NCBI RefSeq assembly: GCF_012911975.1
Contig: NZ_SMDQ01000026.1
Span: 1 to 64,000 of the forward strand
DNA length: 64,000 bases
Origin: Nodosilinea sp. P-1105
GTDB taxonomy: Bacteria > Cyanobacteriota > Cyanobacteriia > Phormidesmidales > Phormidesmidaceae
Direction: 5' to 3'
Within the stretch, counting starts at the first letter, position 1. Each line of letters begins with the position of its first letter. A program made the translations under genes and the position numbers. The notes beneath the pieces were generated by a model, which was not told the DNA's origin, ran no database searches, and worked only from the letters and a program-made list of their open reading frames with translations. This document shows, one piece after another, positions 1 through 64,000 of the stretch.

Positions 1-95
1 CTATAGCAATCGCCCCGCCCTGATGAAGCGACTGCGCTCGATTAGGACATAACGCCCAGGCTATAGTAGTGGGCAACTGCACCCCCGTCTACGCC

Positions 96-2282
96 ATGAC
101 CGGATTTGAATCCCTGATCGGAGCCGCCGCCGCTGGCCTGGGTGGCCTGATCACCAGCCTGGTGAAAGACAAGGGCACCGAAACCCTGAAAAAGTTCGAC
201 TGGGACATCAGCAAAAACCTGGCCCTGAAAAAGGCCCTGGTGGACTACGTGCGCCGCTACATTGATCGCCACGGCACCCTCAAAGTCGCCTGCGTGCGCA
301 TGGATTACCCCGTGCGGCTCGACGAAATCTACACCGCTGTGCAACTGCTGGATCGCTCAGCCCTGCGCTACTTTGAGTCGGAAGATGCCCTGCAAGAGCA
401 GTACCGCGAAAGCGGCAAGCGCGGATTCAACGTCACCCGTGCTGAGAAGAAGCCCGGTCTGCAAGTGGCCAACGAGCAGCAATACCTGATGGTCTTGGGC
501 GGGCCAGGGGTGGGCAAATCTACCTTTTTGCGCAAAGTGGGTCTGGAGGCACTGCGCACCCTGGGCCGCCGCGACTTTCCGGGCAAAGACCCCGGTAACC
601 TGCTGGTGCCGCAGCAAATTTTCTACCAGCACCCTTGCATTCCGGTGATGCTAGAGCTACGCCAGTTCGACAAGGCTGATCTCAACATTCAGTCTTTCAT
701 TGCCGCCGAACTGGAAACCTGTGGCTTTCCCCATTCCGAGGAGTTGACGGAGCTATTTCTCAAGAACGGCAAGCTTCTGGTGTTGCTGGATGGCCTGGAT
801 GAAGTACCCAGCGCCACTTTGGATCATGTTCTCAAGGAGATTAGAGGTCTGGTTGATCGATATGGTGATAACCGCTTTATTGCTTCTTGCCGAGTAGCAG
901 CCTACACCTTTGGCGGCTTTACGCGTTTCAAAGATGTGGCCATGGCCGCCTTTGAAGATGAGCAGATTCAGCAGTTCATCAAAAACTGGTTCCAAAAAGA
1001 GCGCGATGCAGAAACAAACACGGCTGAACGTTGCTGGGAACTGCTGAACAGCCCCGACTATCAGGCCGCTAAAGAGCTGGCCCAAACCCCGCTACTGCTC
1101 ACCCTTTTGTGCGTAGTCTACGATGAGTTTCAAGACTTTCCCAAAAAGCGCCACGCTCTCTATTGCGAAGCCCTAGACGTGCTGCTGCGCAAGTGGGCCT
1201 CTGAAAAGCGCATCCAGCGCAATCCCATCTATCAAGAGCTGAGTGCCGAGCTAGAGCTAGATATGCTGGCCGAGATCGCCTATACCAGCTTTGTCGATGA
1301 CCAGCTTTTCTTCTCCAAAGACAGGCTGATCCACCAAATTCGCGAATTTTTGATCCATAACCTAAACGCCCCCAGCCATCTGGATAGCGAAACCGTACTG
1401 CACGAAATCGAGATTCAGCAGGGGATCTTGGTCGAGCGAGCTAGGGATGCCTATTCTTTTTCGCACCTGACATTTCAGGAGTATTTGACCGCTAAATGCA
1501 TTGTTGACAACAACAAAATCAATCAACTGCCCCACGACCACGGAACTGAGAAGCACTGGCGAGAAGTCTTTTTGCTGGTAGCTGGATTAGCACCGGGTAA
1601 GTGTGGAGCCACCGATTTATTACTAGCTATGGAGCAGCAAGCACAAACATACCTCACTAGCGATAAACTTAAAGCTATTATCGTCTGGTCTGCATCAGCA
1701 ATTGACAACTCAACAGGATCTGCTAAAGCATTGGCTAAGCGGGTTTCTGCTATCTTTTTCAACCTCGGCATTGATCGTGCTCTAGACAGTGCCCGCGATC
1801 TTGCTCGTGCCCTTGACCTCAACCTTAACCTCAATCTCAACCTTGACCTTGACCTTGACCTTGACCTAGCAGGCGACGCCGACCTTGACCTTGACCTTGA
1901 CCTTAAAGACTACGGCCGCACCCGTGTGCAAGCCCTCTCCCGCGCCCGCGCATTGGATCTCGCCCGAGAATATCAAGGGCTTGGCATTTTTAACGTCAAT
2001 TCAATTGATAGCATCGTTTCAGATCTAAATAAATACTACACTTCAGCCAAAAAAATATCACAGAAGGATCGTGGTGATTTCAAGCTGGAAATCACCAATA
2101 TATTTGCCGAAAATCTGAATTATGACGTAGATGATTTCTCGCTTTCAAGACAAGAGATTAACCAATTATCTGACTATTTTTACCTTCTAGAACTCATGAT
2201 TCGCTGCAAGGAGGCAGCGGTGCGGGTGTCGCCGCAGGTGTGGGAGGGCATTGAGTCGCGCATGGTCACAGTGCCCGATTGA
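96..2282 (+). CDS. NACHT-type STAND NTPase with Leu/Asp-repeat C-terminus
   Basis: A 728-residue P-loop NTPase of the NACHT/STAND class. The sequence shows an N-terminal helical region (about 1-125), Walker A GGPGVGKST at about 135-143, Walker B LLVLLDGLDE at about 227-236, an arginine-bearing sensor stretch (RFIASCRVAAY), and a NACHT-like helical segment ending in SFSHLTFQEYL. The C-terminus has an alternating Leu/Asp/Asn tract encoded by a hexanucleotide repeat, then a mixed helical tail. A GTG at 69 is in frame, but the ATG at 96 begins the hydrophobic GFESLIGAAAAGLGG stretch and is preferred. Bacterial NACHT proteins are known as ligand-triggered immune or signalling ATPases. Here no effector domain is recognisable at the N-terminus, so its output is unknown. 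The neighbouring decayed toxin-antitoxin genes suggest an accessory, defence-type location. The class call is firm and the role is inference. Confidence 0.85.
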   Translation: MTGFESLIGAAAAGLGGLITSLVKDKGTETLKKFDWDISKNLALKKALVDYVRRYIDRHGTLKVACVRMDYPVRLDEIYTAVQLLDRSALRYFESEDALQEQYRESGKRGFNVTRAEKKPGLQVANEQQYLMVLGGPGVGKSTFLRKVGLEALRTLGRRDFPGKDPGNLLVPQQIFYQHPCIPVMLELRQFDKADLNIQSFIAAELETCGFPHSEELTELFLKNGKLLVLLDGLDEVPSATLDHVLKEIRGLVDRYGDNRFIASCRVAAYTFGGFTRFKDVAMAAFEDEQIQQFIKNWFQKERDAETNTAERCWELLNSPDYQAAKELAQTPLLLTLLCVVYDEFQDFPKKRHALYCEALDVLLRKWASEKRIQRNPIYQELSAELELDMLAEIAYTSFVDDQLFFSKDRLIHQIREFLIHNLNAPSHLDSETVLHEIEIQQGILVERARDAYSFSHLTFQEYLTAKCIVDNNKINQLPHDHGTEKHWREVFLLVAGLAPGKCGATDLLLAMEQQAQTYLTSDKLKAIIVWSASAIDNSTGSAKALAKRVSAIFFNLGIDRALDSARDLARALDLNLNLNLNLDLDLDLDLAGDADLDLDLDLKDYGRTRVQALSRARALDLAREYQGLGIFNVNSIDSIVSDLNKYYTSAKKISQKDRGDFKLEITNIFAENLNYDVDDFSLSRQEINQLSDYFYLLELMIRCKEAAVRVSPQVWEGIESRMVTVPD
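1812..1904 (+). repeat. Hexanucleotide GACCTT/AACCTY array inside the NACHT gene
   Basis: Tandem six-base units alternate between AACCTY and GACCTT, with one degenerate interruption (about 1867-1880). Because the unit is six bases, the frame is kept and each unit adds Asn-Leu or Asp-Leu. Slipped-strand expansion or contraction would change protein length without a frameshift. Confidence 0.9.
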
Positions 2283-2407
2283 CAATTTCAGATTTTGGAT
2301 TGAGGATTTTGAATTGGGGACTTTGGAGGGTCGCTAAAATGGAGGAATGTCTTGCTTGGCTTGCGAGAATGCCAGTGCAGATACCAATCGTAGATAAGTG
2401 CTAACCT

Positions 2408-2650
2408 ATGCCAACTGTGCTAAGAATTGGGGCTTACCGTTTTTATTTCTTTTCCAGAGAAGAGAGTCGAATGCATATTCATGTTTCCTGTGCCGACGGG
2501 GAAGCTAAATTTTAGCTAGAGTCAGACATAGAGCTGGCCACTAATTACAAACTTTCACGAGTACAACTAAAGCAGATAGAGAAGCTGATTGAGGAACACT
2601 ATGACGACTTCAGAAATGCATGGAATAATTACTTCCCAGACAGAGGTTAG
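2408..2650 (+). pseudogene. DUF4160 family gene interrupted by one amber codon
   Basis: The reading frame from ATG 2408 begins MPTVLRIGAYRFYFFSREE and continues with MHIHVSCADGEAKF, the conserved DUF4160 start in which the HxH-type segment precedes K(F/L)W. At 2513-2515 a TAG replaces the codon where family members usually carry Trp. The frame then continues open to a stop at 2648-2650, with the expected helical C-terminus (SRVQLKQIEKLIEEHYDD). DUF4160 genes commonly lie directly upstream of DUF2442 genes, as here, in a toxin-antitoxin-like pair. A single G-to-A change explains the stop, so the loss looks recent, or it is a sequencing error. Confidence 0.75.
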
Positions 2651-2891
2651 CAACATTTCAGCTAACGGTCTGTGGGTACTCTGCCACGATCGCGAGTATT
2701 TCTTGCCCTACGACCAGTTCCCCTGGTTCAAAGATGCGCCCATCAAACATATCTTTAACCTGGAAGAACCCCATCCTGGCCATCTCTACTGGCCTGATCT
2801 CGACATTGATCTATCCCTTGACATCATCCAGCACCCAGAGCGATTCCCTCTAATCAGCGGAACGATTCGCGATTTTCCTGAAACCGTTTGA
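2601..2891 (+). CDS. DUF2442 domain protein
   Basis: A 96-residue protein starting at ATG 2601; an in-frame TTG at 2589 is less likely. It matches the DUF2442 pattern: a first strand (GLWVLCHDREYFLPYDQFPWF) then HLYWPDLDIDLSLDII and ERFPL near the end. It overlaps the end of the DUF4160 frame in a different phase, the usual arrangement of this gene pair, which is often listed as toxin-antitoxin-like. Since the DUF4160 partner carries a nonsense codon, this gene may now be an orphan. Molecular activity of the family is not established; the possible DNA- or partner-binding role is inference. Confidence 0.75.
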   Translation: MTTSEMHGIITSQTEVSNISANGLWVLCHDREYFLPYDQFPWFKDAPIKHIFNLEEPHPGHLYWPDLDIDLSLDIIQHPERFPLISGTIRDFPETV

Positions 2892-2943
2892 CCTGCTCAA
2901 GTAGATCGATGGGGAGCCGTACTGTCACGGCCTGACGTTCCAT
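2854..2943 (-). pseudogene. Ribbon-helix-helix antitoxin N-terminal remnant
   Basis: A 29-codon minus-strand frame from ATG 2943 reads MERQAVTVRLPIDLLEQVKRF and stops at 2854 inside the DUF2442 gene. The strand-then-helix pattern (AVTVRLPIDLLEQV) resembles the start of CopG/ribbon-helix-helix antitoxins. Only the first structural elements remain, so it is best read as a fragment. It is very short, so chance similarity cannot be excluded. Confidence 0.35.
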
Positions 2944-3057
2944 GGCTTATCCCTTTGATATCACAAGGTGATGTCATCCAGTGTAACCAAGTTAGCTGCA
3001 ATGGGTTCAAACCAGGCTGGCATGGTAAGCGATCTATCCCTTGAGATCAGTCAGTAC

Positions 3058-3642
3058 CTACTGAACACGCTCCATCCACTGAGCCAGTCGCAGGCCGTAC
3101 CGTTCGCAACTGAGGCGATCGCCGGGATGTAGCTCCGGGCCGCGCTCAAAGTCCATCGGAGTTTGCCCCATCACCCCCAGGTACGCCCCCACCCGGTTGA
3201 CCCCGTCGTTCGATTCGCGTGCAGTGCAGTCAATATCCCCTGGATTGACCCAGACCATCGCCTGCTGGGCCGCCAAGACGCTGAAATAGATCAGGGTATT
3301 GAGCTTGTCGCCACTGAGGGCTGAACCATGGGTAAACCCGCCAGCTAGCTTGTTCTTCCAGGCCTGCTGCAGCCAAATTTCGCTGCTGTAGTCGGCGAAG
3401 GCCTTAAATTGGGCAGCGACAGTGCCCATGTAAGTGGGGGAGCCAAAGACAATGGCAGCGGCGGATTGCAGACGCTGCATATAGCCGTTGTCTGCCCAGC
3501 GACCCGCCTGAATTTGAGCGCCACGAATACGAAGTAAATCAGCTTCAGCCCCGGCATGATTCTGAATGCCTTGGGCGATGGCTTCGGCCATTAGGTGAGT
3601 ATGGCCAGTACTGGAAAAGTAAATGATGGCAGCTTTGCCCAT
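3058..3642 (-). CDS. Flavodoxin family protein (WrbA-like)
   Basis: A 194-residue flavodoxin-fold protein. The N-terminus carries the FMN phosphate loop after the first strand (AAIIYFSSTGHTHLMAEAIAQG), and the second FMN-contact loop appears as FGSPTYMGTVAAQFKAF. Length and the GGFTHGSALSGD segment fit the WrbA/NAD(P)H:quinone oxidoreductase side of the family rather than electron-carrier flavodoxins. No signal peptide is seen, so it is probably cytosolic. It is transcribed toward DUF2442 and lies next to a MarR gene on the same strand with about 140 bp between them, so a shared redox theme with the regulator is possible but unproven. Confidence 0.8.
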   Translation of the reverse strand: MGKAAIIYFSSTGHTHLMAEAIAQGIQNHAGAEADLLRIRGAQIQAGRWADNGYMQRLQSAAAIVFGSPTYMGTVAAQFKAFADYSSEIWLQQAWKNKLAGGFTHGSALSGDKLNTLIYFSVLAAQQAMVWVNPGDIDCTARESNDGVNRVGAYLGVMGQTPMDFERGPELHPGDRLSCERYGLRLAQWMERVQ

Positions 3643-3783
3643 GGTAGTCCCTTTGCTGTATCACAACCGAGAAAAATATAGTACAAACGAATTATGGACG
3701 ACAAGCTGCTAATCATTTGTTAATATCAGCCCGTCCGAAGCTGGGTTTTCGGGCGTGCCTTCTAGACCTTGGCCTCAGAGGTT

Positions 3784-4278
3784 TCAAGGGGTTTCAGCTG
3801 ATGCTGGATTCTCACTTAGCTTGGTGGTTTCTGCTTGCAGCACAGCAATGCTGCGGCTGACAAAATCTTGGATGATCGCCAACTCTTGATCGCTATAGCC
3901 AGAAAGTAGCTCCTCCATTTGCTGCCCCAGGTCAGCAAACAGGGGGGCGATTTCTGCTTCCATCTTTTCTAAGACCGGCTGAATCACCACCTTGCGGCGA
4001 TCGCTGGGGTCGCGATCGCGCCGCACAAATCCCGCCTTTTCCAACCGATCCACCAGCCCCGTGATTGCCCCGGTGGTCAGTCCGGTCAACTCCGCTAGTT
4101 GACCAGCGGTGAGAGTTCCGGCCCGGCTCAGCAGATCTAGGGCCTTATGCTCGACTGCGCTCAGGCCGACGCGATCGCTGACGGCGGCATGGAACATCAG
4201 GGTACGGGCACTGAGCTCCCGCCCCAACTGAAGATTGGCCTGCAACAGGGCCTCGCGATCCGACGCTTGGTTTGACAA
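3784..4278 (-). CDS. MarR family transcriptional regulator
   Basis: A 164-residue winged-helix repressor. The helix-turn-helix lies at about 50-85 (LTAGQLAELTGLTTGAITGLVDRLEKAGFV) followed by the wing RRDRDPSDRRKVVIQP, which is diagnostic for MarR proteins. Flanking helices (about 10-40 and 105-150) would form the dimer interface. It is divergent from the DUF1772-like membrane gene. The gap between them contains a perfect palindrome at 4308-4322, the likely operator, so autoregulation together with control of the membrane gene is expected. The ligand is not predictable from sequence. Confidence 0.9.
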   Translation of the reverse strand: MSNQASDREALLQANLQLGRELSARTLMFHAAVSDRVGLSAVEHKALDLLSRAGTLTAGQLAELTGLTTGAITGLVDRLEKAGFVRRDRDPSDRRKVVIQPVLEKMEAEIAPLFADLGQQMEELLSGYSDQELAIIQDFVSRSIAVLQAETTKLSENPASAETP

Positions 4279-4307
4279 GTCTCCGAATTCCTCTTAGCAT
4301 CTAATTA

Positions 4308-4322
4308 TCTTAGAATCTAAGA
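4308..4322. promoter_or_regulatory. Candidate MarR operator palindrome
   Basis: TCTTAGAATCTAAGA is a perfect 7-1-7 palindrome, 30 bp upstream of the MarR start and 71 bp upstream of the divergent membrane gene. A related half-site (CTTAGCATCTAA) overlaps it at 4292-4303. Size and position fit a MarR dimer site. Binding is inferred. Confidence 0.6.
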
Positions 4323-4393
4323 AATATAGCTTCCAAGATTTTCTTTAGTTTAGCGCTCGCTCTAAAACTTCACTGTGCCCCAGGAGAACTCCC

Positions 4394-4942
4394 ATGAATC
4401 CACAGCTCCATCCCTGGCCAATGACTTGGCGGCCAGGTAAGTCCGGCTCTGCTGCCATTGCCCAACTGCTGCTGTGGCTGTGGGTGCTCAATCTCGGTAT
4501 TGCTCTGGGGGCGGGGCTGTATGAAGCCACCATCGTCTTTCCCCAGTGGCTGGTGACGCTGCCCGATGGGAGCTACCAGTGGCAGGCCGAAGTGGCTCGA
4601 GCGGCGAACACCGGGCTGCGGTTTTGGGTGTACGTGACGACGGTGCCGCTAACGGTGCTGACCCTGGCTAATGCCATGATGGCCTGGCCTTCCCAGGGCA
4701 AACTCCGCCGCTGGTGGTTCGGGGCCGTGGGCCTAGCCCTGGCCGAGCGCCTGTTCACCTTTGGCTATTTTGTACCTACGATGCTGCACCTGATGGGGGA
4801 TAACGTGGCTGGCTCAGATGCGATCGCGACGGCACTGCGCTGGAGCCACCTCAACCATCTGCGCCATATACTGTTGCTGCTGGCCTGGGTAGCGGCCTTG
4901 CAAACCTTTGCTCTGTTCTCTCATAGGAAAGTTTCACAATGA
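4394..4942 (+). CDS. DUF1772-like four-helix membrane protein
   Basis: A 182-residue integral membrane protein with four predicted hydrophobic segments at about 22-45, 74-95, 105-127 and 155-175. The pattern GLYEATIVFPQW after the first helix and a final LNHLRHILLLLAW resembles DUF1772/anthrone oxygenase-like proteins, though the match is by eye. It follows a good GGAG ribosome binding site and is divergent from a MarR regulator across a palindromic operator, so induction by a small hydrophobic compound is a reasonable inference. Its stop overlaps the first codon of the decayed cupin gene (ATGA at 4939), showing that the two once formed an operon. Confidence 0.6.
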   Translation: MNPQLHPWPMTWRPGKSGSAAIAQLLLWLWVLNLGIALGAGLYEATIVFPQWLVTLPDGSYQWQAEVARAANTGLRFWVYVTTVPLTVLTLANAMMAWPSQGKLRRWWFGAVGLALAERLFTFGYFVPTMLHLMGDNVAGSDAIATALRWSHLNHLRHILLLLAWVAALQTFALFSHRKVSQ

Positions 4943-5231
4943 CTGAGTCACAACCCTTTCTCTTGCGCGTGCAGCAGATTGAAGCCAGTCTACAAACTTT
5001 TTCCCATCCATGGAATCCTCAATCACGGGTGACTTCATGGCGTTCCCCACGCCTTCTGTGGCCCATCATCTTCGTAATCCCAGTGACCAGGAGTTGGTTT
5101 ATCTAATGGGAGGAGAAAATTTAGAGGTTGAAGTTGCTGATTTCCCCCGTCTGGGAAAACGGATGTTTCGTCGGGGGGAGGTGGTTGAAATCTCGAATCT
5201 TGCTGATATTGAGCCCTTTGGTCCACTGTAA
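4939..5231 (+). pseudogene. Cupin-domain gene with internal out-of-frame deletion
   Basis: The first frame (from ATG 4939) encodes a cupin-like start ending TFSHPWNPQS at about 5025. From about 5028 a different frame encodes GDFMAFPTPSVAHHLRNP and then VYLMGGENLEVEVADFP, the end of the same kind of cupin (quercetinase-like) protein. The middle, which should hold the metal-binding beta-barrel core with its His/Glu ligands, is missing, and the two halves are out of frame. I infer a single internal deletion of roughly 240 bp. The start codon overlaps the stop of the membrane gene, marking former translational coupling. Confidence 0.75.
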
Positions 5232-5297
5232 CGCTACTGGCGGTCTTCGCAAAAGTAACCTATTGTTTTGAGGCTTGTCGAATCTTCCCCTGGGTTC

Positions 5298-6374
5298 ATG
5301 ACCATCGTTATTCGACCCTTGCAGGCGACTGATGGCAGGTCACTCCGTCATCTGTTTCGTCGCGCGTTTAACTGGATGAAGCTACCGTTTCTCCCAGCTC
5401 ATCCCCCTGGCTTTGTGGCGATCAAAGGGGAACAGATCTGCGGCGGCATTGTCATCAAAATATTTTCCCTGCCTGGGGGGCAGCGGGGAGGAACCATCTT
5501 GTCTCTGGCCACCGCCCCCGAGGTTAGGGGGCAAGGGGTCGGTCAACGCTTGGTGGAAGCAGCCCTAGATTTCTTGCAAGACCAGGGCTGTCACCAGGTC
5601 CTCACCTGCGTTGAGGGCCACAACACCTCCTCTAGCCAGCAGTTTGCCACCCGGGGATTTCGGGTGCTGTCCCTGGGGCAGCAGTGGCGCGCCTACGGCT
5701 GGCGCATCCCCTACATTTGGTACAAGACGGGCCACCTGGGCGATATCGGGCATTTGCTCTGGTGCCGGGGTGTAGACTTTTCCCCTGGGAGGCCAGAGGT
5801 GGCCTGGCTCACCAGTGGGGTGGGCAATGGATTGGCGGTGGCGTTGATGCTGTGGCGACGAGGGGCGACTGATTTCTTAAGCTGGTCTGCCCTGGGGTTA
5901 GTGGTGCTGATGGTGGCAGGCATAATCGGGCTGCGGGAAGCGGGGATGGGCTGGGTGGCGCGGTGGCGCGGACTGGCCACCCGCCACTATGGCTGGGAGT
6001 CAGGTAGCTTGATCGCCATCGTGGTGGCTCTACTGGGGGGCTTTTTCCCGGTACCGGGCAACCGCTACCCGGCTCAGCGGGTGTGGCGTTATCGAGACCT
6101 GCGATCGCATCTGGGCTGGATGGCACTGGGCGGTATCGTCCCGATTTTGCTGCTGGTCTATGGGTGCAGTTGGGGCTTGCGTTGGGGCTTGCCCGACCCA
6201 GCCACAAACTGGCTGCGGCTAGCCCGCCTCACGGCCCTACTGTTGGTGGGTTGGGATACCCTGGTGCCGGTTTACCCCTTTAACTGCTTCAATGGCCGTC
6301 GGCTGTGGCAGTGGCATCCTGGCATTTGGGCCAGCGTAGCGATCTTGTGTTTGATCGGCATCAGCTTACCGTAA
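5298..6374 (+). CDS. GNAT acetyltransferase fused to a multi-helix membrane domain
   Basis: About 358 residues from ATG 5298 (an in-frame TTG lies at 5268). Residues 1-140 form a GNAT domain with the acetyl-CoA loop VRGQGVGQRLVEAALDF. The remainder has about five hydrophobic segments (starting at roughly 165, 190, 233, 275 and 330) and ends with a PFNCFNGRRLWQW motif, reminiscent of a NPDG/FDGG-type loop of site-2-protease-like membrane proteins but without an obvious HExxH. Such a tethered acetyltransferase would act on a membrane-proximal substrate; this is inference. It follows the dead cupin gene after 66 bp. Confidence 0.65.
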   Translation: MTIVIRPLQATDGRSLRHLFRRAFNWMKLPFLPAHPPGFVAIKGEQICGGIVIKIFSLPGGQRGGTILSLATAPEVRGQGVGQRLVEAALDFLQDQGCHQVLTCVEGHNTSSSQQFATRGFRVLSLGQQWRAYGWRIPYIWYKTGHLGDIGHLLWCRGVDFSPGRPEVAWLTSGVGNGLAVALMLWRRGATDFLSWSALGLVVLMVAGIIGLREAGMGWVARWRGLATRHYGWESGSLIAIVVALLGGFFPVPGNRYPAQRVWRYRDLRSHLGWMALGGIVPILLLVYGCSWGLRWGLPDPATNWLRLARLTALLLVGWDTLVPVYPFNCFNGRRLWQWHPGIWASVAILCLIGISLP

Positions 6375-6844
6375 GGGAAATTCGTGGTGATCGCTAGTAC
6401 GGCGATCGCCCATGCTCAGTTGTTATGGGATCAGAGCCCCCGGCAGCGAATCCAAAGTAAGACCTGGGAAACCAGCGCTAGGACAGGGAGTTCAACCAGA
6501 GGGCCAATAATTAAGGCGATCGCAAAAGGATTTTCGGTACCGCTGCAAGGGGCTGACCCAGCTGAAACAGAGCGCATCGTCATGACGCCCCAGGCTCAGA
6601 TAAAGCGGGAGCGTCTAGGGAGGTGTCTTCATGCTGGAGCGTGGAAACAATAGGACGGATATCCTGAATCAAGAAGCTGGATCTCTATATCGGCTTCTAG
6701 CAAAGCTTGAAAGCGGCGGTCACCGCCTTGGTGCGGCCTAAGTTAGCCAGCGCAATCCCTTTGTTATAAGTGCTTCGTGTTTGTCAGGTTTGATGGCGAT
6801 AATTAGGATGGGCTGAGAGCCAACTCATCTAATCCCCCATTGCC
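6375..6844. other. Gene-free stretch with a possible TPR fragment
   Basis: 470 bp without a convincing gene. A GTG-started frame (6384-6653) has no recognisable composition or family. On the minus strand at about 6697-6768 a short frame reads YNKGIALANLGRTKAV, which resembles one TPR repeat, so a decayed TPR gene is possible. The final 100 bp should hold the promoter of the EACC1-like/caspase pair. Confidence 0.4.
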
Positions 6845-7270
6845 ATGCCCCAACCCAATTCTGTGTTAATCGACTTTAGCGAAGCAGGTCTGGATCTGGA
6901 TCGAGCTGAACTGGAGAGCTTTTTGCTGACCATCGCCAACGAAATGGAGGCTGGCGACCTGGTGCGATCGGCTCGGCTGGCTCAGGATGAGGATATTCCA
7001 GAGGCGGCTAAATCTGGGGTGGCTGCGTTTCTCGTTGGAGTTTTGACCGCTGAGATCAACCGCGAGAACCTGGGCAAGGTGATGGACTACCTGGGCAATC
7101 TGCGCTACGGCAAGACCCTGACCCTATCTGGCGACATCGACGGCATGATTTACAACATTGAGTATCGCAACAAACAGGAGCTCGATCAGGCGGCGGATAC
7201 CATCGAGCGATTGGCAAATCTGCGGGTTAAGATACGGGAACAGCAGACCGAACCCGAAAATCAGCCATAG
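6845..7270 (+). CDS. EACC1-like effector-associated protein
   Basis: A 141-residue soluble protein with an N-terminal helical part (ELESFLLTIANEMEAGDLVRSA), a hydrophobic helix (AAFLVGVLTAEINRENLGKVMDYL) and a C-terminal strand-helix unit (KTLTLSGDIDGMIYNIEYRN, then a helix ending IERLANLRVKI). This layout resembles Effector-Associated Constant Component 1, a small protein reported next to caspase-like or other effectors in bacterial conflict systems. It precedes the caspase-like gene by 18 bp on the same strand, supporting an operon. Its last 24 codons recur in a decayed copy at 49881-49952. The family call is by pattern only. Confidence 0.55.
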   Translation: MPQPNSVLIDFSEAGLDLDRAELESFLLTIANEMEAGDLVRSARLAQDEDIPEAAKSGVAAFLVGVLTAEINRENLGKVMDYLGNLRYGKTLTLSGDIDGMIYNIEYRNKQELDQAADTIERLANLRVKIREQQTEPENQP

Positions 7271-7288
7271 CCATCCATATTCAACTTA

Positions 7289-8698
7289 ATGGGCAAATAT
7301 GCACTCTTAATCGGCGTTGATACCTACGGCGAGGGGTTACAACCGCTACCCGCTGCCCCAAAGGATGTGGCGGCACTGCGAGAGGTGTTGCTGAACCCTG
7401 AGATGGGCGGGTTTGACGAAGCCAAGCCGCTGATAAACCCCACCCAGCCCACCATGGCGCGGAAAATTGAACTGTGGTTTCAGGAGCGGCAGCCGGAGGA
7501 TCTGGTGCTGCTATTCTTTTCGGGGCACGGGGTGAAGGACGATCGCCGCGATCTCTACTTTGCCGCTGCGAATACTGAGAAAAGGCGCGATCGCCTGGTA
7601 CGCTCTACCGCCACCCCGGCCCGGTTCCTCCATGACTGCATTCGCGGTTGCACAGCCAAATACCAGGTGCTGATCCTCGACTGTTGCTTTAGCGGTGCTT
7701 TTGGGGACCTGGTTAGCAAGGATGATGGGGAAATTCCGCTGAAGGAGCAATTGGGGGCCGAGGGGCGAGTAGTGCTGACTTCCACCAGTGCGGTGGATTA
7801 TTCCTTTGAAGAAAAGGACGCGGATCTGTCGATCTACATCCGCTACTTGGTGGAAGGCATTGCGACTGGGGCGGCGGATGAGAATGGCGATGGGACGATC
7901 ACCGCCGAGGAACTCCATCGGTATGCGGGACGCAAGGTGAAGGAAACCTCCCCAGCCATGAGTCCCCAGATCTTGATTCCCCAGGGGCAAGGGTATCGGA
8001 TTCGGCTAGCTCGTTCGCCCCAGGACGACCCCAAGTTGAAATATCGCAAGGAAGTCGAGCGCCGAGCTGTCGCAGCGGAATTTACGATCCCGGCGAAGCA
8101 GTTACTGATCCGGCTCCGGGCCGAACTGGGCTTGGCGGAGGCAGAGGCGGAGGCGATTGAAGCGGAGGTGTTGAAGCCCCATCGGGAGTATCAGCGCAAG
8201 CGCCAAGAGTACCAGGATACCCTGAGCCAGTGTGTAGAGCAGGAATCGGCTCTGAGCCAGCGCACTATCCAGGACCTGAAGGATTATCGGGCACATTTGC
8301 GGCTGAAGTCTGAGGATGTGGCGGCCATTGAGCAAGCGGCCTTGAATGGCCAAGATTTAGAGGGATATATTGCGGATCTAGAACGCCAGCGGCAGGCGGA
8401 AGCCCAACGTATACAGCAGGCACGGGCAGATGCCGAACGGCGACAGCGAGAATCGGAAGCGGAACAGCAACGACAGGCGGAAACCCAGCGCCAACGACAA
8501 GCAAAGTCTGAAGCCGAACGGCAGCAACAGGAAGCCGAAGCAGAGCGTAAACGGCAAGCCGAAACCCAATGCCAGCGAGAGGAGTCCGAACGGCAGAAAA
8601 CTGAAAATAATGTAGAGTTTTTGGATGAGTTCAGTGAATTTGATGACCTGGGTAGTCTGTCTGACTTTGAGTCGTCCGATAGCTCCACGGTCATATGA
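7289..8698 (+). CDS. Caspase-like (C14) protease with charged coiled-coil tail
   Basis: A 469-residue protein. Residues 1-245 form a metacaspase-type p20/p10 region beginning MGKYALLIGVDTY, with catalytic His80 in FFSGHG and Cys133 in LDCCFSG. Residues about 255-365 form a helical domain (EFTIPAKQLLIRLRAELGL and following). Residues 375-440 are a Glu/Gln/Arg-rich predicted coiled coil, followed by an acidic tail. Cyanobacterial relatives often continue into a C-terminal sensor or formylglycine-generating-enzyme-like domain; none is present. It follows the EACC1-like gene by 18 bp. A regulated suicide or processing protease role is inferred from the family. Confidence 0.8.
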   Translation: MGKYALLIGVDTYGEGLQPLPAAPKDVAALREVLLNPEMGGFDEAKPLINPTQPTMARKIELWFQERQPEDLVLLFFSGHGVKDDRRDLYFAAANTEKRRDRLVRSTATPARFLHDCIRGCTAKYQVLILDCCFSGAFGDLVSKDDGEIPLKEQLGAEGRVVLTSTSAVDYSFEEKDADLSIYIRYLVEGIATGAADENGDGTITAEELHRYAGRKVKETSPAMSPQILIPQGQGYRIRLARSPQDDPKLKYRKEVERRAVAAEFTIPAKQLLIRLRAELGLAEAEAEAIEAEVLKPHREYQRKRQEYQDTLSQCVEQESALSQRTIQDLKDYRAHLRLKSEDVAAIEQAALNGQDLEGYIADLERQRQAEAQRIQQARADAERRQRESEAEQQRQAETQRQRQAKSEAERQQQEAEAERKRQAETQCQREESERQKTENNVEFLDEFSEFDDLGSLSDFESSDSSTVI

Positions 8699-8979
8699 TA
8701 ATTGGTTAGCTTTTGAGAATCGTGTCGGCTGGCGCAAGAATGGGAATTGGGTTGGCTATAACTCCCTTACCTTCGACATTGCTACTTCTCCGAGCGGGGA
8801 ACTTCCTGCGATGGATCTTTGGGGGGTGGTAGCTTACCCGTGGGTCTTTCTCTCTCGCACAAAGCACTGTGAAGTGTAGCGGGTCAATGTAAAATTATGA
8901 ATCCAAAAAACGGAAGAAGTCAAAATTTGCCCTTTTTGAACTTTGAATTCCCCCCCTTCATCCTGCCCAACCACAACCC
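8699..8979. other. Coding-like tail of unknown origin after the caspase gene
   Basis: Directly after the caspase stop, a different frame stays open to 8879 and reads DNWLAFENRVGWRKNGNW and MDLWGVVAYPW before stopping. It is rich in Trp and has protein-like composition, but I recognise no family. It may be the end of a lost gene or of a longer caspase fusion. From 8880 to 8979 I see nothing coding. Confidence 0.3.
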
Positions 8980-9321
8980 TTAACATGTAGTCCGGACACT
9001 TTTCTGAGCAAGCGCTGAGACCCTTAATTTCTCGTTAGCTAGGTCGCTGGGGGAGATGTCTGAAACTCTCACTTTACCGTTGACCATCAAAAACTGTCCG
9101 GAGTGTTGTTCTAGCTTCTCACTCGTCAAACAGAAGGTAATGATGGCCTGGTTCGGTGCGTCTGACGCTGCCACAAACGCTCGATAGGCGTCTTCGTTGC
9201 CCACCTCCTGGAGGATCACCTCCAGCGTGGGCAACGTCCCCATGACGTACTCTCGATAGCTGGAAAACTCCCCATCTTCGGAACGTTCCACAAATCCCGC
9301 CTTTACCGGGTTTCTCAACAC
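8980..9321 (-). pseudogene. RAYT/Y1 transposase fragment
   Basis: The first 45 residues (NPVKAGFVERSEDGEFSSYREY and ILQEVGNEDAYRAFV) match the C-terminal third of REP-associated tyrosine transposases. The catalytic N-terminal part with the HUH and Tyr motifs is absent, and no start codon in the right place supports an intact gene. The last 60 residues (QFLMVNGKVRVSDISPSDLA) do not look like RAYT and may be readthrough of another fragment. RAYTs mobilise REP palindromes, and four REP-like hairpins occur elsewhere in this window. Confidence 0.7.
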
Positions 9322-9364
9322 CCGTTAAAATCTTAGTACAAGCCTACCTGCCGCCACCCTAACT

Positions 9365-9610
9365 ATGCTGACTACCACCGTCACCGATACCGGACAAATC
9401 ACCCTACCTGACGAAATTCGGCAGCATCTCAAGCTGGTGAGCGGTAGCCGAGTCGAGTTTGTGATCGACGAAGATGGGCAAGTCAAAATCTTTCCCCTCA
9501 CCGTTGCCGTAGAAACCCTGTCCGGTATCCTCCACCGACCGGGCATTCAACCTGCCTCCTTGGAGGATATGGAAACCGCCATCTCCGAGGGCGCGAATGA
9601 TTGGGCTTGA
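9365..9610 (+). CDS. AbrB/MazE-type antitoxin
   Basis: An 81-residue protein with a swapped-hairpin AbrB DNA-binding fold at 1-45 (TTVTDTGQITLPDEIRQHLKL, then GSRVEFVIDEDGQVKIFPL) and a C-terminal toxin-binding tail. It is followed immediately by a PIN-domain toxin with a 14-nt overlap, the classical antitoxin-first arrangement. It should bind its own promoter and neutralise the partner toxin. Upstream lies a broken transposase in opposite orientation. Confidence 0.85.
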   Translation: MLTTTVTDTGQITLPDEIRQHLKLVSGSRVEFVIDEDGQVKIFPLTVAVETLSGILHRPGIQPASLEDMETAISEGANDWA

Positions 9611-9986
9611 TACCAACATCCTGGTTCGCTACCTCACCCGCGACGACGAGCAGCAATGGCAGCAAGCTGCTACCGTTATTCACCAGAGTCAGCCTTGCTT
9701 CGTTACCAATATCGTTCTGTGCGAGTTGGTTTGGGTGCTGAGGGGTGCAAACTATAGCTTTCGTAAGGACGAAATCATCAGCGTCCTAGAGGGGATGTTG
9801 CATAGTGCAGCTTTTGAATTGGAAGACCGCTCGACGGCTGACCAAGCTCTACAGCGATACAAGCAGGGCAAGGCTGATTTTTCTGATTATCTGATTGGGG
9901 CAGTAGCCCGACAGGCAGGTTGTACAGAAACCGTAAGCTTCGACGGCAAATTAAAGGGTGAACGAGGTTTTCACTGTCTGAAATAG
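9597..9986 (+). CDS. PIN-domain ribonuclease toxin (VapC-like)
   Basis: A 129-residue PIN-domain protein. The metal-binding acidic residues are present: Asp5 in MIGLDTNILVRYL, Glu43 in NIVLCELVWVL, Asp97 in FSDYLIGA and Asp116 near SFDGKL. VapC toxins cleave tRNA or rRNA when the antitoxin is degraded. The start overlaps the antitoxin stop by 14 nt, implying translational coupling. The reading frame is full length for the family and shows no disruption, unlike the other toxin-antitoxin genes nearby. Confidence 0.88.
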   Translation: MIGLDTNILVRYLTRDDEQQWQQAATVIHQSQPCFVTNIVLCELVWVLRGANYSFRKDEIISVLEGMLHSAAFELEDRSTADQALQRYKQGKADFSDYLIGAVARQAGCTETVSFDGKLKGERGFHCLK

Positions 9987-10024
9987 CGTCAGCAGGCCCA
10001 TAACCGTCAGACAAATCAGTCGGC

Positions 10025-10207
10025 TCAGTCGTCGGCGCGATCGGGCAAAATCATCACCCCACCGCGCAGGACGATCGCCGCCACCAGCAGGCCCATCACC
10101 AAGTCAAGCCAGGCGGAACCGGTGAGGCTGACCAAAAAGCGCGCACCGATCGCCCCCAGGTTGATAATCCCATCATTTTTAGAAAAAACCCAGCTGGCCC
10201 ACATGTG
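10025..10207 (-). pseudogene. Cation diffusion facilitator C-terminal fragment
   Basis: The minus-strand frame reads HMWASWVFSKNDGIINLGAI and continues TGSAWLDLVMGLLVAA to a stop at 10025. This resembles the transmembrane helix 5-6 region of CDF transporters (typically R(S)xWxxSxND and GSGWPDL patterns). The first four helices are missing. The upstream part of the open frame (to 10315) has no transporter character. Confidence 0.55.
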
Positions 10208-10403
10208 AATTTCTTTCGTCAGGAATCTGGCCCGGGGAGCTTGTATTATGTTGAAGCACAGATGCAAGATTGTAATAGGTGCGATTTGCCTGGTCGCATC
10301 TGCGCCCCAGACCACCCTTAGCTCCCTCCGTTGAAAGCCATGAAGTTTCTTCTAAGCAACCCTTCACCCCTTCCCAACGTTTCGGTGATTCGCTTTAGAA
10401 GTC

Positions 10404-12008
10404 ATGGCCAAAACACTTTTATCTGCCCAGAATCTCAGCTTCGGGTTTGACCTGATCGCGCCTTTATTTGAACAAATTAACCTCAGCCTTCAATCCGGCG
10501 ATCGCGTTGCCCTGGTAGGACGCAACGGCAGCGGCAAGTCTACCCTGCTGAAACTCTTAGCGGGGCAGCTGCAACCCACCCAGGGATCAATTGCGCGGTA
10601 CGGCTCAAGGGCCTACGTGCCCCAGGTCAGCACCGTTCATCAGACCCGACCGACGGAGACGATCCTGGAATTCCTCAGTGCTGCATCAGAAGACTGGTGG
10701 TACATGGATGAGGTCTTGCAGACTCAGCTCCATACCCAGCTCGATTTATCTCTGCCCATCGCCAGTTTGAGCGGAGGGGAACTGACGAAGCTGCTATTGG
10801 CGATCGCCCTGGCGCCCGCCCCAGACATCCTGCTGCTGGATGAACCCACCAATCACTTAGATTTGCTGGCCCTGGAGCACCTCCGGGCCTGCCTGGATCG
10901 GTTCCAGGGGGCACTGGTGATCGTCTCCCACAAGCCCTATTTTCTCGATCAGGTGGTCTCGACCACTTGGGAGCTAACGCCCCAGGGACTGAACGAGTAC
11001 GGCGGCAATTACACCCTCTACCGAGAGCAACAGCAAACCCAACTCTCGGCGGCGGAGCGCTCCCACGAGGTGGCCCAAAAAGCGCTGAAGCGGACGAAGG
11101 CGATGGCCCTGGCGGAGCAAAAACGAGCGGCCCAATCCCAACGCGGGGGTAAACAAAAGGCTGAGAGCAGCGGCATGGGCAAGATGGCTCAGCACTACTT
11201 TGCCAATCGGGCCTCTGGCACGGCGGGTACAGCGGCCAAGCGCAACCAGGCGGCCATTGCCCAGGCGGCCCAGCGGGTGGCTGAAACCAAGGTAAAAACC
11301 ACCAAAGCCACCACCCTGCACCTGGAAGAAACCAATCAAAAACGCCGAACCCTACTGGACATTCGTGATGGCCGCCTCAGGGTGGGGGAGACTATCCTGG
11401 TTCGGGATATTCAGCTACAGGTGGTGGCGGGCGATCGCATAGTGCTGGCCGGGGCCAACGGCTCAGGCAAGTCTAGTCTGGTCAAGGCCATCGTTGCGGA
11501 AACTGAGGCGGTCGGGCTCGAAGCCGCAGAGCGACGGCTGGCTGACCCGCTGGCGATCGTCTACCTTGATCAAACCTATGAGCTGATCGATCGCCGTCGC
11601 AGCCTGCTGGACAATATGCAAGCCGCCAACCCAGCGCTGCCTTACCAACACTTGCGTCAGCAACTCGGGCATTTTTTGTTCTTTAACCAAACGGTCAATC
11701 AGCCTGCCTCAACCTTGAGTGGAGGAGAACTGGCCCGACTGGCCATGGCCATGATCAGCATCGCGAACCTTGATCTGCTGATTCTAGATGAGCCCACCAA
11801 CAATCTGGATATTGCCACGGTTGAGACCATCATTACCGCCATCAATGATTACCGAGGTGCCCTCTGGGTGATTTCCCACGATCTAGATTTCTTGAGCCAA
11901 ATCGAGATCACCCGAGCCTTTAAGCTCACCGGTCAAACCTTCCAGCCCACCACTTTTTTGCCCCAGGACACGGCGGCCTACTACCAAGAACTCCTGGCAG
12001 ATACTTGA
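10404..12008 (+). CDS. ABC-F family ATP-binding protein
   Basis: A 534-residue protein with two ABC ATPase domains and no membrane domain. Domain 1 has Walker A GRNGSGKST, signature LSGGELTKL and Walker B DILLLDEPTNHLDL. Domain 2 has Walker A GANGSGKSS, signature LSGGELARL and Walker B LLILDEPTNNLDI. A basic linker lies between them (about residues 205-300, Lys/Arg/Gln-rich). ABC-F proteins act at the ribosome as translation factors or in antibiotic resistance. The short first-domain region and variable linker do not let me assign a subtype. It is monocistronic, with inverted-repeat DNA downstream. Confidence 0.88.
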   Translation: MAKTLLSAQNLSFGFDLIAPLFEQINLSLQSGDRVALVGRNGSGKSTLLKLLAGQLQPTQGSIARYGSRAYVPQVSTVHQTRPTETILEFLSAASEDWWYMDEVLQTQLHTQLDLSLPIASLSGGELTKLLLAIALAPAPDILLLDEPTNHLDLLALEHLRACLDRFQGALVIVSHKPYFLDQVVSTTWELTPQGLNEYGGNYTLYREQQQTQLSAAERSHEVAQKALKRTKAMALAEQKRAAQSQRGGKQKAESSGMGKMAQHYFANRASGTAGTAAKRNQAAIAQAAQRVAETKVKTTKATTLHLEETNQKRRTLLDIRDGRLRVGETILVRDIQLQVVAGDRIVLAGANGSGKSSLVKAIVAETEAVGLEAAERRLADPLAIVYLDQTYELIDRRRSLLDNMQAANPALPYQHLRQQLGHFLFFNQTVNQPASTLSGGELARLAMAMISIANLDLLILDEPTNNLDIATVETIITAINDYRGALWVISHDLDFLSQIEITRAFKLTGQTFQPTTFLPQDTAAYYQELLADT

Positions 12009-12108
12009 TTGTTTCTGCTAGAACGCCAGTGCAGAAACCCGGTTTCTGGGCCAGAAGGCCAGTCCTGTCGTTAGAGCAGCGACGAAGAAACCGGTTTTTT
12101 AGCTTCTC

Positions 12109-12208
12109 GTAGGTTGGGTGCAGCGGAGCGTTCGCGCAGCATCTCCAGCGGAGAAACCCCAACAGCAGCAAACCTGGTTGGGTTCTGCTATCGCGCCACC
12201 CAACCTAC
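12109..12208. repeat. 100-bp element with 12-bp perfect terminal inverted repeats
   Basis: GTAGGTTGGGTG at 12109-12120 is exactly complementary to CACCCAACCTAC at 12197-12208. The interior holds shorter repeats (CAGCGGAG twice) and no frame. Just upstream, AGAAACCCGGTTTCT (12031-12045) is a further palindrome that may help terminate the ABC-F transcript. The layout suggests a small non-autonomous element or a long RNA hairpin. Confidence 0.65.
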
Positions 12209-12304
12209 AAATTTAGACTTGACAAACTACTAGGGCATGCAACCCAGTGATCTTCCAAAATATCCAGTGGTACATACTATGAATACCCAACGGTATTTTA
12301 AGGC

Positions 12305-12588
12305 ATGTCTACCCAAGATCGGATTCTCGCCGCTGCCCGTCAGCTCGCCCAAACCCAGCCCCTGCAAGACATTAGCCTTACCGCTGTGGCCAAAGCAGCG
12401 GGGGTAAGCTGGCCCACGGTGCGGCGCTATCTGGGCAACAAGCAGCAGCTCCAGGCCTTTCTGACCCAGGAAAACCCCCAGGCCGATCAGCCCCTCGACA
12501 CCCGCAGCCGGATTTTGGCCTCGGCCCAGCGGGTGTTTGCCCAGCAGGGCTACGCGGGGGCGACTCAGCCCATCGCCAGCGGATACCG
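12305..12588 (+). pseudogene. TetR-like regulator gene, truncated
   Basis: The frame encodes a TetR-type DNA-binding domain (ILAAARQLAQTQPLQDISL, then VAKAAGVSWPTVRRYLGNK). A second TetR-like start follows at about residue 65 (TRSRILASAQRVFAQQGYAG), so the original product had two tandem HTH starts or arose by duplication. Similarity ends at about 12580, where unrelated amidase-derived sequence begins and the frame stops at 12619. The ligand-binding domain is absent. Confidence 0.6.
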
Positions 12589-12589
12589 A

Positions 12590-12779
12590 CCGTTGACGCT
12601 ACTGTGGTGCAGCGGTTGAAGGCGGCGGGAGGCATTTGCTTGGGCAAAACCAATGTGATGTTGGTGTGCAGGTGGTGGCTCGCCCCTGGCGGGAGGATGT
12701 AGCTCTGGCGGTGGCCCACCATTTGGAAACCCACCTGGGAGGGTGGCACCCCCCTGAAAACTGTCAGGATTTAGGCTGA
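12590..12779 (+). pseudogene. Amidase signature family gene fragments
   Basis: One frame reads VDATVVQRLKAAGGICLGKTN, the amidase segment that precedes the catalytic Ser-Ser-Lys region. After about 12655 a second frame reads GVQVVARPWREDVALAVAHH and GGWHPPE to a stop at 12777, matching an amidase C-terminus. The intervening 250 or so residues, including the catalytic core, are gone. The 5' edge joins a broken TetR gene and the 3' edge overlaps the stop of the GNAT gene. Confidence 0.6.
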
Positions 12780-13325
12780 AAGGGCCTGAAAGTGAGGCTT
12801 CAGCAGCGACAGCAGCCAGTGATCGTAGAAGCTGCCTTCGTGGTAGAAACAGTCACGCAAGACTCCCTCCCGCTGAAAATTGAGCTTTTCGAGCAGCTTC
12901 ACCGAAGCTGTGTTTGCGGGATACACCAGGGCTTCTACCCGGTTTAGCCCCATTGCCGTAAACCCATAGGTGAGCATGGTTGTTAGGGCTTCACTCATAT
13001 ACCCTTGCCCCCAGGCCCCAGGGGTCAGATCATAGCCAATCTCCGCTCGGCGATTGCGCTGGTCCCACTTGTGGAAGCCGCAGGTGCCGATGGGCTGGCC
13101 ATCGGCCTGGTTGACCAGCACCCAGCGGGTGTAGGTGTCATCGGTGGACTGCACAAAAAAATCCACAATGTTCTGGGCCTCTTCCAGGCTGGCGATCGCA
13201 GCTTGATCTAGCAGGTGCCGGTTCACCGCCGGGTCAGAAAAGTGATACAGAACAAACGCTACATCGGCCTGTGCCAAGGGTCGCAATTGTAGACGTGAAC
13301 TTTTAAGGGATGGGAAGGAATGCAC
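12771..13325 (-). CDS. GNAT N-acetyltransferase, RimJ/RimL-like
   Basis: A 184-residue acetyltransferase. The acetyl-CoA binding stretch is GAWGQGYMSEALTTMLTYGF at about 108-127, preceded by IGTCGFHKWD and the strand RRAEIGYDL, the classical RimJ/RimL arrangement. C-terminal VYPANTASVKLLEKLNFQRE is the conserved AN.xS..xLEK.GF motif. It probably acetylates a protein N-terminus, ribosomal protein or small amine, but the substrate cannot be read from sequence. It is a single minus-strand gene, intact among remnants. Confidence 0.88.
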   Translation of the reverse strand: MHSFPSLKSSRLQLRPLAQADVAFVLYHFSDPAVNRHLLDQAAIASLEEAQNIVDFFVQSTDDTYTRWVLVNQADGQPIGTCGFHKWDQRNRRAEIGYDLTPGAWGQGYMSEALTTMLTYGFTAMGLNRVEALVYPANTASVKLLEKLNFQREGVLRDCFYHEGSFYDHWLLSLLKPHFQALSA

Positions 13326-13328
13326 GGA

Positions 13329-13671
13329 TCAATGGGAGGTCGCTTTGTGTCTCAGGACTTGCTGTCGTTGAGAATCTGGGAGTTTAGCGATCGCAGTTCG
13401 CACCACCGACCGGGGTAGTTGCCCCTGGTAGCGCAGTACAAACTCAAACACATCATCAGGGTAAGACTTGCTGGCTGCTTTCAGCATCCAGCCACAGCCT
13501 TTTTGCACCAGCTCGTCCTCCTCCTTCAGCAGGCATTCCGCCACCATCAGCGCCTCCGCCAACAGCAGCCCCCGCCGCAGACCATAGATCAGGTTCCCGC
13601 TGCTCCTGGAAGTATCGCACGATGGACGCTATGGCCTCCCGGTGTTTGCCTTTTTGCAGCTCGATAGACAT
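13329..13671 (-). pseudogene. DUF2164 start joined out of frame to an AlkD-like tail
   Basis: From ATG 13671 the frame reads MSIELQKGKHREAIASIVRY, the typical DUF2164 beginning. At about 13600 homology switches to another frame reading IYGLRRGLLLAEALMVAE and then EDELVQKGCGWMLKAA, which resembles DNA alkylation repair (AlkD-like, HEAT-type) proteins and ends at 13329. Each part is only a piece of its family, and the junction is out of frame. This is a deletion-made chimera. It lies directly upstream of the GNAT gene on the same strand. Confidence 0.55.
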
Positions 13672-13800
13672 CGGCACCCTCCTTGTATCAGCGATCTTGC
13701 CGACTATTAGAGCAAATGATCTGGTCTAGAGCAAATGATCTGTTTTCAGGTTGGATTGCCGATACCACGCGATCGATTGAACCTCGACCGTTTGAGCCTC

Positions 13801-14241
13801 CTATTCTAGCCCCGTCTCAGCCCGAGCTTTGAGGGCTCGGTTCATCGCTTCAAAGCCTTGACGCACATTGGTATCGAGGCTTTTAGCCAACAGCGGCACC
13901 AGCAGTCCTGAAAACTGTTCGCTATGGATAAACTGCACCCGATTTGCCGCCAGGGATTCTATTTGAAACCGATGCTCGCCGTCAAACAGTCCCGGTACTA
14001 TCAACTTACCCCGCCAGCGAAACTCCCGTTCCGGGTCTGCCACCAAAACCGTGGGTTTAAAGGTCATAGCCTGTCCACCAGGGGGCTGTAGCCGCGCCAC
14101 CAGCTGCGCCCCAGGTAGAGCCTGTCCCTGAATTGAGCGAATGAAGGGGTTCCAGTCGGGGTAAGCCGGAAAGTCCATCAAAATTTGCCAGACGACCGAA
14201 GGGGCCGCATCAATCGCGATCGCCGTTGTTAGTTCCTTCAT
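13801..14241 (-). CDS. SRPBCC (START-like) domain protein
   Basis: A 146-residue protein of the polyketide cyclase/START-like fold. It begins ELTTAIAIDAAPSVVWQIL with the conserved DFPAYPDWNPFI loop, then beta strands and a long C-terminal helix (LDTNVRQGFEAMNRALKAR). The family binds hydrophobic ligands in a helix-grip cavity. No catalytic residues are evident. It is a single gene flanked by remnants, and the frame is intact. Confidence 0.82.
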   Translation of the reverse strand: MKELTTAIAIDAAPSVVWQILMDFPAYPDWNPFIRSIQGQALPGAQLVARLQPPGGQAMTFKPTVLVADPEREFRWRGKLIVPGLFDGEHRFQIESLAANRVQFIHSEQFSGLLVPLLAKSLDTNVRQGFEAMNRALKARAETGLE

Positions 14242-14334
14242 AGCCTGTTCCTCAGGATTGGCCCCATACTACCGTCAACTCGCTTGCATCTCCAGCTATG
14301 CTAGTGCCAGCCTCAGCCACCCGGTCTCCCCACT

Positions 14335-14457
14335 ATGTCTCTATCGCCCGACGCTATTTTGGCCCTGGCCAGCTGCCACGGTCTAGCGTTAGCCTCCCCC
14401 ACCCTGCAACTCGATGAGTCGGGGCTAGATTTTCAGGTGGCGATCGCTCAAAGGTGA
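14335..14457 (+). pseudogene. N-terminal fragment of a macrolide phosphotransferase-like gene
   Basis: A 40-codon frame from ATG 14335 reads LSPDAILALASCHGLALASP and LDESGLDFQVAIA before stopping at 14455. This matches the first strands of Mph/aminoglycoside-phosphotransferase-like kinases, which continue with WxLRxPR and a kinase core. Nothing further of the kinase is present downstream. From 14458 to 14690 I see no coding signal. Confidence 0.5.
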
Positions 14458-14690
14458 AGCAACCAAGCCCCTAAACTTCGTCTCACTTGAAGCCTGGGTT
14501 TTCCCTCATCCTTGGGAAGAGAGGCTGGGGGCGAGGGGGCAAAACTATGGTTTTCAACATGGGCTTGATTGATCTAATCAATTGAGAGCAGAAAATTCAG
14601 ATATCCGTTGAAGACAGATATCTAGCAGACGAGACATGCTTATGTATAACTATGTGAGGGTTACCTTACCCAGAGTTTGAACTAGTCTTA

Positions 14691-14789
14691 AGAACCTATC
14701 CGAAAAGTCACTAAAAGCGCTACTGACGGTATTTCAATCCTTGATTTACGCCACATATGGTGTCTTGCTAGATTATTCAGATAGGCTCT
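14691..14789. repeat. MITE-like element with 17-bp imperfect inverted ends
   Basis: AGAACCTATCCGAAAAG (14691-14707) pairs with the reverse complement of 14773-14789 (AGAGCCTATCTGAATAA) at 13 of 17 positions. The 65-bp interior lacks a frame. The size and ends fit a miniature inverted-repeat element. No convincing target duplication can be assigned. Confidence 0.5.
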
Positions 14790-14961
14790 AAGTAAGATTT
14801 GCCGCTTTTGAAAAATCAAGTTGGCAAGCTGTTAGCTAGGCTGAACAAAGTTAAGCAAACTCTCTACTTAAATGTTAATAGCTCCAGGGCTGGCCAAGAG
14901 CGAAATGGTAGAATAGGGATACTCGCTCAAAAAAAGTGTTGTTTGCCACGACCGTTTAGCT

Positions 14962-15552
14962 ATGCTAGCCCAGCCTAAAACCAAACCCCTCGGAGAAGTG
15001 TTACGCCGGGCAGGGTTGCTATCCCCGGCGCAGCTGGAGGTGGTACTTCAAGATCAAAAATGGCAGCCTAATTTGAGAATCGGCGACATTCTTGAGCTAC
15101 GCGGGTGGGTCAAGCGCGATGCCATTGAATTTTTTGCTGAACAGTGGCCGCACCTCGCCACAGGCGGGCGAGATCACCCCATCGGGTATTATTTTCAGCA
15201 GGCAGGGCTACTGGACGATCAACAGGTAGACGCCCTCCTACAGGAGCAGGCGCAAGCGGGGCTGAAAATTGGGGCGCTAGCGGTTTTACGCGGATGGCTT
15301 TCCCAAGAGACCCTAGATTGGTTTCTGCAATCGCTGGCACCGGAGGAGTCTACGTCCTCTGCCTTTATTAAGCGGCAGCGATCGAATAAGGACGATGGGC
15401 AAAGACCGTCCCTAAGGGGCGATCGCCCTAGCCAAACCGCTCAGGTGCGGTCAAAATCCCAGGCGCAACCCAGCCAGCCAAAGCCGGTTACAGGCCCGCC
15501 AGTTCAAGCGCCAACCGAAACCGAGCCGGATGATATTTCCTGGGTTGGTTAA
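14962..15552 (+). CDS. Protein with two MshEN/GspE-N-like repeats
   Basis: A 196-residue soluble protein. Two repeats share the pattern LGEVLRRAGLLSPAQLEVVL...GDILELRGWV (about 10-55) and IGYYFQQAGLLDDQQVDALL...GALAVLRGWL (about 70-118). This resembles the N-terminal domain of type II secretion/type IV pilus ATPases (GspE/PilB/MshE), which in MshE binds cyclic di-GMP. A Pro/Gln/Ser-rich disordered tail follows. No ATPase domain is present. It may be an adaptor for pilus or polysaccharide systems; this is inference. Confidence 0.6.
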   Translation: MLAQPKTKPLGEVLRRAGLLSPAQLEVVLQDQKWQPNLRIGDILELRGWVKRDAIEFFAEQWPHLATGGRDHPIGYYFQQAGLLDDQQVDALLQEQAQAGLKIGALAVLRGWLSQETLDWFLQSLAPEESTSSAFIKRQRSNKDDGQRPSLRGDRPSQTAQVRSKSQAQPSQPKPVTGPPVQAPTETEPDDISWVG

Positions 15553-15628
15553 ACGAGATGATGGCTAAGCTGTAGGGTAGCGCTTCCCGTACTGACTTCA
15601 GATACTGACTTCAGAACTGCTAGAGCAA

Positions 15629-15792
15629 ATGACGGAAGCCATTGTGCAGGCGGTGGCCCCAGAGCAGATTGGACTGTTTGGCTCTAGGGCGAAGGAGCTA
15701 GATCGGTCAGATTCAAATATTGGCTTTTTGATAGTAAAAGCTGAGTTCTTTAGGCTAAATCGTAGCCGTCGAAAGGAGTCTGCTAAGGACCG
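15629..15792 (+). pseudogene. MNT-type nucleotidyltransferase remnant
   Basis: The frame reads IVQAVAPEQIGLFGSRAKEL and SDSNIGFLIVKAEFF, matching the start of minimal nucleotidyltransferases (GSRA followed by SDxDFLIV). The Asp-x-Asp metal motif is degraded to Ser-Asn-Ile-Gly, so it would be inactive. The recognisable sequence ends at about 15785, before the next gene. Such genes normally form MNT-HEPN toxin-antitoxin pairs; no HEPN partner is seen. Confidence 0.6.
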
Positions 15793-16398
15793 TCATTTTC
15801 CCAATAGGATGGAAAGCAGCCATTCGATGTTTTCGAAATTCTCGCCGATTTGGGAGGCCACAGCGATCACCCGCTGACTGTCGATCACCAAAACGCTAGC
15901 GTCTACGCTACGTAAAATATCCAGCAGGGTGAGGCGATCGCGGCTAGCCGCTTGCAGCACAGCATCTTGTAGCACCTGCCAGGCAGCCCCAGCGTTGGAG
16001 TCTACCGTGATGGTGGTCGCCAGCAACCGCCAGAAGAATTGACCGACAAAACTGTCAGAGACTTCCCGCAGGCTGTCAAAATCGATCGGAATTTCTCGCG
16101 TTAGGATGTGCTGGGCTCGGCTTTCATCAATCCGCAGGAGGGTCAGCAACGCCTGCAAGTCACGACTGGCAATGCCAGTCAGGGCAAACGACTCTAGCTC
16201 CGCCAGGGAAATGGGGGGTACCTCCAGACTGCCGTAGGTCATGCGAATTTCTTCTAAGGATTCAGCGGCGGGGGTCGTCACCGCTAAACCAGCCCAGGTG
16301 GTGGTGACCAGCGCTAGGGATGCAACCCCAATCCCCAAACGGCGGAGGGGTTGCCATTTAACTAAGGGACGAGCTAGGGTCCGACGCGGTGTGCCCAT
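15793..16398 (-). CDS. DUF1400 domain exported protein
   Basis: A 201-residue protein with an N-terminal hydrophobic signal (LGIGVASLALVTTTWAGLAV) after basic residues. The mature part begins AAESLEEIRMTYGSLEVPPI, the DUF1400 signature seen in cyanobacterial proteins, often fused to an alpha/beta hydrolase. Here only the DUF1400 part is present, with no hydrolase domain. Predominantly helical. It probably lies in the periplasm. Function of the domain is unknown. Confidence 0.75.
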   Translation of the reverse strand: MGTPRRTLARPLVKWQPLRRLGIGVASLALVTTTWAGLAVTTPAAESLEEIRMTYGSLEVPPISLAELESFALTGIASRDLQALLTLLRIDESRAQHILTREIPIDFDSLREVSDSFVGQFFWRLLATTITVDSNAGAAWQVLQDAVLQAASRDRLTLLDILRSVDASVLVIDSQRVIAVASQIGENFENIEWLLSILLGK

Positions 16399-16521
16399 GG
16401 TGGTGACGGAAGTGAAAGTCTTTATGAATCGCTATGACGACTGTGGCGATTCAAAAGTTTCTGGTGTTACCCAAGATCACGGTGGGATTTGCAGCCGTCA
16501 TGTCTGACTCGATAAGCCCCT

Positions 16522-16620
16522 AGAACGCCGGTACAGATTCCAGGGTTCTGCCCTCGGATACCCCAAAACTCCTGGGTAATCAGCCCAAGAACTCTGGGAT
16601 CTTGACATACTATACCGATG
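16522..16620. repeat. 99-bp palindromic dispersed repeat, copy 1
   Basis: It aligns over its length with 30320-30418 (shared CGCC-R-GTACAGAT start, GGATACCCCAAAA centre and CTTGAC end). Within the copy, TCCAGGGTTCT and AGAACTCTGGGA form an imperfect inverted repeat, so transcripts could fold into a hairpin. It lies between a DUF1400 gene and a TPR gene. Confidence 0.7.
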
Positions 16621-16653
16621 CTCGAGGGTTTCCGGCTCGAAGAGAGGGTTACC

Positions 16654-17514
16654 TCACAAATGCAAAAACTTCTCAAGGGCAGCGACCATGGCTGGGGGCC
16701 AGCGGCGGATGGTGCTGACCCAGTCAAGATCTTTGTAGCGCCCATCGAGACCAACCACAGCCACCCAATTACTTTCCGCTTCCCCGGCTTGCCCCTGGCC
16801 CCACAGGGCCGCCGTCAGGGCCGCCCGGGCATCGGCAAAGTTGGGATAGCGGCGGGTCAGATTGCGCAGTTGACGGATGGCTTCGCCCTGGTGCCCCAGT
16901 TGGTATTCCATCAAGGCGGCATTGATCCGGGCAAAGGCAAATTTGGGATTTAAATCTACAGCCGTTTGATAGTCAGTCAGGGCAGCGTCCCACTGCCCCA
17001 GGCCCGCTTTGGCGTTACCTCGATTGTTGTAGGCAGCGGCGTCCTCGGGGCTGAGGGCGAGGACCTGGTTATAATCTGCGATCGCCTCTGACCAACGTCC
17101 TAAGCCTTCAAGGGCGGCCCCCCGATTCAGATAGGGGTCAGGTTCTGTGGGGGCCAGGATAATGGCCTGGTCATAGTCAGCCAGGGCGGCCGATAGCTTG
17201 TTTTGGCTCACCCGCACATTACCCCGGTTACTCCAGAGGGCGGCTTCCTCGGGCAAGTACTCGATCAACTGGCTCCAGTAGGTTTCAGCCTGGGCAAATT
17301 GGCCTGATTCTGAGGCGGTAAAGGCTTTTTGCTTCAGATCGGCGATCGCCTGTTTGTCCGCCTGGGAGAACTGGGCCGCCTGAGAAACTTGGGTCGTGGC
17401 CGCAACGGCTACCCCCGCCCCACCCAGCCAACACCAGCTACAAACCAGGGCGATGAGCCCCCACCGTTGCCAGCTTTTAACCATAGGTTGAATTTTCGTT
17501 TTCATCGATACCAT
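16654..17514 (-). CDS. Exported TPR-repeat protein
   Basis: A 286-residue protein with an N-terminal signal region (LIALVCSWCWLGGAGVAVAA) and at least four TPR repeats at about 80-220, for example AAAYNNRGNAKAGLGQWDAA. A C-terminal helical segment follows (ALTAALWGQGQAGEAESNWV). The start at 17514 is chosen because a GGAGG ribosome binding site lies six bases upstream. Likely a thylakoid-lumen or periplasmic scaffold for protein assembly; the partner is unknown. Confidence 0.82.
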   Translation of the reverse strand: MVSMKTKIQPMVKSWQRWGLIALVCSWCWLGGAGVAVAATTQVSQAAQFSQADKQAIADLKQKAFTASESGQFAQAETYWSQLIEYLPEEAALWSNRGNVRVSQNKLSAALADYDQAIILAPTEPDPYLNRGAALEGLGRWSEAIADYNQVLALSPEDAAAYNNRGNAKAGLGQWDAALTDYQTAVDLNPKFAFARINAALMEYQLGHQGEAIRQLRNLTRRYPNFADARAALTAALWGQGQAGEAESNWVAVVGLDGRYKDLDWVSTIRRWPPAMVAALEKFLHL

Positions 17515-17590
17515 AGCTACCCTCCACTACTGATTATGCCGGATTAGCCCCCCAGGTCGCCCTTGAGAGACCAGCGGCAATACATAGCAA

Positions 17591-17622
17591 ACCCTCCTGG
17601 AAAGCGTGCTTTCCAGGAGGGT
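17591..17622 (-). terminator. Perfect 15-bp hairpin, likely terminator of the acidic protein gene
   Basis: ACCCTCCTGGAAAGC and GCTTTCCAGGAGGGT form a perfect stem with a two-base loop. On the minus strand it lies 180 bp after the stop of the acidic protein gene and is followed by a weak T run. It could equally protect the 5' end of the TPR transcript. Confidence 0.65.
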
Positions 17623-17803
17623 AGAGGAGCAGTTAGTAACGGGGCTCGGGTGAGCGCGATCGCCCACCCAGCCACTTAAGGTAACTTCTGGAAAACGTTC
17701 TCCCCAGCGGTGGGCAACGCCCGACCTACGGTAGCGATAATCGCTGACGTAAAGCGGGGATGCACCTTCTCAGAAGTCTCTTAAGCCTGACGTTCCCTAA
17801 CCT

Positions 17804-18406
17804 TTAGCTTTCAGACTCTGATGGAGACGTTTCCACCAGGTCATCAGCGGCGGGCTCTGTATCAGCATCACTCGCTTCTGCGTCCAGATCGGTGGCAGCG
17901 TCAGCGGCGTCATCTGCCTCTGGCACCTCAGTAGCCTCAACGTCTGTCTCTTCAACTGCCTCAGGCTCTTCGAACTCGGGCTCCTCGAACTCGGGCTCTT
18001 CAAATTCGGGCTCCTCGAATTCAGGCTCCTCGATTTCGCCAGGCTCCTCGAATTCAGGCTCCTCGATTTCGCCAGGCTCCTCGACTTCGGGCTCTTCGAC
18101 TTCAGGGGCATCGACTTCGGGCTCTTCGACTTCAGGTTCCTCGACGTCGGCGTCTTCAACCGCCTCCGGCTCGTCTACATCCAAATCCTCAGCCGTCTCG
18201 AGGTCATCGACAGCCACTGGGCTGTCCGCCACATCAGCCTCTTCAACAACACTCTCCAGGGTAGCCGCCGCTTCGGCATCCACCGCTTCGATCGCCTCCT
18301 CCAGCATTTCAGCGATGTCTTGCTCAGCCTGAACGGGCATACCCACGGCCAATCCAGCCAGGGTTAAGCCACCAGTGATTAGGGCTAACTTACGACTTAA
18401 CATCAT
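17804..18406 (-). CDS. Exported Glu/Pro-rich acidic repeat protein
   Basis: A 200-residue protein with a signal peptide ([21 protein letters not shown], cleavage probably after AEA-like VQA). The mature part is extremely acidic. Residues about 85-150 consist of repeats of EEPEFEEP and EEPGEIEEP. There are no Lys or Arg residues after the signal, and hardly any aromatic residue except Phe in the repeats. I recognise no family. It is likely disordered and could bind divalent cations or act as a surface polyelectrolyte. The DNA repeats make length variation likely. The opposite-strand Ser-rich frame is a shadow. Confidence 0.75.
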
Positions 18407-18686
18407 GCGTCTCTCTCCTTAATGAGCGTGGTGATGGAGCATTGGCGCACGCTCAGTCGCCAATGTTGGCTGAGACTATCACATGGCTTTTGGCCAAGTC
18501 AGCCGAATTAAGCAAGAAGTATGAAGTTGTGGTGAAGCGATTGGAATAACTTTGGTTAAGGCCTGTATCGGGAACTTAACCTGAAGCCCACCCGTCTTAA
18601 CCAAAATTTTGGGGACCTCGTCTGCTACACCAGCCCGTTAAAAGGAAGATACATTAGTTAATGAAACCAGCTGAATCCTGAATCCT

Positions 18687-19118
18687 ATGACCCCAACTCC
18701 CACGGCTCCAAACCAATATGGCGATATGGCAATTCTCAGCGCCTGGGAGGAGCCCCTGGAAAAATGGCCAAATCCTTCTAGCAATAGCTACACCATTCAC
18801 CTGGAACATCCAGAATTTACGGCCCTGTGCCCCCGCTCGGGTTATCCAGACTTTGGCACCATTGTGGTGGACTATTGGCCCAACGAGTGGGTGGTCGAGC
18901 TCAAGGCGTTTAAGCTTTACATCAATGGGTTTCGCAACCAGCGCATTAGCCACGAAGGGGTGACCAACCAAATTGCCGATCGCCTGTGGAGCGAATTGGC
19001 CCCCCATGGTCTGCGGGTGATTGGCGACTTTACCCGTCGAGGGGGAGTGAAAACCGTGATCACGGTTAAAAAGGGAGACTGTGACAGCTTTGAGCCTTAC
19101 CAGGCGAATATGTTGTAA
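18687..19118 (+). CDS. queF: NADPH-dependent 7-cyano-7-deazaguanine reductase
   Basis: A 143-residue QueF of the short, tunnelling-fold type. It reduces preQ0 to preQ1 in queuosine biosynthesis. The catalytic Cys is in FTALCPRSGYPDFGTI, and the substrate-binding Glu region is FRNQRISHEGVTNQIAD. Length matches the unimodular family. It is a single gene. A second queuosine-related gene, gluQRS, lies 24 kb away. Upstream GCTACACC resembles part of a preQ1 riboswitch, but I cannot fold a full one. Confidence 0.93.
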   Translation: MTPTPTAPNQYGDMAILSAWEEPLEKWPNPSSNSYTIHLEHPEFTALCPRSGYPDFGTIVVDYWPNEWVVELKAFKLYINGFRNQRISHEGVTNQIADRLWSELAPHGLRVIGDFTRRGGVKTVITVKKGDCDSFEPYQANML

Positions 19119-19163
19119 GGGGTTCGACGAACAACAGCGCTATTGCTCTTAGCACGGAGGGTG

Positions 19164-19336
19164 GCAGGTGCTAGGTGACAGGTGCTAGGTGTCAGGTGCT
19201 AGGTGCTAGGTGCTAGGCAAAAACCAGAGCCGTAAACCGTGAACCGTAAACCGTGAACCGTAAACCGTGAACCGTGAACCGTGAACCGTGAACCGTGAAC
19301 CGTGAACCGTAAACCGTGAACCGTGAACCGTAAACC
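19164..19336. repeat. Two adjacent heptamer-type tandem arrays
   Basis: At 19164-19217 units of GGTGCTAG/GGTGACA alternate. At 19230-19336 about fifteen CCGTRAA units (CCGTGAA or CCGTAAA) run without spacers. These resemble the short tandemly repeated repetitive sequences of cyanobacteria. There is no unique spacer, so it is not a CRISPR array. They fill the convergent gap between queF and speA. Confidence 0.9.
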
Positions 19337-19351
19337 TAATACCCGACACCC

Positions 19352-21325
19352 CTAAATCAAATAGGTATACTGGCTGAGGCTGTGCTCGTAGTGCTTGATT
19401 AATAACTGTGACTCTTCTAAGGTGATCTGGTTATCGTGGAGTGCCCGTTCAGAACGGCGGCGAATATTTTCCACCATATCTTCCGCATCGTATTGCACAT
19501 AGCCCAGCACCTCAGTCATGGTGTCACCTTTGACCACATGCTCTACCTGGTAACCTTTTGGGGTCATGTGGATATGGACGGCGTTAGTATCGCCGAACAG
19601 ATTGTGTAGGTTGCCCATAATCTCCTGGTAGGCTCCCCCCAGAAACATACCCAGGTAGTAGGGTTGCCCCGGCTGGAGGGGATGCAATTCCAGCACATGC
19701 TTCACATCCCGCAGATCGATAAATTTAGTGAGTTTGCCGTCGCTGTCACAGGTAAGATCGGCCAGGGTGCCCCGGCAGGAGGGATTTTCGTTCAGACGGT
19801 GAATGGGCAAGATGGGAAACAACTGGTCAATGGCCCAGGCATCGGGCATAGACTGAAATACCGACAAATTAATGTAGTAAATCGATGCCATAGCCTGATT
19901 CAGGTCTTCGATGTCTTCCGGCACGTAATCAGCATCGCTAACCACAGACAGAGCCTTGCGGCAACAGGCCCAAAAGAGTCGTTCGGCCTGGGCTCGCTCG
20001 GCCAGGCTGAGGTAGCCAAAGTTGAACAGGCTAATGGCTTCTTCTTTGAACTGAATGGCATCGTTATACAGCTCTTGGACGGTGCTGGCGTTCAGGTTTT
20101 GATAAATGTCGTATAGCTCCCGCAAGATCACGTGGTCACCTGCTTCGGGTATGGCAATGTCGTCCTGAGAGGGGGCATCGCTACTGCCCAACACGTCAAA
20201 CACCAGCACAGACTGATGGGAAACCACCGCCCGCCCACTCTCGCTCACCAGGGTAGGCACCGTTACCCCCTTCATCCGACAAGCTTCCTGAACTTCGGCC
20301 ACCACATCGTTGGCATAGTTTTGGGTGCTGTAGTTTTTAGAGGCGTAAAAACTGGTTTGGGAGCCATCATAGTCAACCGCCAGGCCCCCACCCACATCTA
20401 GGTACTGCATGTTGGCCCCCAAGCCCACCAGTTCCACGTAAATGCGACTGGCTTCCCGCAGGGCTTCTTTCACCACGCTGATAGCCGAAATCTGGGAGCC
20501 AATGTGAAAGTGCAGCAGCTGCAGGCAGTCGAGCATGTCCACCTGGCGCAGTCGTTCCACCACCGCCAAAATCTCGGGTACGGCCAGGCCAAACTTGGCC
20601 CGATCGCCAGCGGAAACCCCCCAGCGGCCACTGCCTTTGGTGCTAAGTTTGGCCCGCACCCCCAGTACCGGCCGGATACCAAGCCGCTGACTGGCTTCGA
20701 TCGCAATGTCGACCTCGTTCATCTGCTCGATCACCACGATTGGCTGCTGGCCCAATCGCTGCCCCAGCATGGCAGTTTCGATATAGTCTTTGTCTTTATA
20801 GCCGTTGCAGATCAGCAGTGCCCCTGGGGTGTCAAGGGTGGCCAGGGCGATCAATAATTCAGGCTTGGACCCGGCTTCCAGGCCAAACTGGTAGGGCTTG
20901 CCAAACCGCACCACGTCTTCCAGCAGTTGTCGCTGCTGGTTGCATTTAACCGGAAACACCCCTCGATAGACCCCGTGGTATTTGTACCGGGCGATCGCTT
21001 TGGCAAAACAGGCATTAATCCGCTCGATTCGATCTTCCAAAATGTCAGAGAAGCGAATCAGTAGCGGCAGGTTCAGGTTACGCTGTTTGATGGCTTCCAC
21101 TAATTCCAGTAAATCTAGGGACCCACCGCGATCGCCCTTGGGGGAAACTGTCAGATGACCATCAGCGTTAATTGAGAAATAGGGGTCGCCCCAACTGTGA
21201 ATCCGATAGAGCTCTTCGCTGGCTTCGATGGTCCAGCCCTGGCTAGCCTCTGAGGATGTCAACACATGTTCTAGGGCGGCCCGATCAAACCGAGGAGAGG
21301 GCTGGAGAGAGTTAAACTTTGCCAT
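19352..21325 (-). CDS. speA: Biosynthetic arginine decarboxylase
   Basis: A 657-residue PLP-dependent enzyme converting arginine to agmatine, the first step of polyamine synthesis. The N-terminal TIM barrel carries the PLP lysine in GVFPVKCNQQRQLLE. The substrate and cofactor residues are in LLHFHIGSQIS and YLDVGGGLAVDYDGS, and the C-terminal beta domain contains VSESGRAVVSHQ. Size and the helical insert fit bacterial SpeA. Transcribed alone from the minus strand. Synteny with the spermidine synthase-like fusion at 46 kb is not close. Confidence 0.95.
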   Translation of the reverse strand: MAKFNSLQPSPRFDRAALEHVLTSSEASQGWTIEASEELYRIHSWGDPYFSINADGHLTVSPKGDRGGSLDLLELVEAIKQRNLNLPLLIRFSDILEDRIERINACFAKAIARYKYHGVYRGVFPVKCNQQRQLLEDVVRFGKPYQFGLEAGSKPELLIALATLDTPGALLICNGYKDKDYIETAMLGQRLGQQPIVVIEQMNEVDIAIEASQRLGIRPVLGVRAKLSTKGSGRWGVSAGDRAKFGLAVPEILAVVERLRQVDMLDCLQLLHFHIGSQISAISVVKEALREASRIYVELVGLGANMQYLDVGGGLAVDYDGSQTSFYASKNYSTQNYANDVVAEVQEACRMKGVTVPTLVSESGRAVVSHQSVLVFDVLGSSDAPSQDDIAIPEAGDHVILRELYDIYQNLNASTVQELYNDAIQFKEEAISLFNFGYLSLAERAQAERLFWACCRKALSVVSDADYVPEDIEDLNQAMASIYYINLSVFQSMPDAWAIDQLFPILPIHRLNENPSCRGTLADLTCDSDGKLTKFIDLRDVKHVLELHPLQPGQPYYLGMFLGGAYQEIMGNLHNLFGDTNAVHIHMTPKGYQVEHVVKGDTMTEVLGYVQYDAEDMVENIRRRSERALHDNQITLEESQLLIKHYEHSLSQYTYLI

Positions 21326-21518
21326 ACGCGTTGATAGTGCCCCATGGTGATGTACCTAAGTCCACTGGCGTCACTCAAGTGCTAATTTCGGCGCATTACC
21401 AGCAATGCCAGCGTTCAAAATTTTAACAAACAGTAACCCTGTGACTGGCTCGATGCGTCATCGGGCTGCAGCCGACCGACCCAACGGATCATCTTTTGAT
21501 GGAATACCCTGGCATTCC

Positions 21519-22109
21519 TCAGGAGGGGGCTGTAGTCTGACGAATTTTCCAGACTAGGCTAGAGACCAGGTTGGTAACCACATGGGCCAAAACCGGTACC
21601 AGCAAGTTGCCAGTGGCCACAGCCCCAAGCGCCAGCACCAGGCCAATGGTCGTGGCCCACACCACATAGGGCCACTGCTGTGGACTGCTCAGGTGCAAAA
21701 TGCCAAAGCTAGCGGCAGACACCACAATCCCTAAACTATTGAGACCGATCGCGGGTAACATCACCCCCCGAAACAGCAATTCTTCGCTGAGGCCAGGCAG
21801 TAACCCTAGCCAAATTAAGTCGGGCCAATGCAGCGGCCGCAGCACCATCATCAAATAGATATCGGCGCTTTTACGATAGGCTGGCCAGAGCTGGTAGATA
21901 GCAGCGCTAGCCAGAGTAATTCCCAGCCCCATGGCCACCCCAATCAGGCCATCTTGAATGGAAGCGGTAAACGGCAGTAGACCAGCTGGGTCAAAGTGGA
22001 GCCAGACCCGGGCAATGACGAGCAGCACAATTGCGGTCACGCCCATGGCCGCTAGCACCTGCACACGGGTTAAGGGTTCTAGCTGGGGGTCGTCAGGGGG
22101 TGAAGTCAC
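21519..22109 (-). CDS. CPBP family intramembrane protease
   Basis: A 196-residue membrane protein with about five hydrophobic helices. The CPBP motifs are present: the Glu-Glu-x3-Arg motif as LSEELLFRGVMLPAI, then SFGILHLS with the motif-2 His, and VLAHVVTN with the motif-3 His/Asn. The family includes Rce1-type proteases and bacteriocin immunity proteins; cyanobacterial members are mostly uncharacterised. It lies 69 bp downstream of the ethylene-receptor-like kinase on the same strand, so it may be co-transcribed. Confidence 0.88.
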   Translation of the reverse strand: MTSPPDDPQLEPLTRVQVLAAMGVTAIVLLVIARVWLHFDPAGLLPFTASIQDGLIGVAMGLGITLASAAIYQLWPAYRKSADIYLMMVLRPLHWPDLIWLGLLPGLSEELLFRGVMLPAIGLNSLGIVVSAASFGILHLSSPQQWPYVVWATTIGLVLALGAVATGNLLVPVLAHVVTNLVSSLVWKIRQTTAPS

Positions 22110-22178
22110 AAGTAACAGGAATGGGCAGCATTGCTATCTTAGCGGAGCGGGGAAAAGGACACAGTTATCTCTTGCCAT

Positions 22179-24296
22179 CTAGAGCTGTTTAGTAAAGGGC
22201 CAGGTGAAGTAAAAGGTGCTCCCCTGGCCTACGGCAGAGCTAATCCAGATCCGGCCATTTTCAGACTCGACAATTTTCTTAACCACAGATAGGCCAATTC
22301 CGGTGCTTTCAAAGTCATCTCGAGCTTTTAGGGTTTGGAAGATGGTAAAGATCTTGTTTTGGTACTGGGGATCGATACCGGGACCATCATCGGCGATCGC
22401 AAATTGAATCATACTGCCTTGATCTTCCCAGATGACTTGAATGGTTCCTTGGTCTCGATGGTGATGCTTGAAGGCATTGTTGATCAAGTTAGCGAAGACT
22501 TGACTCAGGGCGGTTTCGTAGGTGTAAAGGGTGGGCATGTCCCTGGGGATCACCACTGTGAATTGGTCAGGGGGCGCCAGGGAGTCAACGATGGCGTCAA
22601 GTAGGGGAGTGAGAGCCACCTGGGTGATTTTGCGCTCTCGCCGACCCACCCGTGAATATTCCAGTAAGCCATTAATCAATCCCTCCATCCGCTGCACACG
22701 ACTGCGCAGCAGGTGCAACTGGTGGCGATTTTCGGCTGGAATTTGGCCCTCTAAATCTTCGCCAATCCATTCTGCCAAGTTGGAAATCGCCCTTAGGGGA
22801 GCTTTCAGGTCGTGGGAGGCGACATAGGCAAACTGATCGAGCTCGGCATTCCGCCGCTCTAGCATTGCCGTGGTATGGGCTAAGACCAGGTTGGTATTGG
22901 CCAGTTCGTCGGCCCGTTTCATCAGCTCCTCGCGAAAGGCTTTACGCTCCTCAATGTCTTCGATAATGGCAATCAGGGCAGTGATGCCCTCGGCCTGATC
23001 GCTTTCTTCTACGGACACAGTCACCAAGGTCCAAATGGGATGCCCATCTTTGTGGACATAGCGCTTTTCGAATTGGCAATAAGGTTGAGCCCCGGTCATC
23101 AGTTGCTGATAGTAGTATTCGTCCTGACCTTTGTCCGCCTCAAAGGTAATGGCCTGAAAAGGCTGATTAATCAGCTCTTCAGGCTGATAGCCAAAGATCT
23201 CGCACAGCTTCTGGTTCACCTGAATCCAATGCCCGGCCGGAGACAGTCGCGCCATACCCACCGCCGCCTGCTCGAATATGGCTTGAAAGCGACTTTCACT
23301 GGCCTGTTGAGCCAATTCCGCCCGTTTGCTTTCGGTGATGTCCTGCATGATTCCCACCATCCGCTGAGTTTGGCCAGCTTTGACGGCGACCACTCGCCCA
23401 TAGGCACGCACCCAGCGAATGTGGCCATCGGGCCACTGCACCCGGTACTGTCCAGACAAATCTTGGCGGGTGGCTAAGACTTGATCTACCCGGGCCTGGA
23501 TGGCGGGTAAATCATCGGGGTGAACCCGCTCTGCCCAATGGTCAGCAGTGTGGGTTGTAGTGCCGGGCTCATAGCCCAGAATGCGCTCTGTCTGGGGAGA
23601 CCAGATTTGGGTTTGATCGAGTAAGTTCCAGTCCCAAGTTCCCATCTGGGCGGCACTGAGGGCAAGATTGAGACGCTCAGCGGTATGTTGCAAATCATCC
23701 TTAGCCGTTTGCAGGGTCTGTCTAGCTTGTTGTTCCTGAGTTAGCAGGTTTTCAATTCGCTGTTTGGCTTTTTCCAGTTCAGTAGTGCGACGCTTCACCC
23801 GATCTTCTAACTCTTGATTCAGGCGACGGACTTCGGTTTCGACGCTGCGTAACTCGGCTTCGACTTCGGTGCGATCGCGAATTTCCGCTTGCAGTGCCTG
23901 ATTCAACTGGGTTAGCTCCGTGGGGCTGGGCATAGCCAGGGCGACCGGAATTTGTGGAATTAACTCTACCGCCGTATATAAAGAGATCAATGCCGTCAGC
24001 GCTTTCATGGTGCCAGATAGCCAGTAGGTGGGCACCCACAGGGTCCAAACGGCCATCAGGTGGGTAACGCCACAGGCGGCAATGAACGCCGCAAATAGCC
24101 AAAATAAAGGCGGGAACGGAATGTCAGGCCGTCGATTCACAAAGTAGGCCAGGGCAAAGGCGATCGCCCCATAGGCCAGAGCAATCAGCCCATCAGAAAG
24201 GCCGTGCAGCCAAACCAACTCAGGTTGCCACAGGTAGCAGTGTCCGTGGGGAATAAACGGCCCAGACAACGATAAGGCGGACAGAAAGTCGAGCAT
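22179..24296 (-). CDS. Ethylene-receptor-type hybrid-less histidine kinase
   Basis: A 705-residue sensor kinase. Residues 15-115 form three transmembrane helices resembling the plant ETR1 ethylene-binding domain. All five key ETR1 positions are present with the same spacing: Asp35, Tyr42, Ile72, Cys75 and His79 (ETR1 D25, Y32, I62, C65, H69). A coiled coil (about 125-205), two PAS domains (about 205-330 and 335-455), a HisKA domain (phospho-His in ASHDLKAPLRAIS) and HATPase motifs (NLINNAFKHH, DDGPGIDP, STGIGLSVVKK) follow. It is head-to-head with a NarL-type response regulator. Copper-dependent ethylene sensing is inferred from the known cyanobacterial relative SynEtr1. Confidence 0.9.
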   Translation of the reverse strand: MLDFLSALSLSGPFIPHGHCYLWQPELVWLHGLSDGLIALAYGAIAFALAYFVNRRPDIPFPPLFWLFAAFIAACGVTHLMAVWTLWVPTYWLSGTMKALTALISLYTAVELIPQIPVALAMPSPTELTQLNQALQAEIRDRTEVEAELRSVETEVRRLNQELEDRVKRRTTELEKAKQRIENLLTQEQQARQTLQTAKDDLQHTAERLNLALSAAQMGTWDWNLLDQTQIWSPQTERILGYEPGTTTHTADHWAERVHPDDLPAIQARVDQVLATRQDLSGQYRVQWPDGHIRWVRAYGRVVAVKAGQTQRMVGIMQDITESKRAELAQQASESRFQAIFEQAAVGMARLSPAGHWIQVNQKLCEIFGYQPEELINQPFQAITFEADKGQDEYYYQQLMTGAQPYCQFEKRYVHKDGHPIWTLVTVSVEESDQAEGITALIAIIEDIEERKAFREELMKRADELANTNLVLAHTTAMLERRNAELDQFAYVASHDLKAPLRAISNLAEWIGEDLEGQIPAENRHQLHLLRSRVQRMEGLINGLLEYSRVGRRERKITQVALTPLLDAIVDSLAPPDQFTVVIPRDMPTLYTYETALSQVFANLINNAFKHHHRDQGTIQVIWEDQGSMIQFAIADDGPGIDPQYQNKIFTIFQTLKARDDFESTGIGLSVVKKIVESENGRIWISSAVGQGSTFYFTWPFTKQL

Positions 24297-24548
24297 AGCA
24301 GGTGTCCTTTACACTGAGCTGACCCAAGCAATTCCGCAGCCAGCCAAACAATAGCCAAACAATAAATTACAAACCATAGCCAGGCAACAAACCAAACCGG
24401 GCGCGGTCTATCCTTAGATAGAGGCCATGGCGGAGCTAAGTCTCCCTTGGGGTACGTGCCAGTTTCCCCTGGCTAGCCGATAATCCAATAATCTTTTTAT
24501 AGTTGAAAGGGGACGCTCAGGTCTCTGTATCCCCATAAAAGGCGATCT

Positions 24549-25265
24549 ATGACTGACATTAGCATTGTACTGATTGAAGATCACGACCTCACCCGCATGG
24601 GGCTGAAGGCGGCTCTGCAGCAGGTTGACGGCATGACCGTGGTAGGGGAAGCGGCGAATGGTATGCAGGGGCTCCAATTGCTGGAGATGCACCAACCCAA
24701 CGTCGCCATTGTCGATATTGGCCTTCCCGATATTGACGGCATTGAACTGGTGGAACGGCTGCGTCAAGCCCAGGCTGGACAGGATAATGCCAACATCCGA
24801 GTCTTGATGTTAACCATGCATGACAGTGAAGCGGCGGTGATGGCTGCGTTTGCGGCGGGGGCTAACTCCTACTGTATGAAGCAAACAGAAATTGACGATT
24901 TAGTGGTAGCCGTCAGGGAAACCTGCGAGGGCAATTCGTGGATTGATCCAGCGGTGGCTAGTGTGGTGCTACGGCAGGTGCGCAAGACCCCGGCCCAGGC
25001 GATCGCTGGGGGCGATCGCACCGTATCCATTGAGGCCGTTGAGCCTGAGTTTGAGCAAATTTTAGAGTCCTACCCCTTAACTGATCGGGAACTCGAAATC
25101 CTGGAACTGATTGTGGCTGGTTGCAGCAATGCTGAAATTGCTGAGCGGTCTTACATTACCGTTGGCACGGTTAAAACTCACGTGCGCAGCATTTTGAATA
25201 AGATGGGGGTTGACGATCGCACCAAAGCCGCTGTGCGAGCCTTGCGATCGGGGCTAGTGACCTAG
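24549..25265 (+). CDS. NarL/LuxR-type response regulator
   Basis: A 238-residue two-domain regulator. The receiver has the acidic pair Glu10-Asp11, phospho-acceptor Asp56 in VAIVDIGLPD, and the conserved Lys in YCMKQ. The C-terminal LuxR-type HTH spans about 175-235 (LTDRELEILELIVAGCSNAEIAE, TVGTVKTHVRSILNKMGV). It starts 252 bp from, and divergent to, the ethylene-receptor-like kinase, which makes it the likely partner. Its target genes are unknown. The stop codon falls inside an inverted repeat (25261-25373). Confidence 0.92.
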   Translation: MTDISIVLIEDHDLTRMGLKAALQQVDGMTVVGEAANGMQGLQLLEMHQPNVAIVDIGLPDIDGIELVERLRQAQAGQDNANIRVLMLTMHDSEAAVMAAFAAGANSYCMKQTEIDDLVVAVRETCEGNSWIDPAVASVVLRQVRKTPAQAIAGGDRTVSIEAVEPEFEQILESYPLTDRELEILELIVAGCSNAEIAERSYITVGTVKTHVRSILNKMGVDDRTKAAVRALRSGLVT

Positions 25266-25373
25266 TACGGAAAGGCAGAAGGCAAAATGCAGAAGGCAGA
25301 AAGGGAATCCCTCTCTAAGCAAAGGTTTGGGCTTGCGGAAATAGGCGAGTCACTTCTGCCTCAGAGTACTAGG
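25261..25373. repeat. 113-bp element with 21-bp imperfect inverted ends
   Basis: CCTAGTAC-N4-AGGCAGAAG at 25261-25281 pairs with the reverse complement of 25353-25373, matching at 17 of 21 positions. The left end overlaps the response regulator stop codon. The interior contains short AGAAGGCA repeats. It may be a miniature element used as terminator DNA. Confidence 0.55.
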
Positions 25374-25501
25374 CCGCCTAGGTCACAAGCTTAGCACCAT
25401 CGAAATCTCAAGTAAGTGTCATAATAGGGCTGAAGTTTTTTCTGCCCCCATCGGTTTAGTCTGCTGTATTGCCATCCATTGTTGCCGCTGCACACCTTTC
25501 C

Positions 25502-25900
25502 ATGGATACACTTTCCTCGTCGGCTATCCCCACTAAGGGGGAATTGGAACGTAAGATTAGCCAACAAATTCATAAGCTCCATCGAGAGCAATTGGGGCAT
25601 TCTCCTGGCAAAATCACCTGTCAACTAGTGGATGAAAAGCTGTTTCTGGTGGTTGAGGATTCTGTGACCAAGCCTGAGCAGTTGCTGGTAGAACGGGGAG
25701 AAACTGACCTGGCGGCAACAGTAAGAGGGGACTTAGCCAATGCCCTACAGTCTGAAATCACCCATCTGATCGAAACCCTCTTAAGTAGTAAGGTGGTTGA
25801 TGTCTTAAGCGATGCCACCCTAGAAACCGGGCGCACGGGCATCGTCATTGTGCTTTCAGAACCCCCTATGGTCCGCCTTAATGGCAAAGCTTCAGCCTAG
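25502..25900 (+). CDS. DUF2294/MpsC family protein
   Basis: About 132 residues from ATG 25502; an in-frame TTG at 25469 would add eleven residues without family support. The core GELERKISQQIHKLHREQLG and VDVLSDATLETGRTGIVIVLS matches DUF2294, now named MpsC after a sodium-translocating, membrane-potential-generating system. It has no membrane segment, so it is a soluble component. Its partners MpsA/MpsB are not nearby. The end overlaps the convergent WD40 gene by four bases. Confidence 0.8.
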   Translation: MDTLSSSAIPTKGELERKISQQIHKLHREQLGHSPGKITCQLVDEKLFLVVEDSVTKPEQLLVERGETDLAATVRGDLANALQSEITHLIETLLSSKVVDVLSDATLETGRTGIVIVLSEPPMVRLNGKASA

Positions 25901-26943
25901 GCAGGTTGGGGCTGCCAGACCCGCACGGTACCATCCCACCCAGCCGTGACCAAGGTTCGACCGTCGGGGGCAAAGGCGACGGACCACACCCCTCCTTCAT
26001 GGCCCTGCAAAATGGCCACTAACTTACCCTGGGCCATGGCCCATAGGCGCACAGAGCCGTCGTTACCGGCTGTGGCTAACAGCTGACCATCAGGGCTAAA
26101 TTTAATCGAGTTGACCGGTGCTGAATGGGCCTTAAAACTGGTGATTTCTCGCCCGCTGTTGAGTTTCCAAAAACGCACGGTGCAATCAGCACTGGCACTG
26201 GCCAGGAGCCAGTTGTTGGGGCTCGGGGCTACCGACAATACCTCAGCGGTGTGGCCTGTCAGCACCAGGTTTTTCCCTTTACCTTGGATGCGGTAAAGGC
26301 GAATCGTGTGGTCCTGACTGCCGCTAATTAGGGTGGTACCGTCGTGGCTCACGGCCACGGTGCGCACCCAGTGACTATGTCCTTGAAAGCAGTGCAGCGG
26401 GGTTGATTGTCCCATCTGCCAGGCGACTACGGTATTGTCTTGGCCGCCGCTAAACAGGTACTGGCCACTGGGGCTAAAAGCCACCGCTCGCACCCAATTG
26501 CGATGTCCCTTCAGTTGACCTAACGGTTGACCATCGGCTAAGTTCCAAAGGTAAATAATGTTGTCATTGCTGACACTGGCCAAACAGATTTGGTCGGGGC
26601 TAAGGGCCACCGATCGCACCCAGGCATGATGCCCTGTGATACATTGCAGCAGGTTGCCCGTGGCCAAATGCCATACCCTAATGGTTTTGTCACCACTGCC
26701 GCTAATGATAAATTTGCCATCGGCACTGATGACCACAGATCGCACCCAGCTACTGTGACCGGTCAATACGCGGGTGCAGGTCCATGGGTGGGCGACGGAT
26801 TCGGCAAGGGCCTTACCGCCGTCTTCAGCCCCTAGGGCGGTAGTCAGGTCAGCCCACTGAAAGGCAGGGGTTGGATCAGATGCCGATTGGTGGAGAAATG
26901 AGTGGTAGGGCAGAGGGGCCATGACAGGGGGGCGCAGCGTCAT
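25897..26943 (-). CDS. Seven-blade WD40 repeat protein
   Basis: A 348-residue protein. After a 55-residue leader, seven WD40 repeats follow, each with a GH dipeptide about 11 residues after the preceding Trp and ending in VW, LW or FW (for example SSWVRSVVISADGKFIISGS). Seven blades would make one closed beta-propeller. No fused kinase or NACHT domain is present, unlike many cyanobacterial WD40 proteins. A scaffold role is expected. It has no signal peptide and is probably cytosolic. Confidence 0.9.
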   Translation of the reverse strand: MTLRPPVMAPLPYHSFLHQSASDPTPAFQWADLTTALGAEDGGKALAESVAHPWTCTRVLTGHSSWVRSVVISADGKFIISGSGDKTIRVWHLATGNLLQCITGHHAWVRSVALSPDQICLASVSNDNIIYLWNLADGQPLGQLKGHRNWVRAVAFSPSGQYLFSGGQDNTVVAWQMGQSTPLHCFQGHSHWVRTVAVSHDGTTLISGSQDHTIRLYRIQGKGKNLVLTGHTAEVLSVAPSPNNWLLASASADCTVRFWKLNSGREITSFKAHSAPVNSIKFSPDGQLLATAGNDGSVRLWAMAQGKLVAILQGHEGGVWSVAFAPDGRTLVTAGWDGTVRVWQPQPA

Positions 26944-27057
26944 ACGTTAATACTGTAAATCACAACATAGCTGCCGGGGCTGGCCAAGGCCAGAAAGGCT
27001 CCGTTGACTACAGTCTGCCTGCATCCTATTCCGAAAATCAGAGGGACCGCTACTACC

Positions 27058-28263
27058 CTAAGCAATACTGCCCCGCTTGCGGGCCTCTTTGTAGGAGGTG
27101 CCCACCTGTTTAAGCCCGGCCCGAATCATTTCCTGTTCAAGCAGGGCAAAGAAACGACTGCGATCGCCCCCTCGCACCACCGCCTGATTATGGGCTTCCG
27201 CCAGGGCCACAGGGTAGCCATACCCTTTCTGCACCTGGGTCAGCACCATCTGAATCGCCTGCTGACACAACTGGCGATCGACCATCACCCACTGGGGTAC
27301 CTCGATGCGGGCCACCTCGGCTCCCACATGCAGATAGCAAAAATACACCGTGTGATCGCCGTAGCTGTCTAAAATGTCGGCAGAGCTGCGCCAGAAGGGG
27401 CTACGCTGACCAGGAACCAGTTCCGTAGCCCAAAAGGTGGCGTCACGCAGGGGCATGAACTGGGTACAGGGGGCGGCATCAGATTGGCCTTGGCAGTGGG
27501 TTTGGCAGTCGGGCTGGGGAAAGGGACAGGCGGCCAATCGCAAAAAGTTCAGCCCTTCGCCACTGCGGCTAGCGCTGAGGTAGCCCACCAGGGGAATGCC
27601 CAGTTGCCGCAGGCGCTCCCAGGCGTCGAGGATGGGGGGCAGGATGTGTTGACGGGCCTCGGCAGGCAGGGTTTCTACAAACCAGTAAATCAGCGATCCA
27701 TCCACCAGGGCTAGGGTCGGAGGGGGCTGGCCAGCGCCCTCAGCCGCCGACAGTAACTGACGTGTAGCCTCTCCCAGTTCCGCTAAGACCACCGCCTCAG
27801 CTACAGTACGGCGGTATCCCATCCATTCTTCGGTGCCGATACCCCAAGGCCGAGACTGGTACAGATCTTCGGGGCGGTACACTACCTCAGGCAGGCTATC
27901 TAGCAGAGGGTAGCGGCTTTGACCATAGTGCAACACCACCCGACCTATATTAATCAAATAGCAGTAGGCAATTTCGTGGTGACTGGGGGAAATTTGCGAG
28001 CCGTCGGTGGCCAGTACGGTGTGGGTCGCTGGGGCCGCTGCCAGGGCCAGGCGGGTGGCCAGGGGTTCCACTGGCTGAGCGGCCATAAACCCCATGCGAT
28101 CGCGCCATTGGTCCAGCTGATCGCTCAGCGCCGTTTGCTGCTGGAGGGCTACTACCATTAGCTGTCGAGCCACCTCAACCCGCACCTTGGCGGCTTCCGC
28201 CTCTTCGGATAGGTGCTGGCTAATGCCCTGCATCTGGCGGGCCAGCTTCATCAAATCAAGCAT
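27058..28263 (-). CDS. NurA domain nuclease-like protein
   Basis: A 401-residue protein with the NurA fold. The first catalytic motif is VLATDGSQISPSHHE at about 85-95, and the second acidic motif is LALVDGSLIYWF at about 200. The C-terminal region carries VDRQLCQQAIQMVL and YPVALAEAHNQAVV. NurA is a 5'-3' single-strand nuclease that works with HerA in archaeal break repair. Cyanobacterial homologues occur often without adjacent herA, as here. The N-terminal 60 residues form a predicted coiled coil. Confidence 0.85.
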   Translation of the reverse strand: MLDLMKLARQMQGISQHLSEEAEAAKVRVEVARQLMVVALQQQTALSDQLDQWRDRMGFMAAQPVEPLATRLALAAAPATHTVLATDGSQISPSHHEIAYCYLINIGRVVLHYGQSRYPLLDSLPEVVYRPEDLYQSRPWGIGTEEWMGYRRTVAEAVVLAELGEATRQLLSAAEGAGQPPPTLALVDGSLIYWFVETLPAEARQHILPPILDAWERLRQLGIPLVGYLSASRSGEGLNFLRLAACPFPQPDCQTHCQGQSDAAPCTQFMPLRDATFWATELVPGQRSPFWRSSADILDSYGDHTVYFCYLHVGAEVARIEVPQWVMVDRQLCQQAIQMVLTQVQKGYGYPVALAEAHNQAVVRGGDRSRFFALLEQEMIRAGLKQVGTSYKEARKRGSIA

Positions 28264-28587
28264 AGGGGCACTCTCGCACCAAACAACAGCCCATCACCAA
28301 GAGGGTTGCCAGATAGCTTAGAACATCAGTCTGCACTACCGTGAACTGTAAACCCCTAAGACGCTATCTAGCCTGCGATCGCTCACGACACAATTAGAAG
28401 AACCTGTTAGTAAGAACATGCCCTCTCCCAAGTAGCGATCGCAATGACCCTATGACGCAGCAAATGTCAGTACGTATACACTACAACAACGAGTGCCTTG
28501 CGACATCAACCGGCCCACTATTCCTGATACCTGTCACCTAGAACCTGACACCCCCCGCCAAGGCAGTCCCCGTTCTACCGGCCAGAA
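28264..28587. other. Intergenic stretch with one degenerate repeat copy
   Basis: 324 bp with no frame of interest. It should contain the nurA promoter near 28290. At 28504-28567 lies a shortened copy of the element also found at 30419-30520 and 61211-61311 (GGCCCACTATTCCTGATACC...CCTGACACC...AAGGCAGT). Nothing else is recognised. Confidence 0.5.
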
Positions 28588-29640
28588 CTAGGTAGCGGTC
28601 TGACTCAAAAGCCCCGGCTGGCGCAGTCCAGCCAGACTAGCTTGCCCGGTACAAAACAACACCGTGGTGATCTCAGCAATCAGCACCTCAGCCAGGGCCG
28701 CCACCGCCGCCTCTGACTGACTCGCCGCCTTCAAAAACGGAAACGCCAACCCCGCCAGATCAGCCCCCAGGGCCAAGGTCTTGGCCACATCCAACCCGTT
28801 GCGCAACCCCCCGGAAGCAATTAACGGCAGGGTGGGGGCCACCTGGCGCGCCTGCACAATACAGTCGGCGGTGGGCAGCCCCCAGTCGGCAAAGGTCTGC
28901 CCCAGACGACGCTGGACCGGGTCTTGGGCCCGCTCACTCTCCACCCGAGCCCAGGAGGTACCCCCGGCCCCAGCCACATCAACTGCGGTAATTCCGGCAT
29001 CCAGCAGACGCTGTACCATGGGGGCAGAGATCCCATTGCCCACCTCTTTGGCAATCACCGGCACCGGCAGGGCGGCACACACCTGCTCAATTTTGTGGAG
29101 TAGTCCTTTAAAGTTGGTATCGCCACCGGTTTGGACCGCCTCTTGTAGGGGGTTGAGGTGCAAAATCAGGGCGTCAGCTTCTAAGCGGTCCACCACCCGG
29201 CGACATTGGTCCAGGCCGTAACTATAGTTGAGCTGCACCGCCCCCAGGTTAGCCAACAATAGGATGTCCGGAGCCTGCGATCGCACCTTAAACGTGCCCA
29301 TTAAATCTGGATTTTCCACCGCCACCCGTTGAGACCCCACCCCCATGGCCAGGCCGTAGTGCTGGGCCACCGTCGCCAGCCGCTGGTTGATTTGGTGGGC
29401 CTCGGCTGTACCGCCAGTCATCGATGAAATCAGCAGCGGTGCCCCCAGCGGCTTGCCCAGAAACTGCGTATTTAAACCAATGTCTTGCCAATCTAGCTCA
29501 GGCAAACAGGCATGGCGAAAACGATAGCGCTCTAGCCCTGTGGTCAACTGGGCACACTGCACATTTTCCTGCAAGCAAATACGCAGATGATCAGCCTTAC
29601 GGGTTTGGGTGTCATGGGACTGGGCGGGCAATACGGTCAC
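28588..29640 (-). CDS. fni: Type 2 isopentenyl-diphosphate delta-isomerase
   Basis: A 350-residue FMN-dependent TIM-barrel enzyme that interconverts IPP and DMAPP. Family motifs are visible: [10 protein letters not shown] at the N-terminus, [41 protein letters not shown] and [11 protein letters not shown], plus [14 protein letters not shown] near the end for FMN phosphate binding. Cyanobacteria use this type 2 enzyme alongside the MEP pathway; ispH is at 60 kb. It lies 36 bp downstream of pyrR on the same strand, so the two are probably co-transcribed. Confidence 0.95.
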
Positions 29641-29676
29641 TGGTTCAGCTCAGGTATCAGGGAATCACAGCCTGTT

Positions 29677-30234
29677 TCAGCATACGGTGGCATCGGGTTT
29701 GAGTAAATGCACGGCATCCTGGCCATCGGTGTCCTGCAAAAAAACTTTGACTGACTCATCTTTAGCAGTGGGCAACACCTTACCCACAAAGTCTGGGTGA
29801 ATCGGTAACTCGCGATGCCCCCGGTCAATCAACGTTGCCAACCGAATCAGCTGGGGGCGACCATAGTCAATCACCGCATTTAGAGCGGCCCGAATTGTGC
29901 GCCCACTGTAGATCACATCATCCACCAAAATCACCACTTTGTCGGTAATGTCGAAGGGAATTTTGGTGCGCGCCGGGGTGCGCGTGCTAATTTTGTCCAG
30001 GTCATCCCGGTAAAGGGTGATGTCCAGGGCTCCCACTGGCAGCGACACCCCCTCCAGTCGCTGAATCTGCTGGGCCAACATTTGGGCTAGGGGCACTCCT
30101 CGGGTGTAGATTCCCAGCAGCACCAGTTGATCCAATCGACCGCCCCGCTCAATCACCTCCGACGCCAGTCGGTTCAAGGTGCGACGCAACTCTTCAGGCG
30201 ATAAAATTTCCACCGTGGTCCGGCTTAAACTCAT
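29677..30234 (-). CDS. pyrR: PyrR bifunctional regulator/uracil phosphoribosyltransferase
   Basis: About 185 residues from ATG 30234; a longer frame to 30309 has no family support. The PRPP loop [20 protein letters not shown] is at about 98-117, and the N-terminus [20 protein letters not shown] matches PyrR. In firmicutes PyrR binds pyr mRNA to cause attenuation. In cyanobacteria the RNA-binding role is less certain, and uracil phosphoribosyltransferase activity may dominate. fni follows after 36 bp. Confidence 0.92.
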
Positions 30235-30319
30235 GGCTTCCACTGATAGATGACAGTTGATCAGATAAAGCGGAATAAAGACACTATAGCCGACGAATTT
30301 ATCAGCCAATTCTTGTCCC

Positions 30320-30418
30320 AGACCGCCAGTACAGATCCCAGGGGTCTGCCTTGGGATACCCCAAAATTCATATCCCCTGGGCCTAAAACCCGTGGGAGCT
30401 TGACCTACTGTACCGCTG
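30320..30418. repeat. 99-bp palindromic dispersed repeat, copy 2
   Basis: It aligns with 16522-16620 over 99 bp, with the strongest identity at the first 55 bases and at the CTTGAC/GTACCG end. It abuts the second dispersed repeat at 30419 without a gap, so the two elements form a composite here. It lies upstream of pyrR. Confidence 0.7.
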
Positions 30419-30520
30419 CCCTAGTATTCTGAGGCATAAGTCGGCCCACCATTCCTGACACCCGATACCCGAAACCTGATCCTCTCAGCAACAGTGGTCA
30501 TATTTCTGCCAGGCAGTACT
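30419..30520. repeat. Dispersed repeat family 2, central copy
   Basis: It aligns with 61211-61311 (shared CTAGTA, GGCATMAGT, GGCCCACCAT, CAGCAAC, TATTTCTG and CAGGCAGTA blocks) and partly with 28504-28567. Short CCTGAC-type units inside suggest an origin from heptamer repeats. Its end overlaps the stop codon of the Rrf2 gene. Confidence 0.7.
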
Positions 30521-30962
30521 AAACCACAAAGTTGGCGTCCTCTCCCTGGGCGGCTTGCCAACTGCGGGCATCAAAGTAAAGGTCTTCCAAGGAAATACTG
30601 TAAAGGGCCTCTTTCAGCTTGGCCGATAAACGGTTCCAGACCGCAAAGGTAACCCAATCTTCCGCTTGTTCAGCCTGGGGTTGATGGCGGGGTAAAGGCG
30701 TGACTTGCTCGCCGACGGCCTCTAGAATTTGTCCCAGGAAAATTTGGTCAGGCGCTTTGGCCAAGCAGTATCCCCCCTGGGGACCCCGCACCGATTCCAC
30801 AATGCCAGCCCGGCGCAAGTCTATCAGTAGCTTTTCTAGGTAAGGCGGCGGCAAATCCTGGCGGTGGGCAATGGTGTGGACAGAGACCGGTTGTTTGGAT
30901 GGCTGCAAGGCTAAGTCCAGCAGCGCCTTAACACTGTAATGACCACGGGTCGTTAGTTTCAT
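30519..30962 (-). CDS. Rrf2 family regulator without cluster-binding cysteines
   Basis: A 147-residue winged-helix regulator. The Rrf2 start MKLTTRGHYSVKALLDLALQ, recognition helix (PPPYLEKLLIDLRRAGIVES) and wing (RGPQGGYCLAKAP) are clear. The three closely spaced cysteines of IscR/NsrR are missing; the only Cys is in the wing. So it is unlikely to bind an iron-sulfur cluster in the usual way. The C-terminal helix mediates dimerisation. Target genes are unknown; the suf locus is 4 kb away and has its own regulator SufR. Confidence 0.88.
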   Translation of the reverse strand: MKLTTRGHYSVKALLDLALQPSKQPVSVHTIAHRQDLPPPYLEKLLIDLRRAGIVESVRGPQGGYCLAKAPDQIFLGQILEAVGEQVTPLPRHQPQAEQAEDWVTFAVWNRLSAKLKEALYSISLEDLYFDARSWQAAQGEDANFVV

Positions 30963-31274
30963 GGGACGATTTCAAGACAGCTTTTGCCTTAGTCTAGGGG
31001 CTATTATCCCATTGTGAAGGGCATTGTCAGTTCATTTGATCGATTTACCCCGGGCTTAACAAAGCCCCCCTGAAAGTAACCTAATCCCTCAAAAGAGACC
31101 AACTTTGAGAGAGACTCCGCCAGGTTTGAATCTCCCTTAAAAAAATGAATGCAAAAAACTATTTTCCTGTAGTATCATTCTCGGTGTCTTGGTTAAACTG
31201 TGGCCAAGCAGACAAGAATTCTGCTCTTCCTCAAGAGCCCATCCCCAAAACTGTCGTGATCGAGAATAGTGTGA
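30963..31274. promoter_or_regulatory. Divergent promoter region of the Rrf2 and cyAbrB1 genes
   Basis: 312 bp without a gene between two divergent regulators. It holds a GGGCTTAACAAAGCCC hairpin at about 31052-31067 and an A/T-rich stretch at 31138-31185. I do not see a clear operator for either protein. Confidence 0.4.
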
Positions 31275-31679
31275 ATGGCTAAAGATACCCAGGTAGAGAT
31301 GTTGACCGGACCAGAGCTATTGCAAAAGGTAAAAGAGCTAGAAGACCATAGCAAAGAAGAAAAAGCGAAGGCTTGTGGCTACTACACCCTGACTAAGTCT
31401 GGCAACTCACGGGTCAACATGATGAAATTCATGAATGCCCTAATTGAAGCAGAGGGGATTCAGCTTGACGGCAGCCAGAATGGCAATGGTCGCGGTGGAC
31501 GCAACGCTAGCTTCCGGATTACGGTGCAGTCAAACGGCAATCTACTGATTGGTTCGGCTTACACCAAGCAAATGAACCTAAAACCGGGAGATGAATTTGA
31601 AATTTCCCTAGGCCGTAAGCATATTCGCTTAAAGCAACTGAGTGCTAATGGCGAGATGCTCACTGATGAAGATGAATAA
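31275..31679 (+). CDS. cyAbrB1 (CalA-type) transcription regulator
   Basis: A 134-residue member of the cyanobacteria-specific AbrB family. The N-terminal part LTGPELLQKVKELEDHSKEE and CGYYTLTKSGNSRVNMMKF are typical, and the DNA-binding AbrB segment is at the C-terminus (LKPGDEFEISLGRKHIRLKQL). The S/KEEKAKACGYYT and GRGGRNASFRITVQSNGN motifs fit clade 1 (Sll0359/CalA) rather than cyAbrB2. These global regulators affect carbon/nitrogen balance and hydrogenase expression in Synechocystis and Anabaena. A terminator hairpin follows. Confidence 0.9.
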   Translation: MAKDTQVEMLTGPELLQKVKELEDHSKEEKAKACGYYTLTKSGNSRVNMMKFMNALIEAEGIQLDGSQNGNGRGGRNASFRITVQSNGNLLIGSAYTKQMNLKPGDEFEISLGRKHIRLKQLSANGEMLTDEDE

Positions 31680-31746
31680 CTAAGAACGCTATAAAACGCT
31701 ATTTTTCTTAAAGGTTGATCCATCGTCAGTAAGTTTAAGTACAATG

Positions 31747-31785
31747 GGCAGGCTAAGCACAAACCCGTGCGGCTTGCCTATTTTT
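31747..31785 (+). terminator. Rho-independent-like terminator after cyAbrB1
   Basis: GGCAGGCTAAGCAC and GTGCGGCTTGCC form an imperfect stem around AAACCC, followed by TATTTTTG. It lies about 70 bp after the cyAbrB1 stop. Confidence 0.7.
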
Positions 31786-31944
31786 GTGAACCTATTCCTG
31801 CGGTTATAGATTATGCATGGGCTTTACTTGGGATAGTTATACAGCCTCACCTGAGCTGTCAGAGGTCCCTGGTTAACCGCTGCCAGTTGCCACCACTTGA
31901 CAACAGTTTTAGCTGACATGATTGAGGGATTGTAGGGTCAGTCT

Positions 31945-33429
31945 ATGAGCTTCCCCATTGTTCTAGATATTGCGCTGGGTCTAGTTTTTATCTTCTTTGT
32001 GTTGAGTCTCTTGGCCAGCGAAATGCAAGAGATTATTGGCACGCTACTCCAGTGGCGGGCTGAGCACCTGAAGCAGTCCATTGAGGTGCTGCTAGCCGGT
32101 AACGAAAACGAGAAAGCCACCGATGCCCAGGTGCTGGCCGACGCCCTATACGACAGCCCCTGGATTCGCAGCCTTAATCAAGAGGCAAAGGGGCCTATTG
32201 CCAAGACATTTAGGGGGGGCAGCCATACTATTGGCCGGATTTATCGCGCCCTTACTGGCAACCGCAATGTGTTTGGCAAGGGTAAAACTAGCGGTCCCTC
32301 TTATATTCCCTCTGAGGCCTTTGCCAACAGCCTGATAGAGCGCATGCAGCTAGAAAACCTGTGGCAAGTTCTGGCTCAGGACCGGCTACAGGAGTTTGCG
32401 ACAGAGAGAATCTTGCTGCCTGTTACCCATAGTCTCAGTGACCTTAAAGCCAGCACCGGTAACGAATTTTTGCTAAACGCTGAGCGTCAGCAGCTAGAAC
32501 AGGCGATCGCCGAAACCGTTCAAGATTTTCAGTTAGGGCTGGTATCCCTATCAGATAGCCTCGATCGGTTAATCGCCAAGCTCGACGACTTTGCTCTCAT
32601 GGCGCAAGATGTGCTGCCCGACCAAAACTATTTAACAGAAACGTTTATCCGGCGGTTGAACTACATCAAGCGCAGCTTAGATAGCACCCCCACCGAGCGA
32701 TCGGCCCTGCTAAAAAAACTGCGTCCTAGCGTGGCCCAGTTGCTGGATGTGTTTGACAGCAAAAGCTCAACCTTTCGAGAACTAGGTCGGCTGGGGCAGC
32801 AAGGCAATGCCACGGCCCAAGAGCTACTTAGTCGGTTGGATAGCGACACCATTACCCCAGCCCTGCGATCGAGTTTGCTAGCCATTGCGCGCCGGATAGA
32901 GGCCACAAAAGAGGTAGCCGCGTCAGGTGTGGTACGCAATGAAGTACGGCAATTTGGCCAAGAAATTGAAAAGTGGTTTGACCGAGGCATGGAGCGAGCC
33001 ACTGGCGTTTACAAGCGGAACGCTAAGGCGGTGGCCCTAATTCTAGGGATAGCCACCGCGATCGCCATCAATGCCGATTCCTTCCATATTGCTACTCGCT
33101 TGGCGAAAGACTCTGTTCTGCGCGGTTCTATTACCCAAACCGCCGACCAATTGGTGACCGACTCCCCAGGAGATTTTGGCGACAACCTGAGTCAGGTACA
33201 GGCGGCGATCGATCAAGCCTTAGAAGAGATTCCCTTCCCCCTAGGCTATGGTGACCGGGTGGTGCAGCAGCAGTTGGAGGCAGAGGATACATGGCCGGTG
33301 CCTGTGGTGCAGCGTCGGTTCCTGGGCTGGCTAGTGAGTGGGTTTGCCATTTCCATGGGATCTACATTTTGGTTTAACGTGCTGAAGCGAGTGGCCAACA
33401 TTCGCAATACCGGAGAAGTGGGAGAGTAA
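31945..33429 (+). CDS. Conserved membrane protein with long helical loop
   Basis: A 494-residue protein I cannot assign to a named family. Hydrophobic segments lie at about 5-27, 360-378 and 455-475. The 330-residue region between the first and second is polar and predicted helical, with heptad-like Leu/Ala spacing (for example LSDSLDRLIAKLDDFALMAQD), suggesting a coiled-coil domain. The NlpC/P60 peptidase gene begins three bases after the stop, so the two are almost certainly co-transcribed and an envelope role is likely. Confidence 0.7.
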   Translation: MSFPIVLDIALGLVFIFFVLSLLASEMQEIIGTLLQWRAEHLKQSIEVLLAGNENEKATDAQVLADALYDSPWIRSLNQEAKGPIAKTFRGGSHTIGRIYRALTGNRNVFGKGKTSGPSYIPSEAFANSLIERMQLENLWQVLAQDRLQEFATERILLPVTHSLSDLKASTGNEFLLNAERQQLEQAIAETVQDFQLGLVSLSDSLDRLIAKLDDFALMAQDVLPDQNYLTETFIRRLNYIKRSLDSTPTERSALLKKLRPSVAQLLDVFDSKSSTFRELGRLGQQGNATAQELLSRLDSDTITPALRSSLLAIARRIEATKEVAASGVVRNEVRQFGQEIEKWFDRGMERATGVYKRNAKAVALILGIATAIAINADSFHIATRLAKDSVLRGSITQTADQLVTDSPGDFGDNLSQVQAAIDQALEEIPFPLGYGDRVVQQQLEAEDTWPVPVVQRRFLGWLVSGFAISMGSTFWFNVLKRVANIRNTGEVGE

Positions 33430-33432
33430 GGC

Positions 33433-34137
33433 ATGGCATGGCCTCTGGCTACGGACCTGGCTACGGAGTACGTCTGCAGTCGGGCCATTAACCTGTACAA
33501 AACCCCGGACCTAGGTGGGTTAGTCACCCAGACGGCCCCTGGGCGGCATTTGCGGCGGTGGTCCATGGTCCCAACTGAATCATCCCAGATCGCCCAGGCT
33601 GTGCGTCTGTGTGAGGATGGTTACCTGGGTTGGATTAGTCAAGCGGACTGGTATAGCCTGGGCCAAGCCCCATCTCCCTACATACCGCCAGTGCTTGATC
33701 GGGCCGCCATTGAACCGCGACTAACCGAGGCGATCGCCTTTACCCACCGGGCCATGGCCCAGCCCAACCGGTATCTGTGGGGGGGCACCGTTGGCCCCGA
33801 TTACGATTGCTCTGGGCTGATGCAAGCCGCCTTTGGGGCGGTAGGTATTCAGCTACCCCGCGATTCGTACCAGCAAGAAGCCTTCACTCAGCCGATCCCC
33901 TGGGATGATCTACAGCCCGGCGATTTAGTCTTTTTTGGCACTCCAGAGCGTACTAAGCATGTGGGATTGTACCTGGGGGCAGGTAACTATATTCATAGCT
34001 CTGGGATTGATCAAGGCCGCAATGGCATCGGCATCGACTCGCTGACAGACTTGTCCGATCCCGTTAGTGCTGCTTACCAGGCTCAACAACGTCGCCCAGG
34101 CCGAGTAATGGAGAGCTACTGTCCCCCAGTGGTATAG
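33433..34137 (+). CDS. NlpC/P60 (C40) peptidoglycan endopeptidase
   Basis: A 234-residue peptidase. The C-terminal NlpC/P60 domain has Cys126 in DYDCSGLMQAAFGAVGIQLPR, His176 in TKHVGLYLG and His188 in YIHSSG. Residues about 20-80 look like one SH3b domain (TAPGRHLRRWSMV, GYLGWISQADW), the layout of the cyanobacterial gamma-D-glutamyl-diaminopimelate endopeptidases of known structure. No signal peptide is evident, as in those proteins. It cuts cell-wall peptides, probably in turnover or septum work. It follows a membrane gene after three bases. Confidence 0.9.
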   Translation: MAWPLATDLATEYVCSRAINLYKTPDLGGLVTQTAPGRHLRRWSMVPTESSQIAQAVRLCEDGYLGWISQADWYSLGQAPSPYIPPVLDRAAIEPRLTEAIAFTHRAMAQPNRYLWGGTVGPDYDCSGLMQAAFGAVGIQLPRDSYQQEAFTQPIPWDDLQPGDLVFFGTPERTKHVGLYLGAGNYIHSSGIDQGRNGIGIDSLTDLSDPVSAAYQAQQRRPGRVMESYCPPVV

Positions 34138-34174
34138 TCCCTGGACTTATACCACTCCGAACGGGAGACTGCAC

Positions 34175-35443
34175 TCAGTCGTCCTCGAACACGCTCTGGA
34201 AAAATTCGATCGTGTCTTTGAGGGCCGCTATAAAGGCGTCGATTTCGGCCTTGGTATTGTAAAAGTAGAGGCTGGCCCGCGCAGTGGAGTCTACCCCTAG
34301 CAGCCGATGTAGGGGTTGGGTGCAGTGGTGACCTGAGCGAATGGCAATACCCGATTGATCCAACAGGGTGGACAAATCTTGGGCATGGACCCCCTCCACG
34401 GTAAAGGTGGCTAGGGCCGCTCGCCCACTACCGTCCGCTTGGGGCAGGGGACCGTACAGCTTGACTTCAGGAATGGTCTGGATTTGTTGGTACAGATAGG
34501 CGGTCAGTTCGTGCTCGTAGGTGGCGATTTTATCCATACCGATGGACGATAAATAGTCGACGGCGGCCCCCAGGGCGATCGCCTCGGCAATGGCTGGGGT
34601 ACCCGCCTCAAACTTGTGGGGCAACTCGGCATAGGTGGCATGGTCCAGAAACACATCGGCAATCATCTCGCCGCCGCCCAGGAAGGGGGGCATGGCCTCC
34701 AGCAGATCGAGCTTGCCGTACAAAAAGCCAATGCCGGTAGGACCACACATTTTATGGCCCGAGGCCACAAACCAGTCACAGCCCATGGCCGGTAGGTTCA
34801 AGGGCAGATGCGGGGCACTCTGGCAGCCGTCGATTAGCACCCTAGCCCCATGGCGGTGGGCGATGGCGATGATCTCCTCGACGGGGTTAAGGCTACCCAG
34901 GGTGTTAGACACATGGTTCACCGCCACCAGCCTGGTCCTGTCGTTGACCAACTCACGATAATGATCTAAGTCAAAGCCCTGATTGGCTGAAAGCTCCACA
35001 AACTTCAGCACCGCCCCCGTCCGCTGGGCCACAAATTGCCAGGGGACCAGGTTACTGTGGTGTTCCATCACCGACAGCAGAATTTCATCCCCCGGCTGCA
35101 GGGTGGTCATGCCCCAGCTATAAGCCACCAGATTAATGGCTTCGCTGGCGTTACGAGTAAAGACAATTTCGTTGCGGCTAGTGGCATTGACAAAGGCCGC
35201 CACCTTGTCCCGCGCCCCTTCGTAGGCATCAGTGGCCCGGGCACTGAGGCAGTGGATGCCCCGGTGTACATTGGCATTGTCCTGCTGATAGTAGTGCTGC
35301 AACGCCTCTAGCACCGCCTTGGGCTTTTGGGACGTGGCGGCATTATCAAAATACACTAGGGGGTGACCGTGGACCTCCTGGTGCAGAATTGGGAAGTCGG
35401 CGCGGACCTTGGCAGCAAGAGTGAGTTCCTGGGCAACGGTCAT
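34175..35443 (-). CDS. sufS: Cysteine desulfurase SufS
   Basis: About 422 residues from ATG 35443. The open frame extends to 35560, but the extra residues are Pro-Ile-His-type repeats encoded by a 15-base tandem array, so they are not chosen. The PLP lysine is in [17 protein letters not shown], and the active Cys is in [11 protein letters not shown], the type II (SufS) pattern with RSGHHC. It mobilises sulfur from cysteine for the SufBCD scaffold. Last gene of the ftrC-sufBCDS run. Confidence 0.95.
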
Positions 35444-35547
35444 GGGGGTGGATGGGTAGGGGGTGGATGGGTAGGGGGTGGATGGGAGGGGGTGGATGGG
35501 TAGGGGGTGGATGGGTAGGGGGTGGATGGGTAGGGGGTGGATGGGTA
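35444..35547. repeat. 15-base tandem array between sufD and sufS
   Basis: Seven copies of GGGGGTGGATGGGTA, one of them a base short, so the frame read through it changes from Pro-Ser-Thr-Pro-Tyr to Pro-Ile-His-Pro-Leu repeats. It lies immediately upstream of the sufS start on the minus strand and so separates sufS from its ribosome binding region. Confidence 0.9.
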
Positions 35548-35548
35548 G

Positions 35549-35570
35549 GGGCAGACCCAAGTGTCTGCCC
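35549..35570. repeat. REP-like hairpin, copy 1 (8-bp stem, 6-nt loop)
   Basis: GGGCAGAC, a six-base loop, then GTCTGCCC: a perfect palindrome overlapping the sufD stop. The same 22-nt design occurs at 46273, 47007 and 47049. Confidence 0.8.
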
Positions 35571-36919
35571 TAGGCCCCCGTCCATTGAGCAAGGATTTTG
35601 GTCAGACGCGATCGCAGGGTAGCCACCGGAATCGTCTCTAACATCTCCATAGCAAAAGCATAGATCAATAAGCGCTGGGCCTGGGGGGCACTAATGCCGC
35701 GACTTTGTAGATAGAAAATTTCGTCGGCCTGGAGTTGACTGACGGTGGCTCCGTGGGCGCACTTGACATTATCGGCCACAATTTCCAGCTGGGGCTTGGT
35801 ATCTATCCGCGCCTTATCCGACAACAGTAAGTTGCGGTTGAGCTGACTAGCGTTGGTTTCTTGGGCAGCCTGGGCCACCACCATGCGCCCGTTAAAGACG
35901 CTGTGGGCTTTGTCATCCACGATCGCTTTGTGCACCTGGTCCACGGTGCCGTAGGGATGACTAAGGGCCACCAGGCTGTGGGTATCAGCGCGCTGGGAGG
36001 CGGTAATCGCCCCCAACCCATACAGCTTGGTGGTGGTTTGCTCGCCGGTTTGGTAAATTTCCCAGTTGTGGCGACTGAGCCTAGCCCCAAAGTCCACAGC
36101 AGTGCCAATATATTGACTATCTCGGGCTTGGGTCACCACGGTCTTAGCCATGTGAAACGTGCCACTGCCCTCTCGTTGGAGGCGACTGTGGGTGATCTGG
36201 GCATTGGCCTCTAGCCAAATTTCAGTGACCGCATTGGTGAAATAAGCCGTACTGGCATGGCCCCAGTAGTCTTCGATCAGAGTGAGGGCGCTACTCGTTT
36301 CTGCCACCACCAAACAGCGGGGTTGAGCCAGAACTGGGGTATCTGCGGCCTCAGCTCCGTAGAGTATCTGCAACGGCGTTTCCATCACCCCACTAGGGGG
36401 CAGCCACACCACCACCGCATCCTGAAAGCCAACGGTATTGAGGGCCGTGAACACATCGTGGTGGCCACTGGCCTGGCCCAAGCGCTGCACCAGTTTTTCC
36501 GACCAGATGGGGTGATTCTGGAGATCCCTCAAACTCCCGACGATCGCCCCCTGGGGCAGTCCCCCTAGTTGGGAAAGCTCTGGGCTCACTTGCCCGTTCA
36601 CCACCACTACCTGAGCCCCAGCGGTTTCGGGCAAACGCCGGGCTTCGATATCTGTAGTGTCCCCCTGCGGGCCATCGGCACAGGCAAACGCGATGTCCAG
36701 CATGGGGGACAGATCGGTAAAGCGCCAGTCTTCCTGGCGAGTATGGGGGAAGGTTTGCTCTTTCAACAAGGCCTCAGCCCGCGATCGCAACTCGGGCAGG
36801 GCCAGATCTGCGGGTACGCCCCCCTTAACCGTCTGAATCAACCCCTTCAGGTAGGTATCTCGTTGCTCGGTACCACGAGCCATGGGGGCAACTACATTCT
36901 CTGAAACTGAACGTGTCAT
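35570..36919 (-). CDS. sufD: Iron-sulfur cluster assembly protein SufD
   Basis: A 449-residue member of the SufBD family, the beta-helix subunit of the SufBC2D scaffold. The N-terminal helical part includes LKEQTFPHTRQEDWRFTDL, the conserved stretch that distinguishes SufD. The C-terminal beta-helix contains SDKARIDTKPQLEIVADNVKCAHGATVSQ with the DEIFYLQSRGIS motif. Its ATG overlaps the sufC stop by one base (TAATG), implying coupled translation. Confidence 0.95.
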   Translation of the reverse strand: MTRSVSENVVAPMARGTEQRDTYLKGLIQTVKGGVPADLALPELRSRAEALLKEQTFPHTRQEDWRFTDLSPMLDIAFACADGPQGDTTDIEARRLPETAGAQVVVVNGQVSPELSQLGGLPQGAIVGSLRDLQNHPIWSEKLVQRLGQASGHHDVFTALNTVGFQDAVVVWLPPSGVMETPLQILYGAEAADTPVLAQPRCLVVAETSSALTLIEDYWGHASTAYFTNAVTEIWLEANAQITHSRLQREGSGTFHMAKTVVTQARDSQYIGTAVDFGARLSRHNWEIYQTGEQTTTKLYGLGAITASQRADTHSLVALSHPYGTVDQVHKAIVDDKAHSVFNGRMVVAQAAQETNASQLNRNLLLSDKARIDTKPQLEIVADNVKCAHGATVSQLQADEIFYLQSRGISAPQAQRLLIYAFAMEMLETIPVATLRSRLTKILAQWTGA

Positions 36920-37707
36920 TATGCCGTCACCTCCGCTCGATGCTCATCCATAATCCACTCATAGCCGCGAGCTTCTAGGTCATGGGCCAGGGACTTATCC
37001 CCGGTGGTGATAATGCGGCCATCGGCCATCACATGGACATAGTCCGGCTGGATGTAGTTGAGCAGCCGCTGGTAGTGGGTAATCAGCACCACGGCATTGT
37101 CTGGGTTAGCCAGCTGGTTAACGCCACCAGCCACGGTCTTCAGGGCGTCAATGTCGAGGCCTGAGTCAGTTTCGTCCAGAATCGCCAGGATTGGTTCTAA
37201 CAGGGCCATTTGCAAAATTTCGTTGCGCTTTTTCTCGCCGCCGGAAAACCCTTCGTTGACGCTGCGGTCCAAAAAGGAGGCGTCCATTTTTACCACATCC
37301 AGCTTCTCTTCGATCAGGTCATCGAAATCAAAGACGTCAATTTCATCTTCGCCCTGGCCTTTGCGGTGGGCGTTGTAGGCCACTCGCAAGAAATCCCGGT
37401 TGCTGACACCGGGAATTTCTAGGGGATACTGAAAGGCCAGAAATATCCCGGCGGTGGCGCGCTCGTGAGGCTCTAGCTCCAATAGGTCTTTGCCCTGAAA
37501 CTGAATGTCGCCAGTGGTCACCTCGTAGTCAGGGTGACCGGCCAACACTTTGGAAAAGGTGCTTTTACCAGAACCGTTCAGGCCCATGATGGCGTGAATT
37601 TCTCCGGCTTTGACCTCCAGGTTCAGGCCTTTGAGGATTTCGGTGCCGTCAACGGTGGCATGGAGGTTGCGCACCATGAGAATTGTTTTGCTGTTTGGGT
37701 TAATCAT
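36919..37707 (-). CDS. sufC: ATPase SufC
   Basis: A 262-residue ABC-type ATPase of the Suf scaffold. Walker [15 protein letters not shown], signature [14 protein letters not shown] and Walker [13 protein letters not shown] are present. SufC drives conformational change of SufBD for cluster assembly. An internal Met at residue 11 ([11 protein letters not shown]) is an alternative start. It overlaps sufD by one base, and a 274-bp gap with small hairpins separates it from sufB. Confidence 0.95.
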
Positions 37708-37981
37708 GGTTCTTTCGTGGAGTGGGCACCGCCCACTATGCTCCTAACTGCGGGTTGAATGGTTGATGTTTACTAAGACATTTCGCTGCCAGGCAGATGG
37801 GGTGGGTTGGGACCGGTGGGCCGTTGGTGGGCAATGCCCACCCTACTTGGCTGGGGTTGGCTGGGGATATCGGTGGGGGCGGTGCATCGCTGCGTGGATG
37901 CACCCTATGGGTTGTTCACCCATCTACCCTACCCTGCGGGAAGCCGCTCCGCGTCTACCACCCATCTACCCATCCACCCAT
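37708..37981. other. sufB-sufC spacer with short hairpins
   Basis: Between sufB and sufC are GTGGGC-ACC-GCCCAC (about 37722-37736), GGTGGGCAATGCCCACC (37828-37844) and CCCATCTACC-type repeats ending at the sufB stop. These would fold in the transcript and may set different mRNA levels for sufB and the downstream genes. I see no promoter. Confidence 0.5.
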
Positions 37982-39421
37982 CTACCCCACCGTATTCTCC
38001 AGCTTCAGGGCCAGCAGCTTGTCCGCCTCGGCGGCAAACTCCATGGGCAGCTTGTTGAACACATCCCGGCAAAAGCCACTGATGATCATTGACACCGCAT
38101 CTTCGGGGGAAATCCCCCGCTGGGCAAAGTAGAACAGCTGGTCTTCCCCAATTTTGGAGGTAGAAGCTTCGTGTTCCACCTGGGCGGTACTATTTTGCAC
38201 CTGGATGTAGGGGAAGGTGTTGGCGCTGGAGGTATCGCCAATTAACATCGAGTCGCACTGGGAGTAGTTACGGGCACCAGCCGCTTTTGGTCCCATTTTC
38301 ACCAGCCCCCGGTAGCTATTTTTCGACTTGGCCGCCGAAATCCCCTTAGAAATAATGGTGCTTTTGGTGTTTTTGCCCACATGCACCATTTTGGTGCCAG
38401 TGTCGGCCTGTTGCAGGTTGTTGGTCAGCGCCACCGAGTAGAACTCACCCACGGAATTGTCACCCACCAGAACGCAACTGGGGTACTTCCAGGTGATAGC
38501 AGAGCCGGTTTCCACCTGGGTCCAGGAAATTTTAGAGTTCTTACCGGCGCAGAGCCCCCGCTTGGTGACGAAGTTGTAAATGCCGCCTTTGCCGTTTTCG
38601 TCCCCGGCGAACCAGTTTTGTACGGTGGAGTAGTTGATGGCGGCGTCATCTAGGGCCACCAGTTCAACGATCGCCGCATGGAGCTGGTTACTGTCGTACA
38701 TGGGGGCGGTACAGCCCTCTAAATAGGTCACTGAACTGCCGGATTCGGCCACAATCAAGGTGCGCTCGAACTGCCCGGACTCACCGTTGTTAATCCGAAA
38801 GTAGGTGGACAGATCCATCGGGCACTGGGTGTCTTTGGGAATGTAGACAAAGGAGCCGTCGCTAAACACAGCCGAATTGAGGGCCGCGAAGTAGTTGTCA
38901 CCAATGGGTACCACCGTTCCCAGGTACTTTTCCACCAGATCAGGATGCTCTTGCAGGGCCTCCGAAATCGAGCAGAAGATTACCCCAGATTCGGCCAGCT
39001 TTTCTTTGTAAGTGGTGGCCACCGAGACGCTGTCAAAGATGGCATCCACAGCCACATTGGCCAGCCGTTTTTGCTCGGATAGGGGAATACCTAGCTTTTC
39101 AAAGGTGTCGAGCAGCGTCGGATCAACCTCATCCAGGCTGCCCAGCTTTTTGTCTTTGGCCTTGGGCGCCGAATAGTAAACGATGTTTTGGTAGTCAATG
39201 GGAGGATAGTTGACGTTGGGCCAAGTGGGCTCGGCCATGGTCAGCCACTTCCGGTAGGCTTTGAGCCGGAACTCCAGCATGAACTCCGGTTCGTTCTTTT
39301 TGGCGGAAATCATCCGCACCACGTCTTCGCTAAGGCCGCGAGGAATGGCATCGGCCTCAATGTCGGTCTTGAAGCCGTACTTATAGGGCTGAGTAACCAG
39401 GGATTGAACAGAAGTACTCAT
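37982..39421 (-). CDS. sufB: Iron-sulfur cluster scaffold SufB
   Basis: A 479-residue SufB, the core scaffold subunit. Conserved stretches include [20 protein letters not shown], the [22 protein letters not shown] region, and [20 protein letters not shown] near the C-terminus. The catalytic Cys-containing [12 protein letters not shown] region follows. First suf structural gene after ftrC. A 26-bp palindrome lies just upstream. Confidence 0.95.
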
Positions 39422-39474
39422 AGGGGACTCTCTGAACGGACTGCGAGGAAGGAACGGAACCGGAGCGGGTAGAC

Positions 39475-39500
39475 CTCTAAAGGGCGATCGCCCTTTAGAG
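39475..39500. repeat. 26-bp perfect palindrome centred on a HIP1 octamer
   Basis: CTCTAAAGG-GCGATCGC-CCTTTAGAG reads identically on both strands with GCGATCGC at the centre. It lies seven bases before the ftrC stop on the sequence and 53 bases upstream of sufB, in the ftrC-sufB gap. In RNA it would give an 11- to 12-bp stem with almost no loop. Confidence 0.8.
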
Positions 39501-39507
39501 CCAAAGC

Positions 39508-39867
39508 CTAATATTTATTGGTTTCAGCACGAATGGTGTCAAAGGAAATGTCCTGCTGCTCCCCGGCAAAGGGGTTATCAGGGGTGAGAAACAGCATACA
39601 GTGGCACTCTTTGCGCTCCTGCATAGGCACGCAGGGACAGTTCCAGTAGATGGTTTTGACCTCGGCCTCCTTATCTTCGTAGTGACGGCAGGGACATAAG
39701 GGCGAACCGTAGTCATCCTTATGCTTGGCCAACCCCTCGAGCACCACGGCGGTAACCCCTGGATCGGCACAGAAGTAGGTACCAGTGCGCTTCGCATAAC
39801 TTTGGGCGAAGTTGCGCATCAGCTCTAGGTTCTTTTCGGAAGCCTGGGTGGTTTTGTTATCAGTCAT
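39508..39867 (-). CDS. ftrC: Ferredoxin-thioredoxin reductase catalytic chain
   Basis: A 119-residue beta subunit of FTR, which passes electrons from ferredoxin to thioredoxin through a [4Fe-4S] cluster and a redox disulfide. All three CxC motifs are present: CPC (in SPLCPCRHY), CPC (in YWNCPCVPM) and CHC (in KECHCMLF), with the extra Cys in YFCADPG. The variable chain ftrV is not in the window. Its upstream region carries two SufR-type operators shared with sufR, and sufB follows on the same strand after 86 bp. Confidence 0.95.
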
Positions 39868-39913
39868 TACTCAGGATGTGGCTACACAGCCCACTAATTC
39901 TATACAATTAAAG

Positions 39914-39927
39914 CAACATTTAAGTTG
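39914..39927. promoter_or_regulatory. SufR operator, site 1
   Basis: CAAC-ATTTAA-GTTG fits exactly the CAAC-N6-GTTG inverted repeat described for SufR in Synechocystis. It lies 47 bases upstream of the ftrC start. Confidence 0.85.
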
Positions 39928-39952
39928 TCTAACTGATCTTAGGTTAGTTTAA

Positions 39953-39966
39953 CAACACGAGTGTTG
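39953..39966. promoter_or_regulatory. SufR operator, site 2
   Basis: CAAC-ACGAGT-GTTG, a second exact CAAC-N6-GTTG site 25 bases after the first, between ftrC and sufR. Two sites in this intergenic region match the published pattern of suf repression and sufR autoregulation. Confidence 0.85.
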
Positions 39967-40147
39967 TCAAAGTTAATAGCGAGTTGATCAAGCCAGGGAC
40001 TGATGGTTGCGATCGCACCTATCGTCACTGCAACTTGTCACCGCAACTTGTCACCGCAGCATCTCCATTGAGCTAAGCCACCCCAGCTTATCTGCTTGCT
40101 ACCATCCGCCTGTTTAATCCATGACAATTAGTTGGGCCAACGCCATG

Positions 40148-40810
40148 ACCTCTGTGCAGCAACCCTCCACCGGCACCAAAGACGATATTTTGACTTACCT
40201 GCTGAAGCAGGGAGAAGCCACGGCCCAAGGGTTGGCCACCCATTTTGAGGTCAGTGCCCAAGCCATTCGCCGTCACCTGAAAGACCTGGAGGCGGAAGCG
40301 CTGATTGAGCATCGAGCGGTGCAGGAAGGGATGGGACGCCCCAACCATATCTATCAACTCAGTGCCAAGGGGCGCGATCGCTTTCCGGCCCAGTATGACG
40401 AGTTCGCGATTTCCCTGCTAGATACCCTGGCGGAAACCGTGGGCCAAGACCAGGTGGGGACAATCCTGCGCAAACAGTGGGAGCGGAAAGCCCTGGAGTA
40501 TCGCGATCGCGTCGGTACGGGTAGTCTGGCGGAGCGGGTGGCTAATTTGGTGAAGCTGCGCCAGGCAGAAGGGTACATGGCTGAATGGCACGAGGTGCCT
40601 GCTGACGATGACCGCTGCGACCCCGGTCCCTGCTACGTTATTACCGAATACAACTGTGCCATTTCCCATATCGCCGAGTCCTTTCCCAGCGTCTGTGGCC
40701 ACGAACTGGAGATGTTTCAGGTGGCCCTAGCGGACTGCTTGGTGCAGCGCACCCACTGGATTGTCCAGGGCGAGCATCGCTGCGGCTATTTGGTGAAAAA
40801 GCAGAGTTAG
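40148..40810 (+). CDS. sufR: Transcriptional repressor SufR
   Basis: About 220 residues from ATG 40148 (another ATG lies at 40121). An N-terminal DeoR-like winged helix (ATAQGLATHFEVSAQAIRRHLK) is followed by a cluster-binding C-terminus with the exact C-x12-C-x13-C-x14-C pattern (NCAISHIAE... VCGHE ... DCLVQRT ... RCGYLV). With a bound [4Fe-4S] cluster SufR represses sufBCDS and itself. It is divergent from ftrC-sufBCDS over two CAAC-N6-GTTG sites. Confidence 0.95.
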   Translation, partial: TSVQQPSTGTKDDILTYLLKQGEATAQGLATHFEVSAQAIRRHLKDLEAEALIEHRAVQEGMGRPNHIYQLSAKGRDRFPAQYDEFAISLLDTLAETVGQDQVGTILRKQWERKALEYRDRVGTGSLAERVANLVKLRQAEGYMAEWHEVPADDDRCDPGPCYVITEYNCAISHIAESFPSVCGHELEMFQVALADCLVQRTHWIVQGEHRCGYLVKKQS

Positions 40811-40919
40811 ACCGTGATCGCCTTCTCAGCCAAATTTCAGGTGACCTTGGTAGGGTAGCGCTCAAGCTAATTCTCCTGTGGGAGAATGCGGCTGCCCTTT
40901 CGTCGTTGATTAGGTTGAT

Positions 40920-42344
40920 ATGATTGCTAATACCCTGACCTGGGTGCTCCTCGCCGGATATGGCGGTGTGTTGTTTTATCTGGTGCGCCAAACCACGCCC
41001 CAGAAGGTGAGCGCCCCCGAGTTTTTTGAAGGCCAGTCCAGCCGGGGGGATGCTCCGGGGCTATGGCTGCTGGTGGCCAGTGCCGCCATTTCTTGGATTT
41101 TTGCCAAGTCCATCGATAATGCGGCCAGCCTGGGCCAGGCCTTTGGGGTGTTGGGGGGCATTGGCTACGCCATCTATTACCTCAGTTTCTTTACGGCGGC
41201 GATCGCGCTGTATTTCCTTCGCACCCGGGGGGGCTTTCGCTCCATCCCTGAATTTTTAGTCAGCAAGTACGGCAAGCTGTGTTCGCGGCTATTTTTGCTG
41301 GCGATTGCCATTCGCCTACTCAACGAAGTGTGGTCTAACACCAAGGTATTTTCCCTCTACTTTGGCCCCGAGGGTAGCCCCAGCTACTGGATTGCCGCCG
41401 CGGTGGTTACCCTCTTCACCGTCTACTACACCCTGTTGGGGGGGCTACGCAGCAGCCTGCTCACCGATGGGGCCCAGATGGTGCTGGCCGCCGTGCTACT
41501 GGTGGCGATTTTGGTCACCCTGGGGCCGGGCCTGGTCCAAACCGGGCTACCCGTGGTCGACAGCGACACTCGCCTGGCTGGGCTTACCTTTTGCGGCCTA
41601 GCCTTTGTGCAAATTTTTAGCTACCCCTTCCACGACCCGGTGATGACCGACCGGGCCTTTATTACCGGCCCCCGTACCATGGTCAAAGGGTTCCTCTGGG
41701 CCGGGGTAATCAGCGGCGGCTTCATTTTGCTGTTTAGCTCGGTGGGGCTCTATGCCCGGGCCTTTGGGGTGGAAGGCACCCCCAGCCTGGCGGTACCCGC
41801 CTTATTTGGCCTGCCGATGCTGCTGATCTTCAACGCCATTATGCTGACCAGCGCTGGCTCCACCCTGGATTCGACCTTTTCCAGTGTCGCCAAGGTCGGG
41901 GCTCGGGACTGGTTTCACCGCAAAGGGGCACCCACGGAGGGGCAAGCCGTGATCGGTCGCTGGTGGATTATCGCCATCGCCCTGCTGGGTAACTTACCCC
42001 TGCTGAGCATTTACATGGGCGATCGCGTCGGCCCCGCGATCATTTTGGCCACCACCATCAGCGGCACCATGGTCATGGGGCTAGCGCCAATTTTCTTGCT
42101 AGCTTTCTTACCCCGGGCCGGTGCCCTTAGCTTTCACTTGGCCTTTTGGCCCGGGCTGGTGTTTGGCGTGCTGCGGGTGGCCGAGAATGTCATGGGGGCA
42201 CCGATCTTCCCGGATTGGGTCAGTCTGGGCGGTGGTCGCTATGCCATTGACCTGGGGGTGAATGTGTATGGTCTGTTGCTGTGTACGGCGGGCTATATCG
42301 TGGGGGCCACAATCCTAGGGCAGAAACAGCAGAAGCTGGGGTAA
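40920..42344 (+). CDS. Sodium:solute symporter family protein
   Basis: A 474-residue membrane protein with about 12-13 hydrophobic helices. SSS-family features include LLVASAAISWIFAKSIDNAA, YYTLLGGLRSSLLTDGAQMV (the SSS GG/R signature) and MLTSAGSTLDSTFSSVAKV, which contains the sodium-site Ser pair on helix 8. The substrate cannot be inferred; relatives carry sugars, amino acids, urea or carboxylates. It starts 109 bp after sufR on the same strand. Confidence 0.88.
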   Translation: MIANTLTWVLLAGYGGVLFYLVRQTTPQKVSAPEFFEGQSSRGDAPGLWLLVASAAISWIFAKSIDNAASLGQAFGVLGGIGYAIYYLSFFTAAIALYFLRTRGGFRSIPEFLVSKYGKLCSRLFLLAIAIRLLNEVWSNTKVFSLYFGPEGSPSYWIAAAVVTLFTVYYTLLGGLRSSLLTDGAQMVLAAVLLVAILVTLGPGLVQTGLPVVDSDTRLAGLTFCGLAFVQIFSYPFHDPVMTDRAFITGPRTMVKGFLWAGVISGGFILLFSSVGLYARAFGVEGTPSLAVPALFGLPMLLIFNAIMLTSAGSTLDSTFSSVAKVGARDWFHRKGAPTEGQAVIGRWWIIAIALLGNLPLLSIYMGDRVGPAIILATTISGTMVMGLAPIFLLAFLPRAGALSFHLAFWPGLVFGVLRVAENVMGAPIFPDWVSLGGGRYAIDLGVNVYGLLLCTAGYIVGATILGQKQQKLG

Positions 42345-42448
42345 GGGTTCAGGGTTCAGGGTTCAGGGTTTGAGGTTCAAGGTTCAGGGTTCAGGGTTTA
42401 AGGTTCAGGGTTTAAGGTTTGTACCTGACACCTGACACCTGACACCTC
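42345..42448. repeat. Heptamer tandem arrays after the symporter gene
   Basis: GGTTCAG/GGTTTAA units run from 42345 to 42420, followed by CCTGACA units at 42422-42448. These are short tandemly repeated repetitive sequences. No spacers, so not CRISPR. Confidence 0.88.
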
Positions 42449-42475
42449 GATTGCGGGTTAGGGGGGCATGTCACG

Positions 42476-43324
42476 TTACAGGTTGACGATCTGCCGCAGG
42501 GTTTCTGGGGTGATGCCCCGCTGCCGCAGCGATCGCAAGCTGTTTACCCCATCTCGCTTGGCCAAGCGCCGCCCGGCCTGGTCTCGCACCAAGGGACAGT
42601 GGTAAAACCCGGGGATGGACCAACCCAAGGCCCGGTAGAGCAAAATTTGTTTGGCGGTGGCCAGCAGCAGGTCCTCGCCCCGCACTACTTCTGAAATAGC
42701 CATGGCCTGGTCATCGGCCACTACCGCCAGGTCATAGCTGGGGAATCCATCCCGGCGCCACACAATAAAGTCGCCAAAGTCCTGGCCTGCGGTAAAGGAT
42801 CGCAGGCCAAGATTGCCATCCACAAAGGTGATGGTTTCCCCATCGGGTACTCGAAAGCGCCAGTTCACGGCACCGGGTTGCTCCACCTGGGGCCACCGGT
42901 CAGGCCGCAGCTGGGGTGGGAGAATTACCTCGCGATCGCCCTCATGGGGAGCGCTCAGGGCCCGGGCCACATCCCGCCGGGAATGGGGGCTGGGGTAGAT
43001 CACACCGAGTCGATTGAGCTGTTGCCAAACCCGCTGGTAGACGTCCAGGCGATCCTGCTGACGATAGGGAGCATACGGCCCCCCCAGATCCAGTCCTTCC
43101 TGCCAGCGCAAGCCAAACCAGGCTAAGTCTTCCAGCAAATCAAGGGTGTATTGCGGCTTACAGCGATCGCGATCCAAATCCTCTATGCGCAGCACCAACA
43201 CGCCCCCCTGCGCCTGCGCCCGCTGCTGGGCCACCCAAAAAGTCCGGGCATGGCCCAGGTGTAGATGGCCGGTGGGGGTGGGGGCCAACCGCCCCCGGTA
43301 AGGCTGAGTCATCACCAACGTCAT
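42476..43324 (-). CDS. gluQ: Glutamyl-queuosine tRNA(Asp) synthetase
   Basis: About 282 residues from ATG 43324; ATG 43312 (MTQPYRGRLAPTPTG) is also possible. A truncated GluRS with HIGH-like HLGH in TPTGHLHLGHARTFWVAQQR and KMSKS-like LAKRDG. It lacks the anticodon-binding domain, as GluQRS enzymes do. The enzyme attaches glutamate to queuosine of tRNA-Asp. The zinc-site cysteines usual after VIYP are absent: here it reads VIYPSPHSRRDVARAL. queF is also in this window. Confidence 0.92.
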   Translation of the reverse strand: MTLVMTQPYRGRLAPTPTGHLHLGHARTFWVAQQRAQAQGGVLVLRIEDLDRDRCKPQYTLDLLEDLAWFGLRWQEGLDLGGPYAPYRQQDRLDVYQRVWQQLNRLGVIYPSPHSRRDVARALSAPHEGDREVILPPQLRPDRWPQVEQPGAVNWRFRVPDGETITFVDGNLGLRSFTAGQDFGDFIVWRRDGFPSYDLAVVADDQAMAISEVVRGEDLLLATAKQILLYRALGWSIPGFYHCPLVRDQAGRRLAKRDGVNSLRSLRQRGITPETLRQIVNL

Positions 43325-43403
43325 TGCACTACCCCAGACTAATCCACTCATCGCCAGCCGTTAGGATGTAAATAGCCGTACCATCCTGCTTGACTAGCAA
43401 TCC

Positions 43404-43673
43404 ATGTTTGACCAATCTGTGCAATTTTTAACCGAAGCCGAATCTGCCGAGGTCGATAAGGCCCTACTGTCGTCCCCCGAAAAGTTCTTGGCTCGGCTGA
43501 CCATCTCCACCGCTAAACTCCTACAGGTGATTGCCCAAGATCTCGATACCCCAGTGGAGGCCCTGACCCCACAACAAATCATCCAGTGGTTTGAACAAGA
43601 CGCCAAGTTAAAGCGGGAGCAAGGGGTGAACGCAGCTGTGCTGAAGTGGCAATCTGAAGATCTACGCGGCTGA
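43404..43673 (+). CDS. Small conserved cyanobacterial protein
   Basis: An 89-residue soluble protein I cannot name. It is predicted helical, beginning MFDQSVQFLTEAESAEVDKA and containing KFLARLTISTAKLLQVIAQ. Composition is ordinary and there are no motifs of catalysis. It is divergent from gluQ by 79 bp, so the pair shares a promoter region. Confidence 0.6.
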   Translation: MFDQSVQFLTEAESAEVDKALLSSPEKFLARLTISTAKLLQVIAQDLDTPVEALTPQQIIQWFEQDAKLKREQGVNAAVLKWQSEDLRG

Positions 43674-43866
43674 TTGTGGCTTCGGGGGGAAACCTGCGGG
43701 ACTTGTTTGCCCTGGTGAACTATGCGGCGGATAGTGCCCTTTACCGGGCCAGCCATGTATTCCCTACGGGATTGCGCCGTCCAGGAATTTAACGGTCAGC
43801 GCTGGTTTGGCATTCATCCCCTGGTGGTGGATAGTCTCGCGGCCCAAGGACGACTAACCCCCTCAA
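43674..43866 (+). pseudogene. P-loop ATPase-like gene, C-terminal remnants
   Basis: One frame reads VASGGNLRDLFALVNYAADS, like the post-sensor part of AAA/P-loop proteins. From about 43770 another frame reads VQEFNGQRWFGIHPLVVDSL and AAQGRL, like the last part of a cyanobacterial ATPase. The gap between the parts is too short and the frames differ, so internal DNA has been lost. No ATPase core is present. Confidence 0.45.
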
Positions 43867-44044
43867 CAACTGGAGTAGTGTTAGGTGGAACCATCAGTAG
43901 GCTGAACAATTTGGCAGCACTTTACGGCACCATGGCCGCCCAATGCCAATAGCAGGGGAGTTATGACAAGGTAGTGAAATACTTGGAGAAATCGATCGCA
44001 CCGCGTCAGGCAGTTCCGTCAGCCAGGGAGATGAATACCAGAAT

Positions 44045-45118
44045 TCACCCTTCCTCCGCCCAGCCCTGAGCCTGAACTTGGCTCAGGTCGCATTGCCCGC
44101 CAAGCCCTTCGACAATGGTGCAGGTGTTGGTCACTAGCATGCCCTGGTAGGTAGCGGCGGCGGTGCCCGGTTCACCCAGGGTATCGGCATAAAGGGACTG
44201 CTCAGCCAGGGTGACGTTCGCCTCCCGCGCCAGAATTTCCATCAGGCGGGGGTTACTGGTGGCTTCGGCAAAGACAGTGGGCACCCCAGTTTCCTTCACC
44301 AGATCCACCATTTCAGCAACCCGGGCGGCTGAGGGGCTGGCCTCGGTGCTGATGCTGCCCAGGGCAGATTCGATGGTGAGTCCGTAGGCGTCACCATAAT
44401 AGGCCAGGGCATCGTGGGTGGTAACCAGAGTGCGATGCTCAGGTGGAATAGTGGCCACTTGAGCATTGATCCATTGGTCGATTACCTCTAGCTGATCGAC
44501 AATCGCCTGGGCATTACGGTGGTAATTCAAACCTCGGCGCTGGTCGGGCACCAGGTCAATCAGGTAGCGCCGGATCACTAACACCATACTGATACCATGG
44601 CGGGCGTCGTGCCACACATGGGGGTCGGGCACTAAGCCGTCATCATCGTGGTCGTGGCCGTGGTCGTGGTCGTGGACTAGGGTAAGGTCACCGACATCCT
44701 CGCCAGGTGGAGGACCGTGGCTGTGATCGTGACCGTGGTGATGATGCTCACCCATTAGGGGGCTGGGCACCGCCATCGCCCCCACCGCCACCTTAGGGGC
44801 GCTGTTGGGGGTGGCTACAATCATGTCAATAATCGAGGGCTCAAAGTTGTAGCCGCCGTAGAATACCAGGTCGGCCTCGTCGATCGCCCGTCGGTCAGAG
44901 GGCCGAGCCTGGTAGACATGGGGATCATCGTCGAATTGCATCAAGCAAGTAAGGTCGATGGTATCGGTGGCGATCTGCTCCACCAGGTCGCACAGAACGC
45001 TATGGCTGGCTACCACCCGGGGGCGATCGGCCAGCCCCGGCCGTACACTGCCCACCAGACTCAGGGTGGTGATCAGTAGAACCTTTCCAACCGAGCGGGC
45101 GGCGTTTGTCATGGGCAT
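44045..45118 (-). CDS. znuA: Zinc ABC transporter substrate-binding protein (ZnuA-like)
   Basis: About 357 residues from ATG 45118; the open frame reaches 45157, but that would place the Zur/Fur-like box inside the gene. A signal peptide (VGKVLLITTLSLVGSVRPGLA) precedes a cluster A-I binding protein. Metal-binding His residues appear in DDDPHVYQARPSD, DPHVWHDARHGISM and TTHDALAYYGDAYG. A His/Asp-rich loop (about 125-165) is typical of zinc-specific members. Permease and ATPase genes are not adjacent in this window. Confidence 0.92.
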   Translation of the reverse strand: MPMTNAARSVGKVLLITTLSLVGSVRPGLADRPRVVASHSVLCDLVEQIATDTIDLTCLMQFDDDPHVYQARPSDRRAIDEADLVFYGGYNFEPSIIDMIVATPNSAPKVAVGAMAVPSPLMGEHHHHGHDHSHGPPPGEDVGDLTLVHDHDHGHDHDDDGLVPDPHVWHDARHGISMVLVIRRYLIDLVPDQRRGLNYHRNAQAIVDQLEVIDQWINAQVATIPPEHRTLVTTHDALAYYGDAYGLTIESALGSISTEASPSAARVAEMVDLVKETGVPTVFAEATSNPRLMEILAREANVTLAEQSLYADTLGEPGTAAATYQGMLVTNTCTIVEGLGGQCDLSQVQAQGWAEEG

Positions 45119-45131
45119 AGCTGCACCAGAA

Positions 45132-45146
45132 TGATAATGATTTTCA
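45132..45146. promoter_or_regulatory. Zur/Fur-like box upstream of znuA
   Basis: TGATAATGATTTTCA matches the 7-1-7 inverted repeat TGATAAT-N-ATTATCA at all but one position. It lies 14 bases upstream of the chosen znuA start and 64 bases from the divergent gene. Zinc-dependent repression by Zur is the likely reading, given the downstream gene. Confidence 0.75.
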
Positions 45147-45209
45147 TTCTTTCCCATCAGAGCTTAGAATTGATCTGCCAATGCTGTCAACGTTGGAGAT
45201 CGCCGCGCT

Positions 45210-46028
45210 ATGGTGCCCGGGCTGTCTAGGTCATGCTGCTACCTGTTTGCCCTGGGGCTATCGCTGGCGGGGCACGGTTTGCTGTTGCAGCTGCCTGCCC
45301 CTAGATTCCACCCGGCCACAGAGCAGCCGCTGGCGGCTGAAGCAACCAATTCCACTGTCACAGATATTGCCATCGTTTCCTTACCGAGTCCACCAGAGCA
45401 ACCCAGCGAGCCCGATCAGCCGCCCTCTGCGGCCCAGGGCACCTCAACCAGCCAGCACCCAGAGCTTCAGCACCCAGAGCAACTCGATCCGCTTCCCGTC
45501 CATTCACCGACACCGCCGGATGGGCATTACCTGAATAGAGATATGAATAGAGAGAACTCCCCATCGCCACTGGAAAAACCCACCGCCGCTGCGGCGGTGA
45601 TGCCCTCGCCCCCTGCTGAATCCGTCCCAACCGACGACAACTCCGCCAAGCCAACCCAGTTTTACCAGTTCTGGGACGGCCTCAGCGATCGCACCCTAGA
45701 CGCTGGCTCCCTGGCCGAGACCCTAGAGCTATTCGGCACCCCCTACCAGGCGGCACTGTTTGTGGATGAGCAGGGAAAGGCGCGATCGCACCTGGAAACC
45801 TTTGTGCTGCTGCCCCGCCACAGCCCCACCCAGGCCCTGGCCCAGCTGATTCAGCCCCAGCTGATTGACACCGCCGCCTGCGATGTGAATGCCCTATCCA
45901 CCTCCCCCCACCAGCAAGCCGGTGGCGGCGCCGTCTATGCCACCCAATGTGGACCCTTGCGGCAGTACCTCAACCTGGTGCCCATAAGCGGCGGCACGCT
46001 GATAGTGCTGTGGCGGGAGGAACCGTAG
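45210..46028 (+). CDS. Pro-rich membrane-anchored protein divergent from znuA
   Basis: A 272-residue protein with an N-terminal hydrophobic anchor (SCCYLFALGLSLAGHGLLLQL), then about 110 residues rich in Pro, Ser and Glu, and a C-terminal globular part (about 145-272) containing QFYQFWDGLSDRTLDAGSL and a final LNLVPISGGTLIVLWRE. The layout recalls TonB (anchor, Pro-rich spacer, periplasmic domain), but the C-terminus does not show the TonB YP motif, so I leave it unnamed. It is divergent from znuA over the Zur-like box and could be zinc-regulated. Confidence 0.6.
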   Translation: MVPGLSRSCCYLFALGLSLAGHGLLLQLPAPRFHPATEQPLAAEATNSTVTDIAIVSLPSPPEQPSEPDQPPSAAQGTSTSQHPELQHPEQLDPLPVHSPTPPDGHYLNRDMNRENSPSPLEKPTAAAAVMPSPPAESVPTDDNSAKPTQFYQFWDGLSDRTLDAGSLAETLELFGTPYQAALFVDEQGKARSHLETFVLLPRHSPTQALAQLIQPQLIDTAACDVNALSTSPHQQAGGGAVYATQCGPLRQYLNLVPISGGTLIVLWREEP

Positions 46029-46373
46029 GGGAAGGCAGAAGGATGAAGGCAGAAGGATGAAGGCAGAAGGATGAAGGCAGAAGGATGAAGGCAGAAGGCG
46101 GGCAGGTGTCGGGTGTCGGGTGTCGGGCTGACCCACCCCTGCCCCTCCCAGGAGGGGATGCTGAAATCGAAAATTCAAAATTCAAAATTGGGTTGCCCCA
46201 CCTCTGTCCCTCCCAGGAGGGGATACCAAAATCGAAAATCCAAAATTCTCCTCTTTCCCCATTTCCCCACCAGGGCGGACACACAGGTCCGCCCCTACGC
46301 ATCCCCCCATCCCCCCCGTCACCCCCTCACCCCATCCACTCATCCACCCATCCACCCATCCCCCCATCCCCCC
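46029..46373. repeat. Repeat-filled gap: 14-base array, doubled 60-bp unit, REP-like hairpin
   Basis: A 14-base unit (AAGGCAGAAGGATG) repeats about five times at 46030-46099, then GTGTCGG three times. A unit containing CCTCCCAGGAGGGGAT followed by AAATCGAAAATYCAAAATT occurs twice (about 46130-46190 and 46194-46250). A REP-like hairpin is at 46273-46294 and CCATCCACC repeats run to 46373. The reading frame open through here is not a real gene start. Confidence 0.85.
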
Positions 46374-48971
46374 ATGCCCCTCCTCCTCAGCCTATTCTTC
46401 GTCTCCGGCTTCGCGGCCCTGGTCTACCAGGTGATGTGGGTGCGGGAGCTGGGGTTGCTCTTGGGCAGTACGGCCCAGGCGGCGGCACTGACGGTGGCGA
46501 TCTTTTTTGCTGGGCTGGGCAGTGGCGGCTGGTTTTGGGGCCGCCGCGCCCCGCAGATGACCTCTAGCCTGCGGGGCTTTGGCTGGGTAGAAATTGGGGT
46601 GGCCGTCACCGCCCTGGGGCACTTTGTGCTGATCGATGGCTACCATGCCCTCTACCCCTTGCTCTACGACCACTTTGGCGATTCCCTCTGGCTGAATACG
46701 GTGGCTAAAGGAGCGATCGCCGCCACGCTGCTGTTTCCCCCCTCTTTTCTGATGGGCGGCACCCTACCCCTGATGGTGCAGCATCTGGTGCGCCACCCCA
46801 AAGCCCTGGGCAACGTCGGCACCCGCCTCTATGCGGTCAATACTGCCGGTTCCGCCACCGGTGCCCTCACCGCCGGGTTCATCCTGCCCCTGCCCCTGGG
46901 TTTCCGCAACGCCTACCTCCTCGCCGTCGCCCTCGATCTCACCGTCGGCCTCACCGCCCTCCTCCTGGCGGCTCAATCATCTCCCCCACCAACTCCTCGC
47001 GATCCTGGGCAGACACATCGGTCTGCCCATGCGCCCCATCGCCAACCCGGGCAGACACACCGGTCTGCCCCTACGGCACCCCATCCACCCATCCACCCAT
47101 CCACCCACACACCCATCCACCCACACACCCCCTCCCCCCTCCCCCTCGCCTTCCTCTCCGGCTTTGCCACCCTGGGCATCGAAATCCTCTGGACCCGGCT
47201 GTTTTCCCAGGTTCTACAGAACTCCGCCTACACCTATGCCCTGGTGCTGTCCTGCTTTTTGCTGGCCCTGGCGGTGGGGGCTGGGGTGGCGAACCAACTC
47301 ATCCGGTTGTCCCGTCTGTCCCCGCCGGTGATTCTGGGCACGCTCCTGGGGTTGGCCAGCCTGGTCACGGTGGTGTCCGCCTGGGGCTTCTACCGCCTCA
47401 CCGATGGCCTCACCTACCTGGGGCGGGGGCTGGGCTGGTGGGACTACATTGCGGAAGTCGCCGGGTTGGCAGCTTTGGTGGTGCTGCTACCGGCGGTGGT
47501 GCTGGGCACGGTGCTGCCCTACCTGATGCGACTGCTGGAGGCCGACCCCCGCCAGCCGGGGGAGGTAATCGGGCGACTGGTGGCGGCAGATACGGTGGGG
47601 GCGATCGCGGGCTCTTTGCTCACCGGCTTTGTGCTGTTGCCCACCCTGGGTACCTGGCGTAGTTTGATGCTGCTGGCCGCCCTCTACCCGCTGATGCTGG
47701 CGGGGCTGGTGCTGCAACGGCGGAGTTGGCCCCGTCTGGGGCTGGGAGCACTGGCGATCGCGGCGGCGATCGCCCTGGCCAGTCTCACCCTAGAGAACGT
47801 GCAGGCGGTCACCTTTGGCGTCTGGGGCAACGAGCGCCTGGTGGAGGTGCAGGAGGGCACCCACGCCACGGTGACGGTGGTCGAATCAGGGGGCGATCGC
47901 GCGATTCGGGTCAACAGCTACTACACCCTGGGCAGCTCCCGCCACCTGCACCTGGAGCAAAACCAAACCGTGGTGCCACTGCTGACCCACCCCAATCCCC
48001 GCTCGGTGTTTTACCTGGGTATGGGCACGGGTATTACCGCCGGGGCCGCCCTGCCCTTTAACCCGGAGCAGGTGGTGGTGTGCGAACTGCTGCCGGAGGT
48101 GGTGGATCTGGCGGAACGGCACTTTGGCCGCTGGATCTACGGCCTGTTTGAGGACCCTCGGGTGACCGTCTACGCCGAGGATGGTCGCAACTGCCTCAGC
48201 CGCAGCCGCGCCACCTACGACTTGATCATCAGCGACCTGTTTACCCCCTGGGAGCGGGGCACCGGCAACCTCTACACCCTGGAACACTACCGCATGGCCC
48301 TGGACCGCCTGGAACCCGACGGCCTCTACGTGCAGTGGATTCCCCTCTACCAAGTGTCAGAGCGGGAGTTTGCCATCATCGCCCGCACCATGGCGACGGT
48401 GTTTCCCCAGGTGGTGGTGTGGCGCGGCGACCTGGGGCCGAGCCGCTCGATTGTGGCCCTGGTGGGGCAAAAGCAGCCTGCCCTCCTGGACCCAGCGGTG
48501 GCGGTGCGCCAGGGGCGAGCCCTGCTGGCCCAGTGGCCCAACGCCGCCGACCTGCCCGACGAGTACTTTGAAGCCTTGCTGCTGCGCCTCTACGTCGGCA
48601 ACCTCACGGCCAGCGGCCTGTTTGCCGACGCCCCCCTCAACACCGACAACTTTCCTCGGATTGAGTACCTGGCTCCCCAGACCCATCGCCAGGTGGAAGC
48701 AGGCGATCGCCGTTTTCTGGTCGGCCGCGAACGAGAACAGCTCTATGCCAACCTCCGAGACGCCACCCCACCCGATCGCGATCCCTACCTGGCCCAGCTC
48801 ACCCCCACTCAACTGGGCTACGTGCAGGCAGGCCACAGCTACTCTCAATTCGCCCAGCTCAACCACGCCCGCCTGACCGACGAAGCCGAGCCGTTTTTGC
48901 TGGAGTTTGAAGCCTTGTCGCCCGCTGGTACCCGCAATGCCCTGTCTCCAGCGCGGCAGTTGTTGCCGTAG
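46374..48971 (+). CDS. Multi-helix membrane protein fused to a spermidine synthase-like domain
   Basis: 865 residues from ATG 46374. The first half has about 12 hydrophobic helices in two blocks (start LLLSLFFVSGFAALVYQVMW). The second half, from about 510, is a spermidine synthase/methyltransferase fold with the nucleotide-binding loop FYLGMGTGITAGAALPF, acidic VVCELLPEVVDL and IISDLFTPWERG. Such fusions are common in bacteria and their substrates mostly unknown. Between the membrane blocks (about 201-258) is a Pro/His/Thr-rich insert made from two REP-like hairpins and CCATCCACC repeats, in frame. Confidence 0.82.
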   Translation: MPLLLSLFFVSGFAALVYQVMWVRELGLLLGSTAQAAALTVAIFFAGLGSGGWFWGRRAPQMTSSLRGFGWVEIGVAVTALGHFVLIDGYHALYPLLYDHFGDSLWLNTVAKGAIAATLLFPPSFLMGGTLPLMVQHLVRHPKALGNVGTRLYAVNTAGSATGALTAGFILPLPLGFRNAYLLAVALDLTVGLTALLLAAQSSPPPTPRDPGQTHRSAHAPHRQPGQTHRSAPTAPHPPIHPSTHTPIHPHTPSPLPLAFLSGFATLGIEILWTRLFSQVLQNSAYTYALVLSCFLLALAVGAGVANQLIRLSRLSPPVILGTLLGLASLVTVVSAWGFYRLTDGLTYLGRGLGWWDYIAEVAGLAALVVLLPAVVLGTVLPYLMRLLEADPRQPGEVIGRLVAADTVGAIAGSLLTGFVLLPTLGTWRSLMLLAALYPLMLAGLVLQRRSWPRLGLGALAIAAAIALASLTLENVQAVTFGVWGNERLVEVQEGTHATVTVVESGGDRAIRVNSYYTLGSSRHLHLEQNQTVVPLLTHPNPRSVFYLGMGTGITAGAALPFNPEQVVVCELLPEVVDLAERHFGRWIYGLFEDPRVTVYAEDGRNCLSRSRATYDLIISDLFTPWERGTGNLYTLEHYRMALDRLEPDGLYVQWIPLYQVSEREFAIIARTMATVFPQVVVWRGDLGPSRSIVALVGQKQPALLDPAVAVRQGRALLAQWPNAADLPDEYFEALLLRLYVGNLTASGLFADAPLNTDNFPRIEYLAPQTHRQVEAGDRRFLVGREREQLYANLRDATPPDRDPYLAQLTPTQLGYVQAGHSYSQFAQLNHARLTDEAEPFLLEFEALSPAGTRNALSPARQLLP
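47007..47070. repeat. Two REP-like hairpins inside the membrane fusion gene
   Basis: 22-nt hairpins at 47007-47028 and 47049-47070, each GGGCAGAC, a six-base loop, then GTCTGCCC. They are followed by a CCATCCACC tract to about 47130. The frame is retained and encodes PGQTHRSA twice. Confidence 0.85.
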
Positions 48972-48989
48972 GAAGGGGTGTTGGGTGTT

Positions 48990-49132
48990 GGGTTTCAGGA
49001 TCCCCTCCTGGGAGGCCTGCGCTGTATAGCCTGCGGCATGGCTTCGCTAGCGTGTAGCGGCCCCGGAGGGGCAACCTGTCGAAGTGGGCAGGGGTGGGTT
49101 ATTGGGGTTCACGGTTCACGGTTCACGGTTTT
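48990..49132. repeat. Interrupted repeat copy and TTCACGG array
   Basis: On the minus strand this region has ACCCACCCCTGCCC, then about 75 bp of a different repeat (with GCTAGCG and AGGCTATACAGCG), then CCTCCCAGGAGGGGAT. The outer parts together equal the unit found twice at 46130-46250. At 49110-49132 TTCACGG repeats three times. Confidence 0.7.
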
Positions 49133-49231
49133 GCCTGACACCTTGCACCTTGCGGCGCATACCTGACCATTGCAATTTTTGGGTTAATGGCTGCGGTTTG
49201 CAAAGCCGGGTCTCTAATGTGCTTAGACCTT

Positions 49232-49456
49232 TACGGTCAGCGCGCCATACAATCCATCACCTCCTCCACTAAAGCCTGAATCTTTGGAGGATCTGCCGGG
49301 ATAATGCTGCCGTTCGCCAAATTGAACTGTCGCTCGTAGAACCGCTTGTGAACTCAGGCGGATCTCCTCTGAGATATCAACTTGGGTTGCCAAGCCATAG
49401 TCGTCCAGGCGCTGCAAGTCTGCTCTAACCTGGGTAACAAAGCTAGCCAGAGACAT
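49232..49456 (-). pseudogene. DUF6516-like toxin gene with frameshift and truncation
   Basis: The frame from ATG 49456 reads SLASFVTQVRADLQRLDDYG, DISEEIRLSSQAVLRATVQF and is DUF6516-like. At about 49325 an extra G shifts the frame; the next frame continues ANGSIIPADPPKIQALVEEV and ends DCMAR at about 49233. The protein would normally continue for about 40 more residues. The gene overlaps the preceding antitoxin-like gene by 14 bases. Confidence 0.65.
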
Positions 49457-49697
49457 AGCTTAGGCTTTTCAATAGAGCTAAATCTTCGACAAGCTGCTGA
49501 AAGAGGCGATATTCTCCCACCCATTCGACATATTCTAAATCTCCCCCAGCGACGTCTTCAGCGGTCATCTCTTCAGCAAACCTGGCTGAGGATATGTTGT
49601 ATTGGGCTTCAAACTGCTGAAGACGAGTCAGGGCAAAATCTCGACCTTGTTCCAACCGGGCAATTTCTTTTTCCACAGCACACCGAATCGCTAGCAT
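49443..49697 (-). CDS. Antitoxin-like partner of the DUF6516 gene
   Basis: About 84 residues from ATG 49697: AVEKEIARLEQGRDFALTRL, then AEEMTAEDVAGGDLEYVEWV and a helical end. Proteins of this kind are encoded directly upstream of DUF6516 genes, here with a 14-base overlap. The open frame extends to 49925, but that part belongs to a second EACC1 copy whose stop was lost by frameshift, so the start at 49697 is chosen. With its toxin broken it may be inert or serve in trans. Confidence 0.55.
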   Translation of the reverse strand: MLAIRCAVEKEIARLEQGRDFALTRLQQFEAQYNISSARFAEEMTAEDVAGGDLEYVEWVGEYRLFQQLVEDLALLKSLSYVSG

Positions 49698-49850
49698 GGC
49701 CCGTGGAGCGTCGTCAGACTGCAGGACTACTGTTGTTTTGGGGCTGGCGTTGAAATTTACAGCATCTGTCACTGGCGAATGCTCTCCCACAGCGATTAAG
49801 GGGTAGGCTGATCCTGCTAATACTTTATCCAAAAACAGACTTGGCCCGAA

Positions 49851-49952
49851 GGAATGGCTATGACTGATTTTCGGATCCGCCTGCTGTTCTCGTATCTTAA
49901 CCCGCAGATTGGCCAATCGCTCCATGGTGTCCGCCGCCTGATCGAGCTCCTG
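49851..49952 (-). pseudogene. Second EACC1 copy, C-terminal fragment
   Basis: 49881-49952 matches 7175-7246 at 68 of 72 bases. The match continues through the former stop codon, where a one-base deletion (CCC to CC) puts the stop out of frame. Upstream of 49952 the similarity ends abruptly. This is a recent duplicate or a sister locus that lost most of its EACC1 gene and any effector. Confidence 0.85.
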
Positions 49953-50149
49953 GGTGAAGCATGGCCTGGTGCAGTGTCCGCACGAGTGGGAGTATCATCG
50001 AGAGCATCATTCTAAATCCTCATTTACCCTGGTACCGGTTGCCTCAAGTTTACAGGGCCTCAAGTTTACAGGGACAGTAAAGGATAAAAACAAAAATGGT
50101 CAGATTGTGATTGGGTCTGCACTGAAAAGATAGAGCTTTAGTCTGGGAC

Positions 50150-50794
50150 TTAAGCCTTATTATTTTCAATGGCCCAGCGAGCCAATTCGGTGCGGTTGTG
50201 GAGGCCAGTTTTACCCAACATATTACTGACGTGGCTTTCGATGGTGCGCTGACTGACCTGGAGTTCCTGGGCAATTTCACGATTGGCCATGCCTCGGGCC
50301 ACAAACTGCACCACCCGCAGCTCGGTCGGGGTTAGCTCGACATCAAAAGGAACTTGAATAGCAGGGCCGCCACCACTCTTAATCTGCTGCTTAATCAGCC
50401 GGGAGGCTTGCTTTAGGGAGGACTCCACCTGGGCCACCAGCTCTTCTGGCTCAAACGGCTTAACCATGTACACATCGGCTCCGGTGTTTAACCCTTTGAC
50501 CCGGTCCTGACTCTGCCCCTTGGCAGACAGGAATAAAATCGGGATCCATTCAGTAGTAGGGTTGTCCCGCACATGCTGCACAAACGTATGACCATCCATC
50601 TCAGGCATCATCACGTCACAGATGATCATGTCTGGGATTGCCGTTTCCAGCACATCCAAAGCTTCACGGCCATTGCCGGCAGTTTTTACCTCATAGCCAC
50701 GAAACTCGAGATAGTCTTTGACCAGCAAGATCAAATTGGGGTCGTCGTCAATGAGCAGTAGCTGCTTTTGATCGCCTGGGTTGGAATCCTTCAT
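50150..50794 (-). CDS. LuxR-type response regulator (Ycf29-like)
   Basis: A 214-residue regulator. Receiver: LLLIDDDPNLILLVKDYLEF with the acidic pair, phospho-Asp in MIICDVMMPEMDGHTFVQ, and Lys in YMVKPFEPEEL. Its GYEV-KTAGNGREAL and MVKPF style is more OmpR-like than NarL. The C-terminal HTH is LuxR-type (LTPTELRVVQFVARGMANREIAQELQ). This mix resembles the plastid/cyanobacterial Ycf29 type. The cognate kinase is not adjacent. Confidence 0.82.
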   Translation of the reverse strand: MKDSNPGDQKQLLLIDDDPNLILLVKDYLEFRGYEVKTAGNGREALDVLETAIPDMIICDVMMPEMDGHTFVQHVRDNPTTEWIPILFLSAKGQSQDRVKGLNTGADVYMVKPFEPEELVAQVESSLKQASRLIKQQIKSGGGPAIQVPFDVELTPTELRVVQFVARGMANREIAQELQVSQRTIESHVSNMLGKTGLHNRTELARWAIENNKA

Positions 50795-51097
50795 GCGCTG
50801 ACCGTAAGTTCAACTAACTGATAACTCAGTATGCCCCTTAGGTTAACCTCGACTTACATCTATTCCACGAATATTCTACGAATTGGAATAGAGCCTTGGA
50901 ACAGGCTTAAGCCATTTACTTAAGCTTGTTAAGTTGGGCTGACCCTACTGCTGATGATACTTCACCAAAACACTTTCGAGCCGGCCTGGCCGATAAGATG
51001 GTGTCAGGCCCACGCCTAATCCCCCCAGAGGCTTGCTGGGGATGCCGCCGCTGGTCGACTATAGAGCTACTGTCATGATTTGCCCTTTGTCCCTAGC
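50795..51097. other. Divergent intergenic region before the ClC gene
   Basis: 303 bp between two divergent genes. It should contain both promoters. A TTAAGCTTGTTAAG-type A/T stretch lies at about 50920-50935. I see no repeat copy or operator. Confidence 0.35.
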
Positions 51098-53704
51098 ATG
51101 CTGCGAAAACGCTTAGAACCCTTTCTCAGCCGTAAACGGGTAGCCATTGCCGAAGCCTGCATCATTGGGTTAGTGTCCGGGTTGGCCGCCGTACTGCTGA
51201 AACAAGGGGTAGAGTGGCTGGCCCTGTGGCGTATGTCATCTGACCTGCCCCTGTGGCTGGTGTTGCCAGCCCTGGGGTTGGGGGGCGGTTGGCTGTCGGG
51301 TTGGTTGGTGGAACGGCTGGCGCCAGAAGCTTCCGGTAGCGGTATTCCCCAAGTCAAGGCTGTGTTGGGGTTTGCCCCAGTACCGCTGAACTTGCGGGTA
51401 GCCCTGGTAAAGCTGCTCAGTACGCTGCTAGCCCTGGGGTCGGGGTTGTCTTTAGGACGGCAAGGGCCGACGGTGCAAATCGGGGCCGGGTTAGCGGCTC
51501 AGCTCAGCCGCTGGGTGCCCACCTCCCCAGAGTACCGTCGCCAGTTAATTTCGGCTGGGGCGGCGGCGGGTCTAGCGGCGGGGTTCAATGCCCCCATTGC
51601 CGGGGTGTTGTTTGTGGTAGAAGAGCTGCTGCAAGATTTCTCAGGGCTGACCCTGGGCAGTGCTATTTTGGCCTCATTTATTGGGGCGGTGGTGTCTCGC
51701 TTGTTGGGGGGCCAGGGGCTGAATTTACCGTTGGATGCCAGGTCTATCAGCCTATCGCTATACGACCTGCCGTTTTTTATTGTGCTGGGGTTGCTGGCAG
51801 GGGTGTTGGGGGCTCTGTTTCGGCGGGGAATTTTTGGCAGCCTTCGCTTTTTTCGACAGTTTAAGCACTTAGGGCTGCCTGGACGCATTGGTCTAGCCGG
51901 GTTGGTGACCGGTGTGGTGGGAGTGTTTGTGCCGGTAGCTGCGACCGACAATACAGGTTTACAAGAGTTTTTAGTGACGGGTTCGGCCGGATGGCAGCTA
52001 ATCGCGATCGCCTTTGCCACCAAATTTCTGCTCACTCTACTGGCCTACGGGTCTGGCGCTTCGGGCGGAATTTTTGCCCCGTCCCTGGTGTTAGGGGCGG
52101 CCTTGGGAGGCTTGGTGAGTGTCTTGGCCCAAGGAGCCTACAGTGGCTTTGGAGCCTGGCTACCCCCCGATCAACTCGCTAGCACCACTACCTATGCCCT
52201 TACCGGGATGGGAGCCTTTTTTAGTGCCGTGACCGGGGTGCCAATCACTGCGATCGTGATTGTGTTTGAGATGACGGCTAACTTTAACCTGGTCTTGCCG
52301 TTGATGATTGGCTCCGGCATTGCCTATCTGATTGCCGATCGCACCAATGACGGGTCGATCTATAACCGACTACTGGCGATGCACGGGATCCACATCGAGC
52401 CTGTAGGCCAGGCCAATAACCCCTGGGCTGATCTAAAAGCGTCAGACCTGATGCAGGGGCGGGTGGAGACCTTGTCTAGCCAAATGACCCTACCAGAGGT
52501 GGTGCAAGCCTTTTCGCGATCGCACCACCGGGGCTTTCCAGTCTTAGCAAAGGGGCGTTTGGTGGGCATCGTTACCCAAAGTGACCTAGGGGAAGCAACA
52601 GCCCAGGGGCTCGATCAATACCTGACTCTCGCCGATATCATGACCCCGAACCCAGTCAGCGTCACCCCCGAGGCCACCCTACCCCGGGTTCTGCACCTGC
52701 TCAACCAGCTCAAAATTAGTCGTCTGCCTGTCACCGAAGGGCAAAAACTGGTAGGTATCATTACCCGAGCCGACATTATTCGGGCCGAGTCTGACCAGGT
52801 CAGTGGCAAGTTACAAAAGTTAGGTCCCCAGGCAGAACCCTCCTATGTGGTGCTTCAACAGCAAGGGCCAGCCATTGGCCAGGGGCGACTACTGGTGCCC
52901 CTGGCGGACCCCCAAACCGCCCCAGATTTAGTCAAAATAGCAGCGGCCCTGGCTAAAAGCTTTCACTACGAACTGGAATGCATCCATGTGCGATCGGTGC
53001 CCCGCAGCGTTTCCCCGGCCGAGGTTCGCATTGACCTGCAAGAGGTAGAACCCCTGCGACAACTGGCGGCCACCTATGCCGACATTAGTGGTCTGTCAGT
53101 ACACTTTCAGGTGCGGGCTGCCCACGAAGTCGGTCGCACCCTGCTGGAGGTGATCAAAGAGCGCCACATTGACCTGGTATTGATGGGCTGGCACCATCCC
53201 AGCCTCACCCCCGGTCGGGTAATTAGTGGTGTAGTCGACACTCTGATTCGTCAGGCCCCCTGCCAAGTACTCGTCGTGCGCCCGGGCCGCAATTTAACCT
53301 TTAACCACTGGCTGATTCCCACCGCTGGCGGTCCCAATGCCCAGAGTGCCCATCGCCTGCTGCCGGGGCTGTTAACCCTAGGTCAGTCTCCCCAGATTCA
53401 GCTCTGTACCGTATGCCATCCTGAAAAAGGCCAGTGCCTGACCCCCTATCACTTGAGTGAAATGGCCGACCATCTGGAAGCTACCCTACACCGGCCAGTC
53501 ACCACCCATGTGTTGACCCATCCGTCCGTGGCAGAGGCTGTGGTAGACCTGGCTCAGCAGTGCCATAGCGATGCCATTTTGTTGGGGGCCTCCCGAGAAA
53601 ATCTGCTCAGCCAAGTCCTGAAGGGCAACATTCCCCTAGAAATTGCCCTGCAGACCGACCTCACCATCATCCTGCTGCGCCAAGAGTCCACTGAGATCAA
53701 GTAA
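51098..53704 (+). CDS. ClC family chloride transport protein with CBS and USP-like domains
   Basis: About 868 residues from ATG 51098 (an in-frame TTG at 51080 is rejected). ClC signatures: EASGSGIPQVKA, LGRQGPTVQIGAG, FNAPIAGVLFVVEEL and GASGGIFAPSLVLGA. The gating glutamate of the usual GREGP motif is Gln here. Two CBS domains (about 440-570) and a C-terminal region (about 590-865) resembling two universal-stress-protein folds follow (IDLVLMGWHHPS, ILLGASRENLLSQVLKG). ClC-CBS-USP proteins are known in cyanobacteria. Confidence 0.88.
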   Translation: MLRKRLEPFLSRKRVAIAEACIIGLVSGLAAVLLKQGVEWLALWRMSSDLPLWLVLPALGLGGGWLSGWLVERLAPEASGSGIPQVKAVLGFAPVPLNLRVALVKLLSTLLALGSGLSLGRQGPTVQIGAGLAAQLSRWVPTSPEYRRQLISAGAAAGLAAGFNAPIAGVLFVVEELLQDFSGLTLGSAILASFIGAVVSRLLGGQGLNLPLDARSISLSLYDLPFFIVLGLLAGVLGALFRRGIFGSLRFFRQFKHLGLPGRIGLAGLVTGVVGVFVPVAATDNTGLQEFLVTGSAGWQLIAIAFATKFLLTLLAYGSGASGGIFAPSLVLGAALGGLVSVLAQGAYSGFGAWLPPDQLASTTTYALTGMGAFFSAVTGVPITAIVIVFEMTANFNLVLPLMIGSGIAYLIADRTNDGSIYNRLLAMHGIHIEPVGQANNPWADLKASDLMQGRVETLSSQMTLPEVVQAFSRSHHRGFPVLAKGRLVGIVTQSDLGEATAQGLDQYLTLADIMTPNPVSVTPEATLPRVLHLLNQLKISRLPVTEGQKLVGIITRADIIRAESDQVSGKLQKLGPQAEPSYVVLQQQGPAIGQGRLLVPLADPQTAPDLVKIAAALAKSFHYELECIHVRSVPRSVSPAEVRIDLQEVEPLRQLAATYADISGLSVHFQVRAAHEVGRTLLEVIKERHIDLVLMGWHHPSLTPGRVISGVVDTLIRQAPCQVLVVRPGRNLTFNHWLIPTAGGPNAQSAHRLLPGLLTLGQSPQIQLCTVCHPEKGQCLTPYHLSEMADHLEATLHRPVTTHVLTHPSVAEAVVDLAQQCHSDAILLGASRENLLSQVLKGNIPLEIALQTDLTIILLRQESTEIK

Positions 53705-53796
53705 TCAAAGCCGCCGATAATGTGCCTGGGCAAGTCTCATCTCTGTAAAGGCGAATGGTCATGAATATGGTAAGCCCTGGGTCCTTTGAACAGCGT

Positions 53797-54056
53797 CTGG
53801 ACAACTCCCCACTAACGCGCAAGATGGGTTTGCAGCGGCCTTTGCCAAAGCAGGGGCGGTGCTGGCTACTATTGTGCTGCCCATTTTAGCGAACGCCTGG
53901 GGCCTACCGCTGCTGTTGGCCGGGTTGGCTTTAGCCTGTGTTGTCGCTGCTGTGATTACCGATCGCCTGCGGATTGAACCCACTGGCCAGTCTCTAGAAG
54001 CGGTGCAAGATGGGGCCAGTGTCAACGTCGGCAGTGATTTAAGCTTGAAACTGTAA
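53797..54056 (+). pseudogene. Major facilitator transporter C-terminal fragment
   Basis: The frame reads NAQDGFAAAFAKAGAVLATI, then VLPILANAWGLPLLLAGLAL and IEPTGQSLEAVQDG to the stop. It matches the last two helices of sugar- or phosphate-type MFS permeases (G...GKAGAV...EP.G.SLE). The upstream part (from 53761) is in a different frame and unrelated. Ten helices are missing. Confidence 0.6.
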
Positions 54057-54181
54057 CACCTGATGACAAGTTAAGGCGTTATTGCACTCATAGGGAGTTA
54101 CGGATAATCCCCTCTGCCCCTCGACTATAGCGGCTCTCAATAAACCGTCCTAAAAATTTCCTTACGTCTCCAGGTTTGTCC

Positions 54182-54676
54182 TCACGATCGCAGTAGACTG
54201 ACCAGATGAGGCAGTTCCGGCAAAATCAGCGCCTCCATGGCCAACTGCACCGCTTTGCTAGAGCCTGGTAGGGAAAACACCAGGGTAGAGCCATAGACGC
54301 CAGCTACCGCTCTGGATGCCATCGCCCGAGAACCAATCTCCTGAAAGCTGAGCTGCCGAAAAATTTCCCCAAATCCCGGTAGGGTTTTGTCGAGCAGGGT
54401 GGCGACTACGTCGTAGGTGGTATCTCGAGGGGCAATGCCAGTGCCCCCGGTCAAAATAATCACATCCACGTCTGATTGAGCCCCCAGGCCCTGACACAAC
54501 GGGCCGATGGAAAGGGGCTCATCGGGCACAATCCGGTAGTCGCTGATCTGATGGCCCGCCTGATGCAATAGCGCCTGAATCAACTGACCACTGCGATCGC
54601 TATCAAAGGTGCGGGTATCGCTCACCGTAATCACGGCACAGGCCACGGGGCTAGTCAACGGTTGGGGATGAGACAT
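54182..54676 (-). CDS. moaB: Molybdenum cofactor biosynthesis protein MoaB/MogA
   Basis: A 164-residue molybdopterin adenylyltransferase-type protein. The MPT-binding motifs are VDVIILTGGTGIAPRDTTYD and VFSLPGSSKAVQLAMEALILPELPHL. N-terminal AVITVSDTRTFDSDRSGQLI is conserved. It fits the MoaB subfamily, which in bacteria takes the MogA role. It begins 12 bases after psb28 stops on the same strand, indicating co-transcription. Confidence 0.93.
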   Translation of the reverse strand: MSHPQPLTSPVACAVITVSDTRTFDSDRSGQLIQALLHQAGHQISDYRIVPDEPLSIGPLCQGLGAQSDVDVIILTGGTGIAPRDTTYDVVATLLDKTLPGFGEIFRQLSFQEIGSRAMASRAVAGVYGSTLVFSLPGSSKAVQLAMEALILPELPHLVSLLRS

Positions 54677-54688
54677 GGCCAGGCCGTG

Positions 54689-55021
54689 CTAGCTCTTGGT
54701 GAAGCCCAGACCCTTCTGCTCGGCGTAGCGGTTCATAAACCGCATAAACCGATCCCACTCAGCTTCGCTTTTCATCACGTAGACTGCCTCAATGCCAGCG
54801 GGTTCACCGTTGATAAACTTGCCGTTCACATCGCGGGTAACCAACTCCCCTTCTTCATCCACCAGGTACATCCCAGTCACTTCCACCCCATTTTCCGAAA
54901 GGGCTTCGGGATAGTCGAAGTAGAAGGTGGCGGTACCGTCGCTGCCATCCTTGGCCCGGGTAAGCCTGACGTCAGGCACCACCGGTTCAGCAACACCACG
55001 GGAAAATTGTATTTCGGCCAT
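54689..55021 (-). CDS. psb28: Photosystem II assembly factor Psb28
   Basis: About 110 residues from ATG 55021 (the open frame goes to 55048). Psb28 features: [20 protein letters not shown] at the start, [13 protein letters not shown], and the end [20 protein letters not shown]. It binds the cytoplasmic side of CP47-containing PSII assembly intermediates. The gene supports a cyanobacterial origin for the window. It is followed after 12 bases by moaB. Confidence 0.95.
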
Positions 55022-55135
55022 ACCAGATATCCTTATCAAATCTTCCAATCGGTAAGTTTCTATCTTTGCATGTTAAGGGTCAGGGCCGATCCCCATGGGG
55101 GTCATCCCTAGTTTAGAGGGGTACAGTGGGTTGAT

Positions 55136-57283
55136 TCAGAGCGCTGGAAGGCGACGTTGCTGCACCAGGGCTTGGTACACTGCCGCTGCCACATCGGCTC
55201 GACTGGCCACCCGGTTGGGTTGTAACTGAGGGGTATCAGGCCCCAGCACCACCAGCCCCAGGGGTACTGCCTGGGCCATGGGTTCGCGGGCATATTCGGG
55301 AATCAGGCTGCGATCGCCAAATGGCTCTAGGACAGAAGTATCCCCTCGGCGATCGCCCCCGAGACCCAACCCGTTCACCAACGCCACCCACACCTGGACC
55401 CGCAACATGGGGTGGTCGGGGGCAAAGGTCTGATCCGGAAACCCAGCCACAAAGCCCCCCCGATTCGCTCGCTGAATAGCGGTGGCGGCCCAGTGGTCGG
55501 GGGGCACATCCCGGAACGCGATCGCAGGGCGGCGGGGGGCCGGGGCAAATGCCTGGTTGATCAGCGCCGCAAACTGGGCTCGACTCATGGGTTGGTCAGG
55601 GTAAAATCGGCCATCCCCCTGGCCGCTGATCAACGCCTGGCTGAGCAGTCCTTGAATATAGGCTTTGGCCCAATGGTTTTGGATATCGGGGAAGGAGCCC
55701 AAGGTACCAGGTCGGGATGTGGGCTGGCCCTGGGGTTGTACCCCCTGCTCGGCGGCGAGAGCGGGGGCGTCTCCCTGGGCCACTAAGCCCTGATAAATCA
55801 ACGCTGCTACTTCGGCTCGGGTCATCGCCGCCAGGGGCCGCAACTGGTCGGGTTGAGGGTAGTTGATCACCAGGGCTTTTTGGCTGGCGGCGGCCACCGC
55901 ATCAATGGCATAGCTGGGAATTTGGGCCCGATCGCGATATTGCCCCAACACACTAGCCGGGGCTGGCGGTAGGTTTAAGCCAGTGGCCACGGCCACTAGC
56001 CCTTGCACCCGGGCCATGGCTAGATCGGGACGAAAGGTTTGGTCTGGGTAGCCCCCCAAAAAACCACGCCGCTGGGCCTGGTCAATCGCCTGGTGGGCCC
56101 AGTGGTTAGGGGGTACATCCACAAAGTTCAGCCGCGATCGCACCGCAGAGACCTGGCCATAGCTGGTGGCCACCAGGGCGGCAAACTGGGCTCGGGTCAC
56201 CGGCTGGTTAGGGCGAAAGGTACCATCCTCATAGCCCTTAATCAAGTCGCGATCGGCCAGGGCCTCGATGTAAGGGACTGCCCAGTGGCCTTGGGTGTCC
56301 GGGAACCGGCTGGCAGCCGAAGATGGCGGCGAGACCGGGGGAGGTGGCGAAACTGGGGGCGGTTCAGACACCGGTTGATCGAGTAACCCAGGGGGCACTG
56401 CTGCCGGGTCCGGGGACTGACTTGGTGCCAGGGTGACTGAGCCGATCAGCCCTTGGGGGACCAGGTCATTATTCACTACCGTTAGGGGTTGCGCCGTGTC
56501 GTTACGGATGTCGGCCTCCTGGTTGTAGCGCAAGGTATTGTCCCCCCCATCCTCAGGTTGGCCCAGGTCCGGGCGTCCCTGCTCTTGTAGCCACAGCCCC
56601 AGCCGTTGGTTTTGAATCAGTCGGTTCTGGCGCAACACGGGATTGGCGGTACCACGCACTATCATCCCCACTTGATTATTGGCCCATTGGTTAGCCAGTA
56701 ACAGGGGGGCCGCCTGGGCCTCTAGGACGATGCCTTGGTGGCAGCGCCGCACTGTACAGTCCCGCACTTCCCCCTTTGCCTGGCCGATAAACCAGAGGCC
56801 CATCCCTTGAACTTCTTCCACCAGCGATCGCAGCATCAACGGTGCCGCCTGAGCTCTCACCTGCACCCCTGCGCTCCCACACTGGTTCACACGGCAACTG
56901 CGAATCAATGGCGTTCCCTGGGGCACGAGTAAGCCAATACCATCCGGATTTTGCACCGTGACTCCCCGCACTTGCCCAGTACCACGCACCACCAGGGCTA
57001 CAGACTCTGGCTGTCCAGCCATGGCACCTCCCCCCGAAATGCCAATCCCCAGCCCCTGGTTACCTTCGTGCCCTACCACGATTACGCCGTCCCCCACGGT
57101 AATCGGGAAACGCTCGCCACTGGCGGCGCTATAGGTACCCGGCATCAGGGTAATTAGGGTATTCCCCTGGGCCTGCACCAGGGCGGCGGTTAGGGTCTTG
57201 TAGGGTAAATGGGGACGGCCTGACGGTTGATCAACCCCGCGATTAGAATCCACCTTTAGTCGATTTGCAATGGTTTGCTCCAT
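55136..57283 (-). CDS. DUF1565 beta-helix protein with six SLH domains
   Basis: A 715-residue protein. Residues 1-270 form a DUF1565 right-handed parallel beta-helix (starts RPHLPYKTLTAALVQAQGNT, with repeated coils ending in L/V-x-N patterns). A Pro-rich linker (about 285-325) follows. Then six S-layer-homology repeats, in pairs, for example HWAVPYIEALADRDLIKGYE and HWAKAYIQGLLSQALIS. No signal peptide is visible at this start, so secretion is uncertain. SLH domains bind pyvuvylated or other cell-wall polymers. An envelope or surface role is likely. Confidence 0.85.
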   Translation of the reverse strand: MEQTIANRLKVDSNRGVDQPSGRPHLPYKTLTAALVQAQGNTLITLMPGTYSAASGERFPITVGDGVIVVGHEGNQGLGIGISGGGAMAGQPESVALVVRGTGQVRGVTVQNPDGIGLLVPQGTPLIRSCRVNQCGSAGVQVRAQAAPLMLRSLVEEVQGMGLWFIGQAKGEVRDCTVRRCHQGIVLEAQAAPLLLANQWANNQVGMIVRGTANPVLRQNRLIQNQRLGLWLQEQGRPDLGQPEDGGDNTLRYNQEADIRNDTAQPLTVVNNDLVPQGLIGSVTLAPSQSPDPAAVPPGLLDQPVSEPPPVSPPPPVSPPSSAASRFPDTQGHWAVPYIEALADRDLIKGYEDGTFRPNQPVTRAQFAALVATSYGQVSAVRSRLNFVDVPPNHWAHQAIDQAQRRGFLGGYPDQTFRPDLAMARVQGLVAVATGLNLPPAPASVLGQYRDRAQIPSYAIDAVAAASQKALVINYPQPDQLRPLAAMTRAEVAALIYQGLVAQGDAPALAAEQGVQPQGQPTSRPGTLGSFPDIQNHWAKAYIQGLLSQALISGQGDGRFYPDQPMSRAQFAALINQAFAPAPRRPAIAFRDVPPDHWAATAIQRANRGGFVAGFPDQTFAPDHPMLRVQVWVALVNGLGLGGDRRGDTSVLEPFGDRSLIPEYAREPMAQAVPLGLVVLGPDTPQLQPNRVASRADVAAAVYQALVQQRRLPAL

Positions 57284-57335
57284 GGCCCTACCCTAATCGC
57301 CATCCAAATTACTGCAACCAGCCCGAAATCTCGAT

Positions 57336-57767
57336 ATGATCTGCCAATATAAACCGGATCTAAGCACAGCCGCGCCATTGCCCCCTACGTCCCACCAAAT
57401 TTTGACGTCTATCCCTGTGATTGTGATTGCTATCGGGTTAAATCTGGTCATTGCCCTGGGCTGCTTCTACGGGGCCTGGCGGTTGTGGCAGCTGCGGCGC
57501 AGCCTCGGGGCGATCGCCAATGCCTTAACCACCTGGGAGCATCACACCGATCACAGCCTCAACCCCGATACCCTGCCCCCGACGATTTTGCGCGGTCAGC
57601 GGGGCACGGCCCAGGTGCGATACCACTATCAACGGCTGAGGCAGCAGATCCAGCAGCTGCGACAGGTGATGGTTGTGATTAGCTTATTGCCTGTGGTCGG
57701 GCGGCGAGTACGACGGCTAGCTCGCCGCCCCAGCCAGCGACGGTCTACATCGAGAGAAAGGCGGTAG
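57336..57767 (+). CDS. Single-helix conserved cyanobacterial protein
   Basis: A 143-residue protein with one strongly hydrophobic helix (IPVIVIAIGLNLVIALGCFY) at about 26-45 and a second weaker one near 115 (MVVISLLPVVGRRV). The C-terminus is very basic (Arg-rich). I recognise no named family. It starts a run of three membrane/envelope genes on the plus strand (this gene, YtxH, DUF948-like) and is divergent from the SLH gene by 52 bp. Confidence 0.6.
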   Translation: MICQYKPDLSTAAPLPPTSHQILTSIPVIVIAIGLNLVIALGCFYGAWRLWQLRRSLGAIANALTTWEHHTDHSLNPDTLPPTILRGQRGTAQVRYHYQRLRQQIQQLRQVMVVISLLPVVGRRVRRLARRPSQRRSTSRERR

Positions 57768-57836
57768 GATGGCCTTAGCTTTCTCTACAGGAATGGGGGA
57801 TAGCCAAGGGTACACAGTGGTTATTGGGAGAATCCC

Positions 57837-58169
57837 ATGAGCGAAAAACAGTCTGGAGGCTTTGTGGGTGGCATGGTTGTGGGGGCCGCCATGGGTACCA
57901 TTGCCGGGCTACTAATGGCTCCGCGTCCTGGGCGGGAAACCCGCAAAATCTTGCGCAAGTCTGCCGATGCCCTACCGGAACTGGTGGAAGACTTGTCAGC
58001 AACCGTGCAACTCCAGGCAGACAAACTTTCGGAAACCGCTCTGACCAATTGGGAGCACACCCTCCAACGGCTACGGGTCGCGATCGCCGCTGGCCAAGCG
58101 GCCAGTCGTCAAGAGTACGAACACCTCAGTCGTCCCACGGTGACCACCCCAGACCCAGATCAGAACTAG
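57837..58169 (+). CDS. YtxH domain protein
   Basis: A 110-residue protein. N-terminal GGFVGGMVVGAAMGTIAGLL is the glycine-rich hydrophobic segment of YtxH proteins, followed by MAPRPGRETRKILRKSADAL and an amphipathic helical tail. It has a good GGGAG-type ribosome binding site. YtxH proteins are general-stress or envelope-associated in firmicutes. The DUF948-like gene follows 23 bases later. Confidence 0.8.
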   Translation: MSEKQSGGFVGGMVVGAAMGTIAGLLMAPRPGRETRKILRKSADALPELVEDLSATVQLQADKLSETALTNWEHTLQRLRVAIAAGQAASRQEYEHLSRPTVTTPDPDQN

Positions 58170-58192
58170 CCCTGAGGGGGAGAGTTGACATT

Positions 58193-58774
58193 TTGGCCGA
58201 TCCACTCTTTTGGCTAGCCCTGTCCCTATTGCTCGTTGCCGTTAGTTTAACGGCCGTTTTAATGGTGGCCATTCCAGCCATGCGGGAACTGAGCCGAGCG
58301 GCTCGCAGTGCTGAAAAGCTGTTTGATACCCTGGGCCGAGAATTACCCCCCACCCTAGAAGCCATTCGCCTCACCGGCCTAGAGCTAACCGAACTCACCG
58401 ATGAGCTTAACGACGGGATACACCAAGCTGGTCAAGTAGTGAAGCAGGTTGACCAAGGGTTCACCTCAGCCCGACAGCAAGCCAAAGCGGTTAACACCGG
58501 CACCAAGAGCGCCTGGGCCGGAGCCAGAGCCGCCTGGCGAGCCTGGACTAAGACTACCCCATCCCCCAAACCCAAACCCAAGAATCTCGGTCATCGCCCG
58601 TCTACGCTACCCACCCCCAGGGCGACCCAGGGGAATCAGCCAGGGCTGAACTCCCCTGCCTCGTCCCTGCCAACTCCCGCCCCCGATCAGTCACAGTTAC
58701 GCTCTCCTTCGGTACCGTCTCAGCCGCCCAACCCCGAAACAGACGCCGATCCCCAGCCCAGGCCCCTCGATTGA
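58193..58774 (+). CDS. DUF948-like single-helix protein with Pro-rich tail
   Basis: About 193 residues if it starts at TTG 58193; no ATG fits the hydrophobic start. LFWLALSLLLVAVSLTAVLM is the membrane helix, followed by a helical part (ELSRAARSAEKLFDTLGREL, LTELTDELNDGIHQAGQVVK) typical of DUF948. The C-terminal 80 residues are Pro/Ser/Gln-rich and basic. The longer frame to 57824 overlaps YtxH and is rejected. It is probably translationally linked to YtxH. Confidence 0.7.
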   Translation: MADPLFWLALSLLLVAVSLTAVLMVAIPAMRELSRAARSAEKLFDTLGRELPPTLEAIRLTGLELTELTDELNDGIHQAGQVVKQVDQGFTSARQQAKAVNTGTKSAWAGARAAWRAWTKTTPSPKPKPKNLGHRPSTLPTPRATQGNQPGLNSPASSLPTPAPDQSQLRSPSVPSQPPNPETDADPQPRPLD

Positions 58775-58955
58775 CGGCTTACCCTGGGGACTTCTAAGAT
58801 GAGAGAGATGTAAACATCTGTAAACAAAGTTATCGGTTACATTAAGGGATGCAACCTATTAGGGCTTAAGCTCAAGGAATGATGCATGAGCTGTGGTTCC
58901 TGGGGTGGAAGCGCCCAAGGAGCACGGTATGGTCAACTCACAGTGGCATGGAATT

Positions 58956-59747
58956 ATGAGATATCTGCTGAAAGGGGTATTAGTTTGTCTGGTTTGTCTT
59001 GGCATTCTGGGGCCTATGGCTCCAGCCCAGGCTTACGACAATCCAGAGTTGTTACCTGACGAAGCTACGGCCATCATTGATCTGGCCAAATCCTTAAGTT
59101 CCCGCCAAGAAGAAGACCTAAACTCCGAGATTTCTCAGTTTGAGACCGAGACCGGTTGGAAACTGCGAGTCCTGACCCAGTACGACCGCACCCCTGGTCG
59201 CGCTGTCAAAGACTTTTGGGGCTTGGACGATCGCAGCATTATGTTGGTAGCGGATCCGCGAGGGGGTAATTTACTCAATTTCAGCGTCGGTGATGCCGTC
59301 TACGACCTGTTGCCCCGTACGTTTTGGATTGAGCTGCAAACCCGCTATGGCAATCAGTTTTTTGTGCGGGAAAATGGCGAAGACTTATCCATCCTAAGTG
59401 CTCTCGAATCTATCGAAGGATGCCTGCGCCAGGGAGGCTGTAATGTGGTCCCTGGCCTGCCCCAAGAGCAGTGGGTTTTAACCCTGATCACCTCGATTGT
59501 GGGCGGTGTCGTCTGTGGGTTTGCGGCCCACCCTCGGAAGCCAGGCCAGGTGCTGGCCTGGCAGTGGGTACTCATTTTTTCACCCCTATGGGGCATTTTA
59601 TTTGTGGCCTTTGGCATTGGTCCAGTGGTAACGCGCACCAGCGATTGGCTGCCGTTGACTCGTAACATCGCTGGCTTTGCCATCGGCGCTTTAGTGGCTT
59701 ATCTCACCCCTGCCTTTAATCAACAGTCCCCTTCCTCAGAAACCTAA
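58956..59747 (+). CDS. TPM domain protein (Psb32/YgcG-like)
   Basis: About 263 residues from ATG 58956; an earlier GTG (58893) and ATG (58929) are in frame. A signal peptide (VLVCLVCLGILGPMAPAQA) precedes a TPM_phosphatase domain (DEATAIIDLAKSLSSRQEED, then TGWKLRVLTQYDRTPGRAVK). Two or three hydrophobic helices follow (about 195-215, 225-245 and 250-270). Relatives include Psb32 and thylakoid-lumen TLP18.3, linked to PSII repair. The membrane tail suggests an envelope or thylakoid location. Confidence 0.82.
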   Translation: MRYLLKGVLVCLVCLGILGPMAPAQAYDNPELLPDEATAIIDLAKSLSSRQEEDLNSEISQFETETGWKLRVLTQYDRTPGRAVKDFWGLDDRSIMLVADPRGGNLLNFSVGDAVYDLLPRTFWIELQTRYGNQFFVRENGEDLSILSALESIEGCLRQGGCNVVPGLPQEQWVLTLITSIVGGVVCGFAAHPRKPGQVLAWQWVLIFSPLWGILFVAFGIGPVVTRTSDWLPLTRNIAGFAIGALVAYLTPAFNQQSPSSET

Positions 59748-59971
59748 GGGTACGACCAAGCCAGCTAGTCCTGGCCATTGGCAGACAGGTGGTAGATGCG
59801 GTGCAACTTGCCCTAGAAGCGATAGCTGGGATAACAGCTGCAGACATTGTCGGCGTTATCGAACCTGAGTTAACTCTTGTCACACCATTAACATTTCCTA
59901 GGTGCATAGAACCATAACCTGGGCCTTGAACCGTTATTCTATTAACTGTTGCCCCACGCCACGAGGATTCG

Positions 59972-61186
59972 ATGGATACCAAAGCCTTTAAGCGGTCACT
60001 GCATCACTCTGAGCACTATTTTCGCCAGGGATTTGGCCACGGCGAAGATGTTGCTGGTCAGATGCAGACGGAGTACAACAGCGGCCTGATTCAGCAAATC
60101 CGCGATGCCAACTACACGCTGACCCGAGGCAATGTCACTATCAAGTTAGCCCAAGCCTTTGGCTTTTGCTGGGGGGTTGAACGGGCGGTGGCAATGGCCT
60201 ACGAGACTCGGCAACACTTCCCCACGGAACGGATCTGGATCACCAACGAAATTATCCATAATCCCGGCGTCAACCAGCGGCTGAAGGAGATGGCGGTAGG
60301 GTTTATTGACGTCAACGAAGGCGAAAAAGACTTTTCTGTGGTAGGCCAGGGGGATGTGGTGATCTTGCCTGCCTTTGGTGCCAGTGTGCAGGAAATGCAG
60401 TTGCTTAACGACCGGGGCTGCATCATTGTCGATACCACCTGTCCTTGGGTCTCAAAGGTCTGGAACACCGTAGAAAAGCATAAGAAGAAGGCTCACACCT
60501 CCATTATCCACGGTAAGTACAACCACGAAGAAACCATCGCCACCAGTTCGTTCGCCGACAAATATCTGATTGTCCTCAACCTCAAAGAGGCGGAGTATGT
60601 GGCCGATTATATGCTCAATGGTGGTGACCGGGTCGCGTTTATGGCTAAGTTTGCTAACGCCTGCTCTGCTGGTTTCGACCCCGAAACCGACCTAGAACGC
60701 ATCGGCATTGCCAATCAAACCACCATGCTGAAGGGGGAAACCGAGCAAATCGGCAAATTGCTAGAGCATACCATGCTGAAAAAGTATGGTCCCCAGGCCC
60801 TAAGCCAGCATTTCCTCAGCTTTAACACCATCTGCGACGCCACCCAAGAGCGGCAAGATGCCATGTTTGACCTGGTGGATGATAATCTCGATGTGATGGT
60901 GGTGATTGGCGGCTACAACTCGTCCAATACCACCCATCTGCAAGAAATCGCCGTAGAGCGCCACATTCCCTCGTACCACATCGACAGCGCCAGCCGCATC
61001 GGCCCCGGCAACCGCATCGAGCACAAGCTACTCCATGGGGATATGACCCACACCGAGGGCTGGCTGCCTGACGGCCCAATTACCGTTGGGGTGACCTCCG
61101 GCGCTTCTACCCCCGATCGCTCGGTAGAAGAGACCATCGAACGGATTTTTGCCATCAAGGCTGTCCCAGTTACCGCTGGTGTTTAG
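59972..61186 (+). CDS. ispH: 4-hydroxy-3-methylbut-2-enyl diphosphate reductase
   Basis: A 404-residue IspH/LytB, the last MEP-pathway enzyme, yielding IPP and DMAPP. The three cluster cysteines are in [23 protein letters not shown] and [12 protein letters not shown]. The longer N-terminus (about 60 residues, [20 protein letters not shown]) is typical of cyanobacterial and plant enzymes. Together with fni it gives two isoprenoid genes in the window, 30 kb apart. Confidence 0.95.
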
Positions 61187-61210
61187 CTGAGGCTGTTACT
61201 GGAGAATATG

Positions 61211-61311
61211 CTCTAGTACCCTGTGGCATCAGTTGGCCCACCATGCCTGATATCTGGCACCTAGAACCTGACACTTTCAGCAACGGTGGTTGTATTTCTG
61301 TCAGGCAGTAG
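61211..61311. repeat. Dispersed repeat family 2, third copy
   Basis: It aligns with 30419-30520. Shared blocks are CTAGTA, GGCATCAGT, GGCCCACCAT, CCTAGAACCTGACAC, CAGCAACGGTGGT and CAGGCAGTA. It fills the convergent gap between ispH and the ABC transporter. Confidence 0.7.
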
Positions 61312-61341
61312 TGGTGGAGATCTGCTTTTCTGGAAATCGCC

Positions 61342-63084
61342 TTATTGCAAAACTGATTCCAGTTGGTGTTGTTCCCACAGGTCGCGGTACAGCCCAGGCT
61401 GCTGCACCAGATCGGCATGGGTGCCCTGCTGTACAATCCGGCCTTGATCCATCACAAAGATGCGATCGGCCGTGGCAGCGGCGGACATCTGGTGAGAGAT
61501 AAATAACACCGTCTTTTGCTGCGTGCCCTCCGACAGAGCATTGAGAATGGCGGTGGCGGTGCGGTTGTCGACGCTAGATAGAGCATCGTCTAACACCAAC
61601 ACTGGCGCATCCACCACCAGAGCCCGAGCCAGGGACGTCCGCTGGCGTTGTCCCCCCGACAGGGTAATGCCTCGCTCCCCGACGATGGTGTCATACTGTT
61701 GCGGAAAGTTTTGAATTTCCACATCCATTTGGGCCTGTTTGGCGGCGTACTGTACCTCTGGAAATTCCATCAGCGGCACACCGTAGCGAATGTTGTTTTT
61801 GATGGTGGTGCTAAACAAAAAGCTGTCCTGGGGCACATAGGCGATCGCCTGACGCAGATCCGGCAGGGGCAATGCTGTAACGTCCTGGCCATCCAACTGC
61901 AACTGTCCAGCCGCAATATCCAGCAGGCGGGGAAGGGCATTGGCCAGGGTCGATTTACCGGAACCAATGGGGCCGACAATGGCAATTCGCTCCCCAGGGG
62001 CGATCGCGAAATTAACCCCATCTAGGGCCGGAGTAGTGGCACCAGGATAGGTATAGCTGAGATTATGGGCTACCAACTCCCCCTGTACCTGCTCCAGGGG
62101 TTGGCTCTGCGGATGAGACTGAATCTTGGGTTCAGCATCCAGAATCGCCTCTACCCGGTCAATACTCACCTCCCCCCGTTGGTAAGCGGTAATGGTAAAG
62201 CCCAACAGCGCGGTGGGGAAGACCAGTCGCTCTACATATAGCAACAGCGCCACAAAATCGCCTACGGTTAGCGCTCCGGTGGCGATCGCCCCTGACCCAC
62301 TGGCCAAAATTACCAGCAGACTAATGCTGGCCAATCCCCCTAGTAAGGGAAACAGCGTATTGCGGGTACGGGCCAGAGTCAGGTTCGCGGTCAGGAGATT
62401 GGTGTTAAGGGTTTGAAAGGCGCGCCGCTCGTTCTCTTCCTGGGCATAGATTTTAATCAGGGAGATGCCACTCATATCCTCTTGAATCAAGTCACTCAAA
62501 CGCGAGATCCGCTCCTGTACCTCCAGTTGTTGTCGCCGCAGCCGGTGGCTAAACATCTGTACCAGCACCAGCATCAGCGGGTAAACCGCCAGGGAAATCA
62601 ACGTCAGCCGAATGTTAATCGAGAGCATCACTGGCACAGTGAGGGCATAGGCAAAGATGGTATTGGCCAAACTTAAAATGGCAAACCCCAACAGACGACG
62701 AATATTGTCCACGTCGCTCGTCGCCCGACTAATCAGTTCCCCGGCGGTATTACGAGCAAAATAGGCTGGCTCCATCCGTAGCAGATGCTCAAAGATGCGC
62801 TGCTTCAGGTCAAACTCCACCTGACGACCCACCCCAAACAGGGTAATCCGCGACACCATCCGAATCACCCACATCACTGAGGCCAGCACCAGCACCAGCA
62901 GGGCGTAGTACATGATGCGCCCAAAGCTAAAGGTGACCTGCAACTCGTCAATGCCATTGCGAATCAGCAGCGGAATCCATACCCCTACCAGGTTGACAAT
63001 AAATAGAGCAATAACCCCCAGGGCTGCTTTGTGCCAGTGGGGGTTCAGGTAGGTGCCAAGTTTTTGGAGCTGCGATCGGGCCAT
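61342..63084 (-). CDS. ABC transporter, fused permease and ATPase
   Basis: A 580-residue half transporter. Six transmembrane helices (about 1-310, starting GVIALFIVNLVGVWIPLLIR) are followed by an ATPase domain: Walker A GPIGSGKSTLANAL, signature LSGGQRQRTSLARALV, Walker B APVLVLDDALSSVDN and the switch His in VLFISHQMSAA. The layout is that of type I exporters of the MsbA/LmrA class, acting as a homo- or heterodimer. The substrate is unknown. No partner gene is adjacent. Confidence 0.93.
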   Translation of the reverse strand: MARSQLQKLGTYLNPHWHKAALGVIALFIVNLVGVWIPLLIRNGIDELQVTFSFGRIMYYALLVLVLASVMWVIRMVSRITLFGVGRQVEFDLKQRIFEHLLRMEPAYFARNTAGELISRATSDVDNIRRLLGFAILSLANTIFAYALTVPVMLSINIRLTLISLAVYPLMLVLVQMFSHRLRRQQLEVQERISRLSDLIQEDMSGISLIKIYAQEENERRAFQTLNTNLLTANLTLARTRNTLFPLLGGLASISLLVILASGSGAIATGALTVGDFVALLLYVERLVFPTALLGFTITAYQRGEVSIDRVEAILDAEPKIQSHPQSQPLEQVQGELVAHNLSYTYPGATTPALDGVNFAIAPGERIAIVGPIGSGKSTLANALPRLLDIAAGQLQLDGQDVTALPLPDLRQAIAYVPQDSFLFSTTIKNNIRYGVPLMEFPEVQYAAKQAQMDVEIQNFPQQYDTIVGERGITLSGGQRQRTSLARALVVDAPVLVLDDALSSVDNRTATAILNALSEGTQQKTVLFISHQMSAAATADRIFVMDQGRIVQQGTHADLVQQPGLYRDLWEQHQLESVLQ

Positions 63085-63185
63085 ACTGTCTGCAGATGCT
63101 GCTTCCTTATCCTAGACGAATTTCATCCTAGACGAATTTCACATCCCCGTCCTGGGGATGCTCAGGGTACCGCTTGGGGTTACAA

Positions 63186-64000
63186 CTAGGGAGGATCCAA
63201 CGTTTCTACCACCTCATCCCATTGCATGGTGAAAGGGGGTAACCAATCTCGCATGTAGTAGTAAATGGAGGCCAGTAGTTCCTGCCAGTAGCGGGTGGTC
63301 AGGCGCAGGGCATTCACATTAGGCACTAAATCTCCCAGCCGGGCAATGGACTGTCCTCGCGGACTGCCAGGGGTACTGTACAACTCCGTCGGCCAAGCCA
63401 CCACCTGAAGATCAACCTTTTCAAAAGCCAGAGCAGCCCGGCGCATCGTCAGGGCTGGGGCGACCAAAATCACTCGGTTAGCCTCGCGGTTACCCCGATC
63501 TAAGCTTTGGGGATCGGGGTCGCGGGGGGTAAATAATCCCTGGTTCTGTAAAAAATTTCGTTGTTCTACCACCACGTCCCGAATATTCATACCATCGGTT
63601 GTAATTCGGATGGCATCTCCAGGCACGCCTCTGACAATCAGTCGCTGTTCAATCGCCTGTTGAATTCGCTGTCGCTCCTCTTCGCTACTAAATCGGGGGC
63701 CTGCGGTTACAGTGACAAAGGGACGCGCTTGGGGGCTGATGCGGGTATAGACATCCGCTGCGCTGTTTAACCGCGACACTAACACCGGATCAATTTGGGC
63801 ATTTCTATCGATATGGCTCGGTAGCGTATTGGTCAATTGATAGGAATCTGCGTTTTCCCCAATCACCACCATGGCTACAGCTCGGTCCACAGGTACACCG
63901 TCCACCGCCGGACAAATGTCACTACACATGCGCCGCTGATTATCGAAGGCTCGCTGTACAGCTGTCTCAGACTGCTCAACCAGAGCCCGAGCCACCAAGG
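63186..64000 (-). CDS. YdcF/DUF218-like protein (5' end outside the window)
   Basis: At least 271 residues, with the start beyond the window edge; the TTG at 63998 is probably an internal codon. YdcF-type features: AVAMVVIGENADSYQ, a middle part with TTDGMNIRDVVVEQRNFL and ANRVILVAPALTMRRAALAF, then LQVVAWPTELY. DUF218 proteins (ElyC/SanA/YdcF) act in envelope-related processes, with unresolved chemistry. Confidence 0.7.
   Translation of the reverse strand, partial: LVARALVEQSETAVQRAFDNQRRMCSDICPAVDGVPVDRAVAMVVIGENADSYQLTNTLPSHIDRNAQIDPVLVSRLNSAADVYTRISPQARPFVTVTAGPRFSSEEERQRIQQAIEQRLIVRGVPGDAIRITTDGMNIRDVVVEQRNFLQNQGLFTPRDPDPQSLDRGNREANRVILVAPALTMRRAALAFEKVDLQVVAWPTELYSTPGSPRGQSIARLGDLVPNVNALRLTTRYWQELLASIYYYMRDWLPPFTMQWDEVVETLDPP

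Follow-up and report, generated by a model that had tools for sequence, protein, structure and literature searches.

In strain PCC 6803, SufR in the [4Fe-4S] 2+ state binds CAAC-N6-GTTG and represses sufBCDS as well as sufR, binding more weakly upon reduction (PMC13421787). The suf region of this strain resembles the locus described below in its divergent sufR, in the CAAC-N6-GTTG operators between sufR and suf, and in a SufR acting as repressor and autoregulator (PMC13421787, PMC7058544, PMC4755962); it differs in that no ftrC lies between sufR and sufB (PMC2662882). In Synechococcus elongatus PCC 7942/6301 the order is the same as here, sufR-ftrC-sufBCDS, and is reported to be co-transcribed and SufR-regulated (PMC13421787, PMC2662882). 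For Synechococcus 6301, ftrC was located between sufR and sufB, and an RNA element of two stem-loops was predicted there (PMC2662882, 2009). For PCC 7942, ftrC is listed as a SufR target co-transcribed with suf, and the neighbourhood is shown across cyanobacteria (PMC13421787, 2026); the sources cited for ftrC and SufR in PCC 7942 are RegPrecise, Vijayan 2011 and a 2025 preprint, and the available main text of Vijayan 2011 names neither ftrC nor suf. The location of ftrC within a SufR-controlled suf unit is already in print (PMC2662882, 2009; PMC13421787, 2026). Nothing of principle separates PCC 7942/6301 from the present locus, except that the window genome belongs to another lineage, with Nodosilinea and similar cyanobacteria as its closest named relatives.

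The window (the whole stretch of 64,000 nucleotides analysed here) harbors a sufR that is divergent from a run of ftrC, sufB, sufC, sufD and a sufS-like ORF (Table 1). The gap between sufR and ftrC measures 253 bp (39868-40120), that between ftrC and sufB 86 bp and that between sufB and sufC 274 bp. A first-pass annotation of this DNA had made ftrC the first gene of the suf run and had placed two exact CAAC-N6-GTTG sites between sufR and ftrC; gene order and family matches bear out the former (sufS being named by eye), and the latter is correct in coordinates and content. The two sites are 39 bp apart, start to start, and the gap contains no third exact one. Both Met1 (40121) and Met9 (40145) are possible starts of sufR, the alignments of many relatives beginning at residue 5 or 9. 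Four cysteines of SufR (179, 192, 206 and 221) are conserved in 102-103 of 103 aligned rows and are all present in the window protein; the [4Fe-4S] cluster of PCC 6803 SufR reportedly has three ligands. FtrC contains CPC, CPC and CHC motifs (Cys 58, 60, 77, 79, 88 and 90), which we take to be the FTR cluster and active-site cysteines, and is the single PF02943 match in the whole Nodosilinea genome. As ftrV is found on another contig of the same genome, only the catalytic FTR subunit is part of the suf unit.

Table 1. Features of the suf region (window coordinates) and loci with extended SufR-type sites in other genomes.
Feature	Position or locus	Strand	Basis
sufR ([4Fe-4S] repressor of suf operon)	40121..40810	+	TIGR02702 SufR_cyano, 311.7 bits (cut-off 178.8)
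sufR-proximal SufR-type site CAACACGAGTGTTG	39953..39966	.	exact CAAC-N6-GTTG match; position conserved in relatives
ftrC-proximal SufR-type site CAACATTTAAGTTG	39914..39927	.	exact CAAC-N6-GTTG match; position conserved in relatives
candidate -10 of ftrC promoter, TATAGA	39899..39904	-	by eye; 9 bp downstream of ftrC-proximal site; tentative
ftrC, ferredoxin-thioredoxin reductase catalytic subunit, first gene of unit	39508..39867	-	PF02943 (FeThRed_B domain), E 5.5e-43
perfect 26-bp palindrome centred on GCGATCGC	39475..39500	.	13-bp arms, ftrC-sufB gap
sufB	37982..39421	-	TIGR01980 and PRK11814 above cut-off
sufC	36919..37707	-	TIGR01978 above cut-off
sufD	35570..36919	-	TIGR01981 above cut-off
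sufS-like ORF	34175..35560	-	named by eye from ORF sequence; true start probably downstream of listed TTG
chlB / nifJ / Grx4 extended-site loci	L337, L344, L345, L347, L350, L353		

CAAC-N6-GTTG occurs 3 times in the window against 1.27 expected; in the whole 6.0-Mb genome it is found at 91 places and the reversed pattern at 118. Because the genome has fewer of them than of the reversed control, single sites are uninformative and were rejected as regulon evidence. Two sites in the 253-bp gap were reached by only 2 of 20,000 dinucleotide shuffles, and the pair inside the sufR-ftrC gap is significant, beyond chance. Sites paired with 10-40 bp between them occur once genome-wide, and so does the reversed pair, so that the pair is no proof unless its place is taken into account. 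Among 194 genomes, 48 have the double site and 15, the window genome included, have the reversed one. The double-site places listed for these genomes number 51 (including that of G124, a genome without a SufR match), and 46 are at sufR or sufB. It is this place, and not mere occurrence, that sets the real double site apart from the reversed one. On the sufR side of the window locus (40031-40056) there are two tandem CAACTTGTCACCG copies, each starting with a CAAC half-site.

Conservation is a stronger argument than the shuffle statistics for the sites being real. Two samples were compared. The named sample comprises the best 80 of 424 loci by SufR similarity and, being so chosen, leans to the window's own lineage; the phylum-wide draw is fairer and comprises 194 genomes, 82 of them above the SufR cut-off and 80 of these with an ftrC match (G141 and G155 have none). 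The named loci divide into 72 with sufR-ftrC and 8 with sufR-sufB. At least one exact site is found in 71/72 and 8/8, respectively (79/80, against 0/80 for the reversed pattern), and two or more in 65/72 and 7/8. At the named sufR-ftrC loci, 61 of 70 pairs of neighboring sites have their starts spaced by 38-42 bp, and the flanks are kept (TAAAR or TTAR before, YTTAA or TCAAAGT after) in 95 aligned loci, which are not independent. At four loci (L049, L050, L054, L055) the gap between sufR and ftrC has a third CAAC-N6-GTTG, 25 bp away from the second. In the phylum-wide draw, at least one exact site lies upstream of ftrC or sufB in 74 of the 80 genomes and the reversed pattern in none; the six without an exact CAAC-N6-GTTG are four genomes of family f20 with sufR-ftrC-sufB and two others.

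The palindromes might instead be part of an RNA element ("cluster 80") rather than protein operators, given that two stem-loops 17 nt apart were predicted here in three cyanobacteria (PMC2662882). This is extremely unlikely. It is the CAAC/GTTG sequence that is kept, the reversed palindrome, equally able to pair, being found in 0/80 gaps of the named loci, and in family f13 the sites stand before separated genes. Moreover, the CIRCE operator was caught by the same prediction method and, because the paper shows likewise for CIRCE, we think that its stem-loops are the two SufR operators (PMC2662882).

The first-pass annotation had further held that the sites do not lie directly before sufB, and had named a separate strong promoter of sufB with SufR sites of its own as part of the contrary evidence. 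No exact CAAC-N6-GTTG is present in the window's ftrC-sufB gap, in its sufB-sufC gap or at 34100-36000, and the ftrC-sufB gap is likewise without one in 65 of the 69 named relatives in which it can be read and in 18/18 sampled genomes having sufR-ftrC-sufB. Since the sites lie before ftrC and are conserved at the sufR promoter region, with none before sufB, ftrC is best read as the first gene of the SufR unit; the 86-bp gap free of exact sites is only suggestive of co-transcription of ftrC with suf in this organism. The four exceptions belong to one Laspinema-like lineage (L078, L081, L092, L095) and have CAAC-N6-GTTG in an ftrC-sufB gap of ~250 bp, with the outer 8 bases the same in all four loci and the inner 6 varying. 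Given this site, sufB may be separately controlled in these loci.

A consensus promoter scan found no promoter, which is compatible with both sites serving sufR autoregulation only, a separate promoter driving ftrC-sufBCDS. We regard this as very improbable on three grounds. An AATTAAA block beside the ftrC-proximal site is conserved in 95 aligned loci, forming with the TATA-like sequence a conserved block on the ftrC side of that site; in f13, where sufB is apart from sufR, sufB has its own site in 6/6 genomes and is thus a target; and in PCC 6803 sufB is constitutively high without SufR (PMC4182526).

The palindrome of the ftrC-sufB gap (Table 1) is the sole one with arms of at least 9 among 69 GCGATCGC in the window. 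It was rejected as a terminator or conserved attenuator: neither a terminator-like site nor a T run was found at its position, the folding of the stretch is no better than that of shuffles (z -0.30), and it is not conserved in relatives, whose ftrC-sufB gaps contain a perfect arm of at least 7 in 12 of 72 readable cases, the longest being 9 vs. 13 in the window. Because it is not conserved, it is probably outside the mechanism; its 13-bp arms could lower read-through into sufB.

The arrangement is thus very probably a SufR-repressed divergent control region driving sufR and a single unit, ftrC-sufBCDS. Holo-SufR ([4Fe-4S]) would bind both CAAC-N6-GTTG operators, which are spaced by about four helical turns in the sufR-ftrC gap, and the bound protein would keep sufR on one side and ftrC-sufBCDS, as one unit, on the other from being transcribed. 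Loss or reduction of the clusters (under iron shortage, or oxidative or copper stress) would lift repression, and FtrC would then be produced alongside the machinery responsible for inserting its cluster. Since SufR is a repressor, a shortage of Fe-S clusters should raise ftrC. The proposal of the first-pass annotation that ftrC is under Fe-S status control gains support from the sites before ftrC, their conservation and the lack of an exact site before sufB. That SufR binds here, in which direction it acts and that the unit is co-transcribed we infer for this organism from the DNA sequence, with the repressor chemistry and co-transcription carried over from the work on PCC 6803 and PCC 7942.

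A synteny survey, which had been proposed as a check, found the order sufR-ftrC-sufB in 18 of the 80 sampled genomes with sufR and ftrC, spread over 9 of 26 families. In the remaining 62 genomes ftrC occurs elsewhere only, never beside sufR, so the linkage is not required for FTR function. None of the 63 ftrC copies not beside sufR in these 80 genomes has an exact site in the 560 bp upstream (0/63), a count that is independent of motif matrix and shuffle type. The best matrix score of an isolated ftrC is -1.5, whereas suf regions that have a site score 19.1 or more and shuffled controls reach 10.9 at most; the matrix derives from the very suf sites under comparison, and the shuffles are plain, not dinucleotide-preserving. 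In G027, which has two ftrC copies (L116, L199), the suf-unit copy has one exact site upstream and the other copy has none. The converse is seen in family f13 (6 genomes; L325, L327, L329, L330, L332, L334), where the suf genes are split, with sufR, sufB and a SufC-like gene apart: sufB keeps at least one site in 6/6, sufR keeps one in 3/3 checked, and the SufC-like gene, which in one genome a family search confirmed to be SufC, has a site upstream in 6/6. Scattered suf genes keep their sites and isolated ftrC copies have none; hence the operator travels with the suf genes, not with ftrC. Judged by exact sites, ftrC appears to be SufR-controlled only where it lies inside the suf unit. In Trichodesmium, iron addition is reported to lower suf genes and raise an FTR gene (PMC12090762), a response that would be compatible with an unlinked ftrC.

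On a SufB tree, the order label needs 4 changes, at least 2 of them forced by well-supported branches, vs. 16.5 for shuffled labels, with 25 of 76 inner branches open and a root for drawing only. The tree is compatible with either an ancestral sufR-ftrC-sufB order or more than one gain. In a SufB from outside the window (G133:C46:4913-7432, partly held in L245), the family matches fall in two pieces of a single uninterrupted open frame of 857 residues, pointing to an intein or another insertion in frame.

The same data bear on whether ftrC is a mere passenger that came to stand between operators and sufB and is expressed from the promoter there, its regulation having no selective value. The site-free isolated copies, the 62 genomes with ftrC elsewhere only and the unlinked partner gene ftrV in this genome all agree with this account, and part of the gene-order conservation may indeed be inheritance of a neutral neighbor. 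However, the order is kept across the 9 families, changes rarely on the SufB tree compared with shuffled labels (although shared ancestry alone clusters labels too), and is retained in family f20 while the operator differs. We consider a selectively neutral ftrC possible but rather doubtful.

Family f20 consists of small genomes, some without SufR and FTR, for which reason we call it picocyanobacteria-like, a designation by inference. It shares with the window locus the sufR-ftrC-sufB order and a divergent SufR homologue; it differs in that ACGAAAC-N6-GTTTCGT replaces CAAC-N6-GTTG and helix-turn-helix residues are changed. In the first draw, the f20 genomes with ftrC keep the order in 4/4, have CAAC-N6-GTTG in 0/4 and have ACGAAAC-N6-GTTTCGT in the gap in 4/4; L175-L178 are among the sufR-ftrC gaps that carry it. 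Of 121 f20 genomes, 50 have the exact longer palindrome, at 60 places in all, 44 within 600 bp upstream of sufR and 16 elsewhere. None was found in the 31 f20 genomes without a SufR match, and among the 90 with a match (81 above cut-off) it lies upstream in 44 and not in 46. At the 30 best-scoring f20 SufR loci, the shorter GAAAC-N6-GTTTC lies within 500 bp upstream in 24, the reversed pattern and CAAC-N6-GTTG in 0/30 each, and ftrC adjoins sufR in 22.

The protein differs as well, as a comparison of 34 f20 rows (32 genomes, G175 and G181 twice) with 69 other SufR (excluding those of 7 genomes with unlinked sufB) indicates. Residue 46 is P in 64/69 others and V in 34/34 f20 rows, residue 54 K in 68/69 and R in 34/34, residue 55 D in 65/69 and S in 31/34, residue 75 Q in 59/69 and S in 32/34, and residue 78 Y in 68/69 and W in 34/34; numbering follows the window protein, in which position 46 is A and position 75 is N. 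Residues beyond these five also differ in f20. Following the usual winged-helix pattern, we place these five in the probable recognition helix and wing, and the changed residues are probably those with which SufR reads DNA. As f20 is one clade, the change of operator and protein counts as a single event.

At 13 of the 16 f20 palindromes away from sufR (L299-L305, L311-L316), a sigma-70 family gene has its likely start ~11-16 bp downstream and diverges from a gene for a pseudouridine synthase; the other 3 are not so placed, one being near a contig end. Both sigma proteins tested (2/2) match TIGR02997 above cut-off, and "group 2" is used here as a label that we assume for this factor. No account of the f20 operator or of the sigma-factor site was found in the published papers searched.

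Outside f20, the extended pattern WARCAAC-N6-GTTGYYWAA was run over the 194 genomes, and chosen patterns were followed in 13 genomes, with 16 loci read. Among the places followed, extended sites precede the SufC-like genes of f13, sufD (G105), chlB (G080, G105), the gene of a Grx4 monothiol glutaredoxin beside a BolA-like gene, and nifJ (G076, G093). The assignments of sufC, sufD, chlB and Grx4 are above family cut-offs, BolA is below its cut-off and nifJ was read as a fragment. In PCC 6803, grxC rises with suf under copper (PMC4182526). Other places read showed no Fe-S gene: that of G066, shared with G002, gave weak phosphoketolase matches below cut-off, and that of G080 (L352) a gene without any match. 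It seems likely from these patterns that the SufR code was rewritten in f20, the operator changing with the same 6-bp spacer, the recognition helix and wing changing too and the gene order being kept; a sigma-70 gene would have gained the operator in part of f20, and elsewhere the sites would reach other Fe-S genes (chlB, nifJ, Grx4) by lineage.

Two results deserve further work: the dependence of ftrC control on gene position, and the switch of operator. Lineages in which ftrC is linked to suf and those in which it is not can serve as natural controls for each other; under iron or oxidative stress, ftrC is predicted to respond together with suf in one set but not in the other. The switch offers a clean test of SufR specificity and, if the reading is true, a sigma factor would be under Fe-S control in part of f20. 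FTR passes photosynthetic electrons to thioredoxin, so switching carbon fixation, and its catalytic subunit is a [4Fe-4S] enzyme. Tying this subunit to the regulator of Fe-S assembly would couple light signalling to cluster supply.
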